NCBI RefSeq assembly: GCF_037265215.1
Contig: NZ_CP147737.1
Span: forward strand, 2,202,001 to 2,266,000
From: Xenorhabdus griffiniae
GTDB lineage: Bacteria > Pseudomonadota > Gammaproteobacteria > Enterobacterales > Enterobacteriaceae
Direction: 5' to 3'
Length of the DNA: 64,000 nucleotides
The stretch's first letter is position 1; every line of letters starts with the position of its first letter. Both the position numbers and the translations under genes were made by a program. Positions 1 through 64,000 of this stretch are shown here, in pieces. A model generated the notes under the pieces. That model was not told the DNA's origin. It did no database searches and saw only the letters and a program-made list of their open reading frames with translations.

Positions 1-383
1 CTGTGTGCGGATTAGTCCGTATCGGCGTATATACAGCGATGCGTAATTATGCTTCCCGATCTGTTATTCAGTCGATTATTGACGAGTGTGCTGCCATTGG
101 CGAAAAAACCGGATATGTCAAAGATAGCGAAAGTTTCCGGCGTCAGTCCGTGGGGTATTTAATGTCAATTCCCGATTTTAATTCTTCTTTGGTATTGGAT
201 GTGATCAATGGCCGGGAAACAGAGGCAGATACCTTACTGGCTTCCTTGGTCAAACTTAGCCAACGAATAGACATTGCCACGCCAAATCTGAATTTTGTTT
301 ATCGTTATTTCGATTTTTATAACACATATATAACCCAATCCCAGACATTCACGAAAACGATCCTGGTCGAAGGAGATGCCTAA
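1..383 (+). CDS. Ketopantoate reductase-like protein, C-terminal part (5' end outside window)
   Basis: The reading frame is open from the window edge to a TAA at 381-383, so only the last ~126 residues are seen. They look like the helical C-terminal domain of ketopantoate reductase (PanE/ApbA) family enzymes: an Ala-rich helix, then a segment with SSLVLDVINGRETEADTL, which corresponds to the family pattern S-x-x-x-D-x-x-x-G-x-x-T-E-x-D. The NADPH-binding N-terminus would lie upstream. The stop overlaps the next start by one base (TAATG), so it is coupled to the Rieske oxygenase and NRPS and probably supplies a reduced intermediate to that pathway, rather than being the housekeeping panE. Substrate unknown. 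Confidence 0.7.
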   Translation, partial: VCGLVRIGVYTAMRNYASRSVIQSIIDECAAIGEKTGYVKDSESFRRQSVGYLMSIPDFNSSLVLDVINGRETEADTLLASLVKLSQRIDIATPNLNFVYRYFDFYNTYITQSQTFTKTILVEGDA

Positions 384-1603
384 TGAGTAATAATACTACA
401 ATCGATACTACAGTCATGTTACCTGAAGGTGGTGAAGGTGTTCTGAATAACGTATTTTCTCCTTATGCTGATTATTTTATCGACATGATCGACCAGCGTC
501 ACTCTCATATTGCGATTGAACCGGTTGGAATATATGAGAGCCAAATTAAACATTATGTTTGCCAGGATTATTTCAATTACGAACAAAAAGAACTGTGGAA
601 AAGTATTCCCCAGTTTATAGCGCCCATTCAATCATTGGAAAAAGTAGGGGATTTTATTACAGTCGATTATCAGGGGCGTGTTCCGATGATCGTGAGTAAA
701 GTCGATGATAATCGTTGTGCTGTATTTGAAAATGTCTGTCCTCATCGGGGAGCCAGACTTGAACATCATAAGGAAGGGTGCAAAAAAGCTTTTGTTTGCC
801 CTTATCATAGTTGGTCATTCAGTCATCAAGGCCATCTGATAGCTGCTCGTTGGCGAGAAGCTTTCCCTGAAATACCCGATCAATATCGTTCACTTAATGC
901 AATTGATACGCTACAAAAGTTTAGTATGTTGTGGCAAATGCCAGGTGAATCTATGCCTGACTTTTCGCTGGAACATTGGTTTTCTGCCATTGATGATCAA
1001 ATTTCCGCTATCGGCTTTGAACAGCACCAATTGTTGAATTCCCGTGAAAGGATGATTAAAGCTAACTGGAAATTACTGATTGAAAATTTTATTGAATATT
1101 ATCATGTCCAGTCTCTGCACCGAAACAGCCTAGCTCCCACATTAAATGGCCAGCTTTATTCATTGGATTCTTTTGCCCAGCATGGACGGATTTTGACCCC
1201 ACTGAAAAATTTGGCTCAGGTTCGTCGACAAACACCACATAAGACACGTCGGGAGATGGTAGCCACTTATTTGCTGTTCCCCAATGTGATTATCGGGGTA
1301 CAGCCTTATCATGTTTTTGTCTCTTTTTATCATCCTGTGTCGGTAAACCAAACCTGGTCGAAGACGTTCAACTTTATCCATAAAGCAGATGAGGCGATAA
1401 GCGAGGTATGCCAACTGGATGTGGAATATCTGGCAGAAGCCCTTGAAGAAGATTACGAGGCGATTGAGCAAGTCCAAAGAAATCTGGAAGTATGCACCGC
1501 GCCGAGTCTGCTGTATGGCGAAGCGGAATCCCTTATTGTGCAGTTGCATCGCAATTTGGCAGCCATTTTGAACCAAAGTGGTAAGGGAGCAAACAAGGTA
1601 TGA
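383..1603 (+). CDS. Rieske [2Fe-2S] non-haem iron oxygenase, alpha-subunit type
   Basis: A 406-aa ring-hydroxylating-oxygenase-type protein. The Rieske cluster ligands are visible as Cys119-x-His121 and Cys139-x2-His142 (CPHRGARL ... CPYHSW). The mononuclear iron site is seen in NWKLLIENFIEYYHVQSLH, with His241 and His246; the third ligand should be an acidic residue in the C-terminal half. Family members hydroxylate, desaturate or N-oxygenate substrates using electrons from a separate reductase, which is not in view. The gene overlaps both neighbours (TAATG before, ATGA after), so it belongs to the NRPS operon and most likely tailors the amino-acid building block or the peptide product. No beta subunit is present. 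Substrate cannot be read from sequence. Confidence 0.88.
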   Translation: MSNNTTIDTTVMLPEGGEGVLNNVFSPYADYFIDMIDQRHSHIAIEPVGIYESQIKHYVCQDYFNYEQKELWKSIPQFIAPIQSLEKVGDFITVDYQGRVPMIVSKVDDNRCAVFENVCPHRGARLEHHKEGCKKAFVCPYHSWSFSHQGHLIAARWREAFPEIPDQYRSLNAIDTLQKFSMLWQMPGESMPDFSLEHWFSAIDDQISAIGFEQHQLLNSRERMIKANWKLLIENFIEYYHVQSLHRNSLAPTLNGQLYSLDSFAQHGRILTPLKNLAQVRRQTPHKTRREMVATYLLFPNVIIGVQPYHVFVSFYHPVSVNQTWSKTFNFIHKADEAISEVCQLDVEYLAEALEEDYEAIEQVQRNLEVCTAPSLLYGEAESLIVQLHRNLAAILNQSGKGANKV

Positions 1604-4600
1604 GTGAGATAAGAGATCTGGATCGTGCTGATTTTGAGATTGATGAAGTGCCGGTCTCTGCTGGTCAGCAAGATTTGTGGTTGGCAGAACAATTAACTGC
1701 AAAACAGCTTTACATCGTACCCGTAACCTACGAATTAGTTGGCTCATTAGATCAGGATAAATTGCTGGATGCGATTGCCCAGACGGTACAAAACAGTGAA
1801 GCTTTCCGTACCGCATTTGTCGAAAGCGATCAGGGATTGGTTCAGCATATCTACCCTGAGATTGAATTACCCGTTACTGTGATAGATCTATCTAGGCAAG
1901 GCATAGCATCAGATAATGATGAGCGCCTGCAACAGGCATTAATGCACTGTCAGCATAATTTGGAAACCCCATTTACTTTGGAAAAACCCGGCTTGGCACG
2001 TTTTTTATTGATCAAGTTAGGAGAGCAAAGCCACATTTTGCATTTTTGCCTCCATCACCTGATTTGCGACAATGATTCAGTGGCATTGATTCTTAATAAT
2101 ATTGCGACAGTGTATGCGGGAGGTTCGTTACCGAGCGGTGATACTGATCGCCTTGAATACGCTGAATTTGCCAGCTGGCAGGATGAATTGCTGCGCGGTG
2201 ATTATCTGGCTAATGATGAAGAATATTGGTTGACAGAACTTGAAGGAGTAGATGGGCGCTTGGAACTGGCTATTGGTAATCCTGTTCCATCGAAAAGTGA
2301 GCAAGGTGGTATGATCCGGTGCCAGCTAGCCCCTTCTTTAGTTACCTCCTTCAATGATTGTGCCGCTACTTTGGGTATTTCACCAGCACTGGGTTATTTT
2401 ACCCTATACGCTTCTCTTTTGTATCGGCTGACGGGACAGCAAGCCATAGTGTTTGGGGTACCGGCTTCTTTGCGAGATGATCAGCGTTTGGAGAAAACGA
2501 TAGGTTATTTTATTAATGTGTTGCCGATTAAAGTGATATTCCATCCGCAAATCAGTTTTGCTGATATTGCAGCCCAGCTTAGTCGCCAGCTCTACAATGG
2601 CATTGAACACCAGCAATTGCCTTACAGCCATATTGTACGTTGTGTCAGCCATGCCCAGCAAATCCCGCAGTCCCCCTTATTCAATGTGATGTACAACTAT
2701 TTTGTTGGTCAGGGAGATTGGGTATTGCCCGGAACCCGATCTCATCAACATGAGTTGATACCCGTTGGGGGAAAATTCCCATTGACGTTGTTTGTGGTTA
2801 ATCACGCTGATACCGTAGAGTTAAGTTTTGAATATCAATACGCACATGTTGCCGCAGATTATGCTGAAGTATTAAGCGACAGTTATCAGCAATTGTGTAC
2901 GGCGATGGTTTTTGATGTTGATCAGGAAGTGTTGGCGCAACCTTTGTTGAATGAAACTGATTATCAACGTCAAGTCCTGGCATTCAACCAGACTGACACT
3001 GTCTTCCAAGATGATTTTTGTCATCATTTTTTCCGTCAATTGGACGCTGAACCTGAGCTAACGGCGGTTGAATATTGGGACGAATCGCGAACTGGACGAC
3101 TCAGTTATAAAAAACTGTACCACTTAAGCCAATGGGTAGCTGACGAATTACGCAGTCATATTATTTCAGGTTCATCACGGCAGGCTAAGGTGGTTATTTT
3201 CTCTGGCGCCACCCCCTTGTCCCTAGCCACGATTGTTGCTTGCTTGATTGAAGGTATTGTATGGATACCGGTAGATAGCCAATTACCCCTCAACCGTCTG
3301 TTGCTGATTGTTCAAGATGCCATCCCCGATGCCATAGTGATAGAAGATAAGATCGCGGGCAAAAATGCATCTTTATTGGCGGCAATGGAGCGTTTCGATA
3401 TACCCGTTATTGAGTTAAACAGCGAATGGGAAATAAGAGATGATAATAATCATATAGGCTGCATCCCTTTGATTCCTCGTTGGAAACTCATTGCAGAAAA
3501 TGATTGCCTTTGCTACATGATTTATACCTCCGGTACGACAGGGAAGCCAAAAGGTGTCGAAATTTATCGCAAGGGCCTTAACAACTATCTCAATTGGACA
3601 ACACAGGCTTATATGCCGCCAGGTACATCTGATTTGGGGGGATTAGGTGTGCCAGTGACCACTTCCTTCGGGTTTGATGCCACTATTACGAGTTTGCTTC
3701 TGCCATTAATTGCGCGAGGATACGTCATCCTTTTTTCTGCGCAGGCCAGCCAAAATGCGGCATTATTGCGCTTATTTGAGCTAAATCAGCCTTTAGGATT
3801 GATGAAAACGACGCCTTCACAATTGGAGCATTTAGCATTAAGCATGGGGCAGAAGCAGACTCCGCTGGATGTTAAGGTCATAGTGATCGGGGGTGAGCAA
3901 ATGAGTCGTGCTCATTTGGGCTATCTCAAAACAATCGCGCCAGAAAGTAGGTGTTTTAATGAATATGGACCGACAGAGACTGTCGTTGGTTGTTGCGTAG
4001 AACGGTTGAATATCGCTGCTGAATCGAACCAACATTATCATGGCGTGTTACCGATAGGTTCTCCCATAGCTAATACACAGATGTATGTGTTGAATGAAAG
4101 AGGTTGCCATCAACCCTCTGGCGTGATTGGTGAATTATGTATTGGTGGGGAGGGAGTAGCTAAAGGATATTGGCAACGCCCGGATTTAACAGCCGCTGCA
4201 TTCATTGCCGATCCATTCTCAAAAGTTAATGGGAAATGGCTTTACCGAACTGGCGATCTGGCTTGTTTTACCATGGATAATAAACTCTTATGTCTGGGGC
4301 GAAAGGATAATCAGATCAAGCTTCGTGGTTACAGGATTGAACCGGAAGAAATTGAGTCGTGGATTAAGCAGGTGCCGGATATTGATAAGGCTGTGGTCGT
4401 GATTGAAAAACAGCTCCATGAACGGCTTTGTGGCTACCTGGTTGCATCTTCACGGTTTACGGGAAGTGCGCAAGAACTTATTGATAAGGTCAAACAGTAT
4501 CTGCAAGGCCAATTGCCGGATTACATGATCCCAACACAATGGCGGGTAATTGAAGCCATTCCTTATACAATTAACAATAAGATCGATACTGCTGCATTAT

Positions 4601-4911
4601 TGGCATTAGGGGGGAACCAAATCTCTTCTGATGCAGAGGAGCATCTGGAACATGACTTGGATTCTGATATAGCAAAACAAGTCTTGAGCCATTTTAGCGA
4701 GGCGCTAAATCGCCATATTGTTTCGCTAGAGGATAATTTCTTTCAACTAGGGGGAGATTCTCTGATGGCAGTACACCTGCTGGCAAAAATCAACGTACAT
4801 TTCGCTATTGAGGTAAAACTCAAGACGTTCTATCAACAGGCATCCCTGAAAAATTTGATTACGTTGGTAGAAGAAAGGATCCGTCATGGTAATAGACATA
4901 TTGGCAAGTGA
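1600..4911 (+). CDS. Non-ribosomal peptide synthetase, one C-A-T module, Asn-like specificity
   Basis: A 1103-aa single module. The condensation domain (about 15-450) has HHLICDN at 152-158, a variant of HHxxxDG with catalytic His153 and Asp157. The adenylation domain (about 470-1000) has YTSGTTGKPKG from 642, NEYGPTET around 787-794, YRTGDL, and the A10 lysine Lys994. Aligned by eye to GrsA, the pocket residues are Asp693, Ala694, Thr697, Lys736, Val762, Gly764, Glu788, Val796, Gly797, Lys994 (code DATKVGEVGK). This resembles the known Asn code DLTKLGEVGK, so Asn or a modified Asn is the best guess. The carrier domain has LGGDSL with Ser1054 for phosphopantetheine. There is no thioesterase, reductase or epimerase domain, so release depends on the next gene or on an upstream partner outside the window. 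Confidence 0.93.
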   Translation: MSEIRDLDRADFEIDEVPVSAGQQDLWLAEQLTAKQLYIVPVTYELVGSLDQDKLLDAIAQTVQNSEAFRTAFVESDQGLVQHIYPEIELPVTVIDLSRQGIASDNDERLQQALMHCQHNLETPFTLEKPGLARFLLIKLGEQSHILHFCLHHLICDNDSVALILNNIATVYAGGSLPSGDTDRLEYAEFASWQDELLRGDYLANDEEYWLTELEGVDGRLELAIGNPVPSKSEQGGMIRCQLAPSLVTSFNDCAATLGISPALGYFTLYASLLYRLTGQQAIVFGVPASLRDDQRLEKTIGYFINVLPIKVIFHPQISFADIAAQLSRQLYNGIEHQQLPYSHIVRCVSHAQQIPQSPLFNVMYNYFVGQGDWVLPGTRSHQHELIPVGGKFPLTLFVVNHADTVELSFEYQYAHVAADYAEVLSDSYQQLCTAMVFDVDQEVLAQPLLNETDYQRQVLAFNQTDTVFQDDFCHHFFRQLDAEPELTAVEYWDESRTGRLSYKKLYHLSQWVADELRSHIISGSSRQAKVVIFSGATPLSLATIVACLIEGIVWIPVDSQLPLNRLLLIVQDAIPDAIVIEDKIAGKNASLLAAMERFDIPVIELNSEWEIRDDNNHIGCIPLIPRWKLIAENDCLCYMIYTSGTTGKPKGVEIYRKGLNNYLNWTTQAYMPPGTSDLGGLGVPVTTSFGFDATITSLLLPLIARGYVILFSAQASQNAALLRLFELNQPLGLMKTTPSQLEHLALSMGQKQTPLDVKVIVIGGEQMSRAHLGYLKTIAPESRCFNEYGPTETVVGCCVERLNIAAESNQHYHGVLPIGSPIANTQMYVLNERGCHQPSGVIGELCIGGEGVAKGYWQRPDLTAAAFIADPFSKVNGKWLYRTGDLACFTMDNKLLCLGRKDNQIKLRGYRIEPEEIESWIKQVPDIDKAVVVIEKQLHERLCGYLVASSRFTGSAQELIDKVKQYLQGQLPDYMIPTQWRVIEAIPYTINNKIDTAALLALGGNQISSDAEEHLEHDLDSDIAKQVLSHFSEALNRHIVSLEDNFFQLGGDSLMAVHLLAKINVHFAIEVKLKTFYQQASLKNLITLVEERIRHGNRHIGK

Positions 4912-4926
4912 TTTGAGGAGTGTAGT

Positions 4927-5667
4927 TTGGAAAATAATAAGTTGTTTATTATACCAAAACCGATCAGTAGTCCGAGGTTGAGACTCTTTTGCTTTCCATA
5001 TGCGGGGGGATCTGCGAGAACTTATCTTGATTGGGCAGCGTATTTTAATGATGATATTGAGATAGTGGCAGTTCAACCGCCAGGGCGGGCAACTCGAATT
5101 GGTGAAACCTTGTATGAAGATTTGCCTTCTCTGGTCGATGAGTTAATCGCTCATGCTGCATTTATTACGCAGATCCCTTATGTATTTATTGGACATAGCC
5201 TGGGATGCCGTGTGGCATTTGAACTTGCTTGTCAATTGCAATCCCGTGCTTATCCCATTCCTGTCCACTTCTTTGCGTCAGGGTGTCCAGCTCCACATTT
5301 GAAGGATAATAATCCTTATACTCATAACTTGCCTCGTGACCAATTTATCCGTGAGCTACAAAAAATGAATGGCGCCACTGATGAGATATTGTTAAATGAT
5401 GAACTTATGGATATATTGCTGCCGGTTTTAAGGGCTGATTTCAAGATGGCTGAAACCTATCAGCCAGCACGATTCGTCCTAAAAAGCCCAGTAACTGTTT
5501 TAAGTGGTGATTCCGATCCTGACGTTAAACCAATTGAACTTTATGCCTGGTCAGAATTATCCAGCGAAGATTTAACGATACAATATATTCAGGGAGATCA
5601 TTTTTTTATTGATCAAAATAGAAGGCGGGTTATAGAGGTTATGTTGTCTGCATTATCACCAATGTGA
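4927..5667 (+). CDS. Type II thioesterase of the NRPS operon
   Basis: A 246-aa alpha/beta hydrolase of the GrsT/RifR type. GHSLG puts the nucleophile at Ser91; the acid is probably Asp197 in SGDSDPDV, and His225 in QGDHFF is the base. Such enzymes remove wrong acyl groups from carrier domains, and can release the product when the synthetase has no thioesterase domain of its own, as here. The start is TTG at 4927, preceded by GAGGAG at 4915-4920; no ATG fits the conserved N-terminus (LFCFPYAGGSA). It lies 15 bases after the NRPS stop and is the last gene of the operon. Confidence 0.9.
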   Translation: MENNKLFIIPKPISSPRLRLFCFPYAGGSARTYLDWAAYFNDDIEIVAVQPPGRATRIGETLYEDLPSLVDELIAHAAFITQIPYVFIGHSLGCRVAFELACQLQSRAYPIPVHFFASGCPAPHLKDNNPYTHNLPRDQFIRELQKMNGATDEILLNDELMDILLPVLRADFKMAETYQPARFVLKSPVTVLSGDSDPDVKPIELYAWSELSSEDLTIQYIQGDHFFIDQNRRRVIEVMLSALSPM

Positions 5668-5716
5668 CACCTTGCCTATCGGAAAGGGTTATAACTTACC
5701 TAAATATAACCCTTGT

Positions 5717-5821
5717 TATACGCATCAAACTTCAAGTTGCAATTTACAACACGCTATGAAGCTCGATATCTCCCCGCTTCGCGGGGAGATATCATATGCA
5801 TCTTGAAGTGAGATTGGTATA
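5717..5821 (+). repeat. Interspersed palindromic repeat, copy R1
   Basis: About 105 bp running from TATACGCAT to ATTGGTATA, with an inner CTTCAAGTTGCA / CATCTTGAAGT inverted pair and a perfect central hairpin built on CTCCCCGCTTCGCGGGGAG. The family recurs at 17256-17360, 17464-17474 plus 19481-19574, 24154-24260, 38186-38258, 38763-38868 and 57326-57431. This copy lies between the convergent thioesterase gene and znuB, where the hairpin could act in transcript ends of both. Confidence 0.9.
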
Positions 5822-5846
5822 GTTGTATTTGAATTGTCGCTAAAAA

Positions 5847-6632
5847 TCAGTTTCTTGCCTTGAACGTTAAGCTCAAGGCAAATAACACTGCCGAACAAAG
5901 TACAACGGAAGGTCCTGCCGGTGTGTTATAAAATGCCGATAATGTTAACCCTCCCGTAACAGAAAGCATACCGACAATAATTGCAAAAACGGCCATTTGT
6001 TCAGGTGTGCGGGAGAAACGACGGGAGGTAGCGGCAGGGATAATCAGCAGGGAGGTGATAATTAATGCCCCAACGAATTTCATTGCCAGCCCAATAGTTA
6101 ATGCTGTCACTAACATGAGTAAAATACGCAGACGTTGAATTTTAATGCCATCAACAAAGGCCAAATCTTGGCTAACTGTTATTGATAGCAGGGCGCGCCA
6201 TTGCCATGTCAGTAATCCAGTAACAATCGCGACACCGGCCGCAATGAGCCAGAGATCTTCGTAAGTTACGGACAATAAATCGCCAAACAAATAAGCCATT
6301 AGATCGACCCTGACACTGGTCATAAAACTCACGACGACTAAGCCCAGCGATAAGGCACTGTGAGCCAGAATGCCTAATAAGGTATCAACTGCCAATTGCG
6401 GGCGCTTTTCCAGCCAAACCAAAATAGTGGCTAAGATAAGTGTTACTGCAATCACCGCATAAAATGGGTTCACATTCAGTAAGAAACCAAATGCAACACC
6501 AAGCAGTGATGCGTGTGCCAGTGTATCACCAAAATAGGACATTCTGCGCCAAACGACAAAAGAACCAAGAGGCCCCGCGGCAATTGCCAAAAAAATACCG
6601 GCGAGCCAGCCGGGAAGTAATAATTCAATCAT
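5847..6632 (-). CDS. znuB: High-affinity zinc ABC transporter, permease
   Basis: A 261-aa integral membrane protein of the ABC-3 permease family with about eight hydrophobic segments, matching E. coli ZnuB in length and in motifs such as the N-terminal [21 protein letters not shown] and the [17 protein letters not shown] loop. It forms the inner-membrane channel for Zn2+ delivered by periplasmic ZnuA. Its ATG overlaps the znuC stop by four bases (ATGA), so the two are translated together. Expression is probably controlled by the Zur box at 7417-7431. Confidence 0.96.
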
Positions 6633-7378
6633 CGGCGTGATTCCCCTACATTTTTCAAAATAACTTTCCCTCTAAGATCATGATGATGATTGTGGTGATG
6701 GCGGTAAACTGCCAGTTGTTCTGCACCATGATGTCCAAACATTGCAATAAACTCTGGGTGCATTGACACCACTTCTGGTGTGCCAGAACAACAAATGTGC
6801 TGATTGAGGCATAAAACCTCGTCTGTTTTCGCCATGACTAAGTGCAGGTCATGGGATACCATCAGTACAGCGCAATTAAGCTCTGTTCTGATTTGGTTGA
6901 TTAAGTCATAAAGCGCCAGTTGGCCATTGACATCCACGCCTTGTGTTGGTTCATCAAGAACTAAAAGCTGGGGATGGTTCAGCAAAGCCCTGGCGAGTAA
7001 TACCCGCTGAGTTTCTCCACCAGACAGCTTTTGCATGGGTTGCTCCAATAAGTGAGCAGCCTTGACCCGATTTAATACCGGCATGATATCTGCGGGTTTC
7101 ACATTGGGCCTTAACAGCATAAAACGCTTTACAGTCAGGGGCAGAGTGGGATCAAGGTTAAGTTTTTGCGGAACATAACCAATTCTTAATGTGGGGTTCT
7201 GTTCAATCGTGCCCGAAGTGGGTTGGACTAAACCAAGAACGACGCGAACCAGAGTTGATTTTCCTGCACCGTTTGGGCCGATCAGGGTCAGAATTTTCCC
7301 TTGCTTGAGATTGAATGAAATATTATTTAATACCTTGCGGTTACCAAATTCAACCGTAATATTTTTTAGGGTAATCAT
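6629..7378 (-). CDS. znuC: High-affinity zinc ABC transporter, ATP-binding subunit
   Basis: ABC ATPase with Walker [10 protein letters not shown], signature LSGGETQR and Walker B LLVLDEPT, ending in a His-rich tail (HHHNHHHD) typical of ZnuC. I start it at the ATG at 7378 ([12 protein letters not shown]), which matches the E. coli N-terminus. An in-frame ATG 54 bases further upstream would place the Zur operator inside the coding region and adds a non-conserved leader. It powers the ZnuABC zinc uptake system with znuB, which overlaps it. Confidence 0.95.
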
Positions 7379-7416
7379 AGTTGGCGAGTCAAAAGTGTCT
7401 TGCGGAATTATTGGAA

Positions 7417-7431
7417 TGTTATAATATAACA
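7417..7431. promoter_or_regulatory. Zur operator between znuCB and znuA
   Basis: TGTTATAATATAACA is a perfect palindrome around a central A and agrees with the core of the enterobacterial Zur box. It sits in the 85-bp gap between the divergent znuC and znuA starts, so zinc-loaded Zur bound here would repress both units. Confidence 0.9.
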
Positions 7432-7463
7432 AAATTCAATTTTCTGCATGGAATATTCATATT

Positions 7464-8423
7464 ATGTTACACAACTCACAGAAATACGCGCATAAGTTTT
7501 TTCATAACATCGCATTAGCGACTACGTTAGTGGCAGGAATGAATGGCTCTGCGCAAGCCGATGTTGTTGCATCCATTCGGCCATTGGGTTTTATTGCAGC
7601 TGCCATTGCTGATGGTGTAACAAAGACTCAAGTGCTTCTGCCCGATGGCGCTTCTCCACATGATTATGCGTTACGGCCTCGGGATGTACAGAAAATTAAT
7701 CAAGCCGATTTGGTTGTTTGGATTGGTCCAGATATGGAAACCTTTTTGGCGAAACCCATAGCTAAAATTGAACGGAATAAACAACTGTCACTGGCTGAAT
7801 TATCGACGATTAAGCCACTATTATTGAAAAATAGTGAAGATAGTCATGAACCGGATGCTGAATCATATCAGCATAAACATGAGGAAGATCACGAACATCA
7901 TCATCACGGTGAATATAATATGCATATTTGGCTTTCTCCAGAGATTGCGGAAAAAGCCGCTCAGGCAATATATGATCAGCTTATTGAGCAATATCCTCAA
8001 CAAAAACAGCAATTAGAAGTAAACCTACGTAAATTCAATGGACAGCTTGCACAAACTGATAAGAATATTACTCATGTTTTAAAGTCCGTACAAAAACAGG
8101 GTTATTTTGTTTTTCATGACGCGTATGGTTATTTTGAAAAACACTACCAATTGGCTCCGCTAGGTGTTTTTACGGTCAATCCTGAAATACAACCTGGTGC
8201 GCAAAGGTTACACAAAATACGAACACAATTGGTTGAGCAGAAAGCAAGGTGTATTTTTGCTGAACCTCAATTCAAGCCAGCCGTTATTCATGCCGTAGCA
8301 AAAGGTACTGATGTACGTATTGGAATACTTGATCCTTTAGGGAGTGGTATCGTATTGGATAAAGATAGCTATATGAAATTTATAACTCAGCTATCAAAAC
8401 AATACGCGAGCTGCCTGAATTAG
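7464..8423 (+). CDS. znuA: Periplasmic zinc-binding protein of the ZnuABC transporter
   Basis: A 319-aa cluster A-I metal-binding protein. The N-terminus has a signal peptide ending near SAQADVVASIRPLG. The His/Asp/Glu-rich loop typical of zinc members is seen at about residues 125-155 (HEEDHEHHHHG), followed by HIWLSPE, and the C-terminal half has FHDAYGYFEKHY. It captures Zn2+ in the periplasm and hands it to ZnuB. It diverges from znuCB across the Zur operator and is followed after 20 bases by mepM. Confidence 0.96.
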   Translation: MLHNSQKYAHKFFHNIALATTLVAGMNGSAQADVVASIRPLGFIAAAIADGVTKTQVLLPDGASPHDYALRPRDVQKINQADLVVWIGPDMETFLAKPIAKIERNKQLSLAELSTIKPLLLKNSEDSHEPDAESYQHKHEEDHEHHHHGEYNMHIWLSPEIAEKAAQAIYDQLIEQYPQQKQQLEVNLRKFNGQLAQTDKNITHVLKSVQKQGYFVFHDAYGYFEKHYQLAPLGVFTVNPEIQPGAQRLHKIRTQLVEQKARCIFAEPQFKPAVIHAVAKGTDVRIGILDPLGSGIVLDKDSYMKFITQLSKQYASCLN

Positions 8424-8443
8424 TATAGTAAGGAATTTTATTA

Positions 8444-9763
8444 GTGCAGCAGATAGCTAAAACTATCGTTCTGGTATACAACAACCTGCCCAAACCACAC
8501 AAGATCATGCTTGGATCTCTCACGCTGGTCACTCTGGCTATCGCGATATGGCGGCCTGTTGTTTACCATGAACGAGAAGAACAGACAGGTAGTATTATTC
8601 TCAGTACCCCCAATCGCATTCCAGAAGCAACGGATGATGATGTCGCTGGGGATGCTAATGAACAACTCCCCAATGAGGGCATTGGGGATGATGATGGCAG
8701 TTCTGTTGATACGGCAGTAAATGTTCCGCACCAATATGTTGTCTCCAGTGGTGATACCCTGAGTTCGATTTTAACTCAGTTCGGAATTGATTCCTCTGAT
8801 GTTGCTTTGTTAGCAAATCAATATAAGTCATTGCGTAATTTAGGTATTGGTCAGTCATTATCGTGGACTACTGATGATAATGGGAGTTTAAAAACGCTGA
8901 CTTGGAATATATCACGGCGCGAAACTCGCGTTTATACTCGCGAAGGAGATACTTTTAACCAAACGCAAGAGTTCCAGAAGGGAGAATGGAAAAACAGTGT
9001 CATCAAAGGTACAGTTGATGGCAGTTTCAATAGTAGTGCTCTGGTGGCTGGATTAACAAGCAGTGAAGCTAGAGAAGTGACAAAAGCGTTGCAATGGCAG
9101 ATAGATTTCCGCAAATTGCGTAAAGGTGATCGTTTTTCTGTGTTGATGTCCCGTGAAATGCTTGATGGGAAAAGTGAACAAAGCCAATTGTTAGGTGTTC
9201 GCTTACAAAGTGGTGGCAACGATTATTATGCCTTCCGGGCCGATGATGGTCGTTTTTACGACAGCAATGCTTCCGGGCTTGAGCGTGGCTTCTTGCGCTT
9301 CCCCACAACTAAACAGTTCAGAGTATCTTCTTCTTTCAATCCACATCGCTTAAATCCGGTAACTGGCAGAATTACAGCGCATAAAGGGGTTGATTTTGCT
9401 ATGCCAGTAGGAACTCCGGTTCTGGCGGTAGGTGATGGTGAAGTCGTTGTCGCCAAATTTGATGGGGCAGCCGGTAATTTCATTGCTATTCGGCACGGTC
9501 GTCAATATACAACTCGATACATGCATTTGAGGAAAATACTGGTAAAACCGGGTCAGAAAGTGAAACGGGGAGAACGTATTGCGCTATCAGGGAATACGGG
9601 ACGCTCAACAGGTCCACACTTGCACTTTGAATTCTGGAATAACCAGAGGCCGGTTAACCCGCTCACGGCAAAATTACCGCGCGCTGGTGGGCTGAGTGGT
9701 AAAGAGCGTACAGAGTATGTAGCAATGGTTCAAGAGACTAAGCCTCAATTGTTGCTAGATTAA
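8444..9763 (+). CDS. mepM: Murein DD-endopeptidase, LysM plus M23 domains
   Basis: 439 residues, the same size as E. coli MepM (YebA). An N-terminal membrane anchor (about 20-40) is followed by a LysM segment (HQYVVSSGDTLSSIL, about residue 95), an OapA-like middle region and a C-terminal M23 metallopeptidase with zinc ligands in HKGVDFAMPVGTPV and GPHLHFEFW. It cleaves D-Ala-mDAP cross-links to allow insertion of new glycan strands. The start is GTG at 8444. The gene order znuA-mepM-lpxM is as in E. coli. Confidence 0.95.
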   Translation: MQQIAKTIVLVYNNLPKPHKIMLGSLTLVTLAIAIWRPVVYHEREEQTGSIILSTPNRIPEATDDDVAGDANEQLPNEGIGDDDGSSVDTAVNVPHQYVVSSGDTLSSILTQFGIDSSDVALLANQYKSLRNLGIGQSLSWTTDDNGSLKTLTWNISRRETRVYTREGDTFNQTQEFQKGEWKNSVIKGTVDGSFNSSALVAGLTSSEAREVTKALQWQIDFRKLRKGDRFSVLMSREMLDGKSEQSQLLGVRLQSGGNDYYAFRADDGRFYDSNASGLERGFLRFPTTKQFRVSSSFNPHRLNPVTGRITAHKGVDFAMPVGTPVLAVGDGEVVVAKFDGAAGNFIAIRHGRQYTTRYMHLRKILVKPGQKVKRGERIALSGNTGRSTGPHLHFEFWNNQRPVNPLTAKLPRAGGLSGKERTEYVAMVQETKPQLLLD

Positions 9764-9790
9764 GTGTATCAACTTCCTATTATTGACAGA

Positions 9791-9836
9791 GATAAAAGCG
9801 GATGATTACTATCATCCGCTTTTATCTTATTTTTTG
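9791..9836 (+). terminator. Rho-independent terminator after mepM
   Basis: A perfect 16-bp stem (9791-9806 with 9811-9826, loop TACT) carrying GCGGATGAT/ATCATCCGC, followed by TTATTTTTTG. It lies between mepM and lpxM. Confidence 0.92.
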
Positions 9837-9889
9837 TTGTAAACTTGCGCCTTAAGAGTAAATATTGGGATCATCAGAGTTGTTAGCTC

Positions 9890-10858
9890 ATGAATAAAGA
9901 AAAAGATACAGATAGTAAATTGGGATATGTCCCTCGGTTTCATCGAGCTTATTTACATCCTCGTTATTGGGGGCTTTGGGCTGGCGTGGGTATATTGGCA
10001 GGATTGTCTTATGTCCCTGTAAAATGGCGTGATCCACTCTTGGCCAAGATAGGTGTTTTGGCGGGAAGAAAAGCGAAAAGTGCTCGCCGCAGGGCAAAAA
10101 TCAATTTAATTTACTGCTTTCCTGAGTTAACGGAACAACAGCACGAAGAGCTGATTGATCGCATGTTTGCTACCGCCCCTCAATCGTTTGTTATGCTGGC
10201 GGAGCTTTGTCTCAGGGGAGCAAAATCAACCCTTGAACGAACCCAATGGCATGGCGAAGACACTATTCAAGCCTTAAAAGCACAAGGTAAGAATGTGATT
10301 TTTATGGTTCCACATGGTTGGTCTGTTGATATTCCCGCGATGTTGTTGGCTGCACGTGGACAAAAAATGTCAGCTATGTTTCACCACCAAAGCAATCCCG
10401 TGGCTGATTACTTATGGAACAAGGCGCGTTGTCACTTTAGTGGTCGTTTGCATTCCCGTGATGCAGGGATTAAACCCTTTATCTCTACAGTGCGTGAAGG
10501 TTTTTGGGGATATTATTTACCTGATCAGGATCATGGCGAAGAGCACAGCGAATTTGTCGATTTTTTTGCCACTTATAAGGCGACTTTGCCTGCACTTGGA
10601 CGCTTAATGAAAGTTTGTCGCGCGGCCATTGTTCCGTTATTTCCGGTTTATAATTACCAAACTCATCAGCTGGACATTTATATCCGTCCACCCATGGAAG
10701 ATATTGCAGGACAGGATGATGCTTATATTGCTCGTCGGATGAATGAGGAATTGGAAGAGTTGGTGAAGCCGAATCCTGAACAATACACTTGGATCTTAAA
10801 ATTGCTTAAGACGCGCAAAGCAGGGGATATTGAGCCTTATAAAAGGGAGGACTTGTGA
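9890..10858 (+). CDS. lpxM: Lipid A myristoyltransferase (late acyltransferase)
   Basis: 322 residues against 323 in E. coli LpxM. The HX4D acyltransferase motif is present as His142 and Asp147 (HGWSVD), after an N-terminal membrane segment (YWGLWAGVGILAGLSYV). It adds the last secondary acyl chain to Kdo2-lipid IVA on the cytoplasmic face of the inner membrane. It is close kin to LpxL, but the gene order beside mepM supports LpxM. In E. coli pykA is the next neighbour; here the dar operon and a group II intron lie between. Confidence 0.93.
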   Translation: MNKEKDTDSKLGYVPRFHRAYLHPRYWGLWAGVGILAGLSYVPVKWRDPLLAKIGVLAGRKAKSARRRAKINLIYCFPELTEQQHEELIDRMFATAPQSFVMLAELCLRGAKSTLERTQWHGEDTIQALKAQGKNVIFMVPHGWSVDIPAMLLAARGQKMSAMFHHQSNPVADYLWNKARCHFSGRLHSRDAGIKPFISTVREGFWGYYLPDQDHGEEHSEFVDFFATYKATLPALGRLMKVCRAAIVPLFPVYNYQTHQLDIYIRPPMEDIAGQDDAYIARRMNEELEELVKPNPEQYTWILKLLKTRKAGDIEPYKREDL

Positions 10859-10907
10859 TTGGAAAAACGACATGTAAACATTGATTTTACCTTATGAATT
10901 AGCTTAT

Positions 10908-10941
10908 CCCCCTAATCAATAATTACCTTTTAATTAGGGGG
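10908..10941. terminator. Stem-loop between lpxM and darE
   Basis: CCCCCTAAT (10908-10916) pairs with ATTAGGGGG (10933-10941) across a 16-nt loop. It lies between the convergent ends of lpxM and darE. Neither side has a strong T-run, so it may be a weak or Rho-assisted terminator for one or both. Confidence 0.5.
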
Positions 10942-10962
10942 AGGTGCTAAGGTAACACTAAA

Positions 10963-12252
10963 TTATCCTGCCATAACCTGTTCTATCGTTTTCAACAAGT
11001 TACCGGTTCCACAGCATGAATTATTATAATTTGGGTTATGTTTTCTATTAATGACCCTATCATGAGGACAGCCACCATTACATATGAAGAACCATTTACA
11101 TTGATGCATTTTTTCATATGATTCTTTTTCTTCTATAAGGTGGTTTTTATTAGTATTGGAGTTTTTTAGGAGATATCCTAAATCATTATCTATTATTGAA
11201 CCGTAATTATTCCCTTTTGCGCCAACATATTTGTCACATGCAGATATGGTACCATTGGGTTCTAGGGTAATAATTTCTTGGGAACAATTTCCAGCCCAAT
11301 AGCAATCGGAGATCTTTTTCTGGGAATATTTTATGCTATTAATAAAGCCGTCAAATAAACGAATATTTATTTTGTCTCTATAATTACCCCACCAAATACG
11401 GAAAACTTTAGAAAGGAAATTAATATAATCATGGTAATTGATATAACTTCCTCCCGGATCATCACCAGGTTTAAGCCTGTTATCCGGGACAATATTTAGG
11501 AATTCAATATCAGTTAAATCTATTTCATGAAAATAAGAGAGCATTTTTTCTATATTTGATTCGTAAACATCCCTATCAACAACGATAAGTGCGCCATATG
11601 GTATTCCATATTGGCGTAGCTTTTTCATTCCGGCTGCAACTCTCTGAGAGGTTGGCCTTCCCCTGTAATCTAATCTTCTACTGTCATGTATTTCAGGGAT
11701 ACCATCAACACTAATGCCCACACTCATGCCAATGCCTTTTAGGAATAACAGCCAATCTTCAGGAATGTTTACCGCATTAGTTTGCACAGTATTTGTTATA
11801 ATCTGGCCTGGCTTCTTAAATTGTTGTTGCAACCATATCAGCTTCTTGAAGTAACTCACATTTAGCAATGTTACCTCACCACCGTGCCAAACGAACTCGA
11901 ATCTTTTTATATTTGGAATAGAGAGAAAGCGATGGAGAGATCTCATTAAGTTAAAAAAAGTTAATGTATTCCCTTTTCCTTCAGCCCATGAGTGACAGTA
12001 AGTACACCTTAAGTTGCAGAGCCTGGTTGCTTTTATAACGACAACTAGCTTAGTTGCGCTAATTTTTTCTGGACTAAAATGTATGCTTTTTTCCTTTTTA
12101 TATAAATCAAATTCTTCGTTATTTAGTATATTTTCTGCAGGAATTTCACCAATAATTCTGGCAGCTAATTGCTTGTAATTAACTTTTTGAGTCCCTGCGG
12201 AAGAAGGGGGGGAGGTCAGATCCAAAAATTTTATAGGAATTATTGTATCCAT
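10963..12252 (-). CDS. darE: Radical SAM/SPASM darobactin maturase DarE
   Basis: A 429-aa radical SAM enzyme. CNLRCTYC gives the 4Fe-4S SAM-binding cysteines Cys79, Cys83 and Cys86. The C-terminal SPASM region has a cluster of cysteines in CDKYVG, CKWFFICNGGCPHDR and NNSCCGTG for auxiliary clusters. DarE-type enzymes build both the aryl-ether link between Trp1 and Trp3 and the C-C link between Trp3 and Lys5 in the darobactin core. I use the ATG at 12252, which has AAAGAGAAA just upstream; a frame-extending TTG at 12282 has no ribosome site. It is the last gene of the minus-strand dar operon, 26 bases after darD. It is AT-rich compared with lpxM and pykA. The function rests on operon context plus the darA core. 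Confidence 0.92.
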   Translation of the reverse strand: MDTIIPIKFLDLTSPPSSAGTQKVNYKQLAARIIGEIPAENILNNEEFDLYKKEKSIHFSPEKISATKLVVVIKATRLCNLRCTYCHSWAEGKGNTLTFFNLMRSLHRFLSIPNIKRFEFVWHGGEVTLLNVSYFKKLIWLQQQFKKPGQIITNTVQTNAVNIPEDWLLFLKGIGMSVGISVDGIPEIHDSRRLDYRGRPTSQRVAAGMKKLRQYGIPYGALIVVDRDVYESNIEKMLSYFHEIDLTDIEFLNIVPDNRLKPGDDPGGSYINYHDYINFLSKVFRIWWGNYRDKINIRLFDGFINSIKYSQKKISDCYWAGNCSQEIITLEPNGTISACDKYVGAKGNNYGSIIDNDLGYLLKNSNTNKNHLIEEKESYEKMHQCKWFFICNGGCPHDRVINRKHNPNYNNSCCGTGNLLKTIEQVMAG

Positions 12253-12278
12253 ATATAATTTCTCTTTAGTTATTAATA

Positions 12279-12941
12279 TCAAGTCATTAAATGACCGTCC
12301 TTCATAATTAGTATTCTGTCAGAGAATTTAGCTGCTTCTGAAGAATGGGTAACCATTAAAATTGTGGTGCCATTTTTATTTAACTCTTTCAGTGAGGATA
12401 ATATAATTTCCCCATTAGCACTGTCCAAATTACCCGTTGGTTCATCGGCTAATAATATAGCAGGGTTGGATATCATTGCCCTGGCAATTGCAACACGTTG
12501 TTGTTGACCTCCTGATAATTGTATTGGTTTATGATTTTCTCTATTTTTCAGGCCAAATTTATGTATTGAATCAAAAACTTTTTCTTTTCTTTGTGATTTT
12601 TTGTATCCCCTATATTTTAGTGGTAGCTCGATATTCTCAAATACAGTTAGATTTGGTAACAGGTTGAATGATTGAAAAATATACCCAATAAGTTCACGGC
12701 GTAATGAAATTTTATGGGAATATTTCATATTGGAAATGTTTTTATCGTTAATTGTTATTTGCCCATGTTCGAAGGTTTCAAACATGCCTATAACATTCAG
12801 TAAGGTTGATTTACCAGAACCTGATGATCCCATAATAGAAACAAATTCACCTTTATCTATATTCAGATTTATGTCACTCAAAACATTAGTTTGGATAAAT
12901 TTTGTCTTATATGTTTTGCAGACATTTACGATGTTAATCAT
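12279..12941 (-). CDS. darD: Darobactin ABC exporter, ATP-binding subunit DarD
   Basis: A 220-aa ABC ATPase of the MacB/LolD subfamily: Walker A GSSGSGKST, signature LSGGQQQR, Walker B ILLADEPTGNLD and the H-loop VTHSSEAAKF. It should power the tripartite exporter formed with DarB (permease) and DarC (periplasmic adaptor), with a TolC-like outer-membrane partner encoded elsewhere. The ATG at 12941 has AAGGA upstream; the frame extends to a TTG at 12950 without a better site. It begins two bases after the darC stop, so translation is coupled. Confidence 0.92.
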   Translation of the reverse strand: MINIVNVCKTYKTKFIQTNVLSDINLNIDKGEFVSIMGSSGSGKSTLLNVIGMFETFEHGQITINDKNISNMKYSHKISLRRELIGYIFQSFNLLPNLTVFENIELPLKYRGYKKSQRKEKVFDSIHKFGLKNRENHKPIQLSGGQQQRVAIARAMISNPAILLADEPTGNLDSANGEIILSSLKELNKNGTTILMVTHSSEAAKFSDRILIMKDGHLMT

Positions 12942-12942
12942 A

Positions 12943-14139
12943 TTATTCAATCCTTACTGTATTGTTCTTAACAAAATTGCTTTTGCCAAAACTGACTATT
13001 ACCTGATTTTCAGAGATACCATCTTTGATTTCTGTATTAATCCCATCATCAGAACCGATAGAAACTAATGTGCGTTGGGCTGATTTTTGGTTTTTATCCA
13101 GAATGAAAACATAGTATTTATTGTCTAGATAAAATATCATAGATGAAGGGACAGAAAATATCGATCTGTTTTCGGACAGATTTACCGCGATATCAACAGA
13201 TTGTCCTCGTTTGAAATTAAAGTTTTTTTGGGTTTTAAATACAAACCTGACCTTGAAAGTGCCGTTATTAACTTCAGATGAAATTAGCTTTACCGATAAA
13301 GGTATTTTATTATTGTTATAAATTAAGTTTGCAGGAGAGGTATAGGTTATTTTATCCAGGTAATATTCATTAATTTCTGATTCGAAATAGAAACTGGATA
13401 AATCGTCAATGACAGCTATTTGCTCCCCTGGTTTTAGTCTCTGGCCTAAAATTAAATTTAATGAGCTGATGTTACCAGAGATTGTTGATTTTATTGAAAG
13501 TTGTTCAAAGCCGTTTTCAATGATTTCAGAAAGCTTTTTTTGTTTTTTTACAGCATCATTAATTTCTTTTAGTTGCTGTTTTATGTTTTTATCCTGTTCG
13601 TATTTTAATTTTTTATAAAATTGATAAACATTACTCCAGTGATCCATCTTAATTTTTAAATCACGCAAAACTTCTTTAGAAACATAATCTCTGTTTGTAA
13701 TGTTATTGTATCTTTCGAGTTTATTCTTAATGGTTTTTAATTCCTTAGTGGCGTCTAAAAATTTATCATTTATATCTCTGTAATCTGATTGTAAATTAGT
13801 TTTTATATTTATCAAGTTATTCAATTTATCTGTAACGTCAGCTAACATAACTGAGTTATTCAAGGTGAAATTAAAGTTAGATAGCTTTACTATTTCTTCA
13901 TTTTTTAATATATTTTGTGAGGGTTTTTTTATAATTTCGCTAACAATTCCACCTATTTCTGTTGAAATAGATACGCTATTATCAGGAACGACAACAGCTC
14001 TTATCTTCAAGGAATCATTGCTTGTTTTCCTGAGTACTTCAAATTGTGTTATCTCTCTCTTTCCTACAGTCACTTCTTTTGCAGAAAAGGTATAATATAA
14101 AATGAAAATGATAAATAAAATAAAAAGTATCAGAAACAA
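12943..14139 (-). CDS. darC: Darobactin exporter periplasmic adaptor (HlyD/MacA type) DarC, 5' end uncertain
   Basis: An inner-membrane-anchored adaptor: a transmembrane stretch at the N-terminus (FLILFILFIIFILYY), a lipoyl-like segment (IGGIVSEIIKKP), a long Lys/Glu/Asn-rich coiled coil (about 80-200), the second lipoyl half (ISGNISSLNLILGQRLKPGEQIAVI) and beta-barrel domains. In this frame the only start is a TTG at 14139 with no ribosome site. A much better ATG at 14195 lies just after the darB stop, but it reads into a stop after 16 codons. One extra A in the A8 run (14172-14179) would join the ATG to this frame and give a Lys-rich lead-in before the membrane helix. So this gene is frameshifted, phase-variable or mis-sequenced at its 5' end. 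Confidence 0.85.
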   Translation of the reverse strand: MFLILFILFIIFILYYTFSAKEVTVGKREITQFEVLRKTSNDSLKIRAVVVPDNSVSISTEIGGIVSEIIKKPSQNILKNEEIVKLSNFNFTLNNSVMLADVTDKLNNLINIKTNLQSDYRDINDKFLDATKELKTIKNKLERYNNITNRDYVSKEVLRDLKIKMDHWSNVYQFYKKLKYEQDKNIKQQLKEINDAVKKQKKLSEIIENGFEQLSIKSTISGNISSLNLILGQRLKPGEQIAVIDDLSSFYFESEINEYYLDKITYTSPANLIYNNNKIPLSVKLISSEVNNGTFKVRFVFKTQKNFNFKRGQSVDIAVNLSENRSIFSVPSSMIFYLDNKYYVFILDKNQKSAQRTLVSIGSDDGINTEIKDGISENQVIVSFGKSNFVKNNTVRIE

Positions 14140-14171
14140 AAGAATTATTGATTTTTCTTTATTATGTATGC

Positions 14172-14179
14172 TTTTTTTT
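14172..14179 (-). repeat. A8 homopolymer at the apparent 5' end of darC
   Basis: Eight T on the plus strand, read as AAAAAAAA in the darC direction, inside the MDIKIEKK... lead-in that starts at 14195. With eight A the frame ends at a TAA after 16 codons; with nine A it runs into the DarC membrane helix without a break. Confidence 0.75.
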
Positions 14180-14203
14180 CAATCTTTATATCCATTATTC
14201 ATC

Positions 14204-16627
14204 TCACAAGAATTTAGCAGAAGATAATTTCTTATAGTTTATTAAATATACTGCAATAAGAATAATAATAGTAAATATCATGGTTGCTGACAAAGCTAAT
14301 GTGCTATAAACAAAAGTATTTGCATAAGAAATGTTATATTCTTTGATTAAGTAATTTAACAGGGGCTTTCCTGATAAGTATGCTATAAATATTGATGCAA
14401 TGATAGGAAGAATACTCTTTGATAAAAAATGGATTAAGTTAGTGTAAATAGATCCTCCAATAGATTCCATAATGCTAAATTCTTTTTTCATACCATTAAA
14501 GTCAGTCATGCTGGTAGTGAAACAAGAGAGCATTAACAGGACAATAGAAAAAATAGCTGTAGTGGAAGTAAGTTTAATTAATTTCCAATAGTTATTATAA
14601 TAAGCGTCAAATAATTGGCTGGTTAAATCAATATCATTCTTGCTAAAACCATGTTTTAACAAATTATCAAATATAACAGGTGTGTTTTTTATATTGTTAA
14701 CATTAAATGAAATGTATTTGTTGTCACCTTTTTTAATGAAAATCACTATGGGTCTAAATGGTTCATCAATGGCAGCTAAGTTAAAGTTTTCTATAACCTG
14801 AATAAACCTGATCTGTATTTTATTATTCCCTTGCATATACCAATAATAGTTATTAAATATGTCGTCAAATTTAGTAATGCCGTTTTGTGTCAAAAATTCT
14901 TTTGTAACAATAGCATTGACTGTATTTTTATCATTGCTCTGATATATATGATTATTCTCTCCTGCAATTGTCCTTATTTTCCAGACATTAGTAAAATTTT
15001 CATCCGCAGTGATCACATTTGAGTAAATATATTTATTGCTGATTTTTTGCCCTGAATGGTAAATGGTAATGTTTTCTCTTGACATATCAAATGGACGCCA
15101 ACTGCTAAATGTTGATGATGATATAATTTTATTTTTGGTAAGTTCATCACCCAGTTTATTAATGGTCAATTTTTTGTTATTATCATTGTTTATATCTATT
15201 GATAGTGTATTCGTGTTATCGTACGGAATGTGTAATTCCATTAATTGGATGTATTGACTGACTAATCCTGTAACCAGGTAAATTGAGATGCCGGCAACAA
15301 ATAATTGAATAGCTAGGGAGGTTTTTTTGAACCAAGAGAAGAATATGGATTCATATCTCATATCCATTTTTCTGTTTCTTTGATAAAAATAAAATCTTAG
15401 TAAAAATGAAAGGTTTATTAATGAAGTTATTATAAATGAAAGAAAAATAGAAAAAATTGCCAGAAAAATCAATTGGTGTGTATCGAGTATATCGAGTATA
15501 TCGAGTATATCGAGTATATCGAGTATATCGAGTATATCGAGTATATCGAGTATATTGAGTACATTCCTAATGTATGCAGAATAATGGATTATACATATAC
15601 TTAAAAACAAAAATATTATGATAGAACATATGGATTTTATCAGGATTTTTGGAAAAGTGTCATAAATGATGTTTAATGTTGATGCACCTAATGCCTTTTT
15701 TAATTGGTAAATATCTCTTTTCTCAGATGAGTAAGAAGAAATTAAGCTATAGTAATTGGTAATTGCCGCGAATAATATAAATGCAAGGGCAGCATATGAA
15801 CTATAGATAACTTCTTTTGATAACCCCGTGGATATTTCATCAGGCAAGCCATCTTGATAATGAATATCTTTCATTTTTTTTAGAGTAAGATGTATAAAAT
15901 CGGTCGCCGTGAATGGTGCTCCTGGGAGATTAGTGGCTTTAGTTGCAATGATATTATTAAGGGAATTATCCTGGTTTTCTTTTTGAATTTTATTCGTTAG
16001 CTTAATAAATAAATAGGCGTGAGTATCATACCAATTGAATTTTTCAATATTATAATTTTGCATTAAATTTGGATTAAACAAAATAATAGCATTTATATCT
16101 AAGCTATTGTTATTGCGTTTTTCTAATAAATCTTTAATGATATAGGTTTGATTGTTTAATATGATTGACTTTCCTTCTGGTTTTTGTAAATGAAGATACT
16201 GGTCATTAAATTTTTTGGTTATGAATATTTCATTTTCTTTTAAGAAAACGCCTTCCTTTTTAAAAGGTGACAAAGTATGTAAAAAATCACTACTGACAGC
16301 AATTATTGGTACTTTTGGTATTCTCTTTTCATCTTTTTCTAATGTCATATTAATTTTGAAAAAATAATCAATTTTCTTAACTTGGGAATCTTTTTGGATT
16401 TCTTCAATCAATGGCAAAGGAGACTTTGCAGATCTCACTTTCTCCCCATTAGGTAAGTTAAAAGTTGTTTCAACACGGTAAAGATTATCGTTATTATTAT
16501 CGATATGGTAATCGGAATAAAAAAAAGTAGAGAATAAATAAACCGCTAACATCATAACGGATGTTGAAAGTATTAATAAAACCATGCTGGCATACTTCAT
16601 TGCGTTTGATTTATTATCTACATTCAT
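14204..16627 (-). CDS. darB: Darobactin ABC exporter permease (FtsX/MacB-like) DarB
   Basis: An 807-aa membrane protein with two MacB/FtsX-like halves. There is a helix at about 15-38, a large periplasmic domain, then membrane segments around YAALAFILFAAITNYYSLI, ILIKSICSIIIFLFLSICII, LIFLAIFSIFLSFIITSLI and SLAIQLFVAGISIYLV, a second periplasmic domain, and three C-terminal helices. This is the layout of non-canonical ABC exporter permeases that work with a HlyD-like adaptor. Unusually, a (Ile-Leu-Asp)8 run encoded by 9-bp repeats lies between two membrane helices. The ATG at 16627 follows AGGAAAA. It lies about 260 bases after darA, beyond two hairpins. Very AT-rich. Confidence 0.9.
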   Translation of the reverse strand: MNVDNKSNAMKYASMVLLILSTSVMMLAVYLFSTFFYSDYHIDNNNDNLYRVETTFNLPNGEKVRSAKSPLPLIEEIQKDSQVKKIDYFFKINMTLEKDEKRIPKVPIIAVSSDFLHTLSPFKKEGVFLKENEIFITKKFNDQYLHLQKPEGKSIILNNQTYIIKDLLEKRNNNSLDINAIILFNPNLMQNYNIEKFNWYDTHAYLFIKLTNKIQKENQDNSLNNIIATKATNLPGAPFTATDFIHLTLKKMKDIHYQDGLPDEISTGLSKEVIYSSYAALAFILFAAITNYYSLISSYSSEKRDIYQLKKALGASTLNIIYDTFPKILIKSICSIIIFLFLSICIIHYSAYIRNVLNILDILDILDILDILDILDILDILDTHQLIFLAIFSIFLSFIITSLINLSFLLRFYFYQRNRKMDMRYESIFFSWFKKTSLAIQLFVAGISIYLVTGLVSQYIQLMELHIPYDNTNTLSIDINNDNNKKLTINKLGDELTKNKIISSSTFSSWRPFDMSRENITIYHSGQKISNKYIYSNVITADENFTNVWKIRTIAGENNHIYQSNDKNTVNAIVTKEFLTQNGITKFDDIFNNYYWYMQGNNKIQIRFIQVIENFNLAAIDEPFRPIVIFIKKGDNKYISFNVNNIKNTPVIFDNLLKHGFSKNDIDLTSQLFDAYYNNYWKLIKLTSTTAIFSIVLLMLSCFTTSMTDFNGMKKEFSIMESIGGSIYTNLIHFLSKSILPIIASIFIAYLSGKPLLNYLIKEYNISYANTFVYSTLALSATMIFTIIILIAVYLINYKKLSSAKFL
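15482..15562. repeat. 9-bp tandem repeat inside darB (ILD-encoding minisatellite)
   Basis: Eight perfect units of ATCGAGTAT (15482-15553) plus one degenerate unit ATTGAGTAC (15554-15562). On the coding strand each unit reads ATACTCGAT, giving Ile-Leu-Asp. The unit length is a multiple of three, so copy-number change alters protein length without frameshift. Confidence 0.97.
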
Positions 16628-16791
16628 GTTTTTCTATTTTTCCTATTTGTGTTATTTTTCTATTTAAGTAACATCATTACCTGATGGAAATAACTTACTT
16701 TCCTATTTGTATAGCACATTATTTTTATTATGGCAAATTTCCGGTTTTATTGATTGTTTTACTTATTCAAACTTTTAAATCTGGTGTTTTA

Positions 16792-16828
16792 AAAAATCAA
16801 TAATAACAATTCGTTATTATTGATTTTT
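16792..16828 (-). terminator. Terminator or attenuator between darA and darB
   Basis: AAAAATCAATAATAAC (16792-16807) pairs perfectly with GTTATTATTGATTTTT (16813-16828) across a 5-nt loop. T-runs are present in both directions. In the dar direction it lies after darA and before darB, so partial read-through would give more precursor mRNA than exporter and maturase mRNA. Confidence 0.75.
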
Positions 16829-16851
16829 GAGTTGTTTTAGGTGATATCAAT

Positions 16852-16884
16852 AGGGTAATCATTTGTGATTACCCTGGTTTTTTT
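16852..16884 (+). terminator. Hairpin just downstream of darA
   Basis: AGGGTAATCA (16852-16861) pairs with TGATTACCCT (16866-16875). The T-run (GGTTTTTTTATTT) is on the plus-strand side, so it best fits termination of plus-strand transcripts entering darA from behind. In the dar direction it could protect the 3' end of darA mRNA. Confidence 0.6.
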
Positions 16885-16886
16885 AT

Positions 16887-17063
16887 TTATAGTTCCTGAA
16901 ATCCTTTAGACCAATTCCAGGCGCTAATTTCTGGGATTGTTGGATTTTCTTTGAGATCATCCAAAGATTTTTGGCTGATAGATAGATCTGTTCCTTTAAA
17001 TGATGTAGCCAGAAAACTTAATGCTTCTTGATTTCTGTTCATTTCATTTGATGTATTAATCAT
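16887..17063 (-). CDS. darA: Darobactin-type precursor peptide DarA, core WNWSKGF
   Basis: A 58-aa peptide. It aligns without gaps with the DarA precursor as I recall it: the leader has NQEALSFLATSFKGTDLSI and PTIPEISA, then the core W49-N50-W51-S52-K53-G54-F55 and the tail QEL. Darobactin A has the core WNWSKSF. The crosslinked residues Trp1, Trp3 and Lys5 are kept, so DarE should form the same two rings; position 6 changes from Ser to Gly. Known darobactin closes the lateral gate of BamA in Gram-negative bacteria. I start at the ATG at 17063, with GGAG at 17071-17074; an ATG at 17075 would overlap that site. It is first gene of darABCDE. Whether this exact core has been reported I cannot check. 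Confidence 0.95.
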   Translation of the reverse strand: MINTSNEMNRNQEALSFLATSFKGTDLSISQKSLDDLKENPTIPEISAWNWSKGFQEL

Positions 17064-17161
17064 AATAATCTCCATTTTGGGATTAGAGAGGGTTTATATA
17101 TCTTAATACTCATGGAAAAAATTTATTCCATATGGATAGTGTTGATATCAACGACTAATTA

Positions 17162-17189
17162 ATAATGTTTTATTCCCCCCCCCTGTCAA
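17162..17189 (-). promoter_or_regulatory. Predicted dar promoter with a G9 tract in its spacer
   Basis: On the minus strand a consensus -35 TTGACA (17184-17189) is followed at once by nine G (17175-17183) and then AATAAAAC and CATTAT (17162-17167) as the likely -10, with a 16-bp spacer; ATTATT would give 17. Transcription would start about 90 bases before the darA ATG. Gain of one G would set CATTAT at the optimal 17 bp. The promoter call is from sequence only. Confidence 0.6.
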
Positions 17190-17255
17190 TACTAATTTTA
17201 TTTATTGTTATTTGTCGAATTTTATCATAAAAATAAAGTTGGTATTGGGGTGATA

Positions 17256-17360
17256 TATACCAGCCTAACTTCAAGATGCGTGTGATTTCTCCCCGCGAAG
17301 CGGGGAGAAATCAGGTTTCATATCGTATCGTAAATTGCAACTTGAAGTTTAATGCGTATA
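17256..17360 (-). repeat. Interspersed palindromic repeat, copy R2
   Basis: Full-length copy in the opposite orientation to R1 (starts TATACCAGCC, ends AATGCGTATA), with the central CTCCCCGCGAAGCGGGGAG hairpin. It lies upstream of the dar promoter, about 115 bp before the intron. Confidence 0.9.
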
Positions 17361-17463
17361 GTATAAGTCGTTTATTGTGAAATTAATTTTGGACGCTTGT
17401 TTCATTAAATAAATTTTTTCTAATCGTTATTGTAGGTTTTATTTAATATAATTAGAGGGATGA

Positions 17464-17474
17464 TATACCAATCT
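17464..17474 (-). repeat. Palindromic repeat copy R3, first fragment (5' exon side of intron)
   Basis: TATACCAATCT, the first 11 bases of a repeat copy, ends exactly where the group II intron begins. The rest of the copy resumes at 19481. Confidence 0.85.
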
Positions 17475-18037
17475 GAGCGGTTCGCTAAGCTGCTCAGTGT
17501 CTTGCAGGTGAAAGTCCTGCCGCAGTAGTTGGTTGATTTGACTGCGTAGCTATGGCGTACGTGTGGATGGTGACTGAAACACGGGAGCAACGCCGGATAA
17601 ACGTGACCCCTGACCCAGACTGTGGGTGCGCGCAAGTATGCAGCCCGTAACGCAAGTGAACCTGAACAAGCCTCGTAAATTTCAGCCATACCGTTATGCT
17701 GGGAGAGTGTGGTGTAGGGTGATCCTGCCGAGCCTTTAGAATGGGGGCGAAGGCCAGTGAATCATGATGGATTAACAACCATATGAAGTCATGACAGGGA
17801 TCCGGGGTATTGAGGATGGGATGCATGTATAGCACTGAGTGGAACGAACGAGACCTCTCCCTGTCGTAGTCTAACCCACTGCGTAATCAAAGATATAAGG
17901 TAACCGCTGAAATTCTGAGAGATGCAGGATAGAGGAGTCGGAGGAGGTCATAGTACTGTTGATGGTAGGGACAACATAACCTGACCGTAGGGAAGGACCT
18001 CTACTTCTGTCATGCCTGTTGTTACAGGAGGTACTAC

Positions 18038-19375
18038 GTGATTGCGAAAGCTCTAAACACGGCATTTGAAAAGGTACGAGTACTGCAACGCAAGCTATAC
18101 CTGGCAGCCAAGGCGGATCCAAAACGTAAATTTGGTGTTCTGTATGACAAGGTATGTAGTGGTCGTGTGCTTGTTATGGCATGGACGCAGGTTAAAGCCA
18201 ATAAAGGTTCTTCAGGAATTGACAGGTTAACAATCGATAAGATTGAAACTGAAATTGGTGTAGGTAACTTTCTGCAAGACATCCAGAAGAAGCTAGTTCA
18301 AAAGAAGTACTCTCCTCAACCGGTGCGTAGGGTTTACATTCCTAAACCGGATGGAAAGGAAAGACCACTGGGCATACCTGTTATTGAAGATCGTGTAGTT
18401 CAGGCAGCAGTAAAGATAGTCATAGAACCGCTTTTCGAAGCGAGTTTTAAAGATTTTTCATATGGCTTTCGGCCTCGCAGAAATGCGCAGCAGGCGCTGA
18501 GAGAAATCTATAAGTGGCTAAATTTTAAATGTTACTGGGTGGTAGATGCTGATTTGAAGTCTTATTTTGACACTATCCCCCATGATAAATTGTTGTTATC
18601 GGTGAGAACCAGAGTCATAGATCGCTCAGTTGTGAAACTGATTGAAATGTGGCTGAAAGCTGGAGTAATGGAAGAGGGAAACCTGAAAGCGGGGATAGCA
18701 GGAACTCCACAAGGAGGCGTGATATCTCCACTACTGGCTAATCTTTACCTGCACTGGCTGGATCATATCTGGGAAAAAGAGGGATTCAATCAGCGTGAGC
18801 ATGACGCTCATCTTGTTCGTTATGCCGATGACTTTGTCATTTTGTGTAAGAAAGCACCGAGGTTTTATCTGGCTCAAGCCTGTAAGGTACTTGATCGGCT
18901 TGGATTGACGCTAAATACCGAAAAGACGAAAGTCGTTCATGCAATAAAGTCACCGTTTGACTTTCTGGGGCACAGGTTTGCAGTGCAGCCGTCCAAAAGG
19001 GATGGAAAATTGAGAACCTATTACTACCCCTCACCAGAAGCGATGAAAAGAGTAAAGCGAAAGATTCGTGAAGTGACACGAAAAGGTCAGCATCGGGATC
19101 TTCCGGAGCTAATCAGAACAGAAATAAACCCAATCCTTAGAGGGTGGGGTAATTATTTCAAGACGTGCAACTCCCGGATGCATTTCAAAAGCATCGCAAA
19201 TTACACGATATGGACACTCTGTATTATGTTGAGGAAGAAGCACAAGAAGCGAACTAAAGGATGGAGGGACCATCCGCCGAGCTGGTTCTACAAGTATCAC
19301 GGGTTATTTAAGTTGTATAGTCTGTCGATAAACGGAAACGAAGTCAGTCGGTATGCTCGCCTTGTAACGTCGTAA
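18038..19375 (+). CDS. ltrA: Group II intron-encoded reverse transcriptase/maturase
   Basis: 445 residues starting at GTG 18038, with ACAGGAGG upstream. It has the RT fingers and palm (IPKPDGKERPLGIP, SYGFRPRRNAQQAL, AGTPQGGVISPLLANLYL) and the catalytic YADD at 262-265, then the maturase X domain (GIIM: LRGWGNYFKTCNS). There is no HNH endonuclease C-terminus, so retrohoming would use DNA ends at replication forks, as known for endonuclease-lacking members. It lies wholly inside the intron. The gene symbol is the generic name for this family. Confidence 0.95.
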   Translation: MIAKALNTAFEKVRVLQRKLYLAAKADPKRKFGVLYDKVCSGRVLVMAWTQVKANKGSSGIDRLTIDKIETEIGVGNFLQDIQKKLVQKKYSPQPVRRVYIPKPDGKERPLGIPVIEDRVVQAAVKIVIEPLFEASFKDFSYGFRPRRNAQQALREIYKWLNFKCYWVVDADLKSYFDTIPHDKLLLSVRTRVIDRSVVKLIEMWLKAGVMEEGNLKAGIAGTPQGGVISPLLANLYLHWLDHIWEKEGFNQREHDAHLVRYADDFVILCKKAPRFYLAQACKVLDRLGLTLNTEKTKVVHAIKSPFDFLGHRFAVQPSKRDGKLRTYYYPSPEAMKRVKRKIREVTRKGQHRDLPELIRTEINPILRGWGNYFKTCNSRMHFKSIANYTIWTLCIMLRKKHKKRTKGWRDHPPSWFYKYHGLFKLYSLSINGNEVSRYARLVTS

Positions 19376-19397
19376 TGCAGCAGGAAGAAGACAGTCG

Positions 19398-19433
19398 GAA
19401 AGCCGTGTGCGGGAAAACCGCACGCACGGTTTG
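19398..19433 (+). ncRNA. Group II intron domain V
   Basis: AGCCGTGTGCGG pairs with CCGCACGCACGGTT around a GAAAA-type loop, beginning with the AGC that occupies the catalytic-triad position. This is the most conserved catalytic part of group II introns. Confidence 0.85.
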
Positions 19434-19480
19434 ACGAGGGGCCGCTGGGGAGATGACATCAAACTTGAGGCCTACTCTAC

Positions 19481-19574
19481 AACTTCAAGATGCGTGTGAT
19501 TTCTTCCCGCGAAGCGGGAAGAAATCAGGTTTCATATCGTATCGTAAATTGCAACTTGAAATTTAATGCGTATA
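19481..19574 (-). repeat. Palindromic repeat copy R3, second fragment (3' exon side of intron)
   Basis: Begins AACTTCAAGATGCG directly after the intron and ends AATGCGTATA. Its central hairpin is CTTCCCGCGAAGCGGGAAG, with a compensated C-to-T / G-to-A pair relative to R2, which argues that pairing is maintained. Confidence 0.88.
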
Positions 19575-19640
19575 AATAGTCGTTATTAGGATGAGAAGAG
19601 GGCCGTGATAGTGCCCTCTATTTTATGATTTATATTGAGA

Positions 19641-21083
19641 TTATTCTACTTCAAGTACGCGACAGGTATTGGTACTGCCAATAGTTCCCATCTGATCACC
19701 TTGGGTTACGAGTACCAAATCCCCTGAGATGAGATAACCTTTATCGCGCAGGCGATTTACTGCTTCATTTGCCGCAGCGATCCCGTCAGTATGTGAGCTA
19801 CAATAAACAGGCGTCACACCACGATAAAGAGCGGTACGGTTTAAGGTTGATTCATGGCGAGACATAGAGAAGATAGGCAGGCCAGAACTGATGCGGGACA
19901 TCATGCGGGCTGTGCGGCCAGATTCAGTCATGGCGATAATTGCCTTGACGCCTTTCAGGTGGTTGGCTGCATACATAGTGGACATTGAAATCGCTTCTTC
20001 AATACTATCAAATGTTATATCCAAGCGATGTTTGGAAACATTGACACTGGGCATTTTTTCTGCGCCAAGACAGACTTGAGCCATAGCGGCAACAGTTTCC
20101 GCAGGATACTGGCCTGCCGCTGTTTCAGCGGAGAGCATAACCGCATCAGTACCATCCAGTACCGCATTGGCGACATCCATGACTTCAGCACGCGTCGGCA
20201 TTGGATTGGTGATCATGGATTCCATCATTTGCGTGGCTGTAATCACGACACGATTAAGTTGGCGGGCGCGGCGGATCAGTTTCTTCTGTACACCAACCAG
20301 TTCAGGGTCACCAATTTCAACACCGAGATCACCACGAGCGACCATGACAACATCCGATGCCAGAATAATTTCATCAATGATTTCGTCACTGCTAACAGCT
20401 TCCGCTCGCTCAACTTTTGCAACGATTTGGGGTTCACAGCCTGCATCTCGTGCGAGACGGCGCGCATAATTCAAATCTTCACCTGAACGAGGGAAAGAAA
20501 CAGCAAGATAATCAACACCAATTTTGGCTGCTGTGATGATATCTTCCTTATCTTTTGCTGTCAGTGCTTCGGCTGATAACCCGCCGCCCAATTTATTGAT
20601 GCCTTTATTGTTGGAAAGCGGGCCTCCTACAGTCACTTCCGTGAAGACTTTCATCCCCTGAACGTCCAGAACTTTCAATTGAACGCGTCCATCATCCAAT
20701 AGCAGGATATCTCCCGCCGTCACATCAGATGGTAAACCTTTATAGTCAATACCGACTTTTTCTTTATCTCCTTCTCCCTTACTTAGATTGGCATCCAACA
20801 GGAATTTATCCCCAACATTCAGGAAAATTTTTCCTTCCTTAAAGGTGGATATGCGTATTTTGGGTCCTTGAAGATCACCGAGGATGGCAACATGACAACC
20901 TAAACGGGCAGCAATTTCGCGCACTTTATTAGCACGTTGGATATGATCTTCCGCAGTGCCATGAGAGAAATTAAGGCGGACGACGTTGGCCCCCGCTTGG
21001 ATAACTTTTTCTAGATTGTCGTCACGATCTGTAGCTGGGCCAAGTGTAGTGACGATTTTTGTTCTTCTGAGCCGTCTGGACAT
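19641..21083 (-). CDS. pykA: Pyruvate kinase II
   Basis: 480 residues, the length of E. coli PykA. Active-site motifs are visible: [30 protein letters not shown] and [10 protein letters not shown]. It makes pyruvate and ATP from phosphoenolpyruvate and ADP. PykA is the AMP/sugar-phosphate-activated isozyme, separate from PykF. Its neighbours hexR and zwf match E. coli order. The stop is followed on the minus strand by a GAGGGC/GCCCTC stem (19598-19620) that may end the transcript. Confidence 0.96.
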
Positions 21084-21107
21084 GTATTACTCCGTTGACC
21101 TGTGAAG

Positions 21108-21168
21108 TATACCTTTTGTTTTTCAAGTTACCGCATCGGTGAGGGGAACTTGAAATCCATTGGGTATA
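21108..21168. repeat. 61-bp inverted element upstream of pykA
   Basis: Bounded by TATACC and GGTATA, with an inner CAAGTT/AACTTG pair around a short centre. The plan is like the ~105-bp repeats but the sequence differs, and only one copy is seen in this window. It lies in the pykA leader or promoter. Confidence 0.5.
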
Positions 21169-21311
21169 TGAGTTTTCGATTACTGTAGGGTAACTATTAA
21201 TTTATTGATTATTAACTCCGCACTGCAAATAGGCAGTGGGGAAAAGTCTACATATGCTATCAGTCTGGAGAGTTGATAAATAGTGAACAAAAACACAGTC
21301 TATTTTCTGGT

Positions 21312-22160
21312 TTATTCAGACTTATCAAACCGTGAATTACGCAACGCTTCTTTGACTCTCTTCAAATTATCTCTGAATTTTGAGCCGCGGCGAAGTGTAA
21401 AACCCGTTGCCAGTACATCAATGATGGTTAATTGAGCAATCCTTGAAACCATCGGCATATAGATATCTGTATCTTCGGGTACATCCAATAGAATGGGGAG
21501 GGTGGCTTCGTGTGCTAAGGGGGAGCCTGTCGAAGTAATGGCGATCACTGCTGCATCGTTCTCGCGGGCCAGTTTAGCCATTTCTACCAGGCTTTTTGTT
21601 CTTCCGGTATGAGAAATTAATACGACAACATCGCCTTCGGTACTGCTAATGCAACTCATCCGTTGCATCACAATATCGTCAAAATAGGTCACTGGAATAT
21701 TGAAGCGAAAAAATTTGTTCATGGCATCATGGGCTACAGCGGCTGATGCCCCCAAACCAAAAAAAGAGAGTTTTCTGGCTTGAGTCAAAAGATCGACAGC
21801 TCGGTTAATTGCTGCAATATCCAGATTACTTTTGACCGTTTCCAGATTTGCCATTACTGATTCGAAAATTTTGTTTGTATAAGCGGTGACACTGTCACTT
21901 TCTTCCACGTTGCGGTTTACATAAGGTGTACCATTGGCAAGGCTCTGTGCCAGATGCAATTTAAAGTCAGGAAACCCTTTGGTGTTGAGACGACGACAAA
22001 AACGATTCACCGTTGGTTCACTCACATTGGCCATTTTAGCCAGAGTAGCAATGCTTGAATGGATGGCAGTTTGTGGTGAATCAAGGATGACCTGCGCAAC
22101 CTTTTTCTCTGACTTACTCAAAACATCAAGACTATTTTGGAGCCGTTCCAGTGTGTTCAT
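21312..22160 (-). CDS. hexR: RpiR-family transcriptional repressor of hexose metabolism
   Basis: 282 residues with an N-terminal RpiR-type helix-turn-helix (TLAKMANVSEPTVNRFCRRL) and a C-terminal SIS sugar-phosphate-binding domain (LSFFGLGASAAVAHD, VVLISHTGRTKSLVEMA). HexR represses zwf and other central-carbon genes and is released by 2-keto-3-deoxy-6-phosphogluconate. It diverges from zwf, which has a HexR box at 22575-22589, and lies upstream of pykA on the same strand. Confidence 0.95.
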   Translation of the reverse strand: MNTLERLQNSLDVLSKSEKKVAQVILDSPQTAIHSSIATLAKMANVSEPTVNRFCRRLNTKGFPDFKLHLAQSLANGTPYVNRNVEESDSVTAYTNKIFESVMANLETVKSNLDIAAINRAVDLLTQARKLSFFGLGASAAVAHDAMNKFFRFNIPVTYFDDIVMQRMSCISSTEGDVVVLISHTGRTKSLVEMAKLARENDAAVIAITSTGSPLAHEATLPILLDVPEDTDIYMPMVSRIAQLTIIDVLATGFTLRRGSKFRDNLKRVKEALRNSRFDKSE

Positions 22161-22216
22161 AAAACGAAGTTCAACCTCGGTTTTAACGATTTCATTAACA
22201 GGAGAAATCTATTTCA

Positions 22217-22296
22217 TTTTCATGAAAATATACTACTTGTTATTGAAAGCTGGCAGTGGCAATAATCGGATAATATGGGATTTTTCATGAAAATAT
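22217..22296. promoter_or_regulatory. Pair of direct repeats with palindromic core upstream of hexR
   Basis: TTTTCATGAAAATAT occurs exactly at 22217-22231 and 22282-22296, 65 bp apart (about six helical turns). Each contains the palindrome TTTTCATGAAAA. They lie 57-136 bp upstream of the hexR start. This looks like a two-site operator for hexR or for the zwf-hexR region; the binding protein is not known from sequence. Confidence 0.5.
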
Positions 22297-22574
22297 GACA
22301 AGTGTCTAACTTTCAACTTGGTAAGATTACTTCTTAAGCGTTGTAAATTTTCAACTTATAATCACTAATCGGTATGAATGACGACCACATTGCAAGTGAA
22401 TACAAAATTATCATGGATGTGACAGCAGTGTACAGAAAATAGACGTGGTTGTTTAATAACCTGTGTATGGATTTCATTTTGTCGTTAATCCAGCAGCAAC
22501 ATGAAATACAGAGAATTACATGAATAATCAGTGTTTACTGCATATAGCCAAAAGAGTACATTACCCACAGATTC

Positions 22575-22589
22575 TGTAAAAAAATTACA
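22575..22589. promoter_or_regulatory. HexR operator upstream of zwf
   Basis: TGTAAAAAAATTACA matches the HexR consensus arms TGTA-N7-TACA and lies 26 bases before the zwf start, overlapping the likely promoter or leader. The other 400 bases back to hexR hold only the repeat pair at 22217-22296. Confidence 0.7.
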
Positions 22590-22615
22590 ATATCCCGTAA
22601 TTGAGGAGATGCAAC

Positions 22616-24091
22616 ATGGCGGTGACGTCTACAGCTCAGGCTTGTAATTTGGTAATTTTTGGGGCGAAAGGAGACTTAGCACGCCGGAAATTAATGCCTT
22701 CCCTTTACCAGTTGGAAAAAGCGGGTTATATCCATCCTGATACCCGAATTATCGGCGTCGGTCGAGCTGATTGGGATAAAAAAGCCTACACCAAAGTTGT
22801 TGAAGAAGCATTGGTGACATTTATGTCCGAGAAACCAGATCCAGAACTGTGGAAGAAGCTGAGTTCACGTCTGGAATTTTGTAATTTGGACGTAAATGAG
22901 ACGGGACATTTTACCGAATTGGCAAAAATAATTAATAAAGATGACTTACCCGCTATTCACTATTTTGCCATGCCTCCAAGTACATTTGGGGCAGTATGTC
23001 ATGGATTAGGCGCTGCGGGGTTGAATACGGAACCCAACCGTGTGGTGATGGAAAAACCACTGGGAACAGATCTTGCTTCGTCCAGAGCGATTAATGATGA
23101 AGTGGCAAAATATTTCAATGAAAACCAAATTTACCGTATTGACCATTACTTGGGAAAAGAAACGGTATTGAATTTGTTAGCGTTGCGTTTTGCCAACTCG
23201 CTTTTCGTCAATAATTGGGATCATCGCACGATTGATCATGTGCAAATTACCGTTGCTGAGGAAGTTGGTATCGAAGGGCGTTGGGGATATTTCGATCAGG
23301 CAGGGCAGATGCGCGATATGATCCAAAATCATCTTCTGCAAATTCTGACTATGATTGCCATGTCACCACCGGCTGACCTGACAGCAGATCGCATTCGTGA
23401 TGAAAAAGTGAAAGTGCTGCGTTCATTGCGTCGGATTAATCAGACCAATGTCAGGGAAAAAACGGTTCGCGGGCAATATACCGCAGGTTTTGTTCATGGT
23501 AAGAAAGTTCCCGGTTATCTGGAAGAAGAGGGGGCGAATAAAGCCAGTAAAACGGAAACTTTTGTATCGATTCGTGTCGATATTGATGACTGGCGCTGGT
23601 CTGGTGTGCCTTTTTATCTGAGGACCGGAAAGCGGTTGCCAGCTAAATGTTCTGAAGTTGTCGTTTATTTCAAAGAGCCTCCTCTGAATCTATTTGCTGA
23701 ATCTTACCAGCAATTACCGCAAAATAAATTGACAATCCGCTTGCAGCCAGATGAAGGTATTGATATTGAAGTGCTGAATAAAGCCCCAGGACTGGAACAT
23801 AAACACCGTTTGCAAACAACCAAACTGGATCTGAGTTTCTCTGAAACATTTAACCAGACGCATCTTGCGGATGCTTATGAAAGGTTATTGTTGGAAGCAA
23901 TGCGCGGCATTCAGGCATTGTTTGTCCGGCGTGATGAAGTGGAAGAAGCCTGGAAATGGGTGGATTCCATTATGGATGCGTGGGCGGCGGATAATGAACC
24001 ACCGAAACCTTATCAAGCAGGCACGTGGGGGCCAGTGGCTTCTATCGCTATGATTACGCGTGATGGTCGTTCATGGAATGAATTTGAGTAA
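22616..24091 (+). CDS. zwf: Glucose-6-phosphate 1-dehydrogenase
   Basis: 491 residues, the same as E. coli Zwf from MAVTSTAQAC to WNEFE. NADP-binding GAKGDLARRKL and the catalytic RIDHYLGKE are present. It catalyses the first step of the pentose phosphate pathway and is a main source of NADPH. GAGGAG at 22603-22608 sets the ATG at 22616; an in-frame TTG 15 bases upstream overlaps the ribosome site and is not used. Controlled by HexR via the operator just upstream. Confidence 0.97.
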   Translation: MAVTSTAQACNLVIFGAKGDLARRKLMPSLYQLEKAGYIHPDTRIIGVGRADWDKKAYTKVVEEALVTFMSEKPDPELWKKLSSRLEFCNLDVNETGHFTELAKIINKDDLPAIHYFAMPPSTFGAVCHGLGAAGLNTEPNRVVMEKPLGTDLASSRAINDEVAKYFNENQIYRIDHYLGKETVLNLLALRFANSLFVNNWDHRTIDHVQITVAEEVGIEGRWGYFDQAGQMRDMIQNHLLQILTMIAMSPPADLTADRIRDEKVKVLRSLRRINQTNVREKTVRGQYTAGFVHGKKVPGYLEEEGANKASKTETFVSIRVDIDDWRWSGVPFYLRTGKRLPAKCSEVVVYFKEPPLNLFAESYQQLPQNKLTIRLQPDEGIDIEVLNKAPGLEHKHRLQTTKLDLSFSETFNQTHLADAYERLLLEAMRGIQALFVRRDEVEEAWKWVDSIMDAWAADNEPPKPYQAGTWGPVASIAMITRDGRSWNEFE

Positions 24092-24153
24092 TTTGCGCGT
24101 TTTTAATTCGCATTAACTTAGTTATTAATAAAATAACAGCTGGACTTGATGTT

Positions 24154-24260
24154 TATACGCATTAAACTTCAAGTTGCAATTTACCAGCATGCGATGAAAC
24201 CTGATTTCTCCCTGCTTCGCGGGGAGAAATCACACGCATCTTGAAGTTAGATTAGTAAAT
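24154..24260 (+). repeat. Interspersed palindromic repeat, copy R4
   Basis: Full-length copy from TATACGCATTAAACTTC to the decayed end GATTAGTAAATA. The rest of the zwf-mdtJ gap up to the leader ORF at 24545 is AT-rich, and I see no gene in it. Confidence 0.9.
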
Positions 24261-24544
24261 ATAAATAGTTATGCTTTGTATTTGCGAAATTTTAGGGGCA
24301 GAAAATGATTTTCATTTTTGCCGAAGCAAGAGACTAAATTTGTTATCTGAATAAATAAAATTCAGTATAAATAAACGGTTATTCAATTTTTCTTACTAAA
24401 AGTAGAGTTTGATTAACTAAATACAAACCATTGCTTTTTATTTTGGGCTATGATAGAAATACATCATTCGTTTACTAATATGAGGGTTCGTAGTATATCG
24501 TGCGATAGTTATACGATTGTCGTGTGATGAAAGAATAAAATATC

Positions 24545-24661
24545 ATGAATAGCGCCAAAAGCGTCAACATTCAACATAGTAACAAAATTCAACGTTGTAC
24601 CCATGTTTTCTTCCTCTCAACTATTTTATCCAGTGAGCACTACTGGTGCGGCGCCCTTTAG
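24545..24661 (+). CDS. Possible 38-aa leader peptide upstream of mdtJI
   Basis: An ATG-to-TAG frame of 38 codons (MNSAKSVNIQ ... HYWCGAL), Ser- and Asn-rich, ends inside a GCGCCC-TTTA-GGGC hairpin (from 24651), which is followed by a second hairpin (CCGGTTCTTCACCGG, 24679-24695). E. coli mdtJI is known to have a short upstream ORF that senses spermidine, so this is a candidate equivalent. The ribosome site is weak (GATGAAAGAATAAAAT), and I do not recognise the peptide sequence. Confidence 0.4.
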   Translation: MNSAKSVNIQHSNKIQRCTHVFFLSTILSSEHYWCGAL

Positions 24662-24829
24662 GGCCTTCTCCTACTAACCGGTTCTTCACCGGCAATTTTC
24701 GTTTGCCAAAATATTTTGCTAAAAAGTCAGTTTGATTCTGATATTGCGTCATTACATTTGCCACCGACTTTGTTGGCATCTATAGCTTGATATCTTGGCA
24801 TGCTTATCAGTATGTTCAGGAGAAAAAAA

Positions 24830-25240
24830 ATGATTTATTGGGTATTTCTTGTACTGGCGATTATGACAGAAGTGATTGGTACTCTGTCAATGAAACATGC
24901 CAGCGTATCGGGTGATTTTACAGGCATGATCGTGATGTATACCATGATCACAACTTCTTATATTTTGCTGGCCGTTGCTGTAAAAAAAGTCGCATTGGGC
25001 GTAGCTTATGCACTGTGGGAAGGTATTGGGATCCTGTTTATTACCACTTTTAGTGTGATGTGGTTCAACGAATCACTGTCATTGATGAAAATGAGCGGAT
25101 TGGTCTTGTTGATGGCTGGAATTGCCTTGATCAAGATGGGAGAGAAAAAAAGCAAAGGCCAGGCTTCAAACAATGCATCCCAAAATAATCCATCAACAGC
25201 ATTAAATAATGTTTCGAACAAGCAAATCAGGGAGGCATGA
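24830..25240 (+). CDS. mdtJ: Small multidrug resistance-type spermidine exporter subunit MdtJ
   Basis: 136 residues with four membrane helices and the SMR Glu in helix 1 ([17 protein letters not shown]), plus [15 protein letters not shown]. It works as a heteromer with MdtI to export spermidine. CAGGAG ahead of the ATG at 24830 fixes the start, and [11 protein letters not shown] matches the E. coli N-terminus; an upstream in-frame ATG adds a Lys/Arg-rich extension without support. It has a longer hydrophilic tail than E. coli MdtJ (Asn/Ser-rich, last ~30 residues). Confidence 0.93.
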
Positions 25241-25241
25241 T

Positions 25242-25574
25242 ATGCTGACGCAATTTGAATGGTGGCATGGTGCATTCCTGATTCTGGCTGTTGTTTTGGA
25301 AATTGTGGCGAATATTTTATTGAAATTATCCAATGGATTTCAGCGTTTCTGGATGGGTATTTTGTCTCTGGTTGCTGTTTTGGGCGCATTTAGTGCGTTG
25401 GCCCAGGCAGTGAAAGGGATAGAACTTTCCATTGCTTATGCCTTATGGGGAGCATTCGGCATCATTGCCACAGTGGCAGCGGGTTGGATAATGTTTAATC
25501 AACGACTGAATTTTAAGGGATGGAGTGGTATTGTGCTGCTATTGATAGGCATGATTATTATTAAGATGGCTTGA
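25242..25574 (+). CDS. mdtI: Spermidine exporter subunit MdtI
   Basis: 110 residues, four membrane helices, with the SMR Glu in [17 protein letters not shown] and the [18 protein letters not shown] segment, nearly identical in layout to E. coli MdtI (109 aa). It starts one base after the mdtJ stop with GGGAGG as ribosome site inside the mdtJ end, so the two subunits are made together. Confidence 0.94.
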
Positions 25575-25666
25575 TTTCTACTCTCCATTCCTTAAATTTT
25601 ATTTCTAAGCATGGCATTGAATGAGCAATAACTCATTCAATGCCATATTTGTTTGGCCGGTGTGGA

Positions 25667-26011
25667 TTATAAAGCGGCGATAATTTTGATTTCGACTTTA
25701 TACTTAGGATCCATCAATGCAGCCTGAACAGTACAGCGGACTGGAGCACTTCCGGCAACCACCCATGCATCCCAGGCGGCGTTCATACCTGCAAAATCAG
25801 CCTTATCCGCCAGAAAAATCGTTGCATCCAATATCTTGCTTTTATCTGAACCAAGGCGGTGTAACAGGGTATCAATGGCTGCCAGAGTATCGGCGGTTTG
25901 CTCTGTAATATCACCGTCCAGTTGTTCTGGCACGCTGGTATAATAGATAGTGTCATTGTGAACGACCGCTTCTGACCAACGGGTATCTGGATCAATGCGT
26001 TTAATAGTCAT
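25667..26011 (-). CDS. yoaB: RidA-family protein YoaB
   Basis: 114 residues of the YjgF/YER057c/UK114 family, close to E. coli YoaB: MTIKRIDPDTRWSEAVVHND at the start and APVRCTVQAALMDPKYKVEIKIIAAL at the end, including the conserved Arg (VRCTVQA) that in RidA contacts the imine carboxylate. The family deaminates reactive enamine/imine intermediates; YoaB's own substrate is not established. It diverges from yoaA, as in E. coli. Confidence 0.93.
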   Translation of the reverse strand: MTIKRIDPDTRWSEAVVHNDTIYYTSVPEQLDGDITEQTADTLAAIDTLLHRLGSDKSKILDATIFLADKADFAGMNAAWDAWVVAGSAPVRCTVQAALMDPKYKVEIKIIAAL

Positions 26012-26111
26012 TAAATCTCCTGTTAATTTATCCAGTTTTTTGCTGAATTGAGTAGTTATTACAACTTAGTATTGGCATAATTCTGCTACATTTTATTGAA
26101 AGAGGCTGTTT

Positions 26112-28028
26112 GTGTCAGACGATTTTGCGAAAAATGGCATACTAGCCAAAGCCATACCAGGTTTCAAGCCACGCGATGCCCAGCGGGAAATGTCTTCGGC
26201 TATTACAGTTGCGATTAAAAAACAGCAACAATTGGTCGTAGAAGCAGGAACGGGAACCGGTAAAACATTTGCTTATCTGGTCCCTGCTTTGCGTTCCGGT
26301 AAAAAAGTGATTATTTCTACTGGTTCTAAGGCATTGCAGGATCAGCTTTACAGTCGAGATCTACCCACTATCGTTGATGCGTTAGGTTTTACTGGCAATC
26401 TGGCGCTATTAAAAGGGCGCTCAAATTATTTATGCCTTGAACGCCTTGAACAACAGTCAATCGGCAATTCCCAGTTAGAAGCTGAAGTCCTGGCGGAAGT
26501 CATCAAATTGAAGCATTGGTCAGGTGATACAACAGATGGTGATATCAGTACCTGTCATCAAGTGGCGGAAGATAGTACGGTTTGGCCATTGGTCACGAGC
26601 ACTAATGATAATTGTCTTGGCAGTGATTGCCCATCCTATCAGGAATGTTTCGTTCTGAAAGCCCGTCGAAAAGCGATGGAAGCCGATGTGGTGATTGTTA
26701 ACCATCACTTATTTATGGCAGATATGGTGGTTAAGGATAGCGGATTTGGTGAATTAATCCCGCAGGCTGATGTGGTGATTTTCGATGAGGCGCATCAGAT
26801 CCCTGATATTGCCAGCCAATATTTTGGTCAGCAATTAAGTAGCCGCCAATTGATGGACTTATCGCGCGATATCATCATGGCTTACCGTACTGAAGTGCGA
26901 GATCAGGCACAATTGCAAAAAAGTGCAGATCGTCTCAGCCAAAGTGCACAAGATTTCCGTTTGTCATTGGGTGAAAACAGTTATCGGGGTAATCTTCGTG
27001 GGGCCTTGCAACAGCAGCAGGTTCAGCGCGCATTAGTGCGGATGGACGATGCGCTTGAGCTTTGTTATGACGTGATGAAACTCTCTTTGGGGCGTTCAGC
27101 CATGTTAGATGCGGCTTTTGAACGGGCAACGGTTTACCGTAATCGTCTTAAGCGTCTGATTGATGTTAGCATACCCAATTACAGCTATTGGTTTGAAAGT
27201 TATGGGCGGCATTTTTTGCTGGCACTAACACCGTTATCTGTTGCTGACAAATTTAGTGAGATGATCCTTGAAAAATCAGGTAGTTGGATTTTTACATCGG
27301 CAACCTTGTCGGTCAATGAACAGCTAAATCATTTCACTGAACGTTTAGGGCTAAAACAGGCCCAAACATTACTCTTGTCTAGTCCCTTTGACTATCAACG
27401 TCAAATGTTATTGTGTGTTCCGCGTCACTTACCATCACCTAACCAAAATGGTGGGGCAAAATGGCTGGCTCGTATGCTAAAGCCATTAATTGAAAGCAAT
27501 AAAGGACGCTGTTTTTTCCTCTGTACTTCTCACCAAATGATGCGCAGCTTGGCGGAAGAGTTTCGTGCCAGTATGACATTGCCAGTATTGGTTCAGGGTG
27601 AAACGAGCAAGACACAACTTCTGACACAATTTATCTCTGCGGGCAATGCATTACTGGTAGCGACCAGCAGCTTTTGGGAAGGGGTGGATGTCCGCGGTGA
27701 TGCATTGTCCTGTGTTATTATTGATAAATTGCCGTTCACTGCGCCGGATGATCCTTTGCTTAAGGCCCGTATTGAGGATTGCCAACTTAAGGGCGGAGAT
27801 GCTTTTCACGAGGTCCAGCTTCCCGATGCCGTGATTGATTTGAAGCAGGGCGTTGGGCGCCTGATCCGCGATATTGATGATTATGGCGTTGTGGTTATTT
27901 GTGATAATCGGCTGGTGATGCGTCCATACGGTGAGGTTTTTCTAAACAGCCTGCCTCCCGCTTCCCGTACCCGTGATTTATCAAAAGCAATTGCGTTTCT
28001 GAACTCACGCCCACCGCGGTCTGGGTAA
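26112..28028 (+). CDS. yoaA: XPD/DinG-type ATP-dependent helicase YoaA
   Basis: 638 residues (E. coli YoaA 636). Walker A EAGTGTGKT, the DEAH box VIFDEAHQIPD, the Fe-S cluster cysteines in NYLCLERL and DNCLGSDCPSYQEC, and the helicase C motifs ATSSFWEGVDVRGD and QGVGRLIR are seen. It is a 5'-3' helicase that acts with HolC in repair of stalled replication forks. GTG start at 26112. Divergent from yoaB, followed by tsaB. Confidence 0.95.
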   Translation: MSDDFAKNGILAKAIPGFKPRDAQREMSSAITVAIKKQQQLVVEAGTGTGKTFAYLVPALRSGKKVIISTGSKALQDQLYSRDLPTIVDALGFTGNLALLKGRSNYLCLERLEQQSIGNSQLEAEVLAEVIKLKHWSGDTTDGDISTCHQVAEDSTVWPLVTSTNDNCLGSDCPSYQECFVLKARRKAMEADVVIVNHHLFMADMVVKDSGFGELIPQADVVIFDEAHQIPDIASQYFGQQLSSRQLMDLSRDIIMAYRTEVRDQAQLQKSADRLSQSAQDFRLSLGENSYRGNLRGALQQQQVQRALVRMDDALELCYDVMKLSLGRSAMLDAAFERATVYRNRLKRLIDVSIPNYSYWFESYGRHFLLALTPLSVADKFSEMILEKSGSWIFTSATLSVNEQLNHFTERLGLKQAQTLLLSSPFDYQRQMLLCVPRHLPSPNQNGGAKWLARMLKPLIESNKGRCFFLCTSHQMMRSLAEEFRASMTLPVLVQGETSKTQLLTQFISAGNALLVATSSFWEGVDVRGDALSCVIIDKLPFTAPDDPLLKARIEDCQLKGGDAFHEVQLPDAVIDLKQGVGRLIRDIDDYGVVVICDNRLVMRPYGEVFLNSLPPASRTRDLSKAIAFLNSRPPRSG

Positions 28029-28108
28029 TAAAATGTCAGGGCGATGATGTTGGGGCTATGGTAGTATAGCCCCTTGTTTTGAATCCTATATCTTGCCGGA
28101 GTTAAGGC

Positions 28109-28804
28109 ATGTCCACGCGAATTTTAGCTATTGATACTGCAACTGAAGCCTGTTCTGTTGCGCTTTGGAATGAAGGTGCTATCGAGGCACAGTTTGAAAT
28201 TTCCCCACGGGAACACACTCAACGTATTTTACCAATGGTTCAAGCGGTTTTATCAAAAGGTGGTGTGAACCTGCAACAATTGGATGCGTTAGCGTTTGGC
28301 CGTGGACCGGGCAGTTTTACCGGTGTACGGATTGGTATTGGCATCGCTCAAGGGTTGGCATTGGGCGCTGAATTACCGATGATTGGTGTTTCCTCGCTGA
28401 AAACAATGGCACAAGGGGCTTTTCGCTTAAAAGGAGCAACAAACGTTTTGGTTGCTATTGATGCGCGGATGGGAGAAGTTTACTGGGGACAATACACGCG
28501 TAATTCACAAGGTGAATGGCAGGGTGATGAAACGGAAGCAGTTTTGAAACCTGAACAAGTGCAAGAGATTATGAGTTCCTTGTCAGGAGAATGGGGAATT
28601 GCTGGAACGGGATGGGAAGCCTATCCTCAATTATTAGACAGCCATTTAGTGCTGACAGCAAGCGATGTTACTTTACCCCATGCAGAAGATATGCTGCCAC
28701 TGGCCATTCAGATGTGGGACGCGGGGGAAGCGACAGCGGTTGAACATGCTGAACCTGTTTACTTGCGTAATGAAGTGACATGGAAAAAATTGCCCGGCCG
28801 TTAA
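28109..28804 (+). CDS. tsaB: tRNA t6A threonylcarbamoyl transfer protein TsaB
   Basis: 231 residues of the ASKHA fold (E. coli TsaB/YeaZ 231). [15 protein letters not shown] at the start, then [22 protein letters not shown] and the [10 protein letters not shown] loop. It forms a heterodimer with TsaD, and with TsaE makes t6A at position 37 of ANN-decoding tRNAs; essential. It lies between yoaA and yeaY as in E. coli. Confidence 0.96.
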
Positions 28805-28928
28805 GGAACTTCTGTCTGGCGCCATAAAATTCATGCAACTTGTGGCAGAAAGCGGTGTCCATGAGTATAAAGGGCTTACAGTATGGCTAACCAGATGGAT
28901 GGTTAGTCTAATAAGATTTGGAGGCGTT

Positions 28929-29513
28929 ATGCTCAATGGAACACACTATCGAAGCATACTGCAAACGGTAACATTATTGGGAACCCTGGTACTTGCGGGC
29001 TGTGTGTCAGTTCCTGATGTTATTAAAGGAACGACTAAAACACCGGTGGAAAACCTGCTTTCTGTCAAGAACATGCCTGAGTTATACATTGGGCATGAAG
29101 GAAGATTTGGTGGCAAAGTACTGAGTGTCTTGAATGAAAAAAGCCAGACTCGATTGGAAATATCTGCTATGCCACTAGCGGGCAATGCTTCCCCCCGTTT
29201 GGATGCACCTTCTTTGGGACGAGTGTATGCCTACGTTAATACTTTTTTAGAACCCAGTGATTTTAAAGATCACTATGTGACCGTTGTAGGTTTGATTACG
29301 GGTCTTGAAAAAGGAAGAGTAGGCAATAGCCCGTATAATTACGTTGTGATGAATGCAACGGGAGTGAAACGTTGGTATGAATCTCAGAGAATGATTCTTC
29401 CTCCTGCTGTCGGAATGGAACCATGGGGCTATTATGGCAACCCTTATGATCCGTTTTGGCGCGGTTATTCACCACTCCAGCCTGTATCAGTTGAGACAAT
29501 TTTAACCGAATAA
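28929..29513 (+). CDS. yeaY: Slp-family outer-membrane lipoprotein YeaY
   Basis: 194 residues with a lipoprotein signal (LLGTLVLAGC, lipidated Cys about 22) and the Slp domain (YIGHEGRFGGKVLSVLNEKSQTRLEI, VTVVGLITGLEKGRVG). The ATG at 28929 follows GGAGG; an upstream in-frame ATG at 28833 would bury the signal peptide. Role in the outer membrane is not well defined; in E. coli the gene responds to envelope stress. Confidence 0.9.
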   Translation: MLNGTHYRSILQTVTLLGTLVLAGCVSVPDVIKGTTKTPVENLLSVKNMPELYIGHEGRFGGKVLSVLNEKSQTRLEISAMPLAGNASPRLDAPSLGRVYAYVNTFLEPSDFKDHYVTVVGLITGLEKGRVGNSPYNYVVMNATGVKRWYESQRMILPPAVGMEPWGYYGNPYDPFWRGYSPLQPVSVETILTE

Positions 29514-29802
29514 ACCTCTTGCCAATCAAGGGGTATCTGGTGGCAGGCATTTGTCCCCCAACCAAAACAAACCTGCCACGGGTGATACCCAGGGTTATCC
29601 GTCTGTAAAAGAATCAATTTCCCGTCATGTCGTGACATAAACTCTTAATAATTATCCTTTGACTGATATGTCTTATTTATAACTATTTAGAATAATAGGA
29701 AGACTTCAAGCCAAAAATTAGGAAATAAGTGTATAATTGGCTAACTATAAATCCAAGTGATAACAATTTAGCTAATTGTTTGATAAATAATAAAAAATAC
29801 TC

Positions 29803-29829
29803 AGGCGGCAAAAGCTGCCTTATTTTTTT
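29803..29829 (+). terminator. Rho-independent terminator between yeaY and fadD
   Basis: AGGCGGC (29803-29809) pairs with GCTGCCT (29814-29820), loop AAAA, followed by TATTTTTTT. The rest of the 29514-29987 gap shows no gene. Confidence 0.85.
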
Positions 29830-29891
29830 GCAGTCATTGATAGTATTAAATTAGTGATGTGTATCGCCAACCTGAACATTGTTGCTTTGCA

Positions 29892-29908
29892 AACTGGTAC
29901 GCTGAGTT
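29892..29908. promoter_or_regulatory. Weak FadR-like site upstream of fadD
   Basis: AACTGGTACGCTGAGTT keeps the left half of the FadR operator (CTGGTACG as in E. coli fad sites) but the right half is degenerate. It lies 80-96 bases before the fadD start. Suggestive only. Confidence 0.35.
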
Positions 29909-29987
29909 AATAATTTGTTAAATGTACTAGTCAGGTTTGTTTTATGGTTAGTGGTTACATCGCAATTAGATTTCAGGAGTATTCAAC

Positions 29988-31679
29988 TTGGAAAAAGTTT
30001 GGCTAAAACATTATCCGGCAGATGTTCCGGCAGAAATCGATCCCGATCGTTATTCATCGTTGATTGAAATGTTTGAAAATGCTGTAGCGCGTTATGCCGA
30101 TCAAGTCGCATTTATCAATATGGGCGAGGTAATGACTTTCCGTAAATTGGAAGAGCGTAGCCGTGCCTTTGCTGCCTACTTACAAAATGGCTTGGGGTTG
30201 AAACAAGGAGATCGGGTAGCATTGATGATGCCCAATTTACTGCAATACCCCGTGGCATTATTTGGTATTTTGCGTGCGGGTATGGTTGTTGTAAATGTGA
30301 ATCCACTCTATACCCCGCGTGAATTGGAGCATCAGCTTAATGATAGTGGCGCATCTGCTATTGTTATCGTTTCTAACTTTGCACATACCTTAGAAAAGAT
30401 TGTCTTTAATACGCAAGTCAAGAACGTTATTTTGACGCGCATGGGTGACCAACTTTCTCGTCCTAAAGGAACCCTTGTTGATTTTGTCGTTAAATATGTC
30501 AAACGGCTTGTGCCTAAATATCACTTACCGGATGCCATTTCGTTCCGTAGTGCGATTCATAAAGGCTACCGTATGCAGTATGTCAAACCGGATGTGAAAA
30601 ACGAGGATTTGGCTTTTCTGCAATATACGGGGGGAACCACAGGGGTGGCAAAAGGTGCAATGCTGACTCATCGTAATATGCTGGCAAACCTCGAGCAAGC
30701 CAAAGCCTGTTATTCTCCGTTATTAAAGCTTGGGCAAGAGTTAGTGGTCACTGCATTGCCGTTGTACCATATCTTTGCTTTGACGATAAATTGTCTGTTC
30801 TTTATTGAATTGGGTGGGCAAAATTTGTTGATTACCAACCCTCGTGATGTAAACGGCACGGTCAAGGAACTATCGCGTTATCGCTTTACCGCACTATCAG
30901 GTGTTAACACATTATTCAACGCTTGGCTGAATAATGCGGAATTCCAGAAGCTGAATTTTTCCTCACTACGTTTATCTGTTGGTGGCGGCATGGCCGTACA
31001 ACGAGTAGTGGCTGAAAAATGGCAAAACCTGACAGGTCGTCGTCTACTGGAAGGATATGGATTGACGGAGTGTTCCCCTCTAGTTTCAGCTAACCCGCAT
31101 AACTTGACCTATTACAGTGGTAGCATTGGCTTTCCCATTGCTTCAACAGAAATCAAGTTGGTAGGGGATGATGGCAATGAAGTTTCACTGGGCGAGGTAG
31201 GTGAAATGTGGGTGCGTGGGCCACAGGTGATGAAAGGTTACTGGAATCACCCTGATGCAACGGATGAGGTATTGAAAGATGGTTGGTTGGCAACTGGGGA
31301 TATTGCCAGCGTGGATGAAAAAGGCTTTATCAGTATTGTTGATCGGAAAAAAGACATGATCCTAGTTTCTGGATTTAATGTCTATCCAAATGAAATAGAA
31401 GATATTATTTCTTCCCATCCTAAAGTGTTAGAGTCTGCTGTAGTCGGTGTTCCGAGTGAAAACTCAGGAGAAACTGTCAAAGTATTTGTGGTACGCAAAG
31501 ATCCCAGTTTGACTGAGGATGAACTGAAAACGCATTGCCGTCGTTACCTGACTGGGTATAAGGTGCCGAAGCTTATTGAGTTCCGCGATGAATTGCCGAA
31601 ATCGAATGTCGGTAAAATTCTTCGCAGAGAACTTCGCAATGAAGAATTGGCAAAAGTGGATAACGCTGCAACAAATTGA
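29988..31679 (+). CDS. fadD: Long-chain fatty acid-CoA ligase
   Basis: 563 residues (E. coli FadD 561) of the adenylate-forming family. AMP-binding [29 protein letters not shown], and the FACS signature around NGWLxTGDIA (here [17 protein letters not shown]) and [21 protein letters not shown]. It activates fatty acids as they enter the cell for beta-oxidation. The start is TTG at 29988 (as the E. coli gene also uses), with CAGGAG before it. Yeay-fadD-rnd order is conserved. Confidence 0.97.
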
Positions 31680-31693
31680 GTATATTTGTACAT

Positions 31694-31722
31694 CAACAAC
31701 GCCGGTTTTACCGGCGTTGTTG
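31694..31722 (+). terminator. Terminator hairpin after fadD
   Basis: CAACAACGCCGG (31694-31705) pairs with CCGGCGTTGTTG (31711-31722) across TTTTA. The T-run after it is weak. Confidence 0.75.
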
Positions 31723-32343
31723 TGTTACAAACTTGGCACCGGTCATTATCAGATATCTGGTATATTGGGCTATAATGCTGCGGGGCTGGCGGTATTTCAT
31801 CCCCGAAGGTTGTCTTTAGAGGCCCGCTTGAAGATGCCGGAAGATTCGGGATGGAATTTGAGGCAAGGGAAAGTTAAAGAGTAAAATAAATCCGCAGAAA
31901 TTTGCGATTTCTATTGTTATGCCTAATTTTCTGTATCGCCAGATTTTGGGTTCGAAATAATCCTCGTATGTTAAAAAAGCAGATTGCTGCCCTATAGTGA
32001 TAGTAGCTTCCTTTCTCATTGAACCACGATTTCCCGTTTTCTTTCAGATAGTCATAACAGTCATAATGCTTGGTCGAGACGCCAAGTTTTTGTGGAGTTG
32101 TGAATACCTTTCATATCAGAACTAACCCTCATTCCTCCGCAAGTGTCTTACAGGTTCGTCTGATATCCCTTGGAGTAAATTTGTCAAAGTTGTGGTAAGA
32201 GAAAAGCATGTCTAATACTATAGAAACAGCTATTTGAGTGAAGGACGTCTAGAGATTTTTATTGTGTGTACATAACTGTGTACATTGTTATATTTTTTTA
32301 GTATTTATGGTTGTGTAACATAATGTATTTAAAGGATATTTTA
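31723..32343. other. Long fadD-rnd gap without a recognisable gene
   Basis: About 620 bases where E. coli has only a short gap. Short open frames exist on both strands, including an aromatic-rich minus-strand stretch near 31880-32080 (GKSWFNEKGSYYHYRAA), but none has a convincing start, ribosome site or known family. It may hold the remains of an inserted gene. The last 60 bases are T/A-rich and lead into rnd. Confidence 0.4.
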
Positions 32344-33483
32344 TTGTTTAATTGTGATTATCAGTTGATTACTACCGATGCCCAATTGCAGTCAGCCTGT
32401 GAACAGGCAAAAAAACATGCAAGAATTGCACTGGATACTGAATTTATACGTACACGGACGTATTATCCCCAATTAGGTTTGATGCAACTATTTGATGGTG
32501 AACAACTTTCTCTGATTGATCCCCTCGAAATTTCGCAATGGCAGCCCTTTAGGGAGCTATTGACTGATCCGAATGTATTAAAGTTTATCCATGCTGGCAG
32601 TGAAGATTTAGAGGTTTTTAGTAATAGTTTTCAGTGCTTGCCAGAACCCATGATTGATACTCAGGTACTGGCTGCATTTATTGGTCATCCTATGTCATGT
32701 GGCTTTGCGACATTGGTTGCTGAGTATTTACATACTGAATTGGATAAAAGTGAATCCCGCACTGATTGGTTGGCTCGGCCGTTGAGCGAAAAGCAATGTC
32801 AATATGCTGCGGCAGATGTCTACTATTTATTACCGCTGGCCGATATCTTGATGGAAAAAACAAGGCAAGTGGGGTACTTGGATGCGGCAAGAGATGAAAG
32901 TAACTTGATAGCACAACGCCGTAAAGAAGTATTGATGCCGGAATACGCTTATAAGGATATTGGTAACGCATGGCAATTGCGCCCAAGGCAATTGGCTTGT
33001 TTGAAAAAACTGGCTGCATGGCGTTTAAATCAGGCTCGTGAGCGCGATCTGGCAGTCAATTTCGTGATCCGCGAAGAAAATTTATGGCAGGTTGCCCGTT
33101 ATATGCCAACTTCTTTGGCAGAATTGAATGCGCTGGGATTGAGTGGACAAGAAATTCGTTGCCATGGTCGCCGATTATTGGCAATAGTTGCGGAGAGCAG
33201 AGATATTCCAGAAGAAGAATGTCCAGCTCAAATTGTGAATTTAGTTGATTATCCTGGTTATCGTAAGGCGTTTAAAGAAATTAAATCGTTGGTCACTCAG
33301 GTGGGGGAATCTCATCATTTCAGTGCTGAACTGCTGGCTTCTCGCCGCCAAATTAATCAGTTACTTTGTTGGCATTGGAAATTGAAAGCGCCGGAGTATC
33401 AACCTGAGTTAATCAGAGGCTGGCGAGGCAAGTTGCTGGCTGAATCTATTGCTGAAATATTGGCAAATTATTCGCAGGAATAG
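32344..33483 (+). CDS. rnd: Ribonuclease D
   Basis: 379 residues with a DEDDy exonuclease domain (RIALDTEFIRTRTYYPQLGLMQLFDG, HAGSEDLEVF, CQYAAADVYYLLPL) and two HRDC domains in the C-terminal half (QLACLKKLAAWR; HFSAELLASRRQINQLL). It trims tRNA 3' ends. I choose TTG at 32344, with AAAGGA at 32331-32336; E. coli rnd also starts with UUG. An ATG at 32323 lies in frame but has no ribosome site and adds a non-conserved lead. Confidence 0.95.
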   Translation: MFNCDYQLITTDAQLQSACEQAKKHARIALDTEFIRTRTYYPQLGLMQLFDGEQLSLIDPLEISQWQPFRELLTDPNVLKFIHAGSEDLEVFSNSFQCLPEPMIDTQVLAAFIGHPMSCGFATLVAEYLHTELDKSESRTDWLARPLSEKQCQYAAADVYYLLPLADILMEKTRQVGYLDAARDESNLIAQRRKEVLMPEYAYKDIGNAWQLRPRQLACLKKLAAWRLNQARERDLAVNFVIREENLWQVARYMPTSLAELNALGLSGQEIRCHGRRLLAIVAESRDIPEEECPAQIVNLVDYPGYRKAFKEIKSLVTQVGESHHFSAELLASRRQINQLLCWHWKLKAPEYQPELIRGWRGKLLAESIAEILANYSQE

Positions 33484-33553
33484 GATTAATTCAATCACTA
33501 TTATGGTCTTATTTGCGAGATATAAACAATCACATAGCAGGATATAAATTTGA

Positions 33554-33580
33554 TTCCCTGCCTGATATATAGGCAGGGAA
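33554..33580. terminator. Bidirectional terminator between rnd and minE
   Basis: TTCCCTGCCT (33554-33563) pairs with AGGCAGGGAA (33571-33580) with a GATATAT loop, between convergent genes. Confidence 0.8.
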
Positions 33581-33667
33581 AATTGCTTTTACTTCTTACA
33601 CTATTATTTAAATAACAAATTGTTTTAAAAATCACCACCTCAAATTAAATAGCGTTGTTTGATACTG

Positions 33668-33937
33668 CTATTTTGGTGATTCTTCAACCTCGGGTAATGT
33701 TACATTTAGTTCTAGTACAGAAATATCATCATTTTTTTGCTCAAACTGCACAGAAAGCATATCTGGATCGATTTGTACATACTTACAAATTACAGCCAGA
33801 ATATCCCGTTTCATGTCGGGCAAATAGGCAGGCTCAGAGTCACCACGGCGCCGCTCTGCTACGATGATTTGTAGCCGCTCCTTGGCGATATTGGCCGTCG
33901 GTTTTTTTCTCGACAGGAAGAAATCTAACAAAGCCAT
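33668..33937 (-). CDS. minE: Cell division topological specificity factor MinE
   Basis: 89 residues: N-terminal membrane/MinD-binding part ([31 protein letters not shown] in two pieces) and a C-terminal dimerisation domain. It drives pole-to-pole oscillation of MinCD so that the Z ring forms at midcell. It is three bases downstream of minD in the minCDE operon. Confidence 0.97.
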
Positions 33938-33940
33938 GCG

Positions 33941-34753
33941 TTACCCCCCAAACAGGCGTTTTAAAAAGCCTTTTTTTTCTTCTTCGATGAAACGGAAAGG
34001 CCGCTCTTCACCGAGTAAACGTAAAACAGTATCTTCGTATGCTTTACCTGCGTCAGAGTCTTTGTCCAAAATGACCGGTTCCCCTTGGTTGGATGAACGG
34101 AGAACAGATTGATCTTCAGGGATAACACCAAGCAAAGGAATACACAGAATTTCCAGTACATCTTCCATACTCAACATATCGCCGCGGTTCACACGCCCTG
34201 GATTATAGCGTGTCAGCAGAAGATGCTCTTTGATAGGCTCGTCACCTTGTTCTGCTCGGCGTGATTTGGATGCCAGGATACCTAAAATACGATCAGAGTC
34301 ACGAACAGAAGAGACTTCCGGGTTTGTCGTAATAATTGCTTCATCGGCAAAGTAAAGCGCCATCAATGCGCCGCTTTCAATACCAGCAGGTGAATCACAG
34401 ATAATGAACTCAAATCCCTGTTGGTCCAATTCATTCAGAATTTTTTCAACGCCGTCTCGGGTGAGTGCTTCTTTATCGCGAGTCTGGGAAGCGGGCAGAA
34501 TATAGAGATTGTCTGTGCGTTTATCTTTGATAATGGCCTGATTCAGGCTGGCGTCACCTTGAATGACGTTCACGAAGTCAAAAACCACACGGCGTTCACA
34601 TCCCATAATGAGGTCGAGGTTTCGTAAACCGATATCAAAATCAATAACGACGGTTTTTTTTCCTTTTTGGGCGAGGCCGGTAGCAATGGCCGCGCTTGAA
34701 GTGGTTTTGCCAACGCCACCTTTACCAGATGTAACAACAATAATGCGTGCCAT
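33941..34753 (-). CDS. minD: Septum site-determining ATPase MinD
   Basis: 270 residues. The deviant Walker A GKGGVGKTTSSAAIA, CDSPAGIESGA, and the C-terminal amphipathic membrane-targeting helix (KKGFLKRLFGG) are all present. ATP-bound dimers bind the membrane and recruit MinC. Middle gene of minCDE. Confidence 0.98.
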   Translation of the reverse strand: MARIIVVTSGKGGVGKTTSSAAIATGLAQKGKKTVVIDFDIGLRNLDLIMGCERRVVFDFVNVIQGDASLNQAIIKDKRTDNLYILPASQTRDKEALTRDGVEKILNELDQQGFEFIICDSPAGIESGALMALYFADEAIITTNPEVSSVRDSDRILGILASKSRRAEQGDEPIKEHLLLTRYNPGRVNRGDMLSMEDVLEILCIPLLGVIPEDQSVLRSSNQGEPVILDKDSDAGKAYEDTVLRLLGEERPFRFIEEEKKGFLKRLFGG

Positions 34754-34776
34754 GAAGCGATTCCTTGTTATAAGGG

Positions 34777-35460
34777 CTAGACTAAAGTTTCAATAGTTAA
34801 TTCATTGTTCACCAGACGTAATTTTGCTGCCTTGCCAACAAAATTTTCTGGAATTTTCTCGCTGAGCCAATATTGACCTGCTATAGAGGTGAGTTCAGCG
34901 TTTAAATGGGTGCAGAAAATCTGGCTTTCTTGATCACCAGATGCGCCTGCTAATACTCGTCCACGCAGCACACCATATATATGAATATTTCCATCAGCGA
35001 TTAATTCTGCACCAGCGCTCACATTATTTGTCACAATAAGATCACTGTTTGGTGCATAAATTCTTTGTCCTGAACGAACAGGTGTATTAATTATACGAGT
35101 TTTTTTGAAAATAGGTTCAGCCGGTTTATTTTCTTGAGTAAGAACTTTCTGACTTTTACCTTCTTTCAATAAAGGAAGCTCAGATTTTAGAACAACTTCT
35201 CGTTGCTCTTCGTTTTGGCAACCGCTGATGCCAACGATGCGCAACCCTACTGACTCAATGGCTCGGTGGAGTGCGAAGAGATCTGCATCGACAGGGAGAG
35301 CGGATATATTGATAACAACGGGCGCATTTTTCAGGAATTCGGGCGCTTGCTCCATTTTTTCCTGCATAGCTTTATGAATAACTTCCGGCTGGTCATCATA
35401 TAAATGAACGACCGAAAGCGTAAAATTACTGCCTTTTAGCTCAATTGGCGATTGTGACAT
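34777..35460 (-). CDS. minC: Septum formation inhibitor MinC
   Basis: 227 residues with the MinC_N domain ([15 protein letters not shown]) and the beta-helical MinC_C domain ([42 protein letters not shown], here [10 protein letters not shown]). It blocks FtsZ assembly away from midcell. First gene of minCDE; divergent from ycgL. Confidence 0.97.
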
Positions 35461-35616
35461 CGATATTCTGACTCAGCAAGGTTAAGTTTCCCAAGGTAGT
35501 TTACACAAACATTTTCCTAAGCCTCTGGGAGACGATATTCTTAGATATAATAAGCATGTTATAGTTAGTGAATTATTCAAGCAAGTCACAGCGTTAATTT
35601 AAAAGAGTTTATAACA

Positions 35617-35898
35617 ATGATTTGTGTAATCTACAGAAGCCCAAAACGTGACCAAACATATCTGTATATTGAAAAAAGAGGCGATTTTTCGCGCGTTCCT
35701 GACGAGTTGTTAAAAGCGTTTGGTGAACCTCAATATTCAATGATGATTTCATTATCTGAAAGAAAAAAACTGGCTAATGCTGATATTGAAAAAGTAAAAA
35801 CCGCGTTAAGTGAGCAAGGTTTTTACCTGCAAGTACCACCGCCAGTGGAAAGTTTGCTCAATACGCACCTGGCACCAAATAAGCCGCCTAAACAATAA
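35617..35898 (+). CDS. ycgL: YcgL-domain protein
   Basis: 93 residues matching E. coli YcgL ([59 protein letters not shown], shown in parts). A small alpha/beta protein of unknown function conserved in gammaproteobacteria, divergently placed next to minC as in relatives. Confidence 0.93.
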
Positions 35899-35947
35899 AA
35901 ATTGCGGGTAACTGTCTGAGCCTGAATTATTGAGGAGGAGCCGATTT

Positions 35948-37033
35948 ATGAAATTAATCACTGGGCTGACTTTATTGACAGCAACTTTGCTGGCAGGGTG
36001 CAGTACATTAAGTGGCAAACAATTGTACCATCCATCCGTGTTGGCTTCACGATCCCACGCCGAAGTCAGGGCATTGGAGCAAGATTTTCCATTGAGTGCC
36101 CGTGAACCATCACAGTTCCCCGCCTATGTGGTCTTGTTAAAACAGCAAGCCAGAGAGCAAGGGATCAGTGAAAAAACATTAGATCGAGCATTTACCAATA
36201 TCCATTTTATCCCGCGCGTTATTAAAGCCGATCGTAACCAGCCAGAAAAGAAAGTGACTCTGGATGATTATCTGACGCGTGTCTTGCCAGCCTGGAAGAT
36301 TGAGCAGGGTGCCAGGGAATATGAGGATAATAAGCCCCTGTTAGCAAGGATCAGCCATCAATACGGTGTACCCGAAGCTTATATTGTTGCTTTGTGGGGA
36401 TTAGAAAGTGGTTTTGGCAAATTTCAGGGAAAAGAAGATGTCATTTCGGCTTTATCTACGCTGGCTTTTGAGGGACGCCGAGAAGTGTTTTTTATCAGAC
36501 AGTTACTGGCAGCGTTAGAAATAATTGAAAATCAATATATTGATAAAGATCAGGCGCTAAAAGGTTCTTGGGCGGGCGCAATGGGACAAAACCAATTTAT
36601 GCCAACCTCTTACTTAACGTATGGTGCCGATGGCGATGGTGATGGTCAAATTGATATTTGGCGTAATAAAGCAGATGTTTTTGCTTCGACTGCCAATTAC
36701 TTACATAAGGAAGGATGGAAACCGAGCTTACCTTGGGGATATGCCATTTCGTTACCTACAGGCTTTGATATCGCTTTAGAAGGCGTTAAACCCGAACAGG
36801 GAAAAACCATTGCTCAATGGCAGGCATTGGGAATTTCATCTCCGCATTTTGCTAAATTACCTGCAAATACGAAAGGTTGGATAGTCATACCTGATGATTC
36901 GGCTCAACGGGCATTTTGGGTGACTCAAAATTTCCGCACTATTATGCACTGGAATCGCTCTTACTATTTTGCCCTCAGTGTTGGTATGATGGCAGACGGT
37001 ATTATGCAACGTACTCATTTTCTCACTCGCTGA
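35948..37033 (+). CDS. MltB-type lytic murein transglycosylase (lipoprotein)
   Basis: 361 residues. Lipoprotein signal TLLAGCS (Cys about 18), then a GH103 domain with the catalytic Glu in WGLESGFGKF, followed by GAMGQNQFMPTSYLTYG, DGDGDGQIDIW and the C-terminal SVGMMADGI. It cleaves the MurNAc-GlcNAc bond with 1,6-anhydro formation, acting at the outer-membrane side of the periplasm. GAGGAGGAG sets the ATG at 35948. It is a paralogue-type relative of MltB, not MltB itself by context (beside ycgL, ycgM). Confidence 0.9.
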   Translation: MKLITGLTLLTATLLAGCSTLSGKQLYHPSVLASRSHAEVRALEQDFPLSAREPSQFPAYVVLLKQQAREQGISEKTLDRAFTNIHFIPRVIKADRNQPEKKVTLDDYLTRVLPAWKIEQGAREYEDNKPLLARISHQYGVPEAYIVALWGLESGFGKFQGKEDVISALSTLAFEGRREVFFIRQLLAALEIIENQYIDKDQALKGSWAGAMGQNQFMPTSYLTYGADGDGDGQIDIWRNKADVFASTANYLHKEGWKPSLPWGYAISLPTGFDIALEGVKPEQGKTIAQWQALGISSPHFAKLPANTKGWIVIPDDSAQRAFWVTQNFRTIMHWNRSYYFALSVGMMADGIMQRTHFLTR

Positions 37034-37070
37034 AAATCAAATCCTGAAAACAAAATAAAGGAACCATGTT

Positions 37071-37727
37071 ATGTACCAGCATCGGGATTGGCAGGGAGTA
37101 TTGTTAGATTTTCCTGCTAATAAGGTTGTTTGTGTCGGCAGTAATTATGACAAGCATATGAAAGAGATGGGCTCCCAATCCACTGAAGAGCCAGTGATAT
37201 TCATCAAACCTGAAACAGCGCTGTGTGATCTGCGCCAGCCTGTTTTCATCCCACAAGAATTAGGTGCTGTGCACCATGAAATAGAATTGGCTGTTTTGAT
37301 TGGTTCAGCACTTAAGAATGCCAATGAAGAGCGAGTCAGTCAGGCGATTGCAGGTTTCGCAGTTGCACTGGATTTGACATTACGTGATTTGCAGCGTGAA
37401 TTTAAACAATCGGGGCAACCGTGGGAAAAAAGTAAGGCATTTGATCGATCATGCCCGATATCAGGCTTTATTCCTGTCAATGCCTTTGGTGATCCACAAA
37501 ATGCCGAACTTTCTTTGACAGTCAATGGTGAATTACGTCAAAACGGCAATACGAGTGACATGCGAATGCCTATCATCCCGTTGATTAGCTACATGTCGCG
37601 TTTTTTTACCTTACGTCCGGGCGATATTATCTTAACGGGAACGCCTGAAGGCGTAGGGCCATTGCAATCTGGTGATGTGTTAGATGTTTCTCTTAATGAG
37701 CACGTTTTGACAACCAGGGTGATTTAA
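37071..37727 (+). CDS. ycgM: Fumarylacetoacetate hydrolase-family protein YcgM
   Basis: 218 residues like E. coli YcgM (219). The FAH fold metal ligands lie in the HHEIELAV motif and the following Asp, with VCVGSNYDKHMKEMG at the N-terminus and LTGTPEGVGPLQSGD near the end. Relatives act as acylpyruvases or oxaloacetate decarboxylases/tautomerases. Next to ycgN as in E. coli. Confidence 0.92.
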   Translation: MYQHRDWQGVLLDFPANKVVCVGSNYDKHMKEMGSQSTEEPVIFIKPETALCDLRQPVFIPQELGAVHHEIELAVLIGSALKNANEERVSQAIAGFAVALDLTLRDLQREFKQSGQPWEKSKAFDRSCPISGFIPVNAFGDPQNAELSLTVNGELRQNGNTSDMRMPIIPLISYMSRFFTLRPGDIILTGTPEGVGPLQSGDVLDVSLNEHVLTTRVI

Positions 37728-37736
37728 CTACGAGGA

Positions 37737-38183
37737 ATGACAGAAATTATGTCTCAACCTTTCTGGCAGGTGAAAACCTTAGAACAAATGACAGATCAAG
37801 AATGGGAAGCACTATGTGATGGCTGCGGTCAGTGCTGCCTGCATAAGTTGATGGATGAGGATACGGATGAAATTTATTTTACCAATGTTGCTTGCAATCA
37901 ACTGAATATTAAAACCTGCCAGTGCAAGAATTATGAAGATCGTTTCAGATACGAGCCTGACTGCATCAAATTGACCCGTGAGAATATGAACACCTTTGAA
38001 TGGCTGCCAAAGACGTGTGCTTATCGTCTGATTGGCGAGGGGCAAAGACTCCTCCCTTGGCATCCATTGGTCAGTGGTTCAAAATCGGCCATGCATGCGG
38101 AGCGTATTTCTGTCAGGCATATTGCTGTGCGTGAAGTGGATGTGGTGGATTGGGAAGAGCATATTTTAAATACACCAATGTAA
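37737..38183 (+). CDS. ycgN: UPF0260 (YcgN) cysteine-cluster protein
   Basis: 148 residues: [18 protein letters not shown] and further Cys ([22 protein letters not shown]) typical of the YkgJ/UPF0260 zinc/iron-cluster family; function unknown. Two ATGs are possible (37737 and 37749); I keep the first because its N-terminus parallels E. coli (a few residues before the xFWQ motif), though its GAGG is unusually close. Confidence 0.92.
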
Positions 38184-38185
38184 TG

Positions 38186-38258
38186 ATACGCATTAAACTT
38201 CAAGTTGCGCTTTAAACACTTTATGAAACCTGATGCCTCCCCGCGATGCGGGGAGAAT
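38186..38258 (+). repeat. Interspersed palindromic repeat, truncated copy R5
   Basis: Left arm (ATACGCATTAAACTTCAAGTTGC) and the central hairpin (CTCCCCGCGATGCGGGGAG) remain; the right arm is lost after the hairpin. It lies directly after ycgN and could serve as its transcript end. Confidence 0.8.
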
Positions 38259-38364
38259 TCGGAATTGGCATTAATATCGGATTTTTCTCCCGTTTTTCTG
38301 ACTTTAAACAGTAAAGAAAAACTGATAACTTGTTTGGTCAAAAATCAAAAACAAGGAAAGAGAA

Positions 38365-38676
38365 ATGGCAAGTTATTTGATTCGTGTGGAGCTTTATGGC
38401 ACGGGTATTGAGGGTTATGAAAAATTACATAAAAGAATGACGGCGAATCAATTCAGCCAATCTATCCGCTTTCCTAATGGGAAATGGCATCGCCTGCCTG
38501 GTGGCACTTATATTGGTCATTCGACGATGGAATCCGTGCAGTTGGCGGAGAAAATCAAATCTATGGCTACACCATTTTCAAACAAAGATCCTGCGATATT
38601 TGTTTGCACTTACAGTAATTGGAGTGCGTCGCTATATCCCGAAAAACCACATACTGAATCCGGTTTTGGTGAATAA
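38365..38676 (+). CDS. GhoS-like (DUF2622) small protein, putative endoribonuclease antitoxin
   Basis: 103 residues starting MASYLIRVELYG, with a YEKLHKRMTANQFSQ helix and LPGGTYIG strand. This pattern fits the DUF2622/GhoS-type ferredoxin-like fold, members of which include the GhoS endoribonuclease antitoxin that degrades GhoT toxin mRNA. AAGGAAAGAGAA precedes the ATG. No GhoT homologue is obvious next to it, although a 27-aa membrane peptide lies 350 bp downstream. The family link is by eye and the function is not assured. Confidence 0.5.
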   Translation: MASYLIRVELYGTGIEGYEKLHKRMTANQFSQSIRFPNGKWHRLPGGTYIGHSTMESVQLAEKIKSMATPFSNKDPAIFVCTYSNWSASLYPEKPHTESGFGE

Positions 38677-38685
38677 TTCGTTAAG

Positions 38686-38708
38686 AAACCACGTGTTGTG
38701 GTTTTTTA
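38686..38708 (+). terminator. Rho-independent terminator after the GhoS-like gene
   Basis: AAACCAC pairs with GTGGTTT (38698-38704) across GTGTT, followed by TTTAT. Confidence 0.82.
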
Positions 38709-38762
38709 TGATCTAACTCTCTTATTCTGGTTAGTTTTATTACCTGAGCATTGTCTTACTAA

Positions 38763-38868
38763 TATACGCATTAAACGTCAAGTTTCACTTTACAACACGC
38801 GATGAAACCTGATGTCTCCCCGCAAAGCGGGGGAGACATCACACGCATCTTGAAATTAGATTGGTATA
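38763..38868 (+). repeat. Interspersed palindromic repeat, copy R6
   Basis: Full copy from TATACGCATTAAACG to TTGGTATA; central stem CTCCCCGCAAAGCGGGGGAG has one extra G. It lies upstream of the small membrane peptide gene. Confidence 0.9.
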
Positions 38869-39029
38869 TAACAACCTGGCTAATTTAATACCCTTTGTAA
38901 TAAATATTAATATGGCACTTATGCCGCATACCAAATATATATTAAATGCTGTTTATATTTTTTATGTCAGATCGTTAGGGCCACTACCGTGCAGCTATGG
39001 ATGTTTGTTTGATAATGAGGGAAAGTAAA

Positions 39030-39113
39030 ATGAAGAACAGATTGGTGAGCTATGTAACGTTTGTAGGGGTTTGGATTACCGTAACATTGACAATTGGCAT
39101 TATCTTGTCATAA
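39030..39113 (+). CDS. 27-aa single-helix membrane peptide (small ORF)
   Basis: ATG at 39030 after GAGGGAAAG gives MKNRLVSYVTFVGVWITV... ending IGIILS-TAA: a positively charged N-terminus, then one hydrophobic helix of about 20 residues. A clear terminator follows at 39137. This looks like a true small-protein transcription unit, either a membrane regulator or a toxin-like peptide. I do not recognise the family. Confidence 0.6.
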   Translation: MKNRLVSYVTFVGVWITVTLTIGIILS

Positions 39114-39136
39114 GAACATAAACGAAATTAACTATA

Positions 39137-39167
39137 AACCTCGCCTCGCTTTGGCGGGGTTTTATTT
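39137..39167 (+). terminator. Rho-independent terminator after the small peptide
   Basis: AACCTCGCC (39137-39145) pairs with GGCGGGGTT (39153-39161, one G-T pair), followed by TTTATTT. Confidence 0.88.
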
Positions 39168-39243
39168 ATTATTTGATGCCCGATTACCCAGTTGATACTG
39201 GGTAATCACAATCATAGGAACGGTTGTGAGTAATTATTGAAAA

Positions 39244-40239
39244 TTATTCAACAAGATTTGGACAAACCTTTCCAGAGACTAATTGCTGAATATTTTGCAA
39301 AGTTGTTTCACTAATACTGGTTAAGGCTTCTTCGGTTAAGAATGCCTGGTGGCCGGTGAACAGCACATTATGGCAAGAAGATAAACGGCGGAAGATATCG
39401 TCTTGAATAACGTCATTTGATTTATCTTCAAAGAATAAATCTCTTTCGTTTTCATAAACATCCATGCCCAACGCACCAATTTTTTGTTGTTTCAGTGCAT
39501 TAATAGCAGCCACGGAATCAATCAGGGCGCCTCGGCTGGTATTAATGATCATCACGCCATCTTTCATTTTGTTGAATGCGGTTTCATCCAATAAATGGTG
39601 GTTTTCCGGTGTCATGGGGCAATGCAGGGAGATCACATCCGATTCAGCATATAAAGTATCCAGATCTACATATTCCACCCCCATATTCAAGGCTTCAGGA
39701 TTAGGGTAGGGATCATATGCCAGTAAACGCATACCAAAGCCTTTCAAAATCCGCAAAGTAGCAATACCGATTTTTCCTGTTCCGATAATACCCGCAGTGC
39801 GTTTATACATATTAAAACCAGTTAATCCTTCCAGGGAAAAATTAGCATCGCGGGTGCGCTGGTAGGCGCGGTGGATACGTCGATTAAGACATAGCATCAA
39901 CCCAACAGTATGTTCAGCAACGGATTCAGGGGAATAAGCAGGAACTCGAACAACCTGGATGCCTAATTCTTTTGCTGCATCCAGATCGACATTGTTGAAT
40001 CCGGCACAGCGTAGTGCCAGGATTTTGATATTCATCTCTGCCAGTTCTTGCAGCACTTCCCGTCCACCATCATCATTGACGAAAATGCAGACGGCATCTG
40101 CACCAACGGCATTTTTGGCAGTTTGTGGACTTAAAGGAAAATCAAAAAACTCGATATGATAATCAAAGCCAAGCTTTTGGTTGAGTATTTCAAAATGCTT
40201 ACGGTCATACTGCTTTGTACTGTAAACAACCAGTTTCAT
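39244..40239 (-). CDS. ldhA: Fermentative D-lactate dehydrogenase
   Basis: 331 residues, close to E. coli LdhA: MKLVVYSTKQYDRKHFE, the NAD-binding GTGKIG, RTRDANFSLEGLTGF, the active-site region NTSRGALID, MDVYENERDLFFEDKSND and the catalytic His in FTGHQAFLT. It reduces pyruvate to D-lactate during fermentation. Divergent from ydbH as in E. coli order. Confidence 0.97.
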   Translation of the reverse strand: MKLVVYSTKQYDRKHFEILNQKLGFDYHIEFFDFPLSPQTAKNAVGADAVCIFVNDDGGREVLQELAEMNIKILALRCAGFNNVDLDAAKELGIQVVRVPAYSPESVAEHTVGLMLCLNRRIHRAYQRTRDANFSLEGLTGFNMYKRTAGIIGTGKIGIATLRILKGFGMRLLAYDPYPNPEALNMGVEYVDLDTLYAESDVISLHCPMTPENHHLLDETAFNKMKDGVMIINTSRGALIDSVAAINALKQQKIGALGMDVYENERDLFFEDKSNDVIQDDIFRRLSSCHNVLFTGHQAFLTEEALTSISETTLQNIQQLVSGKVCPNLVE

Positions 40240-40488
40240 AACAACATCTCCACTATACAGTAACTATAGAATCATTCGAGCCATTCATAAAATTTACTTT
40301 GCTGCAAAAACTGCCTGCAATCATGACGTCTCCTGAAGGTTCTAAGCGTTATCTTTCGCTATACTCGAATAAATCGCCGGATAAGCTATTCATAGGGATA
40401 GCTTGTATAATAAATCGGCTTAGAGCCTGATATGAGATTATCATAACAGGAAGTTGTTCTCAGGTTGACAAGAAGAGATAAGGATTTA

Positions 40489-43101
40489 ATGGCAAAAATA
40501 CTCAAAGTGTTTGCAGTGATAATGGTAATGCTGGCGTTATTGGTGTCGATGGGATGGTATACACTTCCACGCTGGTTACCATTGATTGCCAGTTATTGGT
40601 TGCCACAAGGAGTCACGTTTTCTTTAAGCCAACCTCGATGGAAGAACAGCGGATTGTGGTTAGATGAACTGTCATTACAGGCAAAAGAGTGTGAATGGAT
40701 CAAAATCTCCGGGTTATCTGTGGAATACTTATCTGGGAATCGCCATTGGAATATTCATGCCACCAATATTGACAGCCAGAACCAATGCCTGGCTCAACTT
40801 CCTGTAGCAGAAGAGCAATCAGCCCCGCTATCTGTGCAAGAGATATTATCCGCAATACCTTCGCTTAGTCTTACTGTTGATCGGCTGGCTCTTATGCCTT
40901 GGCCCGAATTTGCTGGCAAACTTCAATTGAGTTCATCATCCCAAGGGCAAATGTTCTCTTATCAAGGGGAAAAATTAAAACTCAATGCACATATTGCAGA
41001 TAAACAAGATCTCATTGTGCAGAGTTTTTTTATGAAGCTACCTGAACAGGTGATTTCCCTGAATGGAGATATTGCATTGCCCTTAAATACTGCAACGCTA
41101 CCAAGACATGGCCAAATCATAGCGCACGTATCTTTGAGCCAATATCCCGAACCGTTGCAAATGGCATTGAGTTGGCAGGAACAGCGCGGGTTGTTCACCG
41201 TTATTAAAGAAAAAAATCAGCAGCTATTGGCAGAATTACCTTGGTCATTCGACGAATCGCAGTTCCAGATTGTTAATGGAAAATGGCAATGGTTGGAGAG
41301 TCATCAAGCGTTGTCTGGACGAGTAAATATTACACTTGAACAATGGAAAAAAGGTCTGTCAGGCATGTCTGCCAGTGGGCGGATAAGTCTGGTTACTCAA
41401 AATAAGCAGGGTAAAGGCAATGTTGTTCTTTCCGTGAAACCAACCCCAATCAATATAACCAATGCTCATATTCCGTTTCAGGTTACCGGGCAAATGAATA
41501 GCGGCAGGATGGTTATGACGATGTCATTGCCTGCCGTTATAACAGGGCCGTTGGTTGATCCTAAAATTATTTTTCGTCCAGGTGCCCTGTTTCGGGCATG
41601 GGGGAGAGTCAGTGAAACATTGACTGTCAAGGAAGCCAGATTACCTTTAGCAGGCATTTATTTGACTCGTGATGGCTTTACCGGCCGTCTTCAAGCTATT
41701 GTGACGGCACAAGACAGCTATTGGGGGAGATTTAAGCTACATCTGGATGGTTCTGCAAAGGATTTTATACCCGATCAGGGAAGTTGGAATTGGCGTTATT
41801 GGGGAAATGGGCATTTACCACCGCTACAAGCCAAATGGGATATCGCGGGCAGGGGAAGTTGGAATCAATCAAAGATAACAGTAGATACATTAAATACCGG
41901 TTTTGATCTTATCCAATATGGTCTTGTGAAGATGCAAGCACCGCGCTTAAAACTGACAAATGCGTTAATTTGGGAGCGAGCAGCAGATCGTCCCAATTTA
42001 ACGGGAGATTTACAATTATCTGCCCAGAAAACAGAATTTCGTTCTGGTGGTTTTTTGCCTGCTTTTGATTTCAAAGCCACGCTTGCAGGAGAATCTCCTG
42101 ATAACTTTATGTTGAATGGTAAGCTATATTCTAACGGTATTGGTCCCATTCCCTTTTATAGTCGTTGGGATGGAAAGCGATTAAGGGGAGAAGCCCGCTG
42201 GCCGAGGCAATCTTTATTAGCCTTTCAATCTTTAATTCCGCCAGATTTGGGGATTACCGTGCTTGGTGGAACTCTCTATGCTCAGGCTGCTTTTTCCGCA
42301 GCAAAGGGGCAAGGATTGCTGGCTGGTGGTCATTGGGTGGTCAAAAATGCGGGTATGTGGCTGAAAAATGGGGAAGTTAATGACCTGGATTTTGTTTTGC
42401 CATGGCGTTTACAGGAGGACACGTGGCAATTAGGGTTGGGATCGCCCGTCCAGTTGCGGATCAAGGCAATTAAGGGTCTGTTTGATATGCAAAATGTAAC
42501 AGCCGATCTGCTAGGATACTATCCCGCAACAGACAAACAGCCATTGACGTTGACCAATGTGAATGTAGATATGCTGGATGGAAAATTGGCGATGGACCAA
42601 TTACAGATCCCACAAAAAGAAGCTGCGGTATTGCGGTTTAACAAACTGAATTTGAGCAAATTATTTGGCGTATTGAAAGTCAAACAAATGGCGATGTCAG
42701 GAAAGATTTATGGTGAATTACCCGTATTATTAAACGATAAACGTTGGATTATTCAACGAGGATGGGTATCCAATGAAGATTATCTGACATTAAGGTTGGA
42801 TAAGGACACAGTTGATTCTATAGGAAAAAATGACTTATCGGCAGGTATGGCAATGGATTGGTTGCGTTATTTAGAAATCGATCGGTCAAAAGCTTACGTT
42901 ACGCTCGATAACTTGGGGATCTTAACATTGCATTCAGAGATTAGTGGAGTAAATCCCGTGGTGGATAGAAAACGTGAAGTCAGGCTTAACTATCATCATG
43001 AGGAGAATATTTTTCAATTATGGCGTAGTCTGCGTTTTGGCAGCAATCTGGAAGAATGGTTGCAGAAAAATATATCTGTGATAGGTGGGAGTGATAAATG
43101 A
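40489..43101 (+). CDS. ydbH: YdbH, AsmA-like inner-membrane-anchored bridge protein
   Basis: 870 residues: an N-terminal anchor (FAVIMVMLALLVSMGWYTL) and a long repetitive beta-strand region typical of AsmA-like/TamB-type proteins. YdbH, with TamB and YhdP, carries phospholipid across the periplasm to the outer membrane. The ATG at 40489 has AAGGA before it; a TTG 24 bases upstream is less likely. It overlaps ynbE by ATGA. Confidence 0.94.
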   Translation: MAKILKVFAVIMVMLALLVSMGWYTLPRWLPLIASYWLPQGVTFSLSQPRWKNSGLWLDELSLQAKECEWIKISGLSVEYLSGNRHWNIHATNIDSQNQCLAQLPVAEEQSAPLSVQEILSAIPSLSLTVDRLALMPWPEFAGKLQLSSSSQGQMFSYQGEKLKLNAHIADKQDLIVQSFFMKLPEQVISLNGDIALPLNTATLPRHGQIIAHVSLSQYPEPLQMALSWQEQRGLFTVIKEKNQQLLAELPWSFDESQFQIVNGKWQWLESHQALSGRVNITLEQWKKGLSGMSASGRISLVTQNKQGKGNVVLSVKPTPINITNAHIPFQVTGQMNSGRMVMTMSLPAVITGPLVDPKIIFRPGALFRAWGRVSETLTVKEARLPLAGIYLTRDGFTGRLQAIVTAQDSYWGRFKLHLDGSAKDFIPDQGSWNWRYWGNGHLPPLQAKWDIAGRGSWNQSKITVDTLNTGFDLIQYGLVKMQAPRLKLTNALIWERAADRPNLTGDLQLSAQKTEFRSGGFLPAFDFKATLAGESPDNFMLNGKLYSNGIGPIPFYSRWDGKRLRGEARWPRQSLLAFQSLIPPDLGITVLGGTLYAQAAFSAAKGQGLLAGGHWVVKNAGMWLKNGEVNDLDFVLPWRLQEDTWQLGLGSPVQLRIKAIKGLFDMQNVTADLLGYYPATDKQPLTLTNVNVDMLDGKLAMDQLQIPQKEAAVLRFNKLNLSKLFGVLKVKQMAMSGKIYGELPVLLNDKRWIIQRGWVSNEDYLTLRLDKDTVDSIGKNDLSAGMAMDWLRYLEIDRSKAYVTLDNLGILTLHSEISGVNPVVDRKREVRLNYHHEENIFQLWRSLRFGSNLEEWLQKNISVIGGSDK

Positions 43102-43322
43102 TAACAAATATTGGATTCAAGTTGCCAACAGCAAGAATGAGTGTAATGTGGATCAGCGTAGCTTTGTTCAGTATGGCATTGATGGGCTGTCTCAGGCTGG
43201 AAGTGGCGACACCGGATAAGCCTATCAACATCAATATGAACGTGAAAATTGAGCATGAAATTCATATTAAAGTTGACAGACAAATTGAAGATATGCTTAA
43301 AAATAACTCTAACTTATTCTAA
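43098..43322 (+). CDS. ynbE: YnbE outer-membrane lipoprotein, partner of YdbH
   Basis: 74 residues with lipobox ALMGC and the conserved NINMNVKIEHEIHIKVDRQIEDML (shown by its first part), as in E. coli YnbE (61 aa). The N-terminus is longer by about 13 residues. YnbE docks YdbH to the outer membrane by extending its beta-groove. Translationally coupled to ydbH. Confidence 0.92.
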   Translation: MITNIGFKLPTARMSVMWISVALFSMALMGCLRLEVATPDKPININMNVKIEHEIHIKVDRQIEDMLKNNSNLF

Positions 43323-43332
43323 GGGCTAACAC

Positions 43333-43653
43333 ATGAAAAAAGTAGGAATAATATTTCTGTTAAGCCTGTTATTCAGTTCTTTTGCTAATGGCATGACGTT
43401 AAATGAAGCAAAACAACAAGGGCTGGTGGGAGAAACATTCAGTGGCTATTTAGCACCAGTAAAAAATGGCCAAGAAGCCCAAACAGTAGTGAAAAAAATT
43501 AACAATGAGCGGCAAAAGAAATATGCAGAGATCGCGGCTCAAAATAACATGACGACAGAGCAAGTTGCCAGGATGGCAGGAGAGAAGTTGGTAAACCGCG
43601 CAGCTTCAGGCGAATATGTCCTTGGTATCAATGGTAATTGGGTGCAGAAATAG
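43333..43653 (+). CDS. ydbL: YdbL periplasmic protein
   Basis: 106 residues with a signal peptide (IIFLLSLLFSSFANG) and a conserved body (TLNEAKQQGLVGETFSGYLAP; AGEKLVNRAASGEYVLGINGNWV) matching E. coli YdbL (DUF1318). In E. coli it modulates the YdbH-YnbE interaction. Last gene of ydbH-ynbE-ydbL. Confidence 0.93.
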   Translation: MKKVGIIFLLSLLFSSFANGMTLNEAKQQGLVGETFSGYLAPVKNGQEAQTVVKKINNERQKKYAEIAAQNNMTTEQVARMAGEKLVNRAASGEYVLGINGNWVQK

Positions 43654-43796
43654 GGGGAATGATTCGACTTGGTTTGACCATAGCATTAAAAATTTTTATC
43701 AATCGCCTGTTAAAATCTTCAATTTATGTGCTATATAATTAGTTGACATTTATTGTGCTTTTCAAATGAAAGAGAATAATATCTTAGGAACAGCAT

Positions 43797-46700
43797 ATGT
43801 TACAGCATATAGTCAACACTTTTCGTTTCTTTGTTTTTCTGTGTTTTTTATTACTGCCATCATCTTTGATGAGTGCTGGTTCTGTTTATAATATGAAAAT
43901 GGAAGAAAAATACTTACAAAGCACAGAACAGAGAAACAACATAGATTTTAAAATTGAAGAATCAAGTGGAAACTTAGCGAATTCAAATAATAAGAAAAAA
44001 AGCAATTCAAATGAAAATAATGATGCTTCAATAAATCATGATCTAAACTCTATTAACCAAAATATCCAAATTGCAGGGAACATTCTATCATCTTCACCTT
44101 CAAAATTAGCGGAAAAAGTAAAAACCTATGCTTTGGGTAAATTTAACAGTACCGTATCTTCAGAATCTCAAAAATGGCTATCCCAGTTTGGGACTGTCAG
44201 AATCAACTTTGGATTAGATAAAAAAGGAAGATTAGAGAATAATTCACTCGACCTATTACTACCACTTTATGATAATAAAACAGATAGGTTATTTTTCTCA
44301 CAATTAGGTTATCGTAATAAAGATAGTCGTAATACCATTAACGTCGGTTTAGGTGGGCGTTATTTTTATCAGAACTGGATGTATGGCCTGAATACCTTTT
44401 ATGACTACGATCTAACGGGCAAAAATCAGCGCCTTGGGTTGGGTGGAGAGATTTGGGGAAATTACATTAAACTTTCTGCTAATACCTATTATAGATTAAG
44501 TAATTGGAAAGACTCACGGAATTTTGTCGGTTATTATGAACGCCCTGCCAACGGTTATGATATTAATGGGGAGTTTTTCTTACCCGTTTATCCTCATCTG
44601 GGCGCCAAACTGACCTATGAGCAGTATTTTGGCGATAATGTGACTTTATTCAATCGTGACACGAAACAGAAAAATCCTAACCTGGCTAAATTGGGGCTGA
44701 CATACACGCCAGTTCCGCTACTTACTCTGGGTGTGGATTATAAACAGGGAGAAAGCGGGCACAGTGAAACGCAGTTTTTGGCGAATTTCAACTATAAACT
44801 AGGAGTTTCCTTGAGCGGGCAGTTATCACCAGAAAATGTGGCAGCGGCAAGGACATTAGCGGGCAGCCGTTATGACCTTGTAGAAAGGAATAATCATATT
44901 GTACTTGAGCACCAGAAAAAACCGATTGCGCAATTGTCGTTACCGGAAACTATCGTTGGATACAGCCAGGAACAGCACGAAATTACCGTCAAATTATCAT
45001 CTAATGCTTTTGTTAAGCAGATTCATTGGACAACCAATAAAGATTTTGAGTTGCGTGGTGGAAAACTTTCTTCCCGCGTCGGCCACACCATAAAAATCAC
45101 TCTGCCAACCTATTTATCCGGCGATAACCAAAATAACAATTACCCCATCTATGCTCTCGCTGAATTAGAAGATAACCAAAAATCAGCACCTGTCGAAATG
45201 CGTGTAATTGTCAGGCCATTTATGCTGAAAAAACAGGAAGGGACTTACTTTACCCCTGCGGGGCCACTGCCGGCAACGGGGGATAAAAAGGATGGATATA
45301 TGTTTAACCCCGTGATTACCTTTGATACGGTCAATGGTGCCCCAATAAAAAATGCTACCATTAACCATGTTCAGTGGATCACCGATCCTAAAATCGGACC
45401 GGATTCTGGATTGAAATGGATTGATTGGGAAACATCAGACTCTATTACACTTGATGAGTATGGGCATTTCAAACGAAAACCAATATTAGTGAGTACCCGA
45501 CCACATAAAGATGTCAAAGTGTACCTGCAACTGAATAACCAGCCGCCACAATCCGTGGGGGAGGTCAGCTTTGATAAGAAATCAACCAGTTTCCACATTG
45601 ATAAAGTTGAGGTTTCACCACCTATACCGTCGCAGATAGCCAATGGTTCCCAGACTTACACTTACAATGCTGTGATATTAGATGCTAATAACAATCCTGT
45701 AATAAAACAGAAAATCGCTAATGTGAATTGGAGTAAAGATAAGAACCACGATGGGCTTATTTGGAACCCACAAAATGGTGATGTCACAACGGATGAAAAC
45801 GGGAGATTAACGGCAACCCTGGCCAGCACAGAGGCAATAAAAGATGTCACGGTTTCGCTGTCCATTGAAGGCCAACAGCCTGTTTCTGCACAATTTCCGG
45901 TGACCTTTACTGAGGATACCCAAGATTATCAGGTTAAAGGGGATATGCAGGTCAGCCCGTCAGGGACGTTAACGGCAGACGGTGTCCAGAAATATACCTA
46001 TATGGCGACAATCATAGGTATTGATAAAAAAAACGTTTTCAAGAAAAACATTCCGAATGCGATATGGAAGATAGAGCATCCCGCTAACATGCCTGAACTT
46101 ACGCTAGATCAATCAGATAAGACAACCGATGACAAAGGACAATTAACGGCACACTTAGCCAGTACTAAGGCAGTTCAGGGGGTTGTCGTTTCACTCACGG
46201 TTGGAAACCACAATCCGGTACAGGCAAAACGGGCGGTAGATTTTAAACCGGAACAAATGTCAGTAACAGTGACACCATCAAGCCCAAGATTAGTAGGTAA
46301 TAGTTATACTCTGACAGTGAGTGTTAAGGATACTACAGGTAAAAATTCAGAGGCTGGTAAGACAGTTAATTGGACTATAAAGGCGCCTGACCAGACAGCG
46401 GTCACGCTTACCTCAACAACCAGCACGACTGATGGTAATGGTAATGCCAGTACAACGTTGACCAGTACGCAGGCTCAAACAGTGACGGTAGAGACTTCTG
46501 TAGAAGGTTCTGAAATCAAGAAGTCTGTGGATTTGACGTTCAAATGGCCAACAATTCAGAAAATAAAGTTAAAACAAAAAAATGGGAGCATTCTTCCAGG
46601 TGGGGAATATGATTTCACAGCAACAATATCAGGTACTGAGGCTGATGATATTGACAAATATAAGGGTAAATTTGAATGGATACTCAAGACTCCAACAGAT

Positions 46701-47969
46701 AAAGGACTCTCTCTTTCACCGCAGGGAGAAATCAGTATTTCACCGAATAGCGGGACATTAACAGCGAAATTAATAAGCCAGAAGAATCAGCCTGCTGTTA
46801 AAGGCGCTGTTGTCTGTTTGACAATTGTAGGCGCACCTGCCTCTGAACTTCCGAAATGTGCCGATCCTGTCGATTTTCAAATAGAATTTGAAATTAGCCA
46901 TGTTGAAGTTTGGCGTGTTAATCGGGCAGGGAAAGAAGAAGGATTTGATCCCAATAAACCATTACTTGGTGATGGAAAGTCAGAATATCAATACAGGGCG
47001 CTGATCGTTGAGAAAAAAGGTAATAAAAAGCCAATTTCTAATTATTCATTCAGTGATGTTACGTGGGTTAGGGATCATTCAGAAGTTACGGATCTAGAAT
47101 TACCTCAGCCTGAATGGGATAAGGCAGATAAGACGGATGGAGACGGGTATTTACATGCAACATTGAAGAGTAGAGTAGTGGGAGTGGGGATTGATGACGT
47201 TGCAGTAACATTAAGTATGGATGGGTCAGATGGAAATACGTTATCCCAGCCTGCCAATGACAAAGTAAGTTTTAAGGTTGTGCCAGTGCTAGCAGCGATA
47301 AAGGTCTATAAGTATAATTATAAAATAGGAACAGTGGATAAATCCGTTAGCAAACTTTTTACTGAGCAGGAAAGGCCATATAATATCTTTAACCAATTGG
47401 CCGCTGAATTAAAATCAGTGAAAGGTGAAGAACTCGTTGAGCCTGGGGATACTGCCGACTATAGCCTGCAACAAGACGGAGGGTGGCCTGCAATAAATGT
47501 AAACTCTCAAACCGGATTGGTTACATTTAACAATACAGGGCACGGGAAAGTTATTCTTGATATTACGAAAAAAAATGGAACAAAGCGTCAATATACTTAT
47601 ACATTTTTTCCAAAAATGTGGCTTATATCTATACCGGGAGCTTACAATAACACCTACCCATTGAATGACAATAATAATTGTGAACGTCCAATAAAGAGTG
47701 ATCAACATAACCTATCACCTCTTTATTCAGAACTGATTTCAACAGGAACAGGAACGGCATTATCTGATGAATTTCCGGACGCCTATAAATTTGGTATTTT
47801 GGATGATTTAAATCATATAGATAAAACGACTTATATTAAAATGCTAAAATCTCGTCAAAATAATGGGGGTTATTTAGCATATGACACAGCTACTGGTAAG
47901 GAAATACCGAATGATGATCCTAGAAAATCAATAGTTGCATATATTTTATGTGCACTGTATTACAATTAA
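43797..47969 (+). CDS. Inverse autotransporter adhesin (invasin/intimin type) with Ig-like repeats
   Basis: 1390 residues. Signal peptide (about 1-28), an Asn/Ser/Lys-rich linker (50-95), an inverse-autotransporter beta-barrel (about 105-350: NVGLGGRYF, YGLNTFYDYDLTG, NGYDINGEFFLPVYPHLGAKL), and the hallmark plug/linker YDLVERNNHIVLEHQK from 359. After this come tandem Big_1-type Ig domains, each ending in TTDENGRLTATLAST-like text, and a unique C-terminus with two Cys (NNNCERPI, YILCALYYN) in the lectin-like position. There is no LysM. Such proteins export their own C-terminus and bind host or bacterial surfaces. Followed by a strong terminator. Confidence 0.93.
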   Translation: MLQHIVNTFRFFVFLCFLLLPSSLMSAGSVYNMKMEEKYLQSTEQRNNIDFKIEESSGNLANSNNKKKSNSNENNDASINHDLNSINQNIQIAGNILSSSPSKLAEKVKTYALGKFNSTVSSESQKWLSQFGTVRINFGLDKKGRLENNSLDLLLPLYDNKTDRLFFSQLGYRNKDSRNTINVGLGGRYFYQNWMYGLNTFYDYDLTGKNQRLGLGGEIWGNYIKLSANTYYRLSNWKDSRNFVGYYERPANGYDINGEFFLPVYPHLGAKLTYEQYFGDNVTLFNRDTKQKNPNLAKLGLTYTPVPLLTLGVDYKQGESGHSETQFLANFNYKLGVSLSGQLSPENVAAARTLAGSRYDLVERNNHIVLEHQKKPIAQLSLPETIVGYSQEQHEITVKLSSNAFVKQIHWTTNKDFELRGGKLSSRVGHTIKITLPTYLSGDNQNNNYPIYALAELEDNQKSAPVEMRVIVRPFMLKKQEGTYFTPAGPLPATGDKKDGYMFNPVITFDTVNGAPIKNATINHVQWITDPKIGPDSGLKWIDWETSDSITLDEYGHFKRKPILVSTRPHKDVKVYLQLNNQPPQSVGEVSFDKKSTSFHIDKVEVSPPIPSQIANGSQTYTYNAVILDANNNPVIKQKIANVNWSKDKNHDGLIWNPQNGDVTTDENGRLTATLASTEAIKDVTVSLSIEGQQPVSAQFPVTFTEDTQDYQVKGDMQVSPSGTLTADGVQKYTYMATIIGIDKKNVFKKNIPNAIWKIEHPANMPELTLDQSDKTTDDKGQLTAHLASTKAVQGVVVSLTVGNHNPVQAKRAVDFKPEQMSVTVTPSSPRLVGNSYTLTVSVKDTTGKNSEAGKTVNWTIKAPDQTAVTLTSTTSTTDGNGNASTTLTSTQAQTVTVETSVEGSEIKKSVDLTFKWPTIQKIKLKQKNGSILPGGEYDFTATISGTEADDIDKYKGKFEWILKTPTDKGLSLSPQGEISISPNSGTLTAKLISQKNQPAVKGAVVCLTIVGAPASELPKCADPVDFQIEFEISHVEVWRVNRAGKEEGFDPNKPLLGDGKSEYQYRALIVEKKGNKKPISNYSFSDVTWVRDHSEVTDLELPQPEWDKADKTDGDGYLHATLKSRVVGVGIDDVAVTLSMDGSDGNTLSQPANDKVSFKVVPVLAAIKVYKYNYKIGTVDKSVSKLFTEQERPYNIFNQLAAELKSVKGEELVEPGDTADYSLQQDGGWPAINVNSQTGLVTFNNTGHGKVILDITKKNGTKRQYTYTFFPKMWLISIPGAYNNTYPLNDNNNCERPIKSDQHNLSPLYSELISTGTGTALSDEFPDAYKFGILDDLNHIDKTTYIKMLKSRQNNGGYLAYDTATGKEIPNDDPRKSIVAYILCALYYN

Positions 47970-48142
47970 TCAAGAATATAATATAACAAAGGGCAATGTT
48001 TCACATCAAGCCATGTAGATTTACCCATACTGTATTTACATTTATTAATGGTTCATCTACTCCTCGATATGATTTCACTAATATTATTAAATAAATTAGA
48101 TCAGAAACCATCCTCAAAAATACTGTGTGGTAAAAATAAATT

Positions 48143-48180
48143 CAGGTGATAACTTTTAATTATCACCTGATAATTATTTT
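48143..48180 (+). terminator. Terminator after the inverse autotransporter gene
   Basis: CAGGTGATAA (48143-48152) pairs with TTATCACCTG (48160-48169), then ATAATTATTTTT. The rest of the 47970-48270 gap has no gene. Confidence 0.88.
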
Positions 48181-48270
48181 TCATTATACATTTAACTTGG
48201 AATTTAGCTTAATATAGTAGAGTTCATAGATAATAGTTATATATTTTTCATTCACGCAATGAGGTGTATT

Positions 48271-50043
48271 ATGTCAGAAGAAAAAAAAAGTCATTTACAG
48301 GGTAGTAGTACTCCCACAATAGATACAAAATTATCAGTAACACCTGATACCACTTTAATTTACGGTCAGCAATTTTACCTTGATGTGACATTAACAGCCA
48401 GCACTGGTAATTTACCACAGGGGTATTTTATTAATGTCACCGCAAAAGTCGATAGTGGTATAACAATAGCTCTACCGATGTTTAAAGTTGTAACATCGGG
48501 TCATGAAAATAGTATAAATTCCGGACTATATAGCATAGTAATTGATGATTATGATGATAATACCATAAAAAACGGTAAAGTATCTTTTACTGTTGATCTA
48601 AAGAGTAGAATGAACAATAATTCTATTTATAACACCACATTTAGCTATAACGTAAAAAAAATACTTTTCTATTCTTTGCAATTATTGCCTGACAAACCGG
48701 TTTGCGTTATTCCTAAAAAATATTCTGATCCAAAATTCAATGATCCTAATGATAAATATATTCGGTATGAAACACAGTTATTAGAAGATACAGGGAGTTT
48801 ATCATCAAATATTCCAATGAAAAAAGTGCTGGTTTATATTACATCTATACCTGGAGGTGATTTCAGTAAGGATATTATTATTACATCTGATCCAGATTCG
48901 AACGGTCCAAATACACCGCTAATAATTTATACGCCTGAAACTGTAGATGGTGTAACATTTATTAATATTACAAGTAATGAGAAAAATGGAAAAATAAGCT
49001 TCCGTGTCTATCCAAATAATAAACCAAAGGACAACAATAGTAAGGCTAATTATAAGCCGACTTTGCTTTCTTTGGGGTGTGTGATTTCAGGACTGGAAAG
49101 GTATACGCATATGGCAGAAAGTGTATGTTTTATTACTCCCAGACCGATTTTTAACTTCGATGATTTAGATCTATTATTGATCCCTAGCGCCAATGGTGGT
49201 GTAATAAATCGTAGGTCATCAGATGAGATTACTTTTGAAGTTATGATCCAATCTTATGATAACCCTAGCTCAGATGATAAAATTTTATTTTTCACCAAAG
49301 AAAAAGACCATATTCCTGATATTAATAGCTTAATATTACCCATTTACAGTATGCAGACAGGAGAAGAAGCTAATTATTCTTTTTCTATTCCTTTTGCCAA
49401 CTTTAAACCTGATGAATGGACGGAGATTTTTTATGTGATTACTAACACAGGAAATACGCGTTATTCAGGTGGACAGCAGATTAAATACTCAGGTGAAGAT
49501 GCAGACTTTGTACCATCTGATGGAGTAAAAAGAACCTATAATAAAGTTCAGGTTTATTCCAGTTTGGCTGATTATAAAAATGACCCACAGTTAGAGCAGG
49601 CAGGGGAAGAAAACACATTATTCTGGGAGAATAGTTATACCACCAGAGTGGAGTTGTCAAATTATATTAACAATGGCGGTAATGATGCCTATGTAAAAAT
49701 AACAGCAACTAACGATCCAACAGATGATAAACGGCCAAAAGTGGGAGATACTGTATATGTAAATATGTACGTCAAGTCGGGTAATAAGAATTTTTTCCAC
49801 AAGTTACCTGACACAAAACTTTCAGCGACTCTAGATACTGTTCCGGCAGATAATAAAACATTATGCTCTACAGTGATCCCAATTAAGCACCCGTTATATT
49901 ATGGGATAAGATCTTATACTGACGGTTCACCCGCATTCGTTTATTTTGAGTATTATACGATGGATAAAAATAACAAGGCAACGTTTAGTCATTATTGGCG
50001 CGGAATGACGGACACCTCACTGCCTGGATTGGACGATGATTGA
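48271..50043 (+). CDS. Unknown paralogous beta-rich protein, copy 1
   Basis: 590 residues from the ATG at 48271 (GAGGTG upstream). Not recognised. It has no signal peptide and no membrane segment, is rich in Asp, Asn, Ser and Thr, and appears built of repeated beta-sandwich modules. Segments shared with the copies downstream: DTTLIYGQQFYLDVTL near the start, KISFRVYPNNKPK, SYDNPSSDDKILFFTKEK and KITATNDPTDDKRPKVGDTVYV. The location next to an inverse autotransporter suggests an accessory surface, toxin or interaction role, but that is inference only. Confidence 0.8.
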   Translation: MSEEKKSHLQGSSTPTIDTKLSVTPDTTLIYGQQFYLDVTLTASTGNLPQGYFINVTAKVDSGITIALPMFKVVTSGHENSINSGLYSIVIDDYDDNTIKNGKVSFTVDLKSRMNNNSIYNTTFSYNVKKILFYSLQLLPDKPVCVIPKKYSDPKFNDPNDKYIRYETQLLEDTGSLSSNIPMKKVLVYITSIPGGDFSKDIIITSDPDSNGPNTPLIIYTPETVDGVTFINITSNEKNGKISFRVYPNNKPKDNNSKANYKPTLLSLGCVISGLERYTHMAESVCFITPRPIFNFDDLDLLLIPSANGGVINRRSSDEITFEVMIQSYDNPSSDDKILFFTKEKDHIPDINSLILPIYSMQTGEEANYSFSIPFANFKPDEWTEIFYVITNTGNTRYSGGQQIKYSGEDADFVPSDGVKRTYNKVQVYSSLADYKNDPQLEQAGEENTLFWENSYTTRVELSNYINNGGNDAYVKITATNDPTDDKRPKVGDTVYVNMYVKSGNKNFFHKLPDTKLSATLDTVPADNKTLCSTVIPIKHPLYYGIRSYTDGSPAFVYFEYYTMDKNNKATFSHYWRGMTDTSLPGLDDD

Positions 50044-50129
50044 TTTTAATTTTCACAGTAAATAAATTCATGTTTTTTATAGTATTAAAATCAACGAACC
50101 ATATTTAACCTATAATATATTTTTATTCT

Positions 50130-50300
50130 TAACTGAAAACCACCTTCTGTGGTGGTAGTCAGCAACAGGTTTTAGCTCTGCCTTATTGGCTTTTGGATTT
50201 TAAAGTAGCAGAAGTGGTAGGGGTTTATTTTTAGGGATTTTAGTACGCCCCTCTGGGGCGAAATCAATGCCGCCTTCTATGAAGGCGGATTTTTACTAAT
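50130..50300 (+). other. Structured non-coding stretch with terminator hairpins
   Basis: Between copy 1 and the IS. CGCCCCTCTGGGGCG (50247-50261) and CCGCCTTCTATGAAGGCGG (50271-50289, followed by ATTTTTAC) form two hairpins; the latter is a credible terminator for copy 1. The GC-richer sequence in front resembles the 3' end of a lost insertion element, but no ORF remains. Confidence 0.5.
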
Positions 50301-50483
50301 ATATAGCGTTCATAGATGACATTTATATATTAATATTGTGAGAATGTAATGAACGCATCCCAACCACTTGGCCTTTGGTACCGTGCTGGAATTGAGAGAT
50401 GAGGCGTGGATCCTCACAGATTTCCGGCCTTATAGTGCCTAAAGCGGGAGCCTGTTGCTCCCTGATGACTGGAGGATCCACTC

Positions 50484-51503
50484 ATGAAACATACACCTTT
50501 TGGCGTCGATATTGCAAAACATTTGATGCAGATTCATTTTGTTGATGAATACACCGGTGAACTCATTGATAAGCAACTGAGGCGAAATGACTTTTTAACG
50601 TTCTTCAGTAACCGTGAGCCTTGCCTGATTGGCATGGAAGCCTGTGGCGGTGCGCATTATTGGGCACGGGAGCTAAGAAAGCTGGGGCATGAAGTCCGTT
50701 TGCTTCAGGCTAAATTTGTCAAAGCGTTTCGGATGGGAAACAAAAACGATGTTCAGGATGCCCGGGCTATTTGGCTGGCCGTTCAGCAACCCGGTAAATC
50801 GGTCGCTGTCAAAAACGAAGAACAACAGGCCATTTTGTCGTTACACCGGATGCGCTACCAGCTAGTGAAATTCAGAACCTCGCAAATCAATGCGTTGCAT
50901 GGCTTACTGCTGGAATTTGGTGAAACCGTGCATAAGGGAAGAGCCTCACTGGATAAAGCGATGCCGGAGGTGCTTGAGCGGCTAAGGGAAAAACTCGCCC
51001 CATTCCTGCTTGGACTCCTTGAAGAACAATACCGTCGTTTGGACGAAATCGATGAACAAATTGACCTGGTGGAAAAACAACTGACGGCGTGGGCAAAGCA
51101 GAATGCTGATTGTCAGCGAATTATGAAAATTCCCGGAGTCGGTGTCTTAATTGCCACAGCCGCCATCGCGACGATGGGCGAGCCCAGCGGGTTTCGGTCG
51201 GGCAGGGAATTTTCGGCCTATTTGGGCCTGGTGCCGAAACAAACGGGAACGGGAGGCAGGGTCAAATTACTGGGCATCAGCAAACGGGGAGATACCTACT
51301 TGAGAACCCTGTTTATTCACGGTGCTAGAGCGGCCACCTTACTCACGAAAACCCCGTCGCCGTGGGTGACAGAACTGAAAGAACGACGCCCAACCTGTGT
51401 AGCGATAGTAGGCATGGCTAATAAGCTGGCTCGTACCGTTTGGGCACTGGTTGCCCATCAACGGGACTACCAAAAAGATTACGTCAGTGTGAGGCCTTAC
51501 TAA
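50484..51503 (+). CDS. IS110-family (IS1111 group) DEDD transposase
   Basis: 339 residues. N-terminal RuvC-like DEDD domain (GVDIAKHLMQIHFVD with Asp9, GMEACGGAHYWAREL, NDVQDARAIW), a coiled-coil middle (RRLDEIDEQIDLVEKQL), then the C-terminal Tnp_2 domain with PGVGVLIATAAIA, FSAYLGLVPKQTGTGGR and KRGDTYLRTL. Looks intact. It acts with an RNA from the element end to choose target and donor sites. Confidence 0.95.
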   Translation: MKHTPFGVDIAKHLMQIHFVDEYTGELIDKQLRRNDFLTFFSNREPCLIGMEACGGAHYWARELRKLGHEVRLLQAKFVKAFRMGNKNDVQDARAIWLAVQQPGKSVAVKNEEQQAILSLHRMRYQLVKFRTSQINALHGLLLEFGETVHKGRASLDKAMPEVLERLREKLAPFLLGLLEEQYRRLDEIDEQIDLVEKQLTAWAKQNADCQRIMKIPGVGVLIATAAIATMGEPSGFRSGREFSAYLGLVPKQTGTGGRVKLLGISKRGDTYLRTLFIHGARAATLLTKTPSPWVTELKERRPTCVAIVGMANKLARTVWALVAHQRDYQKDYVSVRPY

Positions 51504-51760
51504 GGCGCTTCACTGGTCAACTTTAACTTGTAACACAACAAGGATGAATGCAGAAAGATTGCTGAGGCAAGGGTAACGATGACAAAGACAGGTAAGACCG
51601 TGACTTGCTAAACCTGAATAGTTCCTTGAGCATAAAGCTCGTCAGGAGAATGAGGAGCAAGCCAGCGGATTACATCGAGGCCCGCAGTTTTGGCTGCAAT
51701 AAGGCCGGATATAGAGCTGCAACCTACCGTCGATGTCAGCGTGGTTTTTGTCTTGCAAAC
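51504..51760 (+). ncRNA. Probable IS1111 guide (bridge/seek) RNA region
   Basis: 257 bases without an ORF between transposase and right inverted repeat, with several possible stem-loops. In this group this end is known to give the targeting RNA. Exact RNA ends cannot be read from sequence. Confidence 0.5.
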
Positions 51761-51784
51761 GGGATGCGTTCATATAGATGAACT

Positions 51785-53045
51785 ATGTCAGAAACAAAAA
51801 AAAGTCATTTACAGGGTAGTGGTACTTCCTCAATAGACGCGGAGCTATCAGTAACACCTGATACTACTTTAATTTATGGTCAGCAATTTTATCTTAATGT
51901 GATATTAAAAGCTAATACTGGTAATCTACCAGTAGGGTATATTAATATCACTGCAAAAGTCGATAGTGGTATAACAATAGCTCCACCGACATCTAGGGCT
52001 GTAACATCAGGTCATGAAAACAGTATAAATTCTGGACTATATAGTATAGTAATTGATGGTTATGATGATAATACCATAAAAAATAGTCAAGTATCTTTTA
52101 CTATAGCTTTAAATAATGGTAGTAATAATATATACAATAAGAATTGTAGCTACAATGTAAAAAAAATACTTCCTTATACTTTGCAGTTACTGCCTGACAA
52201 ACCAGTCTGTGTTATTCCTAAAAAATATTCTGCACCAACACAACAGGATCCAAAGGATAGGTATGTTCTTTACAAAACTCAATTATTAGAAGATACAGAA
52301 AGTTCTGGAAAAAAAACACCAATAACAAATGTGCTGGTTCATATTACATCTAAACATGGGGATGATTTCAGCAAGAATATTATTATTACGTCTCATCCAA
52401 AATTAGGATTACAACCAACAATTTACTCTCCCACCATTGAAAATGGTAAAACATTTATTAGATTGATGAGTGATAGTCATGATGGAACAATAAAATTCCG
52501 TGTCTATCCAAATAATAAACCCAAAGATGGCAATAGTAAGGCTAATTATAAGCCGATCTTGCTTTCTTTGGGGGTGTATTTTTGGTCAGGAAAGGTATAC
52601 GCATATGGCAGACAATGTATGTTTTATTACTCCTAGGCCGTTGTTTGACACAGATCTCCTAGAACCATTGCTGATGCCTGATGCTGACGACAGTGTAATA
52701 AAGGGTGGACCAGAAGATCCTACATTTGAAGTTACTATTCAACCTTATGATAACCCTAGCTCAGATGATCATATTTTATTTTTCACTAAAGAAAAAGATA
52801 AGGTCCCTGATATTAATAGCTTAATATTACCCATTTATAATATGAATGATGCTAACGAGGTTAAATATTCTTTTCCCATTCCTTTTGCCAGCTTTAAACC
52901 TGATGAATGGGAAGGGCTTTTTTATGTTATTGCTAAAAAAGGAAATACTCGTTACTCAATGGGAGAGATGTTTAAAGTTTCAGGTGGTAGAACAAGCCTT
53001 ATACCGTCAGATGGAATAGAAAGAACTTATAATAAAGTTCAATAG
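51785..53045 (+). pseudogene. Unknown paralogue, copy 2: frameshifted and truncated
   Basis: Closely similar to copy 1 from MSET-KKSHLQGS onward. At 52570-52574 it has five G where copy 1 has four (CTTTGGGG), which shifts frame; downstream the second frame continues the family (QERYTHMADNV, QPYDNPSSDDHILFFTKEK). A TAG directly after NKVQ (53043-53045) removes the last ~165 residues present in copy 1. The IS immediately upstream has also cut it off from its native ribosome site and promoter. It is therefore doubly or triply disabled. Confidence 0.85.
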
Positions 53046-53232
53046 AGTAATGGTTCTTGTGGTTAAACTAATATAAAGTCTGTTATTTTATATTTAGCGT
53101 ATTTCAAAAAATAGTGCGCCGGAAATAGAGTGAATACCCCGCCGCATAACCAGAATAATTGAAGTTTGGAAGGCAGTGAGAATAGACATATTTCGTCGAG
53201 ACATTGGTTGAAAAATTAAAAAGGTACTGATT

Positions 53233-54876
53233 ATGATTGATAAAGAAAATATATTACAAAATGCTGTCCTATCGTCAGTTGTTCTGTCCGTGCCTCATCG
53301 TTCAGATGTGGTTATTGGGCAAAGTTTTTATCTTTATATTACCATGATGTTCAATGGGAAATTACCTTCGGAATTAAATGTTAATTTAACAGCGATTAAC
53401 GGAATAACTGTAGACAGTTTGACTAAAGCCACTCCTGTTACTGGTATAGAAAATGCTCTACGCTCAATTGCTTATTTAACTATTGATGATGACAGTACTT
53501 TAAAGTCCGGAGACACCATTGCGTATAAATTAGAGATATCTAATTTGCATACGCAAGACATACATTATACTGCTAATTTGATTGATGCAGATTCTCTTAG
53601 GCTGTCAGTCGATCAATATATTTGTGAAGTACCATACACAGAGACTCATATTGATAATCAAAATAAGAATTTTATTCTTTATACTGCGAAATTGAAAAAT
53701 AGTAATGGTAAGGAAATGATAAATACACCGATCCAGATTTCCTCAGTTATTAAAGATAGCCTAAATAATAAGGTGATTATTACTACGGATCCGGATGATG
53801 GGCAATCCACTCCTGTGACTCTTTATCCCATTGAGGAATATGAACAGGTTGTTATTCCTATCAATAGTAATCACCACGGTAAAATCAGTTTTCGTGTTTA
53901 TCCAAAAAAGAATCAACCCATTACACTGCGGTTAGAAAGCGAATTGCCTGGGCTTGAAGTCTATTATGCAGCACCTTCTGTCTATATGCTGAACCCTAAG
54001 CCTGCCGATCCGCGTGAATTGCTTCCCGTCCCGATAATAAATAACTTGAGTCATGGTCAATTGCAAGCATTTGGCTCAGATTATACATTTGATGTAACCG
54101 TTGAGCCTTATACTAATTTGCATGATGATGATAGTATTATATTTTTTATTGATGACAAACCTGTTTTACCCATTAAGATGATAGCGCACTCAGATATCCC
54201 TGATCACAGTTTTAAACTGTATTATGATCTGTTTCCAAAAAATAATATAGTACATCTTAATTACGTAATCGCCCCTGTAAGCGGGAATAATAGATATTCA
54301 AAAAAATTACCGATCACCTATATAGGTGGTGGTGAAAATAAACCGTCAAATAACATTGAACGTGTTTTTGACATGCCTGTTGTCTATGCTAGTTGGGCAG
54401 ATCCTAATAGTCAACCACCGTTAAATCAGGATGATGACAATTTTATACTGGAATATGGTTCAACTATTAATAGTTCTTCAATCGCTGGCTATCAGGAAGA
54501 AGGAAATGAAGGTTATGGGCTATTTGTAAAAATAATAGGAACAAATGATTTTACGGATACAAGCAAACCAAAATTTGGCGATACCATTCATTTCACAATG
54601 TACCTTAATGGTGATTCAAGTGATGATTTGAGTAATGATGACCAATATAAACAGATCAATGAACCCTTCTCCACGGTTATTAACCATGTTCCTGATTATG
54701 ATGGCGGTAAAACATCCACAACGGTTATTAAGATTAAATACGATTTGTTGGTTAACTTTGCGAGCAGTTCAACTTATGGAATGCCAGTGATTTACTTTGA
54801 ATATTACATTGATAATGAAGGTGTGAGGCAATACAGTCATTATTATTATAGCCAAATAGAAACTGTCGGCGAATAA
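53233..54876 (+). CDS. Unknown paralogous beta-rich protein, copy 3
   Basis: 547 residues, more divergent from copies 1 and 2 but with the same landmarks in order: SDVVIGQSFYLYITM, GKISFRVYPKKNQP, EPYTNLHDDDSIIFFIDDK and KIIGTNDFTDTSKPKFGDTIHF. AAGG precedes the ATG at 53233. No signal peptide. Full length, so probably functional. Function unknown. Confidence 0.8.
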   Translation: MIDKENILQNAVLSSVVLSVPHRSDVVIGQSFYLYITMMFNGKLPSELNVNLTAINGITVDSLTKATPVTGIENALRSIAYLTIDDDSTLKSGDTIAYKLEISNLHTQDIHYTANLIDADSLRLSVDQYICEVPYTETHIDNQNKNFILYTAKLKNSNGKEMINTPIQISSVIKDSLNNKVIITTDPDDGQSTPVTLYPIEEYEQVVIPINSNHHGKISFRVYPKKNQPITLRLESELPGLEVYYAAPSVYMLNPKPADPRELLPVPIINNLSHGQLQAFGSDYTFDVTVEPYTNLHDDDSIIFFIDDKPVLPIKMIAHSDIPDHSFKLYYDLFPKNNIVHLNYVIAPVSGNNRYSKKLPITYIGGGENKPSNNIERVFDMPVVYASWADPNSQPPLNQDDDNFILEYGSTINSSSIAGYQEEGNEGYGLFVKIIGTNDFTDTSKPKFGDTIHFTMYLNGDSSDDLSNDDQYKQINEPFSTVINHVPDYDGGKTSTTVIKIKYDLLVNFASSSTYGMPVIYFEYYIDNEGVRQYSHYYYSQIETVGE

Positions 54877-54949
54877 TAAGAGTGGCAGAAGTGAATTCAG
54901 TTCATCTTTTATATATTTATAATTACGGAATTTTATGGAGTGAATAATA

Positions 54950-56809
54950 ATGTCATCTAAGAAAATTACGACTTCTATAAAACTAGGTTCAGATTTAGTC
55001 ATAGGGGAAGAATTTATTCTCGACATCTTTTTAACATCTGATACACCTATTTCTAGTGATGCAAGTGTCGAATTGACACCTTATGGTGGTATCGGGTTGC
55101 GTAGACATGTACCTCCAATCGTATTATCTGATAATAATAGAAAGGGAACGATTTCTGTTGAATTACGTGTTGATAATAATATTGTTGAAAACAATGAAAT
55201 TACATTAGATATTCAGCCAAATTCAGCAGCAATAGGGTTTGAAAAAATCAGTGTATTCTATTATGCCAAAACGCTTGATTTTTCATCAGTTCAACTGGCT
55301 ATCGGTGCTGATTATTTAGATATGCCGACAGAAGTTAATGACCCACCTGGTGGACGATATTTTGTGAAGGTGGGAACAGTAAAAACCGCAATAACAAATA
55401 AGGATAATACAGTCAAATTATCTGGTACACCTGTGAATATACTTGATACGCCTGACAGGAATTTTGATAAAGTGGATTTTTATCAGGATGATAAAAAAAC
55501 GAAAATTCCTATCAGGAAGATTGGTAGTAAAAGAGGTTTCATCATTAACACAGATCCTCATGGTAAATTAAATTTTTATATTTATGCCAGACAGGAAAGT
55601 TCTGTTGTTCTGACTCTTTATTCACAAATATTTGGTGCAACAGGAGAAATTTCAGCTGATAAGACGCTATACATTTTGGATAGTGATCAAACGGATGTCA
55701 ATTCAATGGATTCGTTATCGGCTCCAGTTATTGCCAAAGTTAATAATGGAGTTTTACACAATGATGGTAGCTCTTTGGACTTTTCTGTTAACATACCACC
55801 ATATGATAATGCGTCGGGGGGAGATACGATATTTTTCTTTATTAATGGAAAAATGATTGATAATCCTCACCGTTTGTTAGATCCAGACTATCTTGGAACA
55901 CCTTTTATAAGGTTACCTTATGGTGTTTTCAATGAAAATAAAGAAAAGGTTAATTTTTACTATAGTGTTATTAAGGAAAGTGCGGATAGATTAGTTTCGG
56001 ATTCTCTAGAGTTTACATACACAAAGTATATTCCTCCAGCAGATAATGTTTATGAAAAATGTTTGGTTTATTCGAGTTTAGGAGTAGGGAAGGATAATTT
56101 AATTACGGAAAGTGATATTATAAATTACAAGACTATCTCTCATTATAAAGAGAATGCCAATCATGAGGCTTTATTTGTTAAGATTATAGGAACAAATGAT
56201 CTAAATGATAAGACTAGAATACCTTTAGGTAGTGAAGTGACTTTGAATTTACATATTCATTCAAAGCTCACAAAGTTAGATAAATCTTTCGGGCAAAAGA
56301 GGATGCCAATGACAGCTGGTGATGATGGCGTCACTAATTATGTCATCTTTGGTATACCACAAATCTATCTTGAAGGAAATGATGAATTTGATATTTATAA
56401 TCAAGGAAAAATTTATTTCTCTTATACTGTGAATATAGATAATACGAAAGTTATTAGTCAGATATGGAAAGGACAAATCAATGTCGCTCCTCCTGATGAA
56501 ATAATTCCAATAGTAACTGGATATCAGCCAATCGGTGACGAATATGAAATACTTACAATTCAAATTAATGATAAACAGACATCTGAACAAATTAAAAATA
56601 CGCCCATCTCTTATAAAATAGATTCAGCCGTAAACATGAATAACGTGTCTGAAATTGCTTCAAACTCCGATACGATACAATCAATGACTACAAATGAATA
56701 CGGGCAATTTAAAATAAATCTTCAAGGGAAAAAGGGAGGATATGGCACTATAACGGTTACAGCCAATAATCTTGTTGGCAGAATAAAACATACTATGGGA
56801 CAATATTAA
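54950..56809 (+). CDS. Unknown paralogous beta-rich protein, copy 4, with extra C-terminal Ig-like module
   Basis: 619 residues. Family landmarks: SDLVIGEEFILDIFL, GKLNFYIYARQE, PPYDNASGGDTIFFFINGK and KIIGTNDLNDKTRIPLGSEVTL. It then adds about 95 residues resembling a Big_1-like Ig domain (SMTTNEYGQFKINLQGKKG ... TITVTANN), similar in style to the repeats of the inverse autotransporter upstream. GGAG precedes the ATG at 54950. It ends 13 bases before the next gene, so they form a pair. Function unknown. Confidence 0.8.
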   Translation: MSSKKITTSIKLGSDLVIGEEFILDIFLTSDTPISSDASVELTPYGGIGLRRHVPPIVLSDNNRKGTISVELRVDNNIVENNEITLDIQPNSAAIGFEKISVFYYAKTLDFSSVQLAIGADYLDMPTEVNDPPGGRYFVKVGTVKTAITNKDNTVKLSGTPVNILDTPDRNFDKVDFYQDDKKTKIPIRKIGSKRGFIINTDPHGKLNFYIYARQESSVVLTLYSQIFGATGEISADKTLYILDSDQTDVNSMDSLSAPVIAKVNNGVLHNDGSSLDFSVNIPPYDNASGGDTIFFFINGKMIDNPHRLLDPDYLGTPFIRLPYGVFNENKEKVNFYYSVIKESADRLVSDSLEFTYTKYIPPADNVYEKCLVYSSLGVGKDNLITESDIINYKTISHYKENANHEALFVKIIGTNDLNDKTRIPLGSEVTLNLHIHSKLTKLDKSFGQKRMPMTAGDDGVTNYVIFGIPQIYLEGNDEFDIYNQGKIYFSYTVNIDNTKVISQIWKGQINVAPPDEIIPIVTGYQPIGDEYEILTIQINDKQTSEQIKNTPISYKIDSAVNMNNVSEIASNSDTIQSMTTNEYGQFKINLQGKKGGYGTITVTANNLVGRIKHTMGQY

Positions 56810-56822
56810 GGAGATATTAGCA

Positions 56823-57257
56823 ATGGCAACGAAAACACTTTCTTTTCCGGATATAAAAAATGGTTGGTATGTTTCGTATTTCTTTCAAGTGTTAGCTGGA
56901 TATGGCTATACAGTGACAATACAAGATAGTGTCACCGGGAGTACTTACGCTACTTGGGAAAAACCGAACAATGGAGATGATTCTCCCTATAGTAATACCC
57001 ATTCATTTTGGTACACAGGACCAGATGGAAAGCTTATATGCAATGTTGATTGCCCAGAAAGCATTCGCCTTGATAATACCTGGGCTGAAAGTATTATAAC
57101 TCCAGATTCGGGGGAACCAACTTTGGGAAGAACCTATTGTGTAGCTTTTGAGGATAATGGCATTAAGCATAATGGCACAGACTACAGAATCGAATACAAT
57201 AACTTATTTCTATGTCTGGTCGGATGGTCTCATTATCAGGACGATCCCAACGAATAA
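56823..57257 (+). CDS. Unknown small aromatic-rich protein, copy A
   Basis: 144 residues, no signal peptide, rich in Tyr, Trp and Asp: KTLSFPDIKNGWYVSYFFQ, SFWYTGPDGKLICNVD, RLDNTWAESIITP, YNNLFLCLVGW. Looks like a compact beta-barrel, perhaps a carbohydrate- or protein-binding domain, but I know no family. GGAG upstream; preceded by copy 4 with a 13-base gap, so likely co-translated with it and perhaps its partner. A paralogue lies at 57623. Confidence 0.75.
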   Translation: MATKTLSFPDIKNGWYVSYFFQVLAGYGYTVTIQDSVTGSTYATWEKPNNGDDSPYSNTHSFWYTGPDGKLICNVDCPESIRLDNTWAESIITPDSGEPTLGRTYCVAFEDNGIKHNGTDYRIEYNNLFLCLVGWSHYQDDPNE

Positions 57258-57325
57258 ATTATCCATTTTGTAATTAAAAATTATTTCTAGAAAGACTTGA
57301 ACCGTTGTGTGAAGCCTATCCGATC

Positions 57326-57431
57326 TATACGCATTAAACTTCAAGTTGCAATTTACAATACGCTATGAAACCTGATTTCTCCCCCGCTTCGCGGGGAGAA
57401 ATCACACGCATCTTGAAGCTAGATTGGTATA
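57326..57431 (+). repeat. Interspersed palindromic repeat, copy R7
   Basis: Full copy from TATACGCATTAAAC to ATTGGTATA between the two small paralogues; the central stem has an extra C (CTCCCCCGCTTCGCGGGGAG). Confidence 0.9.
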
Positions 57432-57550
57432 AATATTCCTGCTAAATAGCGTTTCAAAATGATAGGAGTATTCCTTACCCTGCGTGCCACGCGGGGTGAG
57501 AAACTCCAACATCTGATATTCTCAGTATTATGAAAACCTATTTAGTTTTA

Positions 57551-57622
57551 TAAGGGCTACAGCCAATAATTTTGTCAGGAGCATAAAATGAACTATGAAA
57601 TAATATTGAGGGGATATTAATA
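57551..57622 (+). pseudogene. Relic of the 3' end of paralogue copy 4
   Basis: These 72 bases align without gaps to 56751-56822, the last ~60 bases of copy 4 plus its leader into the next gene (shared CTACAGCCAATAAT / TTACAGCCAATAAT and ATATTGAGG / ATATTAAGG). The relic is a scar of a tandem duplication of the copy 4-small protein unit in which the large gene was then lost. Confidence 0.8.
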
Positions 57623-58039
57623 ATGGCAAGTAAAACACTTTATTTTCCGGATATAAAAAATGGTTGGTATGTTTCATATTTTTTTCAGACGATAGCTGGA
57701 TATAGTTATATCGTGACACTACAAGAGAATGACACTGGGCATAATTACGATATCTGGAAAAAACCGAATGATGGAGCTGATCCTGCTATCCGATATTCCA
57801 ATTCATTTCTATATACAGGATCAGATGGGAAGCTTATATGCACTATTGATAGTCCGGAAAGTCATCGACTTGATAATACCTGGTCTGAAAGCATAATAAC
57901 ACCAAGTTCGGGAGAAAAAACGCTGGGAAGGAGTTATTTTGCAGCCTTTGAGGATAATGGTGGAATACTCGAATACTGTAACCTTTATGTCTGTCTGATA
58001 GGAGCGCATATTGCTGGTACAGTGGAAATAAAGCAGTAA
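57623..58039 (+). CDS. Unknown small aromatic-rich protein, copy B
   Basis: 138 residues, paralogue of the protein at 56823: KTLYFPDIKNGWYVSYFFQ, FLYTGSDGKLICTID, RLDNTWSESIITPSSGEKTLGR, CNLYVCLIG. GAGGGG precedes the ATG. It lacks the end of copy A and has a different C-terminus (AGTVEIKQ). Unknown function. Confidence 0.75.
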   Translation: MASKTLYFPDIKNGWYVSYFFQTIAGYSYIVTLQENDTGHNYDIWKKPNDGADPAIRYSNSFLYTGSDGKLICTIDSPESHRLDNTWSESIITPSSGEKTLGRSYFAAFEDNGGILEYCNLYVCLIGAHIAGTVEIKQ

Positions 58040-58225
58040 AATGTAGTACTTGACTTTTTCGAATAGGGTTTTAAGCAAAGCTACATATCTATAACATGAT
58101 TGCTGCCATTGTCAATTATTGAAGATATGGATAAGTTTTTATTACTTCAGGGGGTGACCGTAGATTTGAGCGCGCCATTGGGCGCGCCAACTGATCTTAA
58201 TTTCGTGATATGTTATCGAACAATG

Positions 58226-58867
<642 letters not shown>

Positions 58868-59152
58868 CTACTTCCTCAGTTATCTACAACCCAAGTTACC
58901 TAAGATACTAATAACTTCATTGATAATATTGCTTGTGAATCATATTTTATATAGAGAATTGTTCAGTCAATAGCTCAATATTTTGAGATATTCATTCAAA
59001 TTTATTGAATCAAGCGATGAATTGGTGAGGGGAGTACGTGAGATCACTCAAGATATGTTACACTTCTAATATCGTTATGCCATAAAAAAACAATCCTCTG
59101 AGCCTGCAAAGACAGCGCTACTCAGTTAAAAAACGTCACAAGGATTTATCAC

Positions 59153-62100
59153 GTGAAATCACCTTTGACAGCACCATTTGCTGAATTATTCGCTGAACTT
59201 GATCACACACCGCTGCGCGATCAGTTCCGTTTAAAAAAACGTCTGCATGGAGCAGCAAAAATTAAGAATCAAGTCTCCTTGCAGGCTGTAGCACAATCCA
59301 TCGCTGCGGATATAGCGACGGCAAAACAGAAAATTATGAATCGCCAGGCTGCGTGTCCTTCGATTCAATACCCTGAAAACCTGCCGGTTAGCCAGAAGAA
59401 AGACGATATCTATAAGGCTATTCGGGATAATCAGGTTGTTATCATTGCCGGGGAAACCGGTTCAGGTAAAACAACTCAGATCCCCAAAATCTGCCTTGAA
59501 TTGGGAAGGGGAGTTAAGGGGTTGATCGGCCATACCCAACCCCGTCGTTTGGCAGCACGTTCGGTTGCTAATCGTATTGCGGATGAACTGGAAACACCGC
59601 TTGGCTCGACGGTTGGTTATAAAGTTCGTTTTAACGATCAGGTCAGTGAAAATACGCTGGTCAAATTGATGACTGACGGTATTCTACTGGCGGAATTACA
59701 GCAAGATCGCTTGTTATTGCAATATGATACGTTAATTATCGATGAAGCCCATGAACGCAGCTTAAATATCGATTTTATCCTCGGTTATCTGCGCCAATTA
59801 CTGCCAAAACGCCCAGATCTAAAAGTCATCATTACTTCTGCAACTATCGATCCTGAACGCTTTTCCCGTCACTTTAATAATGCCCCGATTATTGAAGTAT
59901 CTGGACGTACTTATCCGGTAGAAGTGCGTTATCGCCCCGTAGCGGGTGATGAGCATGACAGTGATCGCGACCAGCTTGACGCTATTATTGATGCAGTGGA
60001 TGAATTAGGGCGTGAAAGCTCAGGTGACATACTGGTATTTATGAGCGGTGAACGAGAAATTCGTGACACGGCGGATGCCCTCAATAAGCAAAATTTCCCA
60101 CATACCGAAATCTTGCCACTTTTTGCACGGTTATCTAACAGCGAGCAGAACAGAATCTTTCAACCCCATGTTGGCCGCCGTATTATTCTGGCCACCAACG
60201 TGGCGGAAACATCCTTGACTGTACCTGGCATCAAGTACGTGATTGATACCGGTTTTGCACGTATTAGCCGATACAGTTATCGCACCAAAGTGCAGCGCTT
60301 GCCGATAGAACCGATATCGCAGGCTTCTGCCAATCAGCGGAAAGGGCGTTGTGGCCGTGTTTCGGATGGGGTTTGTATTCGCCTTTATTCGGAAGAGGAT
60401 TTTTTATCACGTCCAGAATTCACCGATCCGGAAATCTTGCGCACTAATCTGGCCTCCGTTATTTTGCAAATGACCTCCATTGGGTTGGGGGATGTCAGCG
60501 CCTTCCCGTTTGTTGAAGCGCCGGATAAACGTAATATCCAGGATGGAGTTCGTCTGTTGGAGGAGTTGGGGGCTATTGATCCGGAGTCATTGTCAGAAGG
60601 GGGTTATCGACTGACTTCAATGGGGCGACAATTGGCTCAGTTGCCTATCGATCCCCGCTTGGCACGTATGGTACTGGAAGCTAAGGTACATGGTTGCGTT
60701 CGTGAAGTGATGGTGATTGCTTCTGCATTGTCAATTCAAGATCCACGGGAACGACCGTTAGAAAAACAGCAGGCTTCTGATGAAAAACACCGCCGTTTTG
60801 CGGATAAAGATTCAGATTTCATCGCCTTCCTGAAGTTATGGGATTTTCTGGTGGAACAGCAGAACGCGCTTTCCAGTTCCCAGTTCCGTAAACTTTGTCG
60901 GCAGGATTATCTGAATTATCTTCGTGTGAGGGAATGGCAGGATATTTATACTCAGCTACGGCAGGTTGTGAAAGAAATCGGGTTGCCGATTAATAGCCAA
61001 GAAGCTGATTATCGCAGTATCCATGTTGCCTTGCTGACAGGGTTGTTATCCCATATTGGGCAGAAAGATACGGATAAACAGGAATATACCGGTGCACGCA
61101 ATGCCCGTTTTTCCGTTTTTCCTGGCTCTGGGTTATTTAAAAAACCACCAAAATGGGCGATGGTGGCTGAATTGGTGGAAACCAGCCGCTTGTGGGGACG
61201 TATTGCCGCGCGCATCGAGCCTGAATGGGTAGAGCCATTGGCGGCTCATTTAATCAAAAAACACTATAGTGAACCGCACTGGCAGAAATCCCAGGGGGCG
61301 GTAATGGCAATGGAAAAAGTTACCTTATATGGTTTGCCAATTGTGACGGGGCGTCTGGTCAATTACAGCCGAATCGATCCCATGTTATGCCGCGAATTAT
61401 TTATCCGCCATGCACTGGTAGAAGGCGATTGGCAAACTCGTCATTCATTTTTCCGCGCTAATTTGAAATTACGTGAAGAAGTAGAAGAGCTGGAACATAA
61501 ATCTCGCCGACGAGATATTCTGGTGGATGATGAAACCTTGTTCAGTTTCTATGATCAGCGCATTGGCAAAGACGTTGTTTCATCGCGCCATTTTGATCGT
61601 TGGTGGAAAGTTGCCAGCCAGGATCAGCCTGAATTGCTCAACTTTGAAAAGAGTATGTTAATCAAGGGAGATGCAAACAAAGTCAGTGCGTTGGATTATC
61701 CAAATTACTGGCACCAAGATAACTTGAAATTCCGTTTGAGTTACCAATTTGAACCGGGAACCGATGCTGATGGCGTAACAGTGCATATTCCTTTACCGGT
61801 ATTGAACCAGGTCAAAGATGAAGGATTTGATTGGCAAATTCCGGGCATTCGCCATGAATTGGTTGTTGCGTTGATTAAGTCATTGCCAAAACCAATACGT
61901 CGTAATTTTGTTCCGGCACCTAACTATGCGCAGGCATTTCTGGAGCGTGTGACACAACCTCAGGCCCCTTTACTGGATAGCCTTGAGAAAGAGTTGCGTC
62001 GCATGACGGGGGTGACAGTGTCACGCGATGACTGGCAGCTAGAACAAGTACCTGATCATTTAAAGATCACATTCCGCATTATTGGAGAGAAGAAAACGGG

Positions 62101-63073
62101 TGAAAAAAATAAATCGTTAGCGGAAGGCAAAGATCTGTCTGCATTGAAACTGAAATTGAAAGAAAAAGTTCAGGAAACGCTTTCCGCAGTTGCAGATGAT
62201 GGTATAGAGCAAAATGGATTGCATATCTGGAGTTTTGGAACATTGCCTGAATGTTATGAGCAGAAGCGTGGGGGCTATTCTGTTAAGGCATTTCCGGCAT
62301 TGGTGGATGAGAAAGACAGTATCGGTATTAAACTATTCGAAACCGAGTCCGAACAACAGAATGCTATGTGGGAAGGAACGCGCCGCCTGTTATTGCTGAA
62401 TATTCCATCGCCGATTAAATACTTGCATGAAAAATTACCAAACAAATCTAAACTGGGGCTGTATTTCAATCCATATGGAAAAGTATTGGATTTGATTGAT
62501 GATTGTATTTCCTGTGGTGTTGATAGATTGATCGCAGAAAATGGTGGACCAGCTTGGGATGAACAGGCATTTTCCAGTTTGCATGATAAAGTTCGTGCTA
62601 ATTTGAATGACGCCGTGGTTGATATTGCCAAACAAGTTGAGCAAATCCTGACTGCGGTCTTTAATATCAACAAGCGCCTGAAAGGGCGGGTGGATATCTC
62701 TCTCGCACTGGCGTTATCTGATATTAAAGAACAAATTTCTGGTCTGGTATTTAATGGATTTGTGACTTCCCACGGTTGGAAACGTCTGGCAGATGTCTTG
62801 CGCTATTTGAATGGTATCGAACGTCGATTGGAAAAATTGGCGGTAGATCCTAATAAGGATAGGGCGCATATGAGCAGAGTTGAACATATCCAGCGTCAAT
62901 GGCAACAATGGTTGGCAAAACTGTCTGTGCAGCAGAAGCAGTTAACGGAAGTAAAAGAAATTCGTTGGATGATTGAAGAACTTCGGATCAGTCTGTTTGC
63001 CCAACAATTGGGTACTGCGTATCCAATATCGGATAAACGTATTTTACAGGCGATGGAAAATATCGCGTCGTGA
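59153..63073 (+). CDS. hrpA: ATP-dependent RNA helicase HrpA
   Basis: 1306 residues (E. coli 1300). DEAH/RHA helicase: Walker A GETGSGKTTQIPK, IDEAHERSLN, SATIDPERF, the QxxGRxGR motif (QRKGRCGRV), then the HA2/OB region and the long C-terminal HrpA-specific domain. It is known to rescue stalled, collided ribosomes. Start GTG at 59153 (AAGGA upstream). Confidence 0.97.
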   Translation: MKSPLTAPFAELFAELDHTPLRDQFRLKKRLHGAAKIKNQVSLQAVAQSIAADIATAKQKIMNRQAACPSIQYPENLPVSQKKDDIYKAIRDNQVVIIAGETGSGKTTQIPKICLELGRGVKGLIGHTQPRRLAARSVANRIADELETPLGSTVGYKVRFNDQVSENTLVKLMTDGILLAELQQDRLLLQYDTLIIDEAHERSLNIDFILGYLRQLLPKRPDLKVIITSATIDPERFSRHFNNAPIIEVSGRTYPVEVRYRPVAGDEHDSDRDQLDAIIDAVDELGRESSGDILVFMSGEREIRDTADALNKQNFPHTEILPLFARLSNSEQNRIFQPHVGRRIILATNVAETSLTVPGIKYVIDTGFARISRYSYRTKVQRLPIEPISQASANQRKGRCGRVSDGVCIRLYSEEDFLSRPEFTDPEILRTNLASVILQMTSIGLGDVSAFPFVEAPDKRNIQDGVRLLEELGAIDPESLSEGGYRLTSMGRQLAQLPIDPRLARMVLEAKVHGCVREVMVIASALSIQDPRERPLEKQQASDEKHRRFADKDSDFIAFLKLWDFLVEQQNALSSSQFRKLCRQDYLNYLRVREWQDIYTQLRQVVKEIGLPINSQEADYRSIHVALLTGLLSHIGQKDTDKQEYTGARNARFSVFPGSGLFKKPPKWAMVAELVETSRLWGRIAARIEPEWVEPLAAHLIKKHYSEPHWQKSQGAVMAMEKVTLYGLPIVTGRLVNYSRIDPMLCRELFIRHALVEGDWQTRHSFFRANLKLREEVEELEHKSRRRDILVDDETLFSFYDQRIGKDVVSSRHFDRWWKVASQDQPELLNFEKSMLIKGDANKVSALDYPNYWHQDNLKFRLSYQFEPGTDADGVTVHIPLPVLNQVKDEGFDWQIPGIRHELVVALIKSLPKPIRRNFVPAPNYAQAFLERVTQPQAPLLDSLEKELRRMTGVTVSRDDWQLEQVPDHLKITFRIIGEKKTGEKNKSLAEGKDLSALKLKLKEKVQETLSAVADDGIEQNGLHIWSFGTLPECYEQKRGGYSVKAFPALVDEKDSIGIKLFETESEQQNAMWEGTRRLLLLNIPSPIKYLHEKLPNKSKLGLYFNPYGKVLDLIDDCISCGVDRLIAENGGPAWDEQAFSSLHDKVRANLNDAVVDIAKQVEQILTAVFNINKRLKGRVDISLALALSDIKEQISGLVFNGFVTSHGWKRLADVLRYLNGIERRLEKLAVDPNKDRAHMSRVEHIQRQWQQWLAKLSVQQKQLTEVKEIRWMIEELRISLFAQQLGTAYPISDKRILQAMENIAS

Positions 63074-63080
63074 TAAATAG

Positions 63081-63105
63081 GGGCAGTTGTGGCTTACAAC
63101 TGCCC
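63081..63105 (+). terminator. Stem-loop after hrpA
   Basis: GGGCAGTTGT pairs with ACAACTGCCC across GGCTT directly after hrpA; the following run is A-rich, so the termination strength is uncertain. Confidence 0.6.
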
Positions 63106-63213
63106 AAAATACGCTTAAAAGGATCCATTACTGTTTTAGTTACAACATACTAATTTAACTCACTAACATCCCCCACTTAACAACATTACTATCAAATAGG
63201 GGATAACTATCAT

Positions 63214-64000
63214 TTACTGATATGTAAAAGTGATTGTTGCTGTTGCATCTGCTTTGCCCGGCTTAATTTCTGCTTCCGTTTGGATATAACGGGCAATTAA
63301 TGGAATGGTTATATTTCCACCAGACTGTGTGGAGCCAAATACAACGGGAGTACGCATCGTTACGGGGCGGTTTTGATACAAAATTTGTAAACCAACTCCT
63401 TTTGCGACGTTGTCAATATTGTCCAAGGCCCAGATATCTTGGGCATTCCAGCTTACCGAACTGCCATCCAGCATCAACCCAACATCGACATTAGCATCGC
63501 AATTTATATTGATATCAAAACGTTGCATTCCCGCTGTACTATGAATACCCCGAAAATCACTTTTTTTAATATCTCCCATATTGACTAAAATCATTTCTTG
63601 ATTGAGAGAACAACCTTTAGTCACGATATAGGTATTCGATAAATTGAAAGTGTGAACAGGAATGTTGTGACCTAATGTAGCACGAGTCAGTTTCGCCGAG
63701 TTAACGGCTCCAGAACCCGTTGTTGATGCAATCTTGATTAGCTGTACCGTCAAATAACCCCATGACTCACCGCAATATTGTTTTTTCCATCGAGATTGCG
63801 GCGATGAAGGGCAAGTGAATGGATAGGTCGCTGTTCTGGGTAGCCAATCAATACCATAACCGTATCCCCAGGTATTAATGCGGATGCCAACTCCCGGAAC
63901 ACCGGATTCATAAATGGCATCCTGATTATAGTTTGCAGGTTTAAGGTCAGGTTGTTCCCATATTGTAGGCAAGGAAGTGTCGCAGAGGGCGATATTACCT
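63214..64000 (-). CDS. Fimbrial tip adhesin (FimH-like), N-terminal end outside window
   Basis: The minus-strand frame is open to the window edge, so at least 262 residues are seen without the start. The C-terminal half is a pilin domain: a Cys pair (KGCSLN ... INCDANVDVGLMLDG), GVGLQILYQNRPV, and the end ADATATITFTYQ, which fits a chaperone-usher subunit with its last beta-strand. The N-terminal part (INTWGYGYGIDWLPRTATYPFTCP, shown in part) is a probable receptor-binding domain. Usher and chaperone genes would be expected upstream on this strand, beyond the window. Confidence 0.85.
   Translation of the reverse strand, partial: GNIALCDTSLPTIWEQPDLKPANYNQDAIYESGVPGVGIRINTWGYGYGIDWLPRTATYPFTCPSSPQSRWKKQYCGESWGYLTVQLIKIASTTGSGAVNSAKLTRATLGHNIPVHTFNLSNTYIVTKGCSLNQEMILVNMGDIKKSDFRGIHSTAGMQRFDININCDANVDVGLMLDGSSVSWNAQDIWALDNIDNVAKGVGLQILYQNRPVTMRTPVVFGSTQSGGNITIPLIARYIQTEAEIKPGKADATATITFTYQ

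Follow-up and report, generated by a model that had tools for sequence, protein, structure and literature searches.

Darobactins are of interest as lead compounds for treating resistant Gram-negative bacteria, and the locus at positions 10963-17063 of the window (the whole stretch of 64,000 nucleotides of Xenorhabdus griffiniae DNA analysed here) raises the question which member of this group it encodes, whether it can still be produced and whether the variant is new. The locus comprises five genes in the order darA-B-C-D-E, all on the minus strand and all with open frames without internal stops. It lies between two genes that we take to be lpxM and pyk:

9890..10858, plus strand: lpxM-like acyltransferase gene, bordering the dar site on the left
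10963..12282, minus strand: darE, radical SAM/SPASM maturase (NCBIfam NF038005)
12279..12950, minus strand: darD, ABC transporter ATPase, 223 aa (best match NF038007)
12943..14139, minus strand: darC, HlyD-like periplasmic adaptor, 398 aa (best match NF038010)
14204..16627, minus strand: darB, FtsX-like export permease, 807 aa (NF038008)
16887..17063, minus strand: darA, precursor peptide of 58 aa with leader, core WNWSKGF and follower QEL (NF038004)
16899..16919, minus strand: codons of the core heptapeptide, TGG AAT TGG TCT AAA GGA TTT, with GGA for Gly6
19641..21083, minus strand: pyk, a pyruvate kinase-like gene bordering the dar site on the right

Coordinates, open frames and NCBIfam matches bear out the operon and gene order proposed in the initial annotation. 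The top NCBIfam match of each dar gene product is the corresponding darobactin model: DarA (58.1 bits, cut-off 45), DarB (805.6 bits, cut-off 700) and DarE (734.5 bits, cut-off 650, outscoring the DarW and DynA models) score over the cut-off, DarC (424.3 bits, cut-off 450) and DarD (365.4 bits, cut-off 375) just below it. These family scores exclude a chance origin. In the alignment DarE shows the CxxxCxxC motif as CNLRCTYC; the NF038005 match begins at its residue 11, and the start of darE is probably the ATG at 12252. A dynobactin cluster was considered and rejected, the DynA-type maturase model NF041298 reaching 176 bits against a cut-off of 450. The same holds for the monocyclic daropeptides of cluster IV, which are ether-only, carry a WT(F/Y)RF core and an N-acetyltransferase and lack darBCD; here the core is WNWSKGF and darBCD are present.

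The precursor ends in ...EISA-WNWSKGF-QEL and is the only DarA match in the host genome. Its core fits the WxWx(K/R)xF pattern of darobactin DarA precursors; the codons confirm the earlier reading of this heptapeptide, and the crosslinking residues W1, W3 and K5 are all retained, as had been stated. The computed mass of a Gly6 darobactin (935.3926 Da; [M+2H]2+ 468.7036) lies 30.01 Da below darobactin A, in agreement with the initial annotation. An alternative in-frame ATG at 17075 would give a DarA of 62 aa. The 58-aa start looks like the better candidate because the upstream ATG belongs to a ribosome-binding-like ATGGAG and is changed in three of seven Photorhabdus sequences (GTG in two, GCG in one), while the ATG of the 58-aa form is kept in all seven. 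Among 15 aligned DarA sequences (without the upstream copies of L006 and L007; the L007 slice holds a stop) the columns M1, E13, L15, L18, S21, K23, I29, W49, W51 and K53 are invariant.

The closest known system is the darobactin A operon of Photorhabdus khanii (L012; PMC8694152), which has the same five genes in the same order at the same lpxM-pyk site. The radical SAM motif is conserved, and DarE of X. griffiniae is 82-83% identical to its counterparts in P. khanii and P. thracensis. Both cores share W1, N2, W3, S4, K5 and F7, whereas position 6 is Gly in X. griffiniae and Ser in P. khanii; the follower is QEL instead of QEI, and an (ILD)n repeat is found in DarB of X. griffiniae but not of P. 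khanii. Darobactins B-F (PMC8694152) and D16 with WNWSKAF (PMC10107326) have the same scaffold with R, N or A at position 6, and WNWSKGF is absent from the cores given in the accessible parts of these two papers. The initial annotation had left room for an undescribed variant. This does not stand, since the identical core was printed in 2024 as an in silico prediction for darABCDE of X. griffiniae ID10 (PMC11566119), and the present locus is very likely identical to that cluster, the genome analysed here, with its matching core, being very likely that of ID10 itself. Finding the Gly6 variant is thus a rediscovery and the claim of discovery falls; DSM 17911, a deposited strain, very likely carries the gene for it. 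The accessible text of PMC11566119 describes no isolated Gly6 compound and treats the ID10 core in silico; we add here the analysis of the chromosomal site shared with Photorhabdus, of relics at this site and of the same core in more distant bacteria.

We put the probability at about 90% that this is an intact darobactin operon with the core WNWSKGF, whose predicted product, a bicyclic Gly6 darobactin, would block BamA in Gram-negative competitors. DarE would form the W1-W3 ether and the W3-K5 C-C bond, a host protease would release the heptapeptide and DarBCD would export it. According to the portion of PMC8694152 consulted, DarA and DarE are enough for biosynthesis, and DarC and DarD are not essential. 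The exporter likely also protects the producer, because its own BamA, aligned with that of E. coli, matches the latter at the darobactin-resistance positions reported in PMC10135246 except at 394, where Tyr replaces Phe. This Tyr394 could itself matter for protection, and the kept residues fall short of proving export-based protection. As far as the published work could be consulted, positions 4, 6 and 7 are the most flexible and the Arg6 and Ala6 (D16) analogs were produced and active, but position 6 substantially influences activity, with lower values for Thr6 and Gln6 and the strongest effect in Acinetobacter baumannii; a test of Gly6 was not found in this literature. Since published position-6 variants are still processed while potency shifts with the residue, activity of the Gly6 compound is expected. 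By analogy with Thr6 and Gln6 the glycine might lower it, and the earlier supposition that the change at residue 6 alters activity is plausible.

The lpxM-pyk neighbours are shared by all four Photorhabdus dar loci listed (matches of at least 60 bits). Among 29 other Xenorhabdus genomes, three hold darD/darE fragments at this site and 26 nothing detectable, two of these being ambiguous (dar queries with E up to 0.3; rows next to a gap or over the E limits were left out of the survey tables). The operon probably settled at this site long ago and is missing today from most of the genus; the fragments mean that this antibiotic locus occupied one chromosomal site in Xenorhabdus and Photorhabdus. 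Recent regain by ID10 through recombination across lpxM and pyk, with another dar-bearing Xenorhabdus as donor, instead of descent, is an alternative to which we give somewhat less than even odds. It draws on another genome of the same species (G009), in which the site is empty (201-bp gap) between LpxM and Pyk that are 100% and 99.8% identical; the G009 junction is nearly that of G022 and starts like that of G002, and the ID10 junction differs. The same-site fragments in three other genomes and the Photorhabdus copies, however, also fit descent with repeated loss.

The Gly6 core is found again in a second, distant DarE group, namely in all five genomes of a Symbiopectobacterium-type genus and in two of four genomes of a Cedecea/Klebsiella sp. 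BIGb0407-type genus. In Symbiopectobacterium sp. NZEC151, Cedecea sp. and Klebsiella sp. BIGb0407 (L008, L010, L011) the heptapeptide and the darA-B-C-D-E set are the same, but compared with X. griffiniae their precursors are only 30-37%, DarE 55-57% and DarB 27-28% identical (DarD comparisons listed matches of at least 45% identity). They form a separate group in the DarE tree. This tree includes neither the six loci of genomes that were already represented (L091, L093-L095, L097, L098) nor the broken copy of G343 (L013, L100), and L096 enters it as a fragment from a frame of 297 aa. Because WNWSKGF occurs in two distant DarE groups, it is most simply read as having at least two independent origins, and this recurrence marks Gly6 as worth making and testing. 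That WNWSKGF is a recurrent natural darobactin, acquired independently by a nematode symbiont and by Symbiopectobacterium/Cedecea-type bacteria, with Gly6 adjusting the range of competitors whose BamA is inhibited and position 6 acting as a selectivity dial, is a further-reaching and less likely reading.

Further elements lie within the operon and next to it:

15481..15561, minus strand: 9-bp tandem repeat, 9.0 copies, within darB, read as (ILD)n
16851..16876, plus strand: terminator-like hairpin in the darA-darB gap with its T-run on the plus strand, from the terminator scan
17120..17168, minus strand: conserved block ahead of darA, around CGTTGATATCA, for the most part shared with six of seven Photorhabdus

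The operon could be a silent or crippled relic in which the DarB repeat, a nearby intron or lost regulation blocks production, Gly6 being drift in an unselected precursor. The unusual repeat, missing from all seven Photorhabdus DarB compared, might impair DarB (an AlphaFold prediction intended to place it gave no usable model, mean pLDDT 37.1); other Xenorhabdus keep fragments or nothing detectable at the site; and five predicted producers of other analogs yielded no detectable compound in what was seen of PMC8694152, so that the native operon may by analogy be silent. We nevertheless regard such a relic as unlikely. All five frames are open, and the upstream block, a likely promoter or operator as predicted from its conservation, is intact and situated between darA and the intron. 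In darB-E few amino-acid changes (dN 0.11-0.22) face near-saturated synonymous sites (pS 0.67-0.81), therefore selection has maintained these genes. A chance or decayed core is likewise disfavoured, since seven further genomes with distant operons of another DarE group share Gly6, which argues for function. It is very improbable that DarE makes another product from WNWSKGF, such as an ether ring only, with residue 6 affecting the second crosslink: ether-only daropeptides exist in cluster IV, but W1, W3 and K5 are retained, DarE exceeds its cut-off and NMR showed the complete bicycle for an Arg6 core.

The terminator-like hairpin belongs to five sites found against 2.2 expected; the sigma-70 promoter scan (46 found, 41.1 expected from shuffles) was no better than chance. 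A protein database search with DarA returned one match (two members), the DarA of X. griffiniae alone, and so gives no information on distribution; darE had no DNA match in the E. coli collection. At E 1e-120 the DarE-family search retrieved same-family genomes only, the own genome included (one of 369 in the class sample, three of 394 in the order sample). Two plasmid matches were obtained at E 1e-60, a 33% match in Cupriavidus and a dar operon of Vibrio crassostreae with a Ser6 core.

The darobactin (dar) operon of the window is real and intact and was correctly read by the initial annotation, whose coordinates and precursor core WNWSKGF agree exactly with the gene listing, the NCBIfam matches and the precursor translation. 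Its five genes, all with open frames, are arranged head-to-tail on the minus strand:

17063-16887, minus: darA, open reading frame, NCBIfam darobactin counterpart above the curated cut-off
16627-14204, minus: darB, open reading frame, counterpart above the curated cut-off
14139-12943, minus: darC, counterpart is the top family, 424.3 bits versus a cut-off of 450
12950-12279, minus: darD, counterpart is the top family, 365.4 bits versus a cut-off of 375
12282-10963, minus: darE, open reading frame, counterpart above the curated cut-off

The DarA precursor reads MINTSNEMNRNQEALSFLATSFKGTDLSISQKSLDDLKENPTIPEISA-WNWSKGF-QEL, i.e. with glycine at core position 6 (Gly6), where darobactin A (WNWSKSF) has serine (Ser6). 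That this variant might be undescribed did not hold: the accessible portion of PMC11566119 gives the identical core as an in silico prediction for X. griffiniae ID10 (DSM 17911, CP147737.1), very probably the strain of the window. A literature text search found the three-letter spelling of this core only in that paper and the one-letter spelling nowhere; no isolated Gly6 compound was found in a search for darobactin with S6G or in the same portion of PMC11566119, and, among 40 listed papers out of 46 that mention two of darobactin, Symbiopectobacterium, Cedecea and Xenorhabdus, there is no pairing of darobactin with Symbiopectobacterium or Cedecea. The remaining value of the operon lies in the recurrence of Gly6 and in the history of the locus.

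Candidatus Symbiopectobacterium sp. NZEC151, an uncultured Cedecea and Klebsiella sp. BIGb0407 likewise encode WNWSKGF, ahead of their darB-E genes. In a wider draw of 392 genomes of the family, DarE was matched at E 1e-120 or better in 15, the window's own included; the cores near darE in the 14 others (several of which are apparently the same genomes as those of the named loci) are WNWSKGF (5), WNWSKSF (5), WSWSKSF, WNWSKAF and WNWSFRF (1 each) and none in one genome (G343). The latter, of Symbiopectobacterium endolongispinus type, has a DarA with WNWSKGF (C1:30318-30512) and, on another contig, a damaged maturase, i.e. a DarE frame with one internal stop (C4:149617-150813). Counted by genus, all five Symbiopectobacterium-type genomes carry the Gly6 core, as do two of the four Cedecea/Klebsiella-type genomes, the other two having Ser6 and no match, respectively.

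In the DarE tree the window groups with seven Photorhabdus sequences, all Ser6 (support 100/100), and the remaining Gly6 sequences form a separate group together with one Ser6 sequence (99/99). The whole DarA precursor of the window shows 57-62% identity to the first copies of Photorhabdus and 28-37% to the other Gly6 group. The simplest reading of these sequences is that Gly6 arose at least twice. A Gly6 ancestor with later reversals may be considered as well, in line with the weak root and weak deeper forks of the tree.

The operon lies between an lpxM-like acyltransferase gene and the pyruvate kinase-like gene pyk, as in all four Photorhabdus loci listed. Compared with P. khanii and P. thracensis, identities are 83% for DarE, 81% for DarD, 67% for DarC, 65% for DarB and 56-58% for the DarA leader, and 94% and 81-82% for the flanking pyk and lpxM-like genes. 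The G+C content of the dar genes is 28-35% versus 44-47% in the two flanking genes; for the P. khanii operon low G+C has been regarded as a sign of horizontal acquisition (PMC11547657, accessible portion). Taken together, the common Photorhabdus site, these identities and the low G+C make an old acquisition at the lpxM-pyk site, before or around the Xenorhabdus-Photorhabdus split, likely. A complete operon with a Ser6 core also occurs on Vibrio crassostreae plasmid p1 (3369-9281), typed as conjugative and a possible vehicle for horizontal dar spread.

Among 30 Xenorhabdus genomes (own included) the intact operon occupies this site only in the window's genome. Seventeen have a bare gap of 63-225 bp, seven a longer gap in which no dar was found, two fall outside these classes (a contig end in G003, and no pyk inside 12 kb in G019) and three retain fragments:

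G016 (L055/L071): darD fragment, 48 aa
G018 (L046): darE fragment, 38 aa
G020 (L053/L067): darD (79 aa) and darE (48 aa) fragments

These fragments are slightly closer to the window genes than to P. khanii (e.g. DarD 87 versus 83%), and that of G020 breaks off beside an inserted, transposase-like reading frame of 239 aa. A search of all 30 genomes in full detected the DarA family in one of them and full-length dar-type DarE only in the window's own. G018 and G020 contain pieces of DarE, and the remaining DarE matches (21-32% identity) are regarded as radical SAM enzymes of other kinds. G009, of the same species, has an empty site of 201 bp; its LpxM is 100% and its Pyk 99.8% identical to that of the window. 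The G009 junction is almost that of G022, starts like that of G002 and is unlike that of ID10. This means that either dar was lost several times or ID10 recovered the block via its flanking regions.

Several features are specific to this copy:

15481-15561: 9-bp tandem repeat in darB, 9.0 copies, 98% matches, in frame, (ILD)n
17502-19480, plus (opposite to dar): group II intron between darA and pyk, Rfam matches at 17502-17655 and 19398-19480
18038-19375, plus: reverse transcriptase/maturase open reading frame of the intron
17267-17360 and 19481-19574: 94-bp repeat flanking the intron, two copies, 97% identical

The DarB repeat region is about 21 residues longer than in Photorhabdus, the repeat being absent from all seven Photorhabdus DarB. 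The number of repeat units in this exporter gene may be variable. The intron lies farther from darA than a 49-bp upstream block largely conserved in six of seven Photorhabdus. The 94-bp repeat is a dispersed element since it has 68 matches, partial ones counted, in its own genome; the empty sites of G009 and G022 contain a related copy (75-78%).

According to the accessible portions of PMC8694152 and PMC9055067, DarE introduces the two crosslinks of DarA, which is then trimmed by peptidases of the host, and the product binds BamA. In the window DarE would install both crosslinks on the WNWSKGF precursor, host peptidases would trim it, DarBCD would, judged by protein families, export the product and the latter would bind BamA. 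Because the crosslinked residues are kept, the predicted product is a bicycle of 935.3926 Da ([M+2H]2+ 468.7036), computed from darobactin A (965.4032). Positions 4, 6 and 7 are described as the most flexible, with the Ala6 analog D16 (WNWSKAF) among the active ones, yet the influence of position 6 is substantial, with reduced activity for Thr6 and the strongest response in A. baumannii (PMC10107326, in part); Gln6 also gave lower activity (PMC10726357, in part). From the pathway, the kept crosslink residues and these analogs a working product, be it strong or weak, is an expectation rather than a result.

In an alignment covering listed darobactin-resistance sites the producer BamA has the E. 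coli residue at 429, 433, 434, 435, 443, 445, 705 and 807, and at 394 Tyr versus Phe. As the resistance positions except 394 are kept, protection of the producer is somewhat more likely to rest on export than on an altered target. Nearby, 426, 430, 431 and 432 also differ from the E. coli chain compared, that at 431 presumably due to an engineered Cys in this chain.

Other loci contain further variant cores. The natural core WNWSKAF of L090 (G263) equals D16, which was termed non-natural (PMC10107326, in part). In L099 (G033, the one genome of its genus sampled) a DarA-like frame directly upstream of darB-E (2841-3029, plus) ends in WNWSFRF, with Phe in place of the crosslinking Lys5; DarE scores 719.7 bits (cut-off 650) and DarA 20.6 (cut-off 45), and the frame could encode a daropeptide whose second crosslink differs or is missing. 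On the reverse complement of L093 (G327), at about base 2029, is a second DarA-like frame with core WNWIKKF and Ile where the start Met is usual, perhaps a decayed darobactin-B-type copy.
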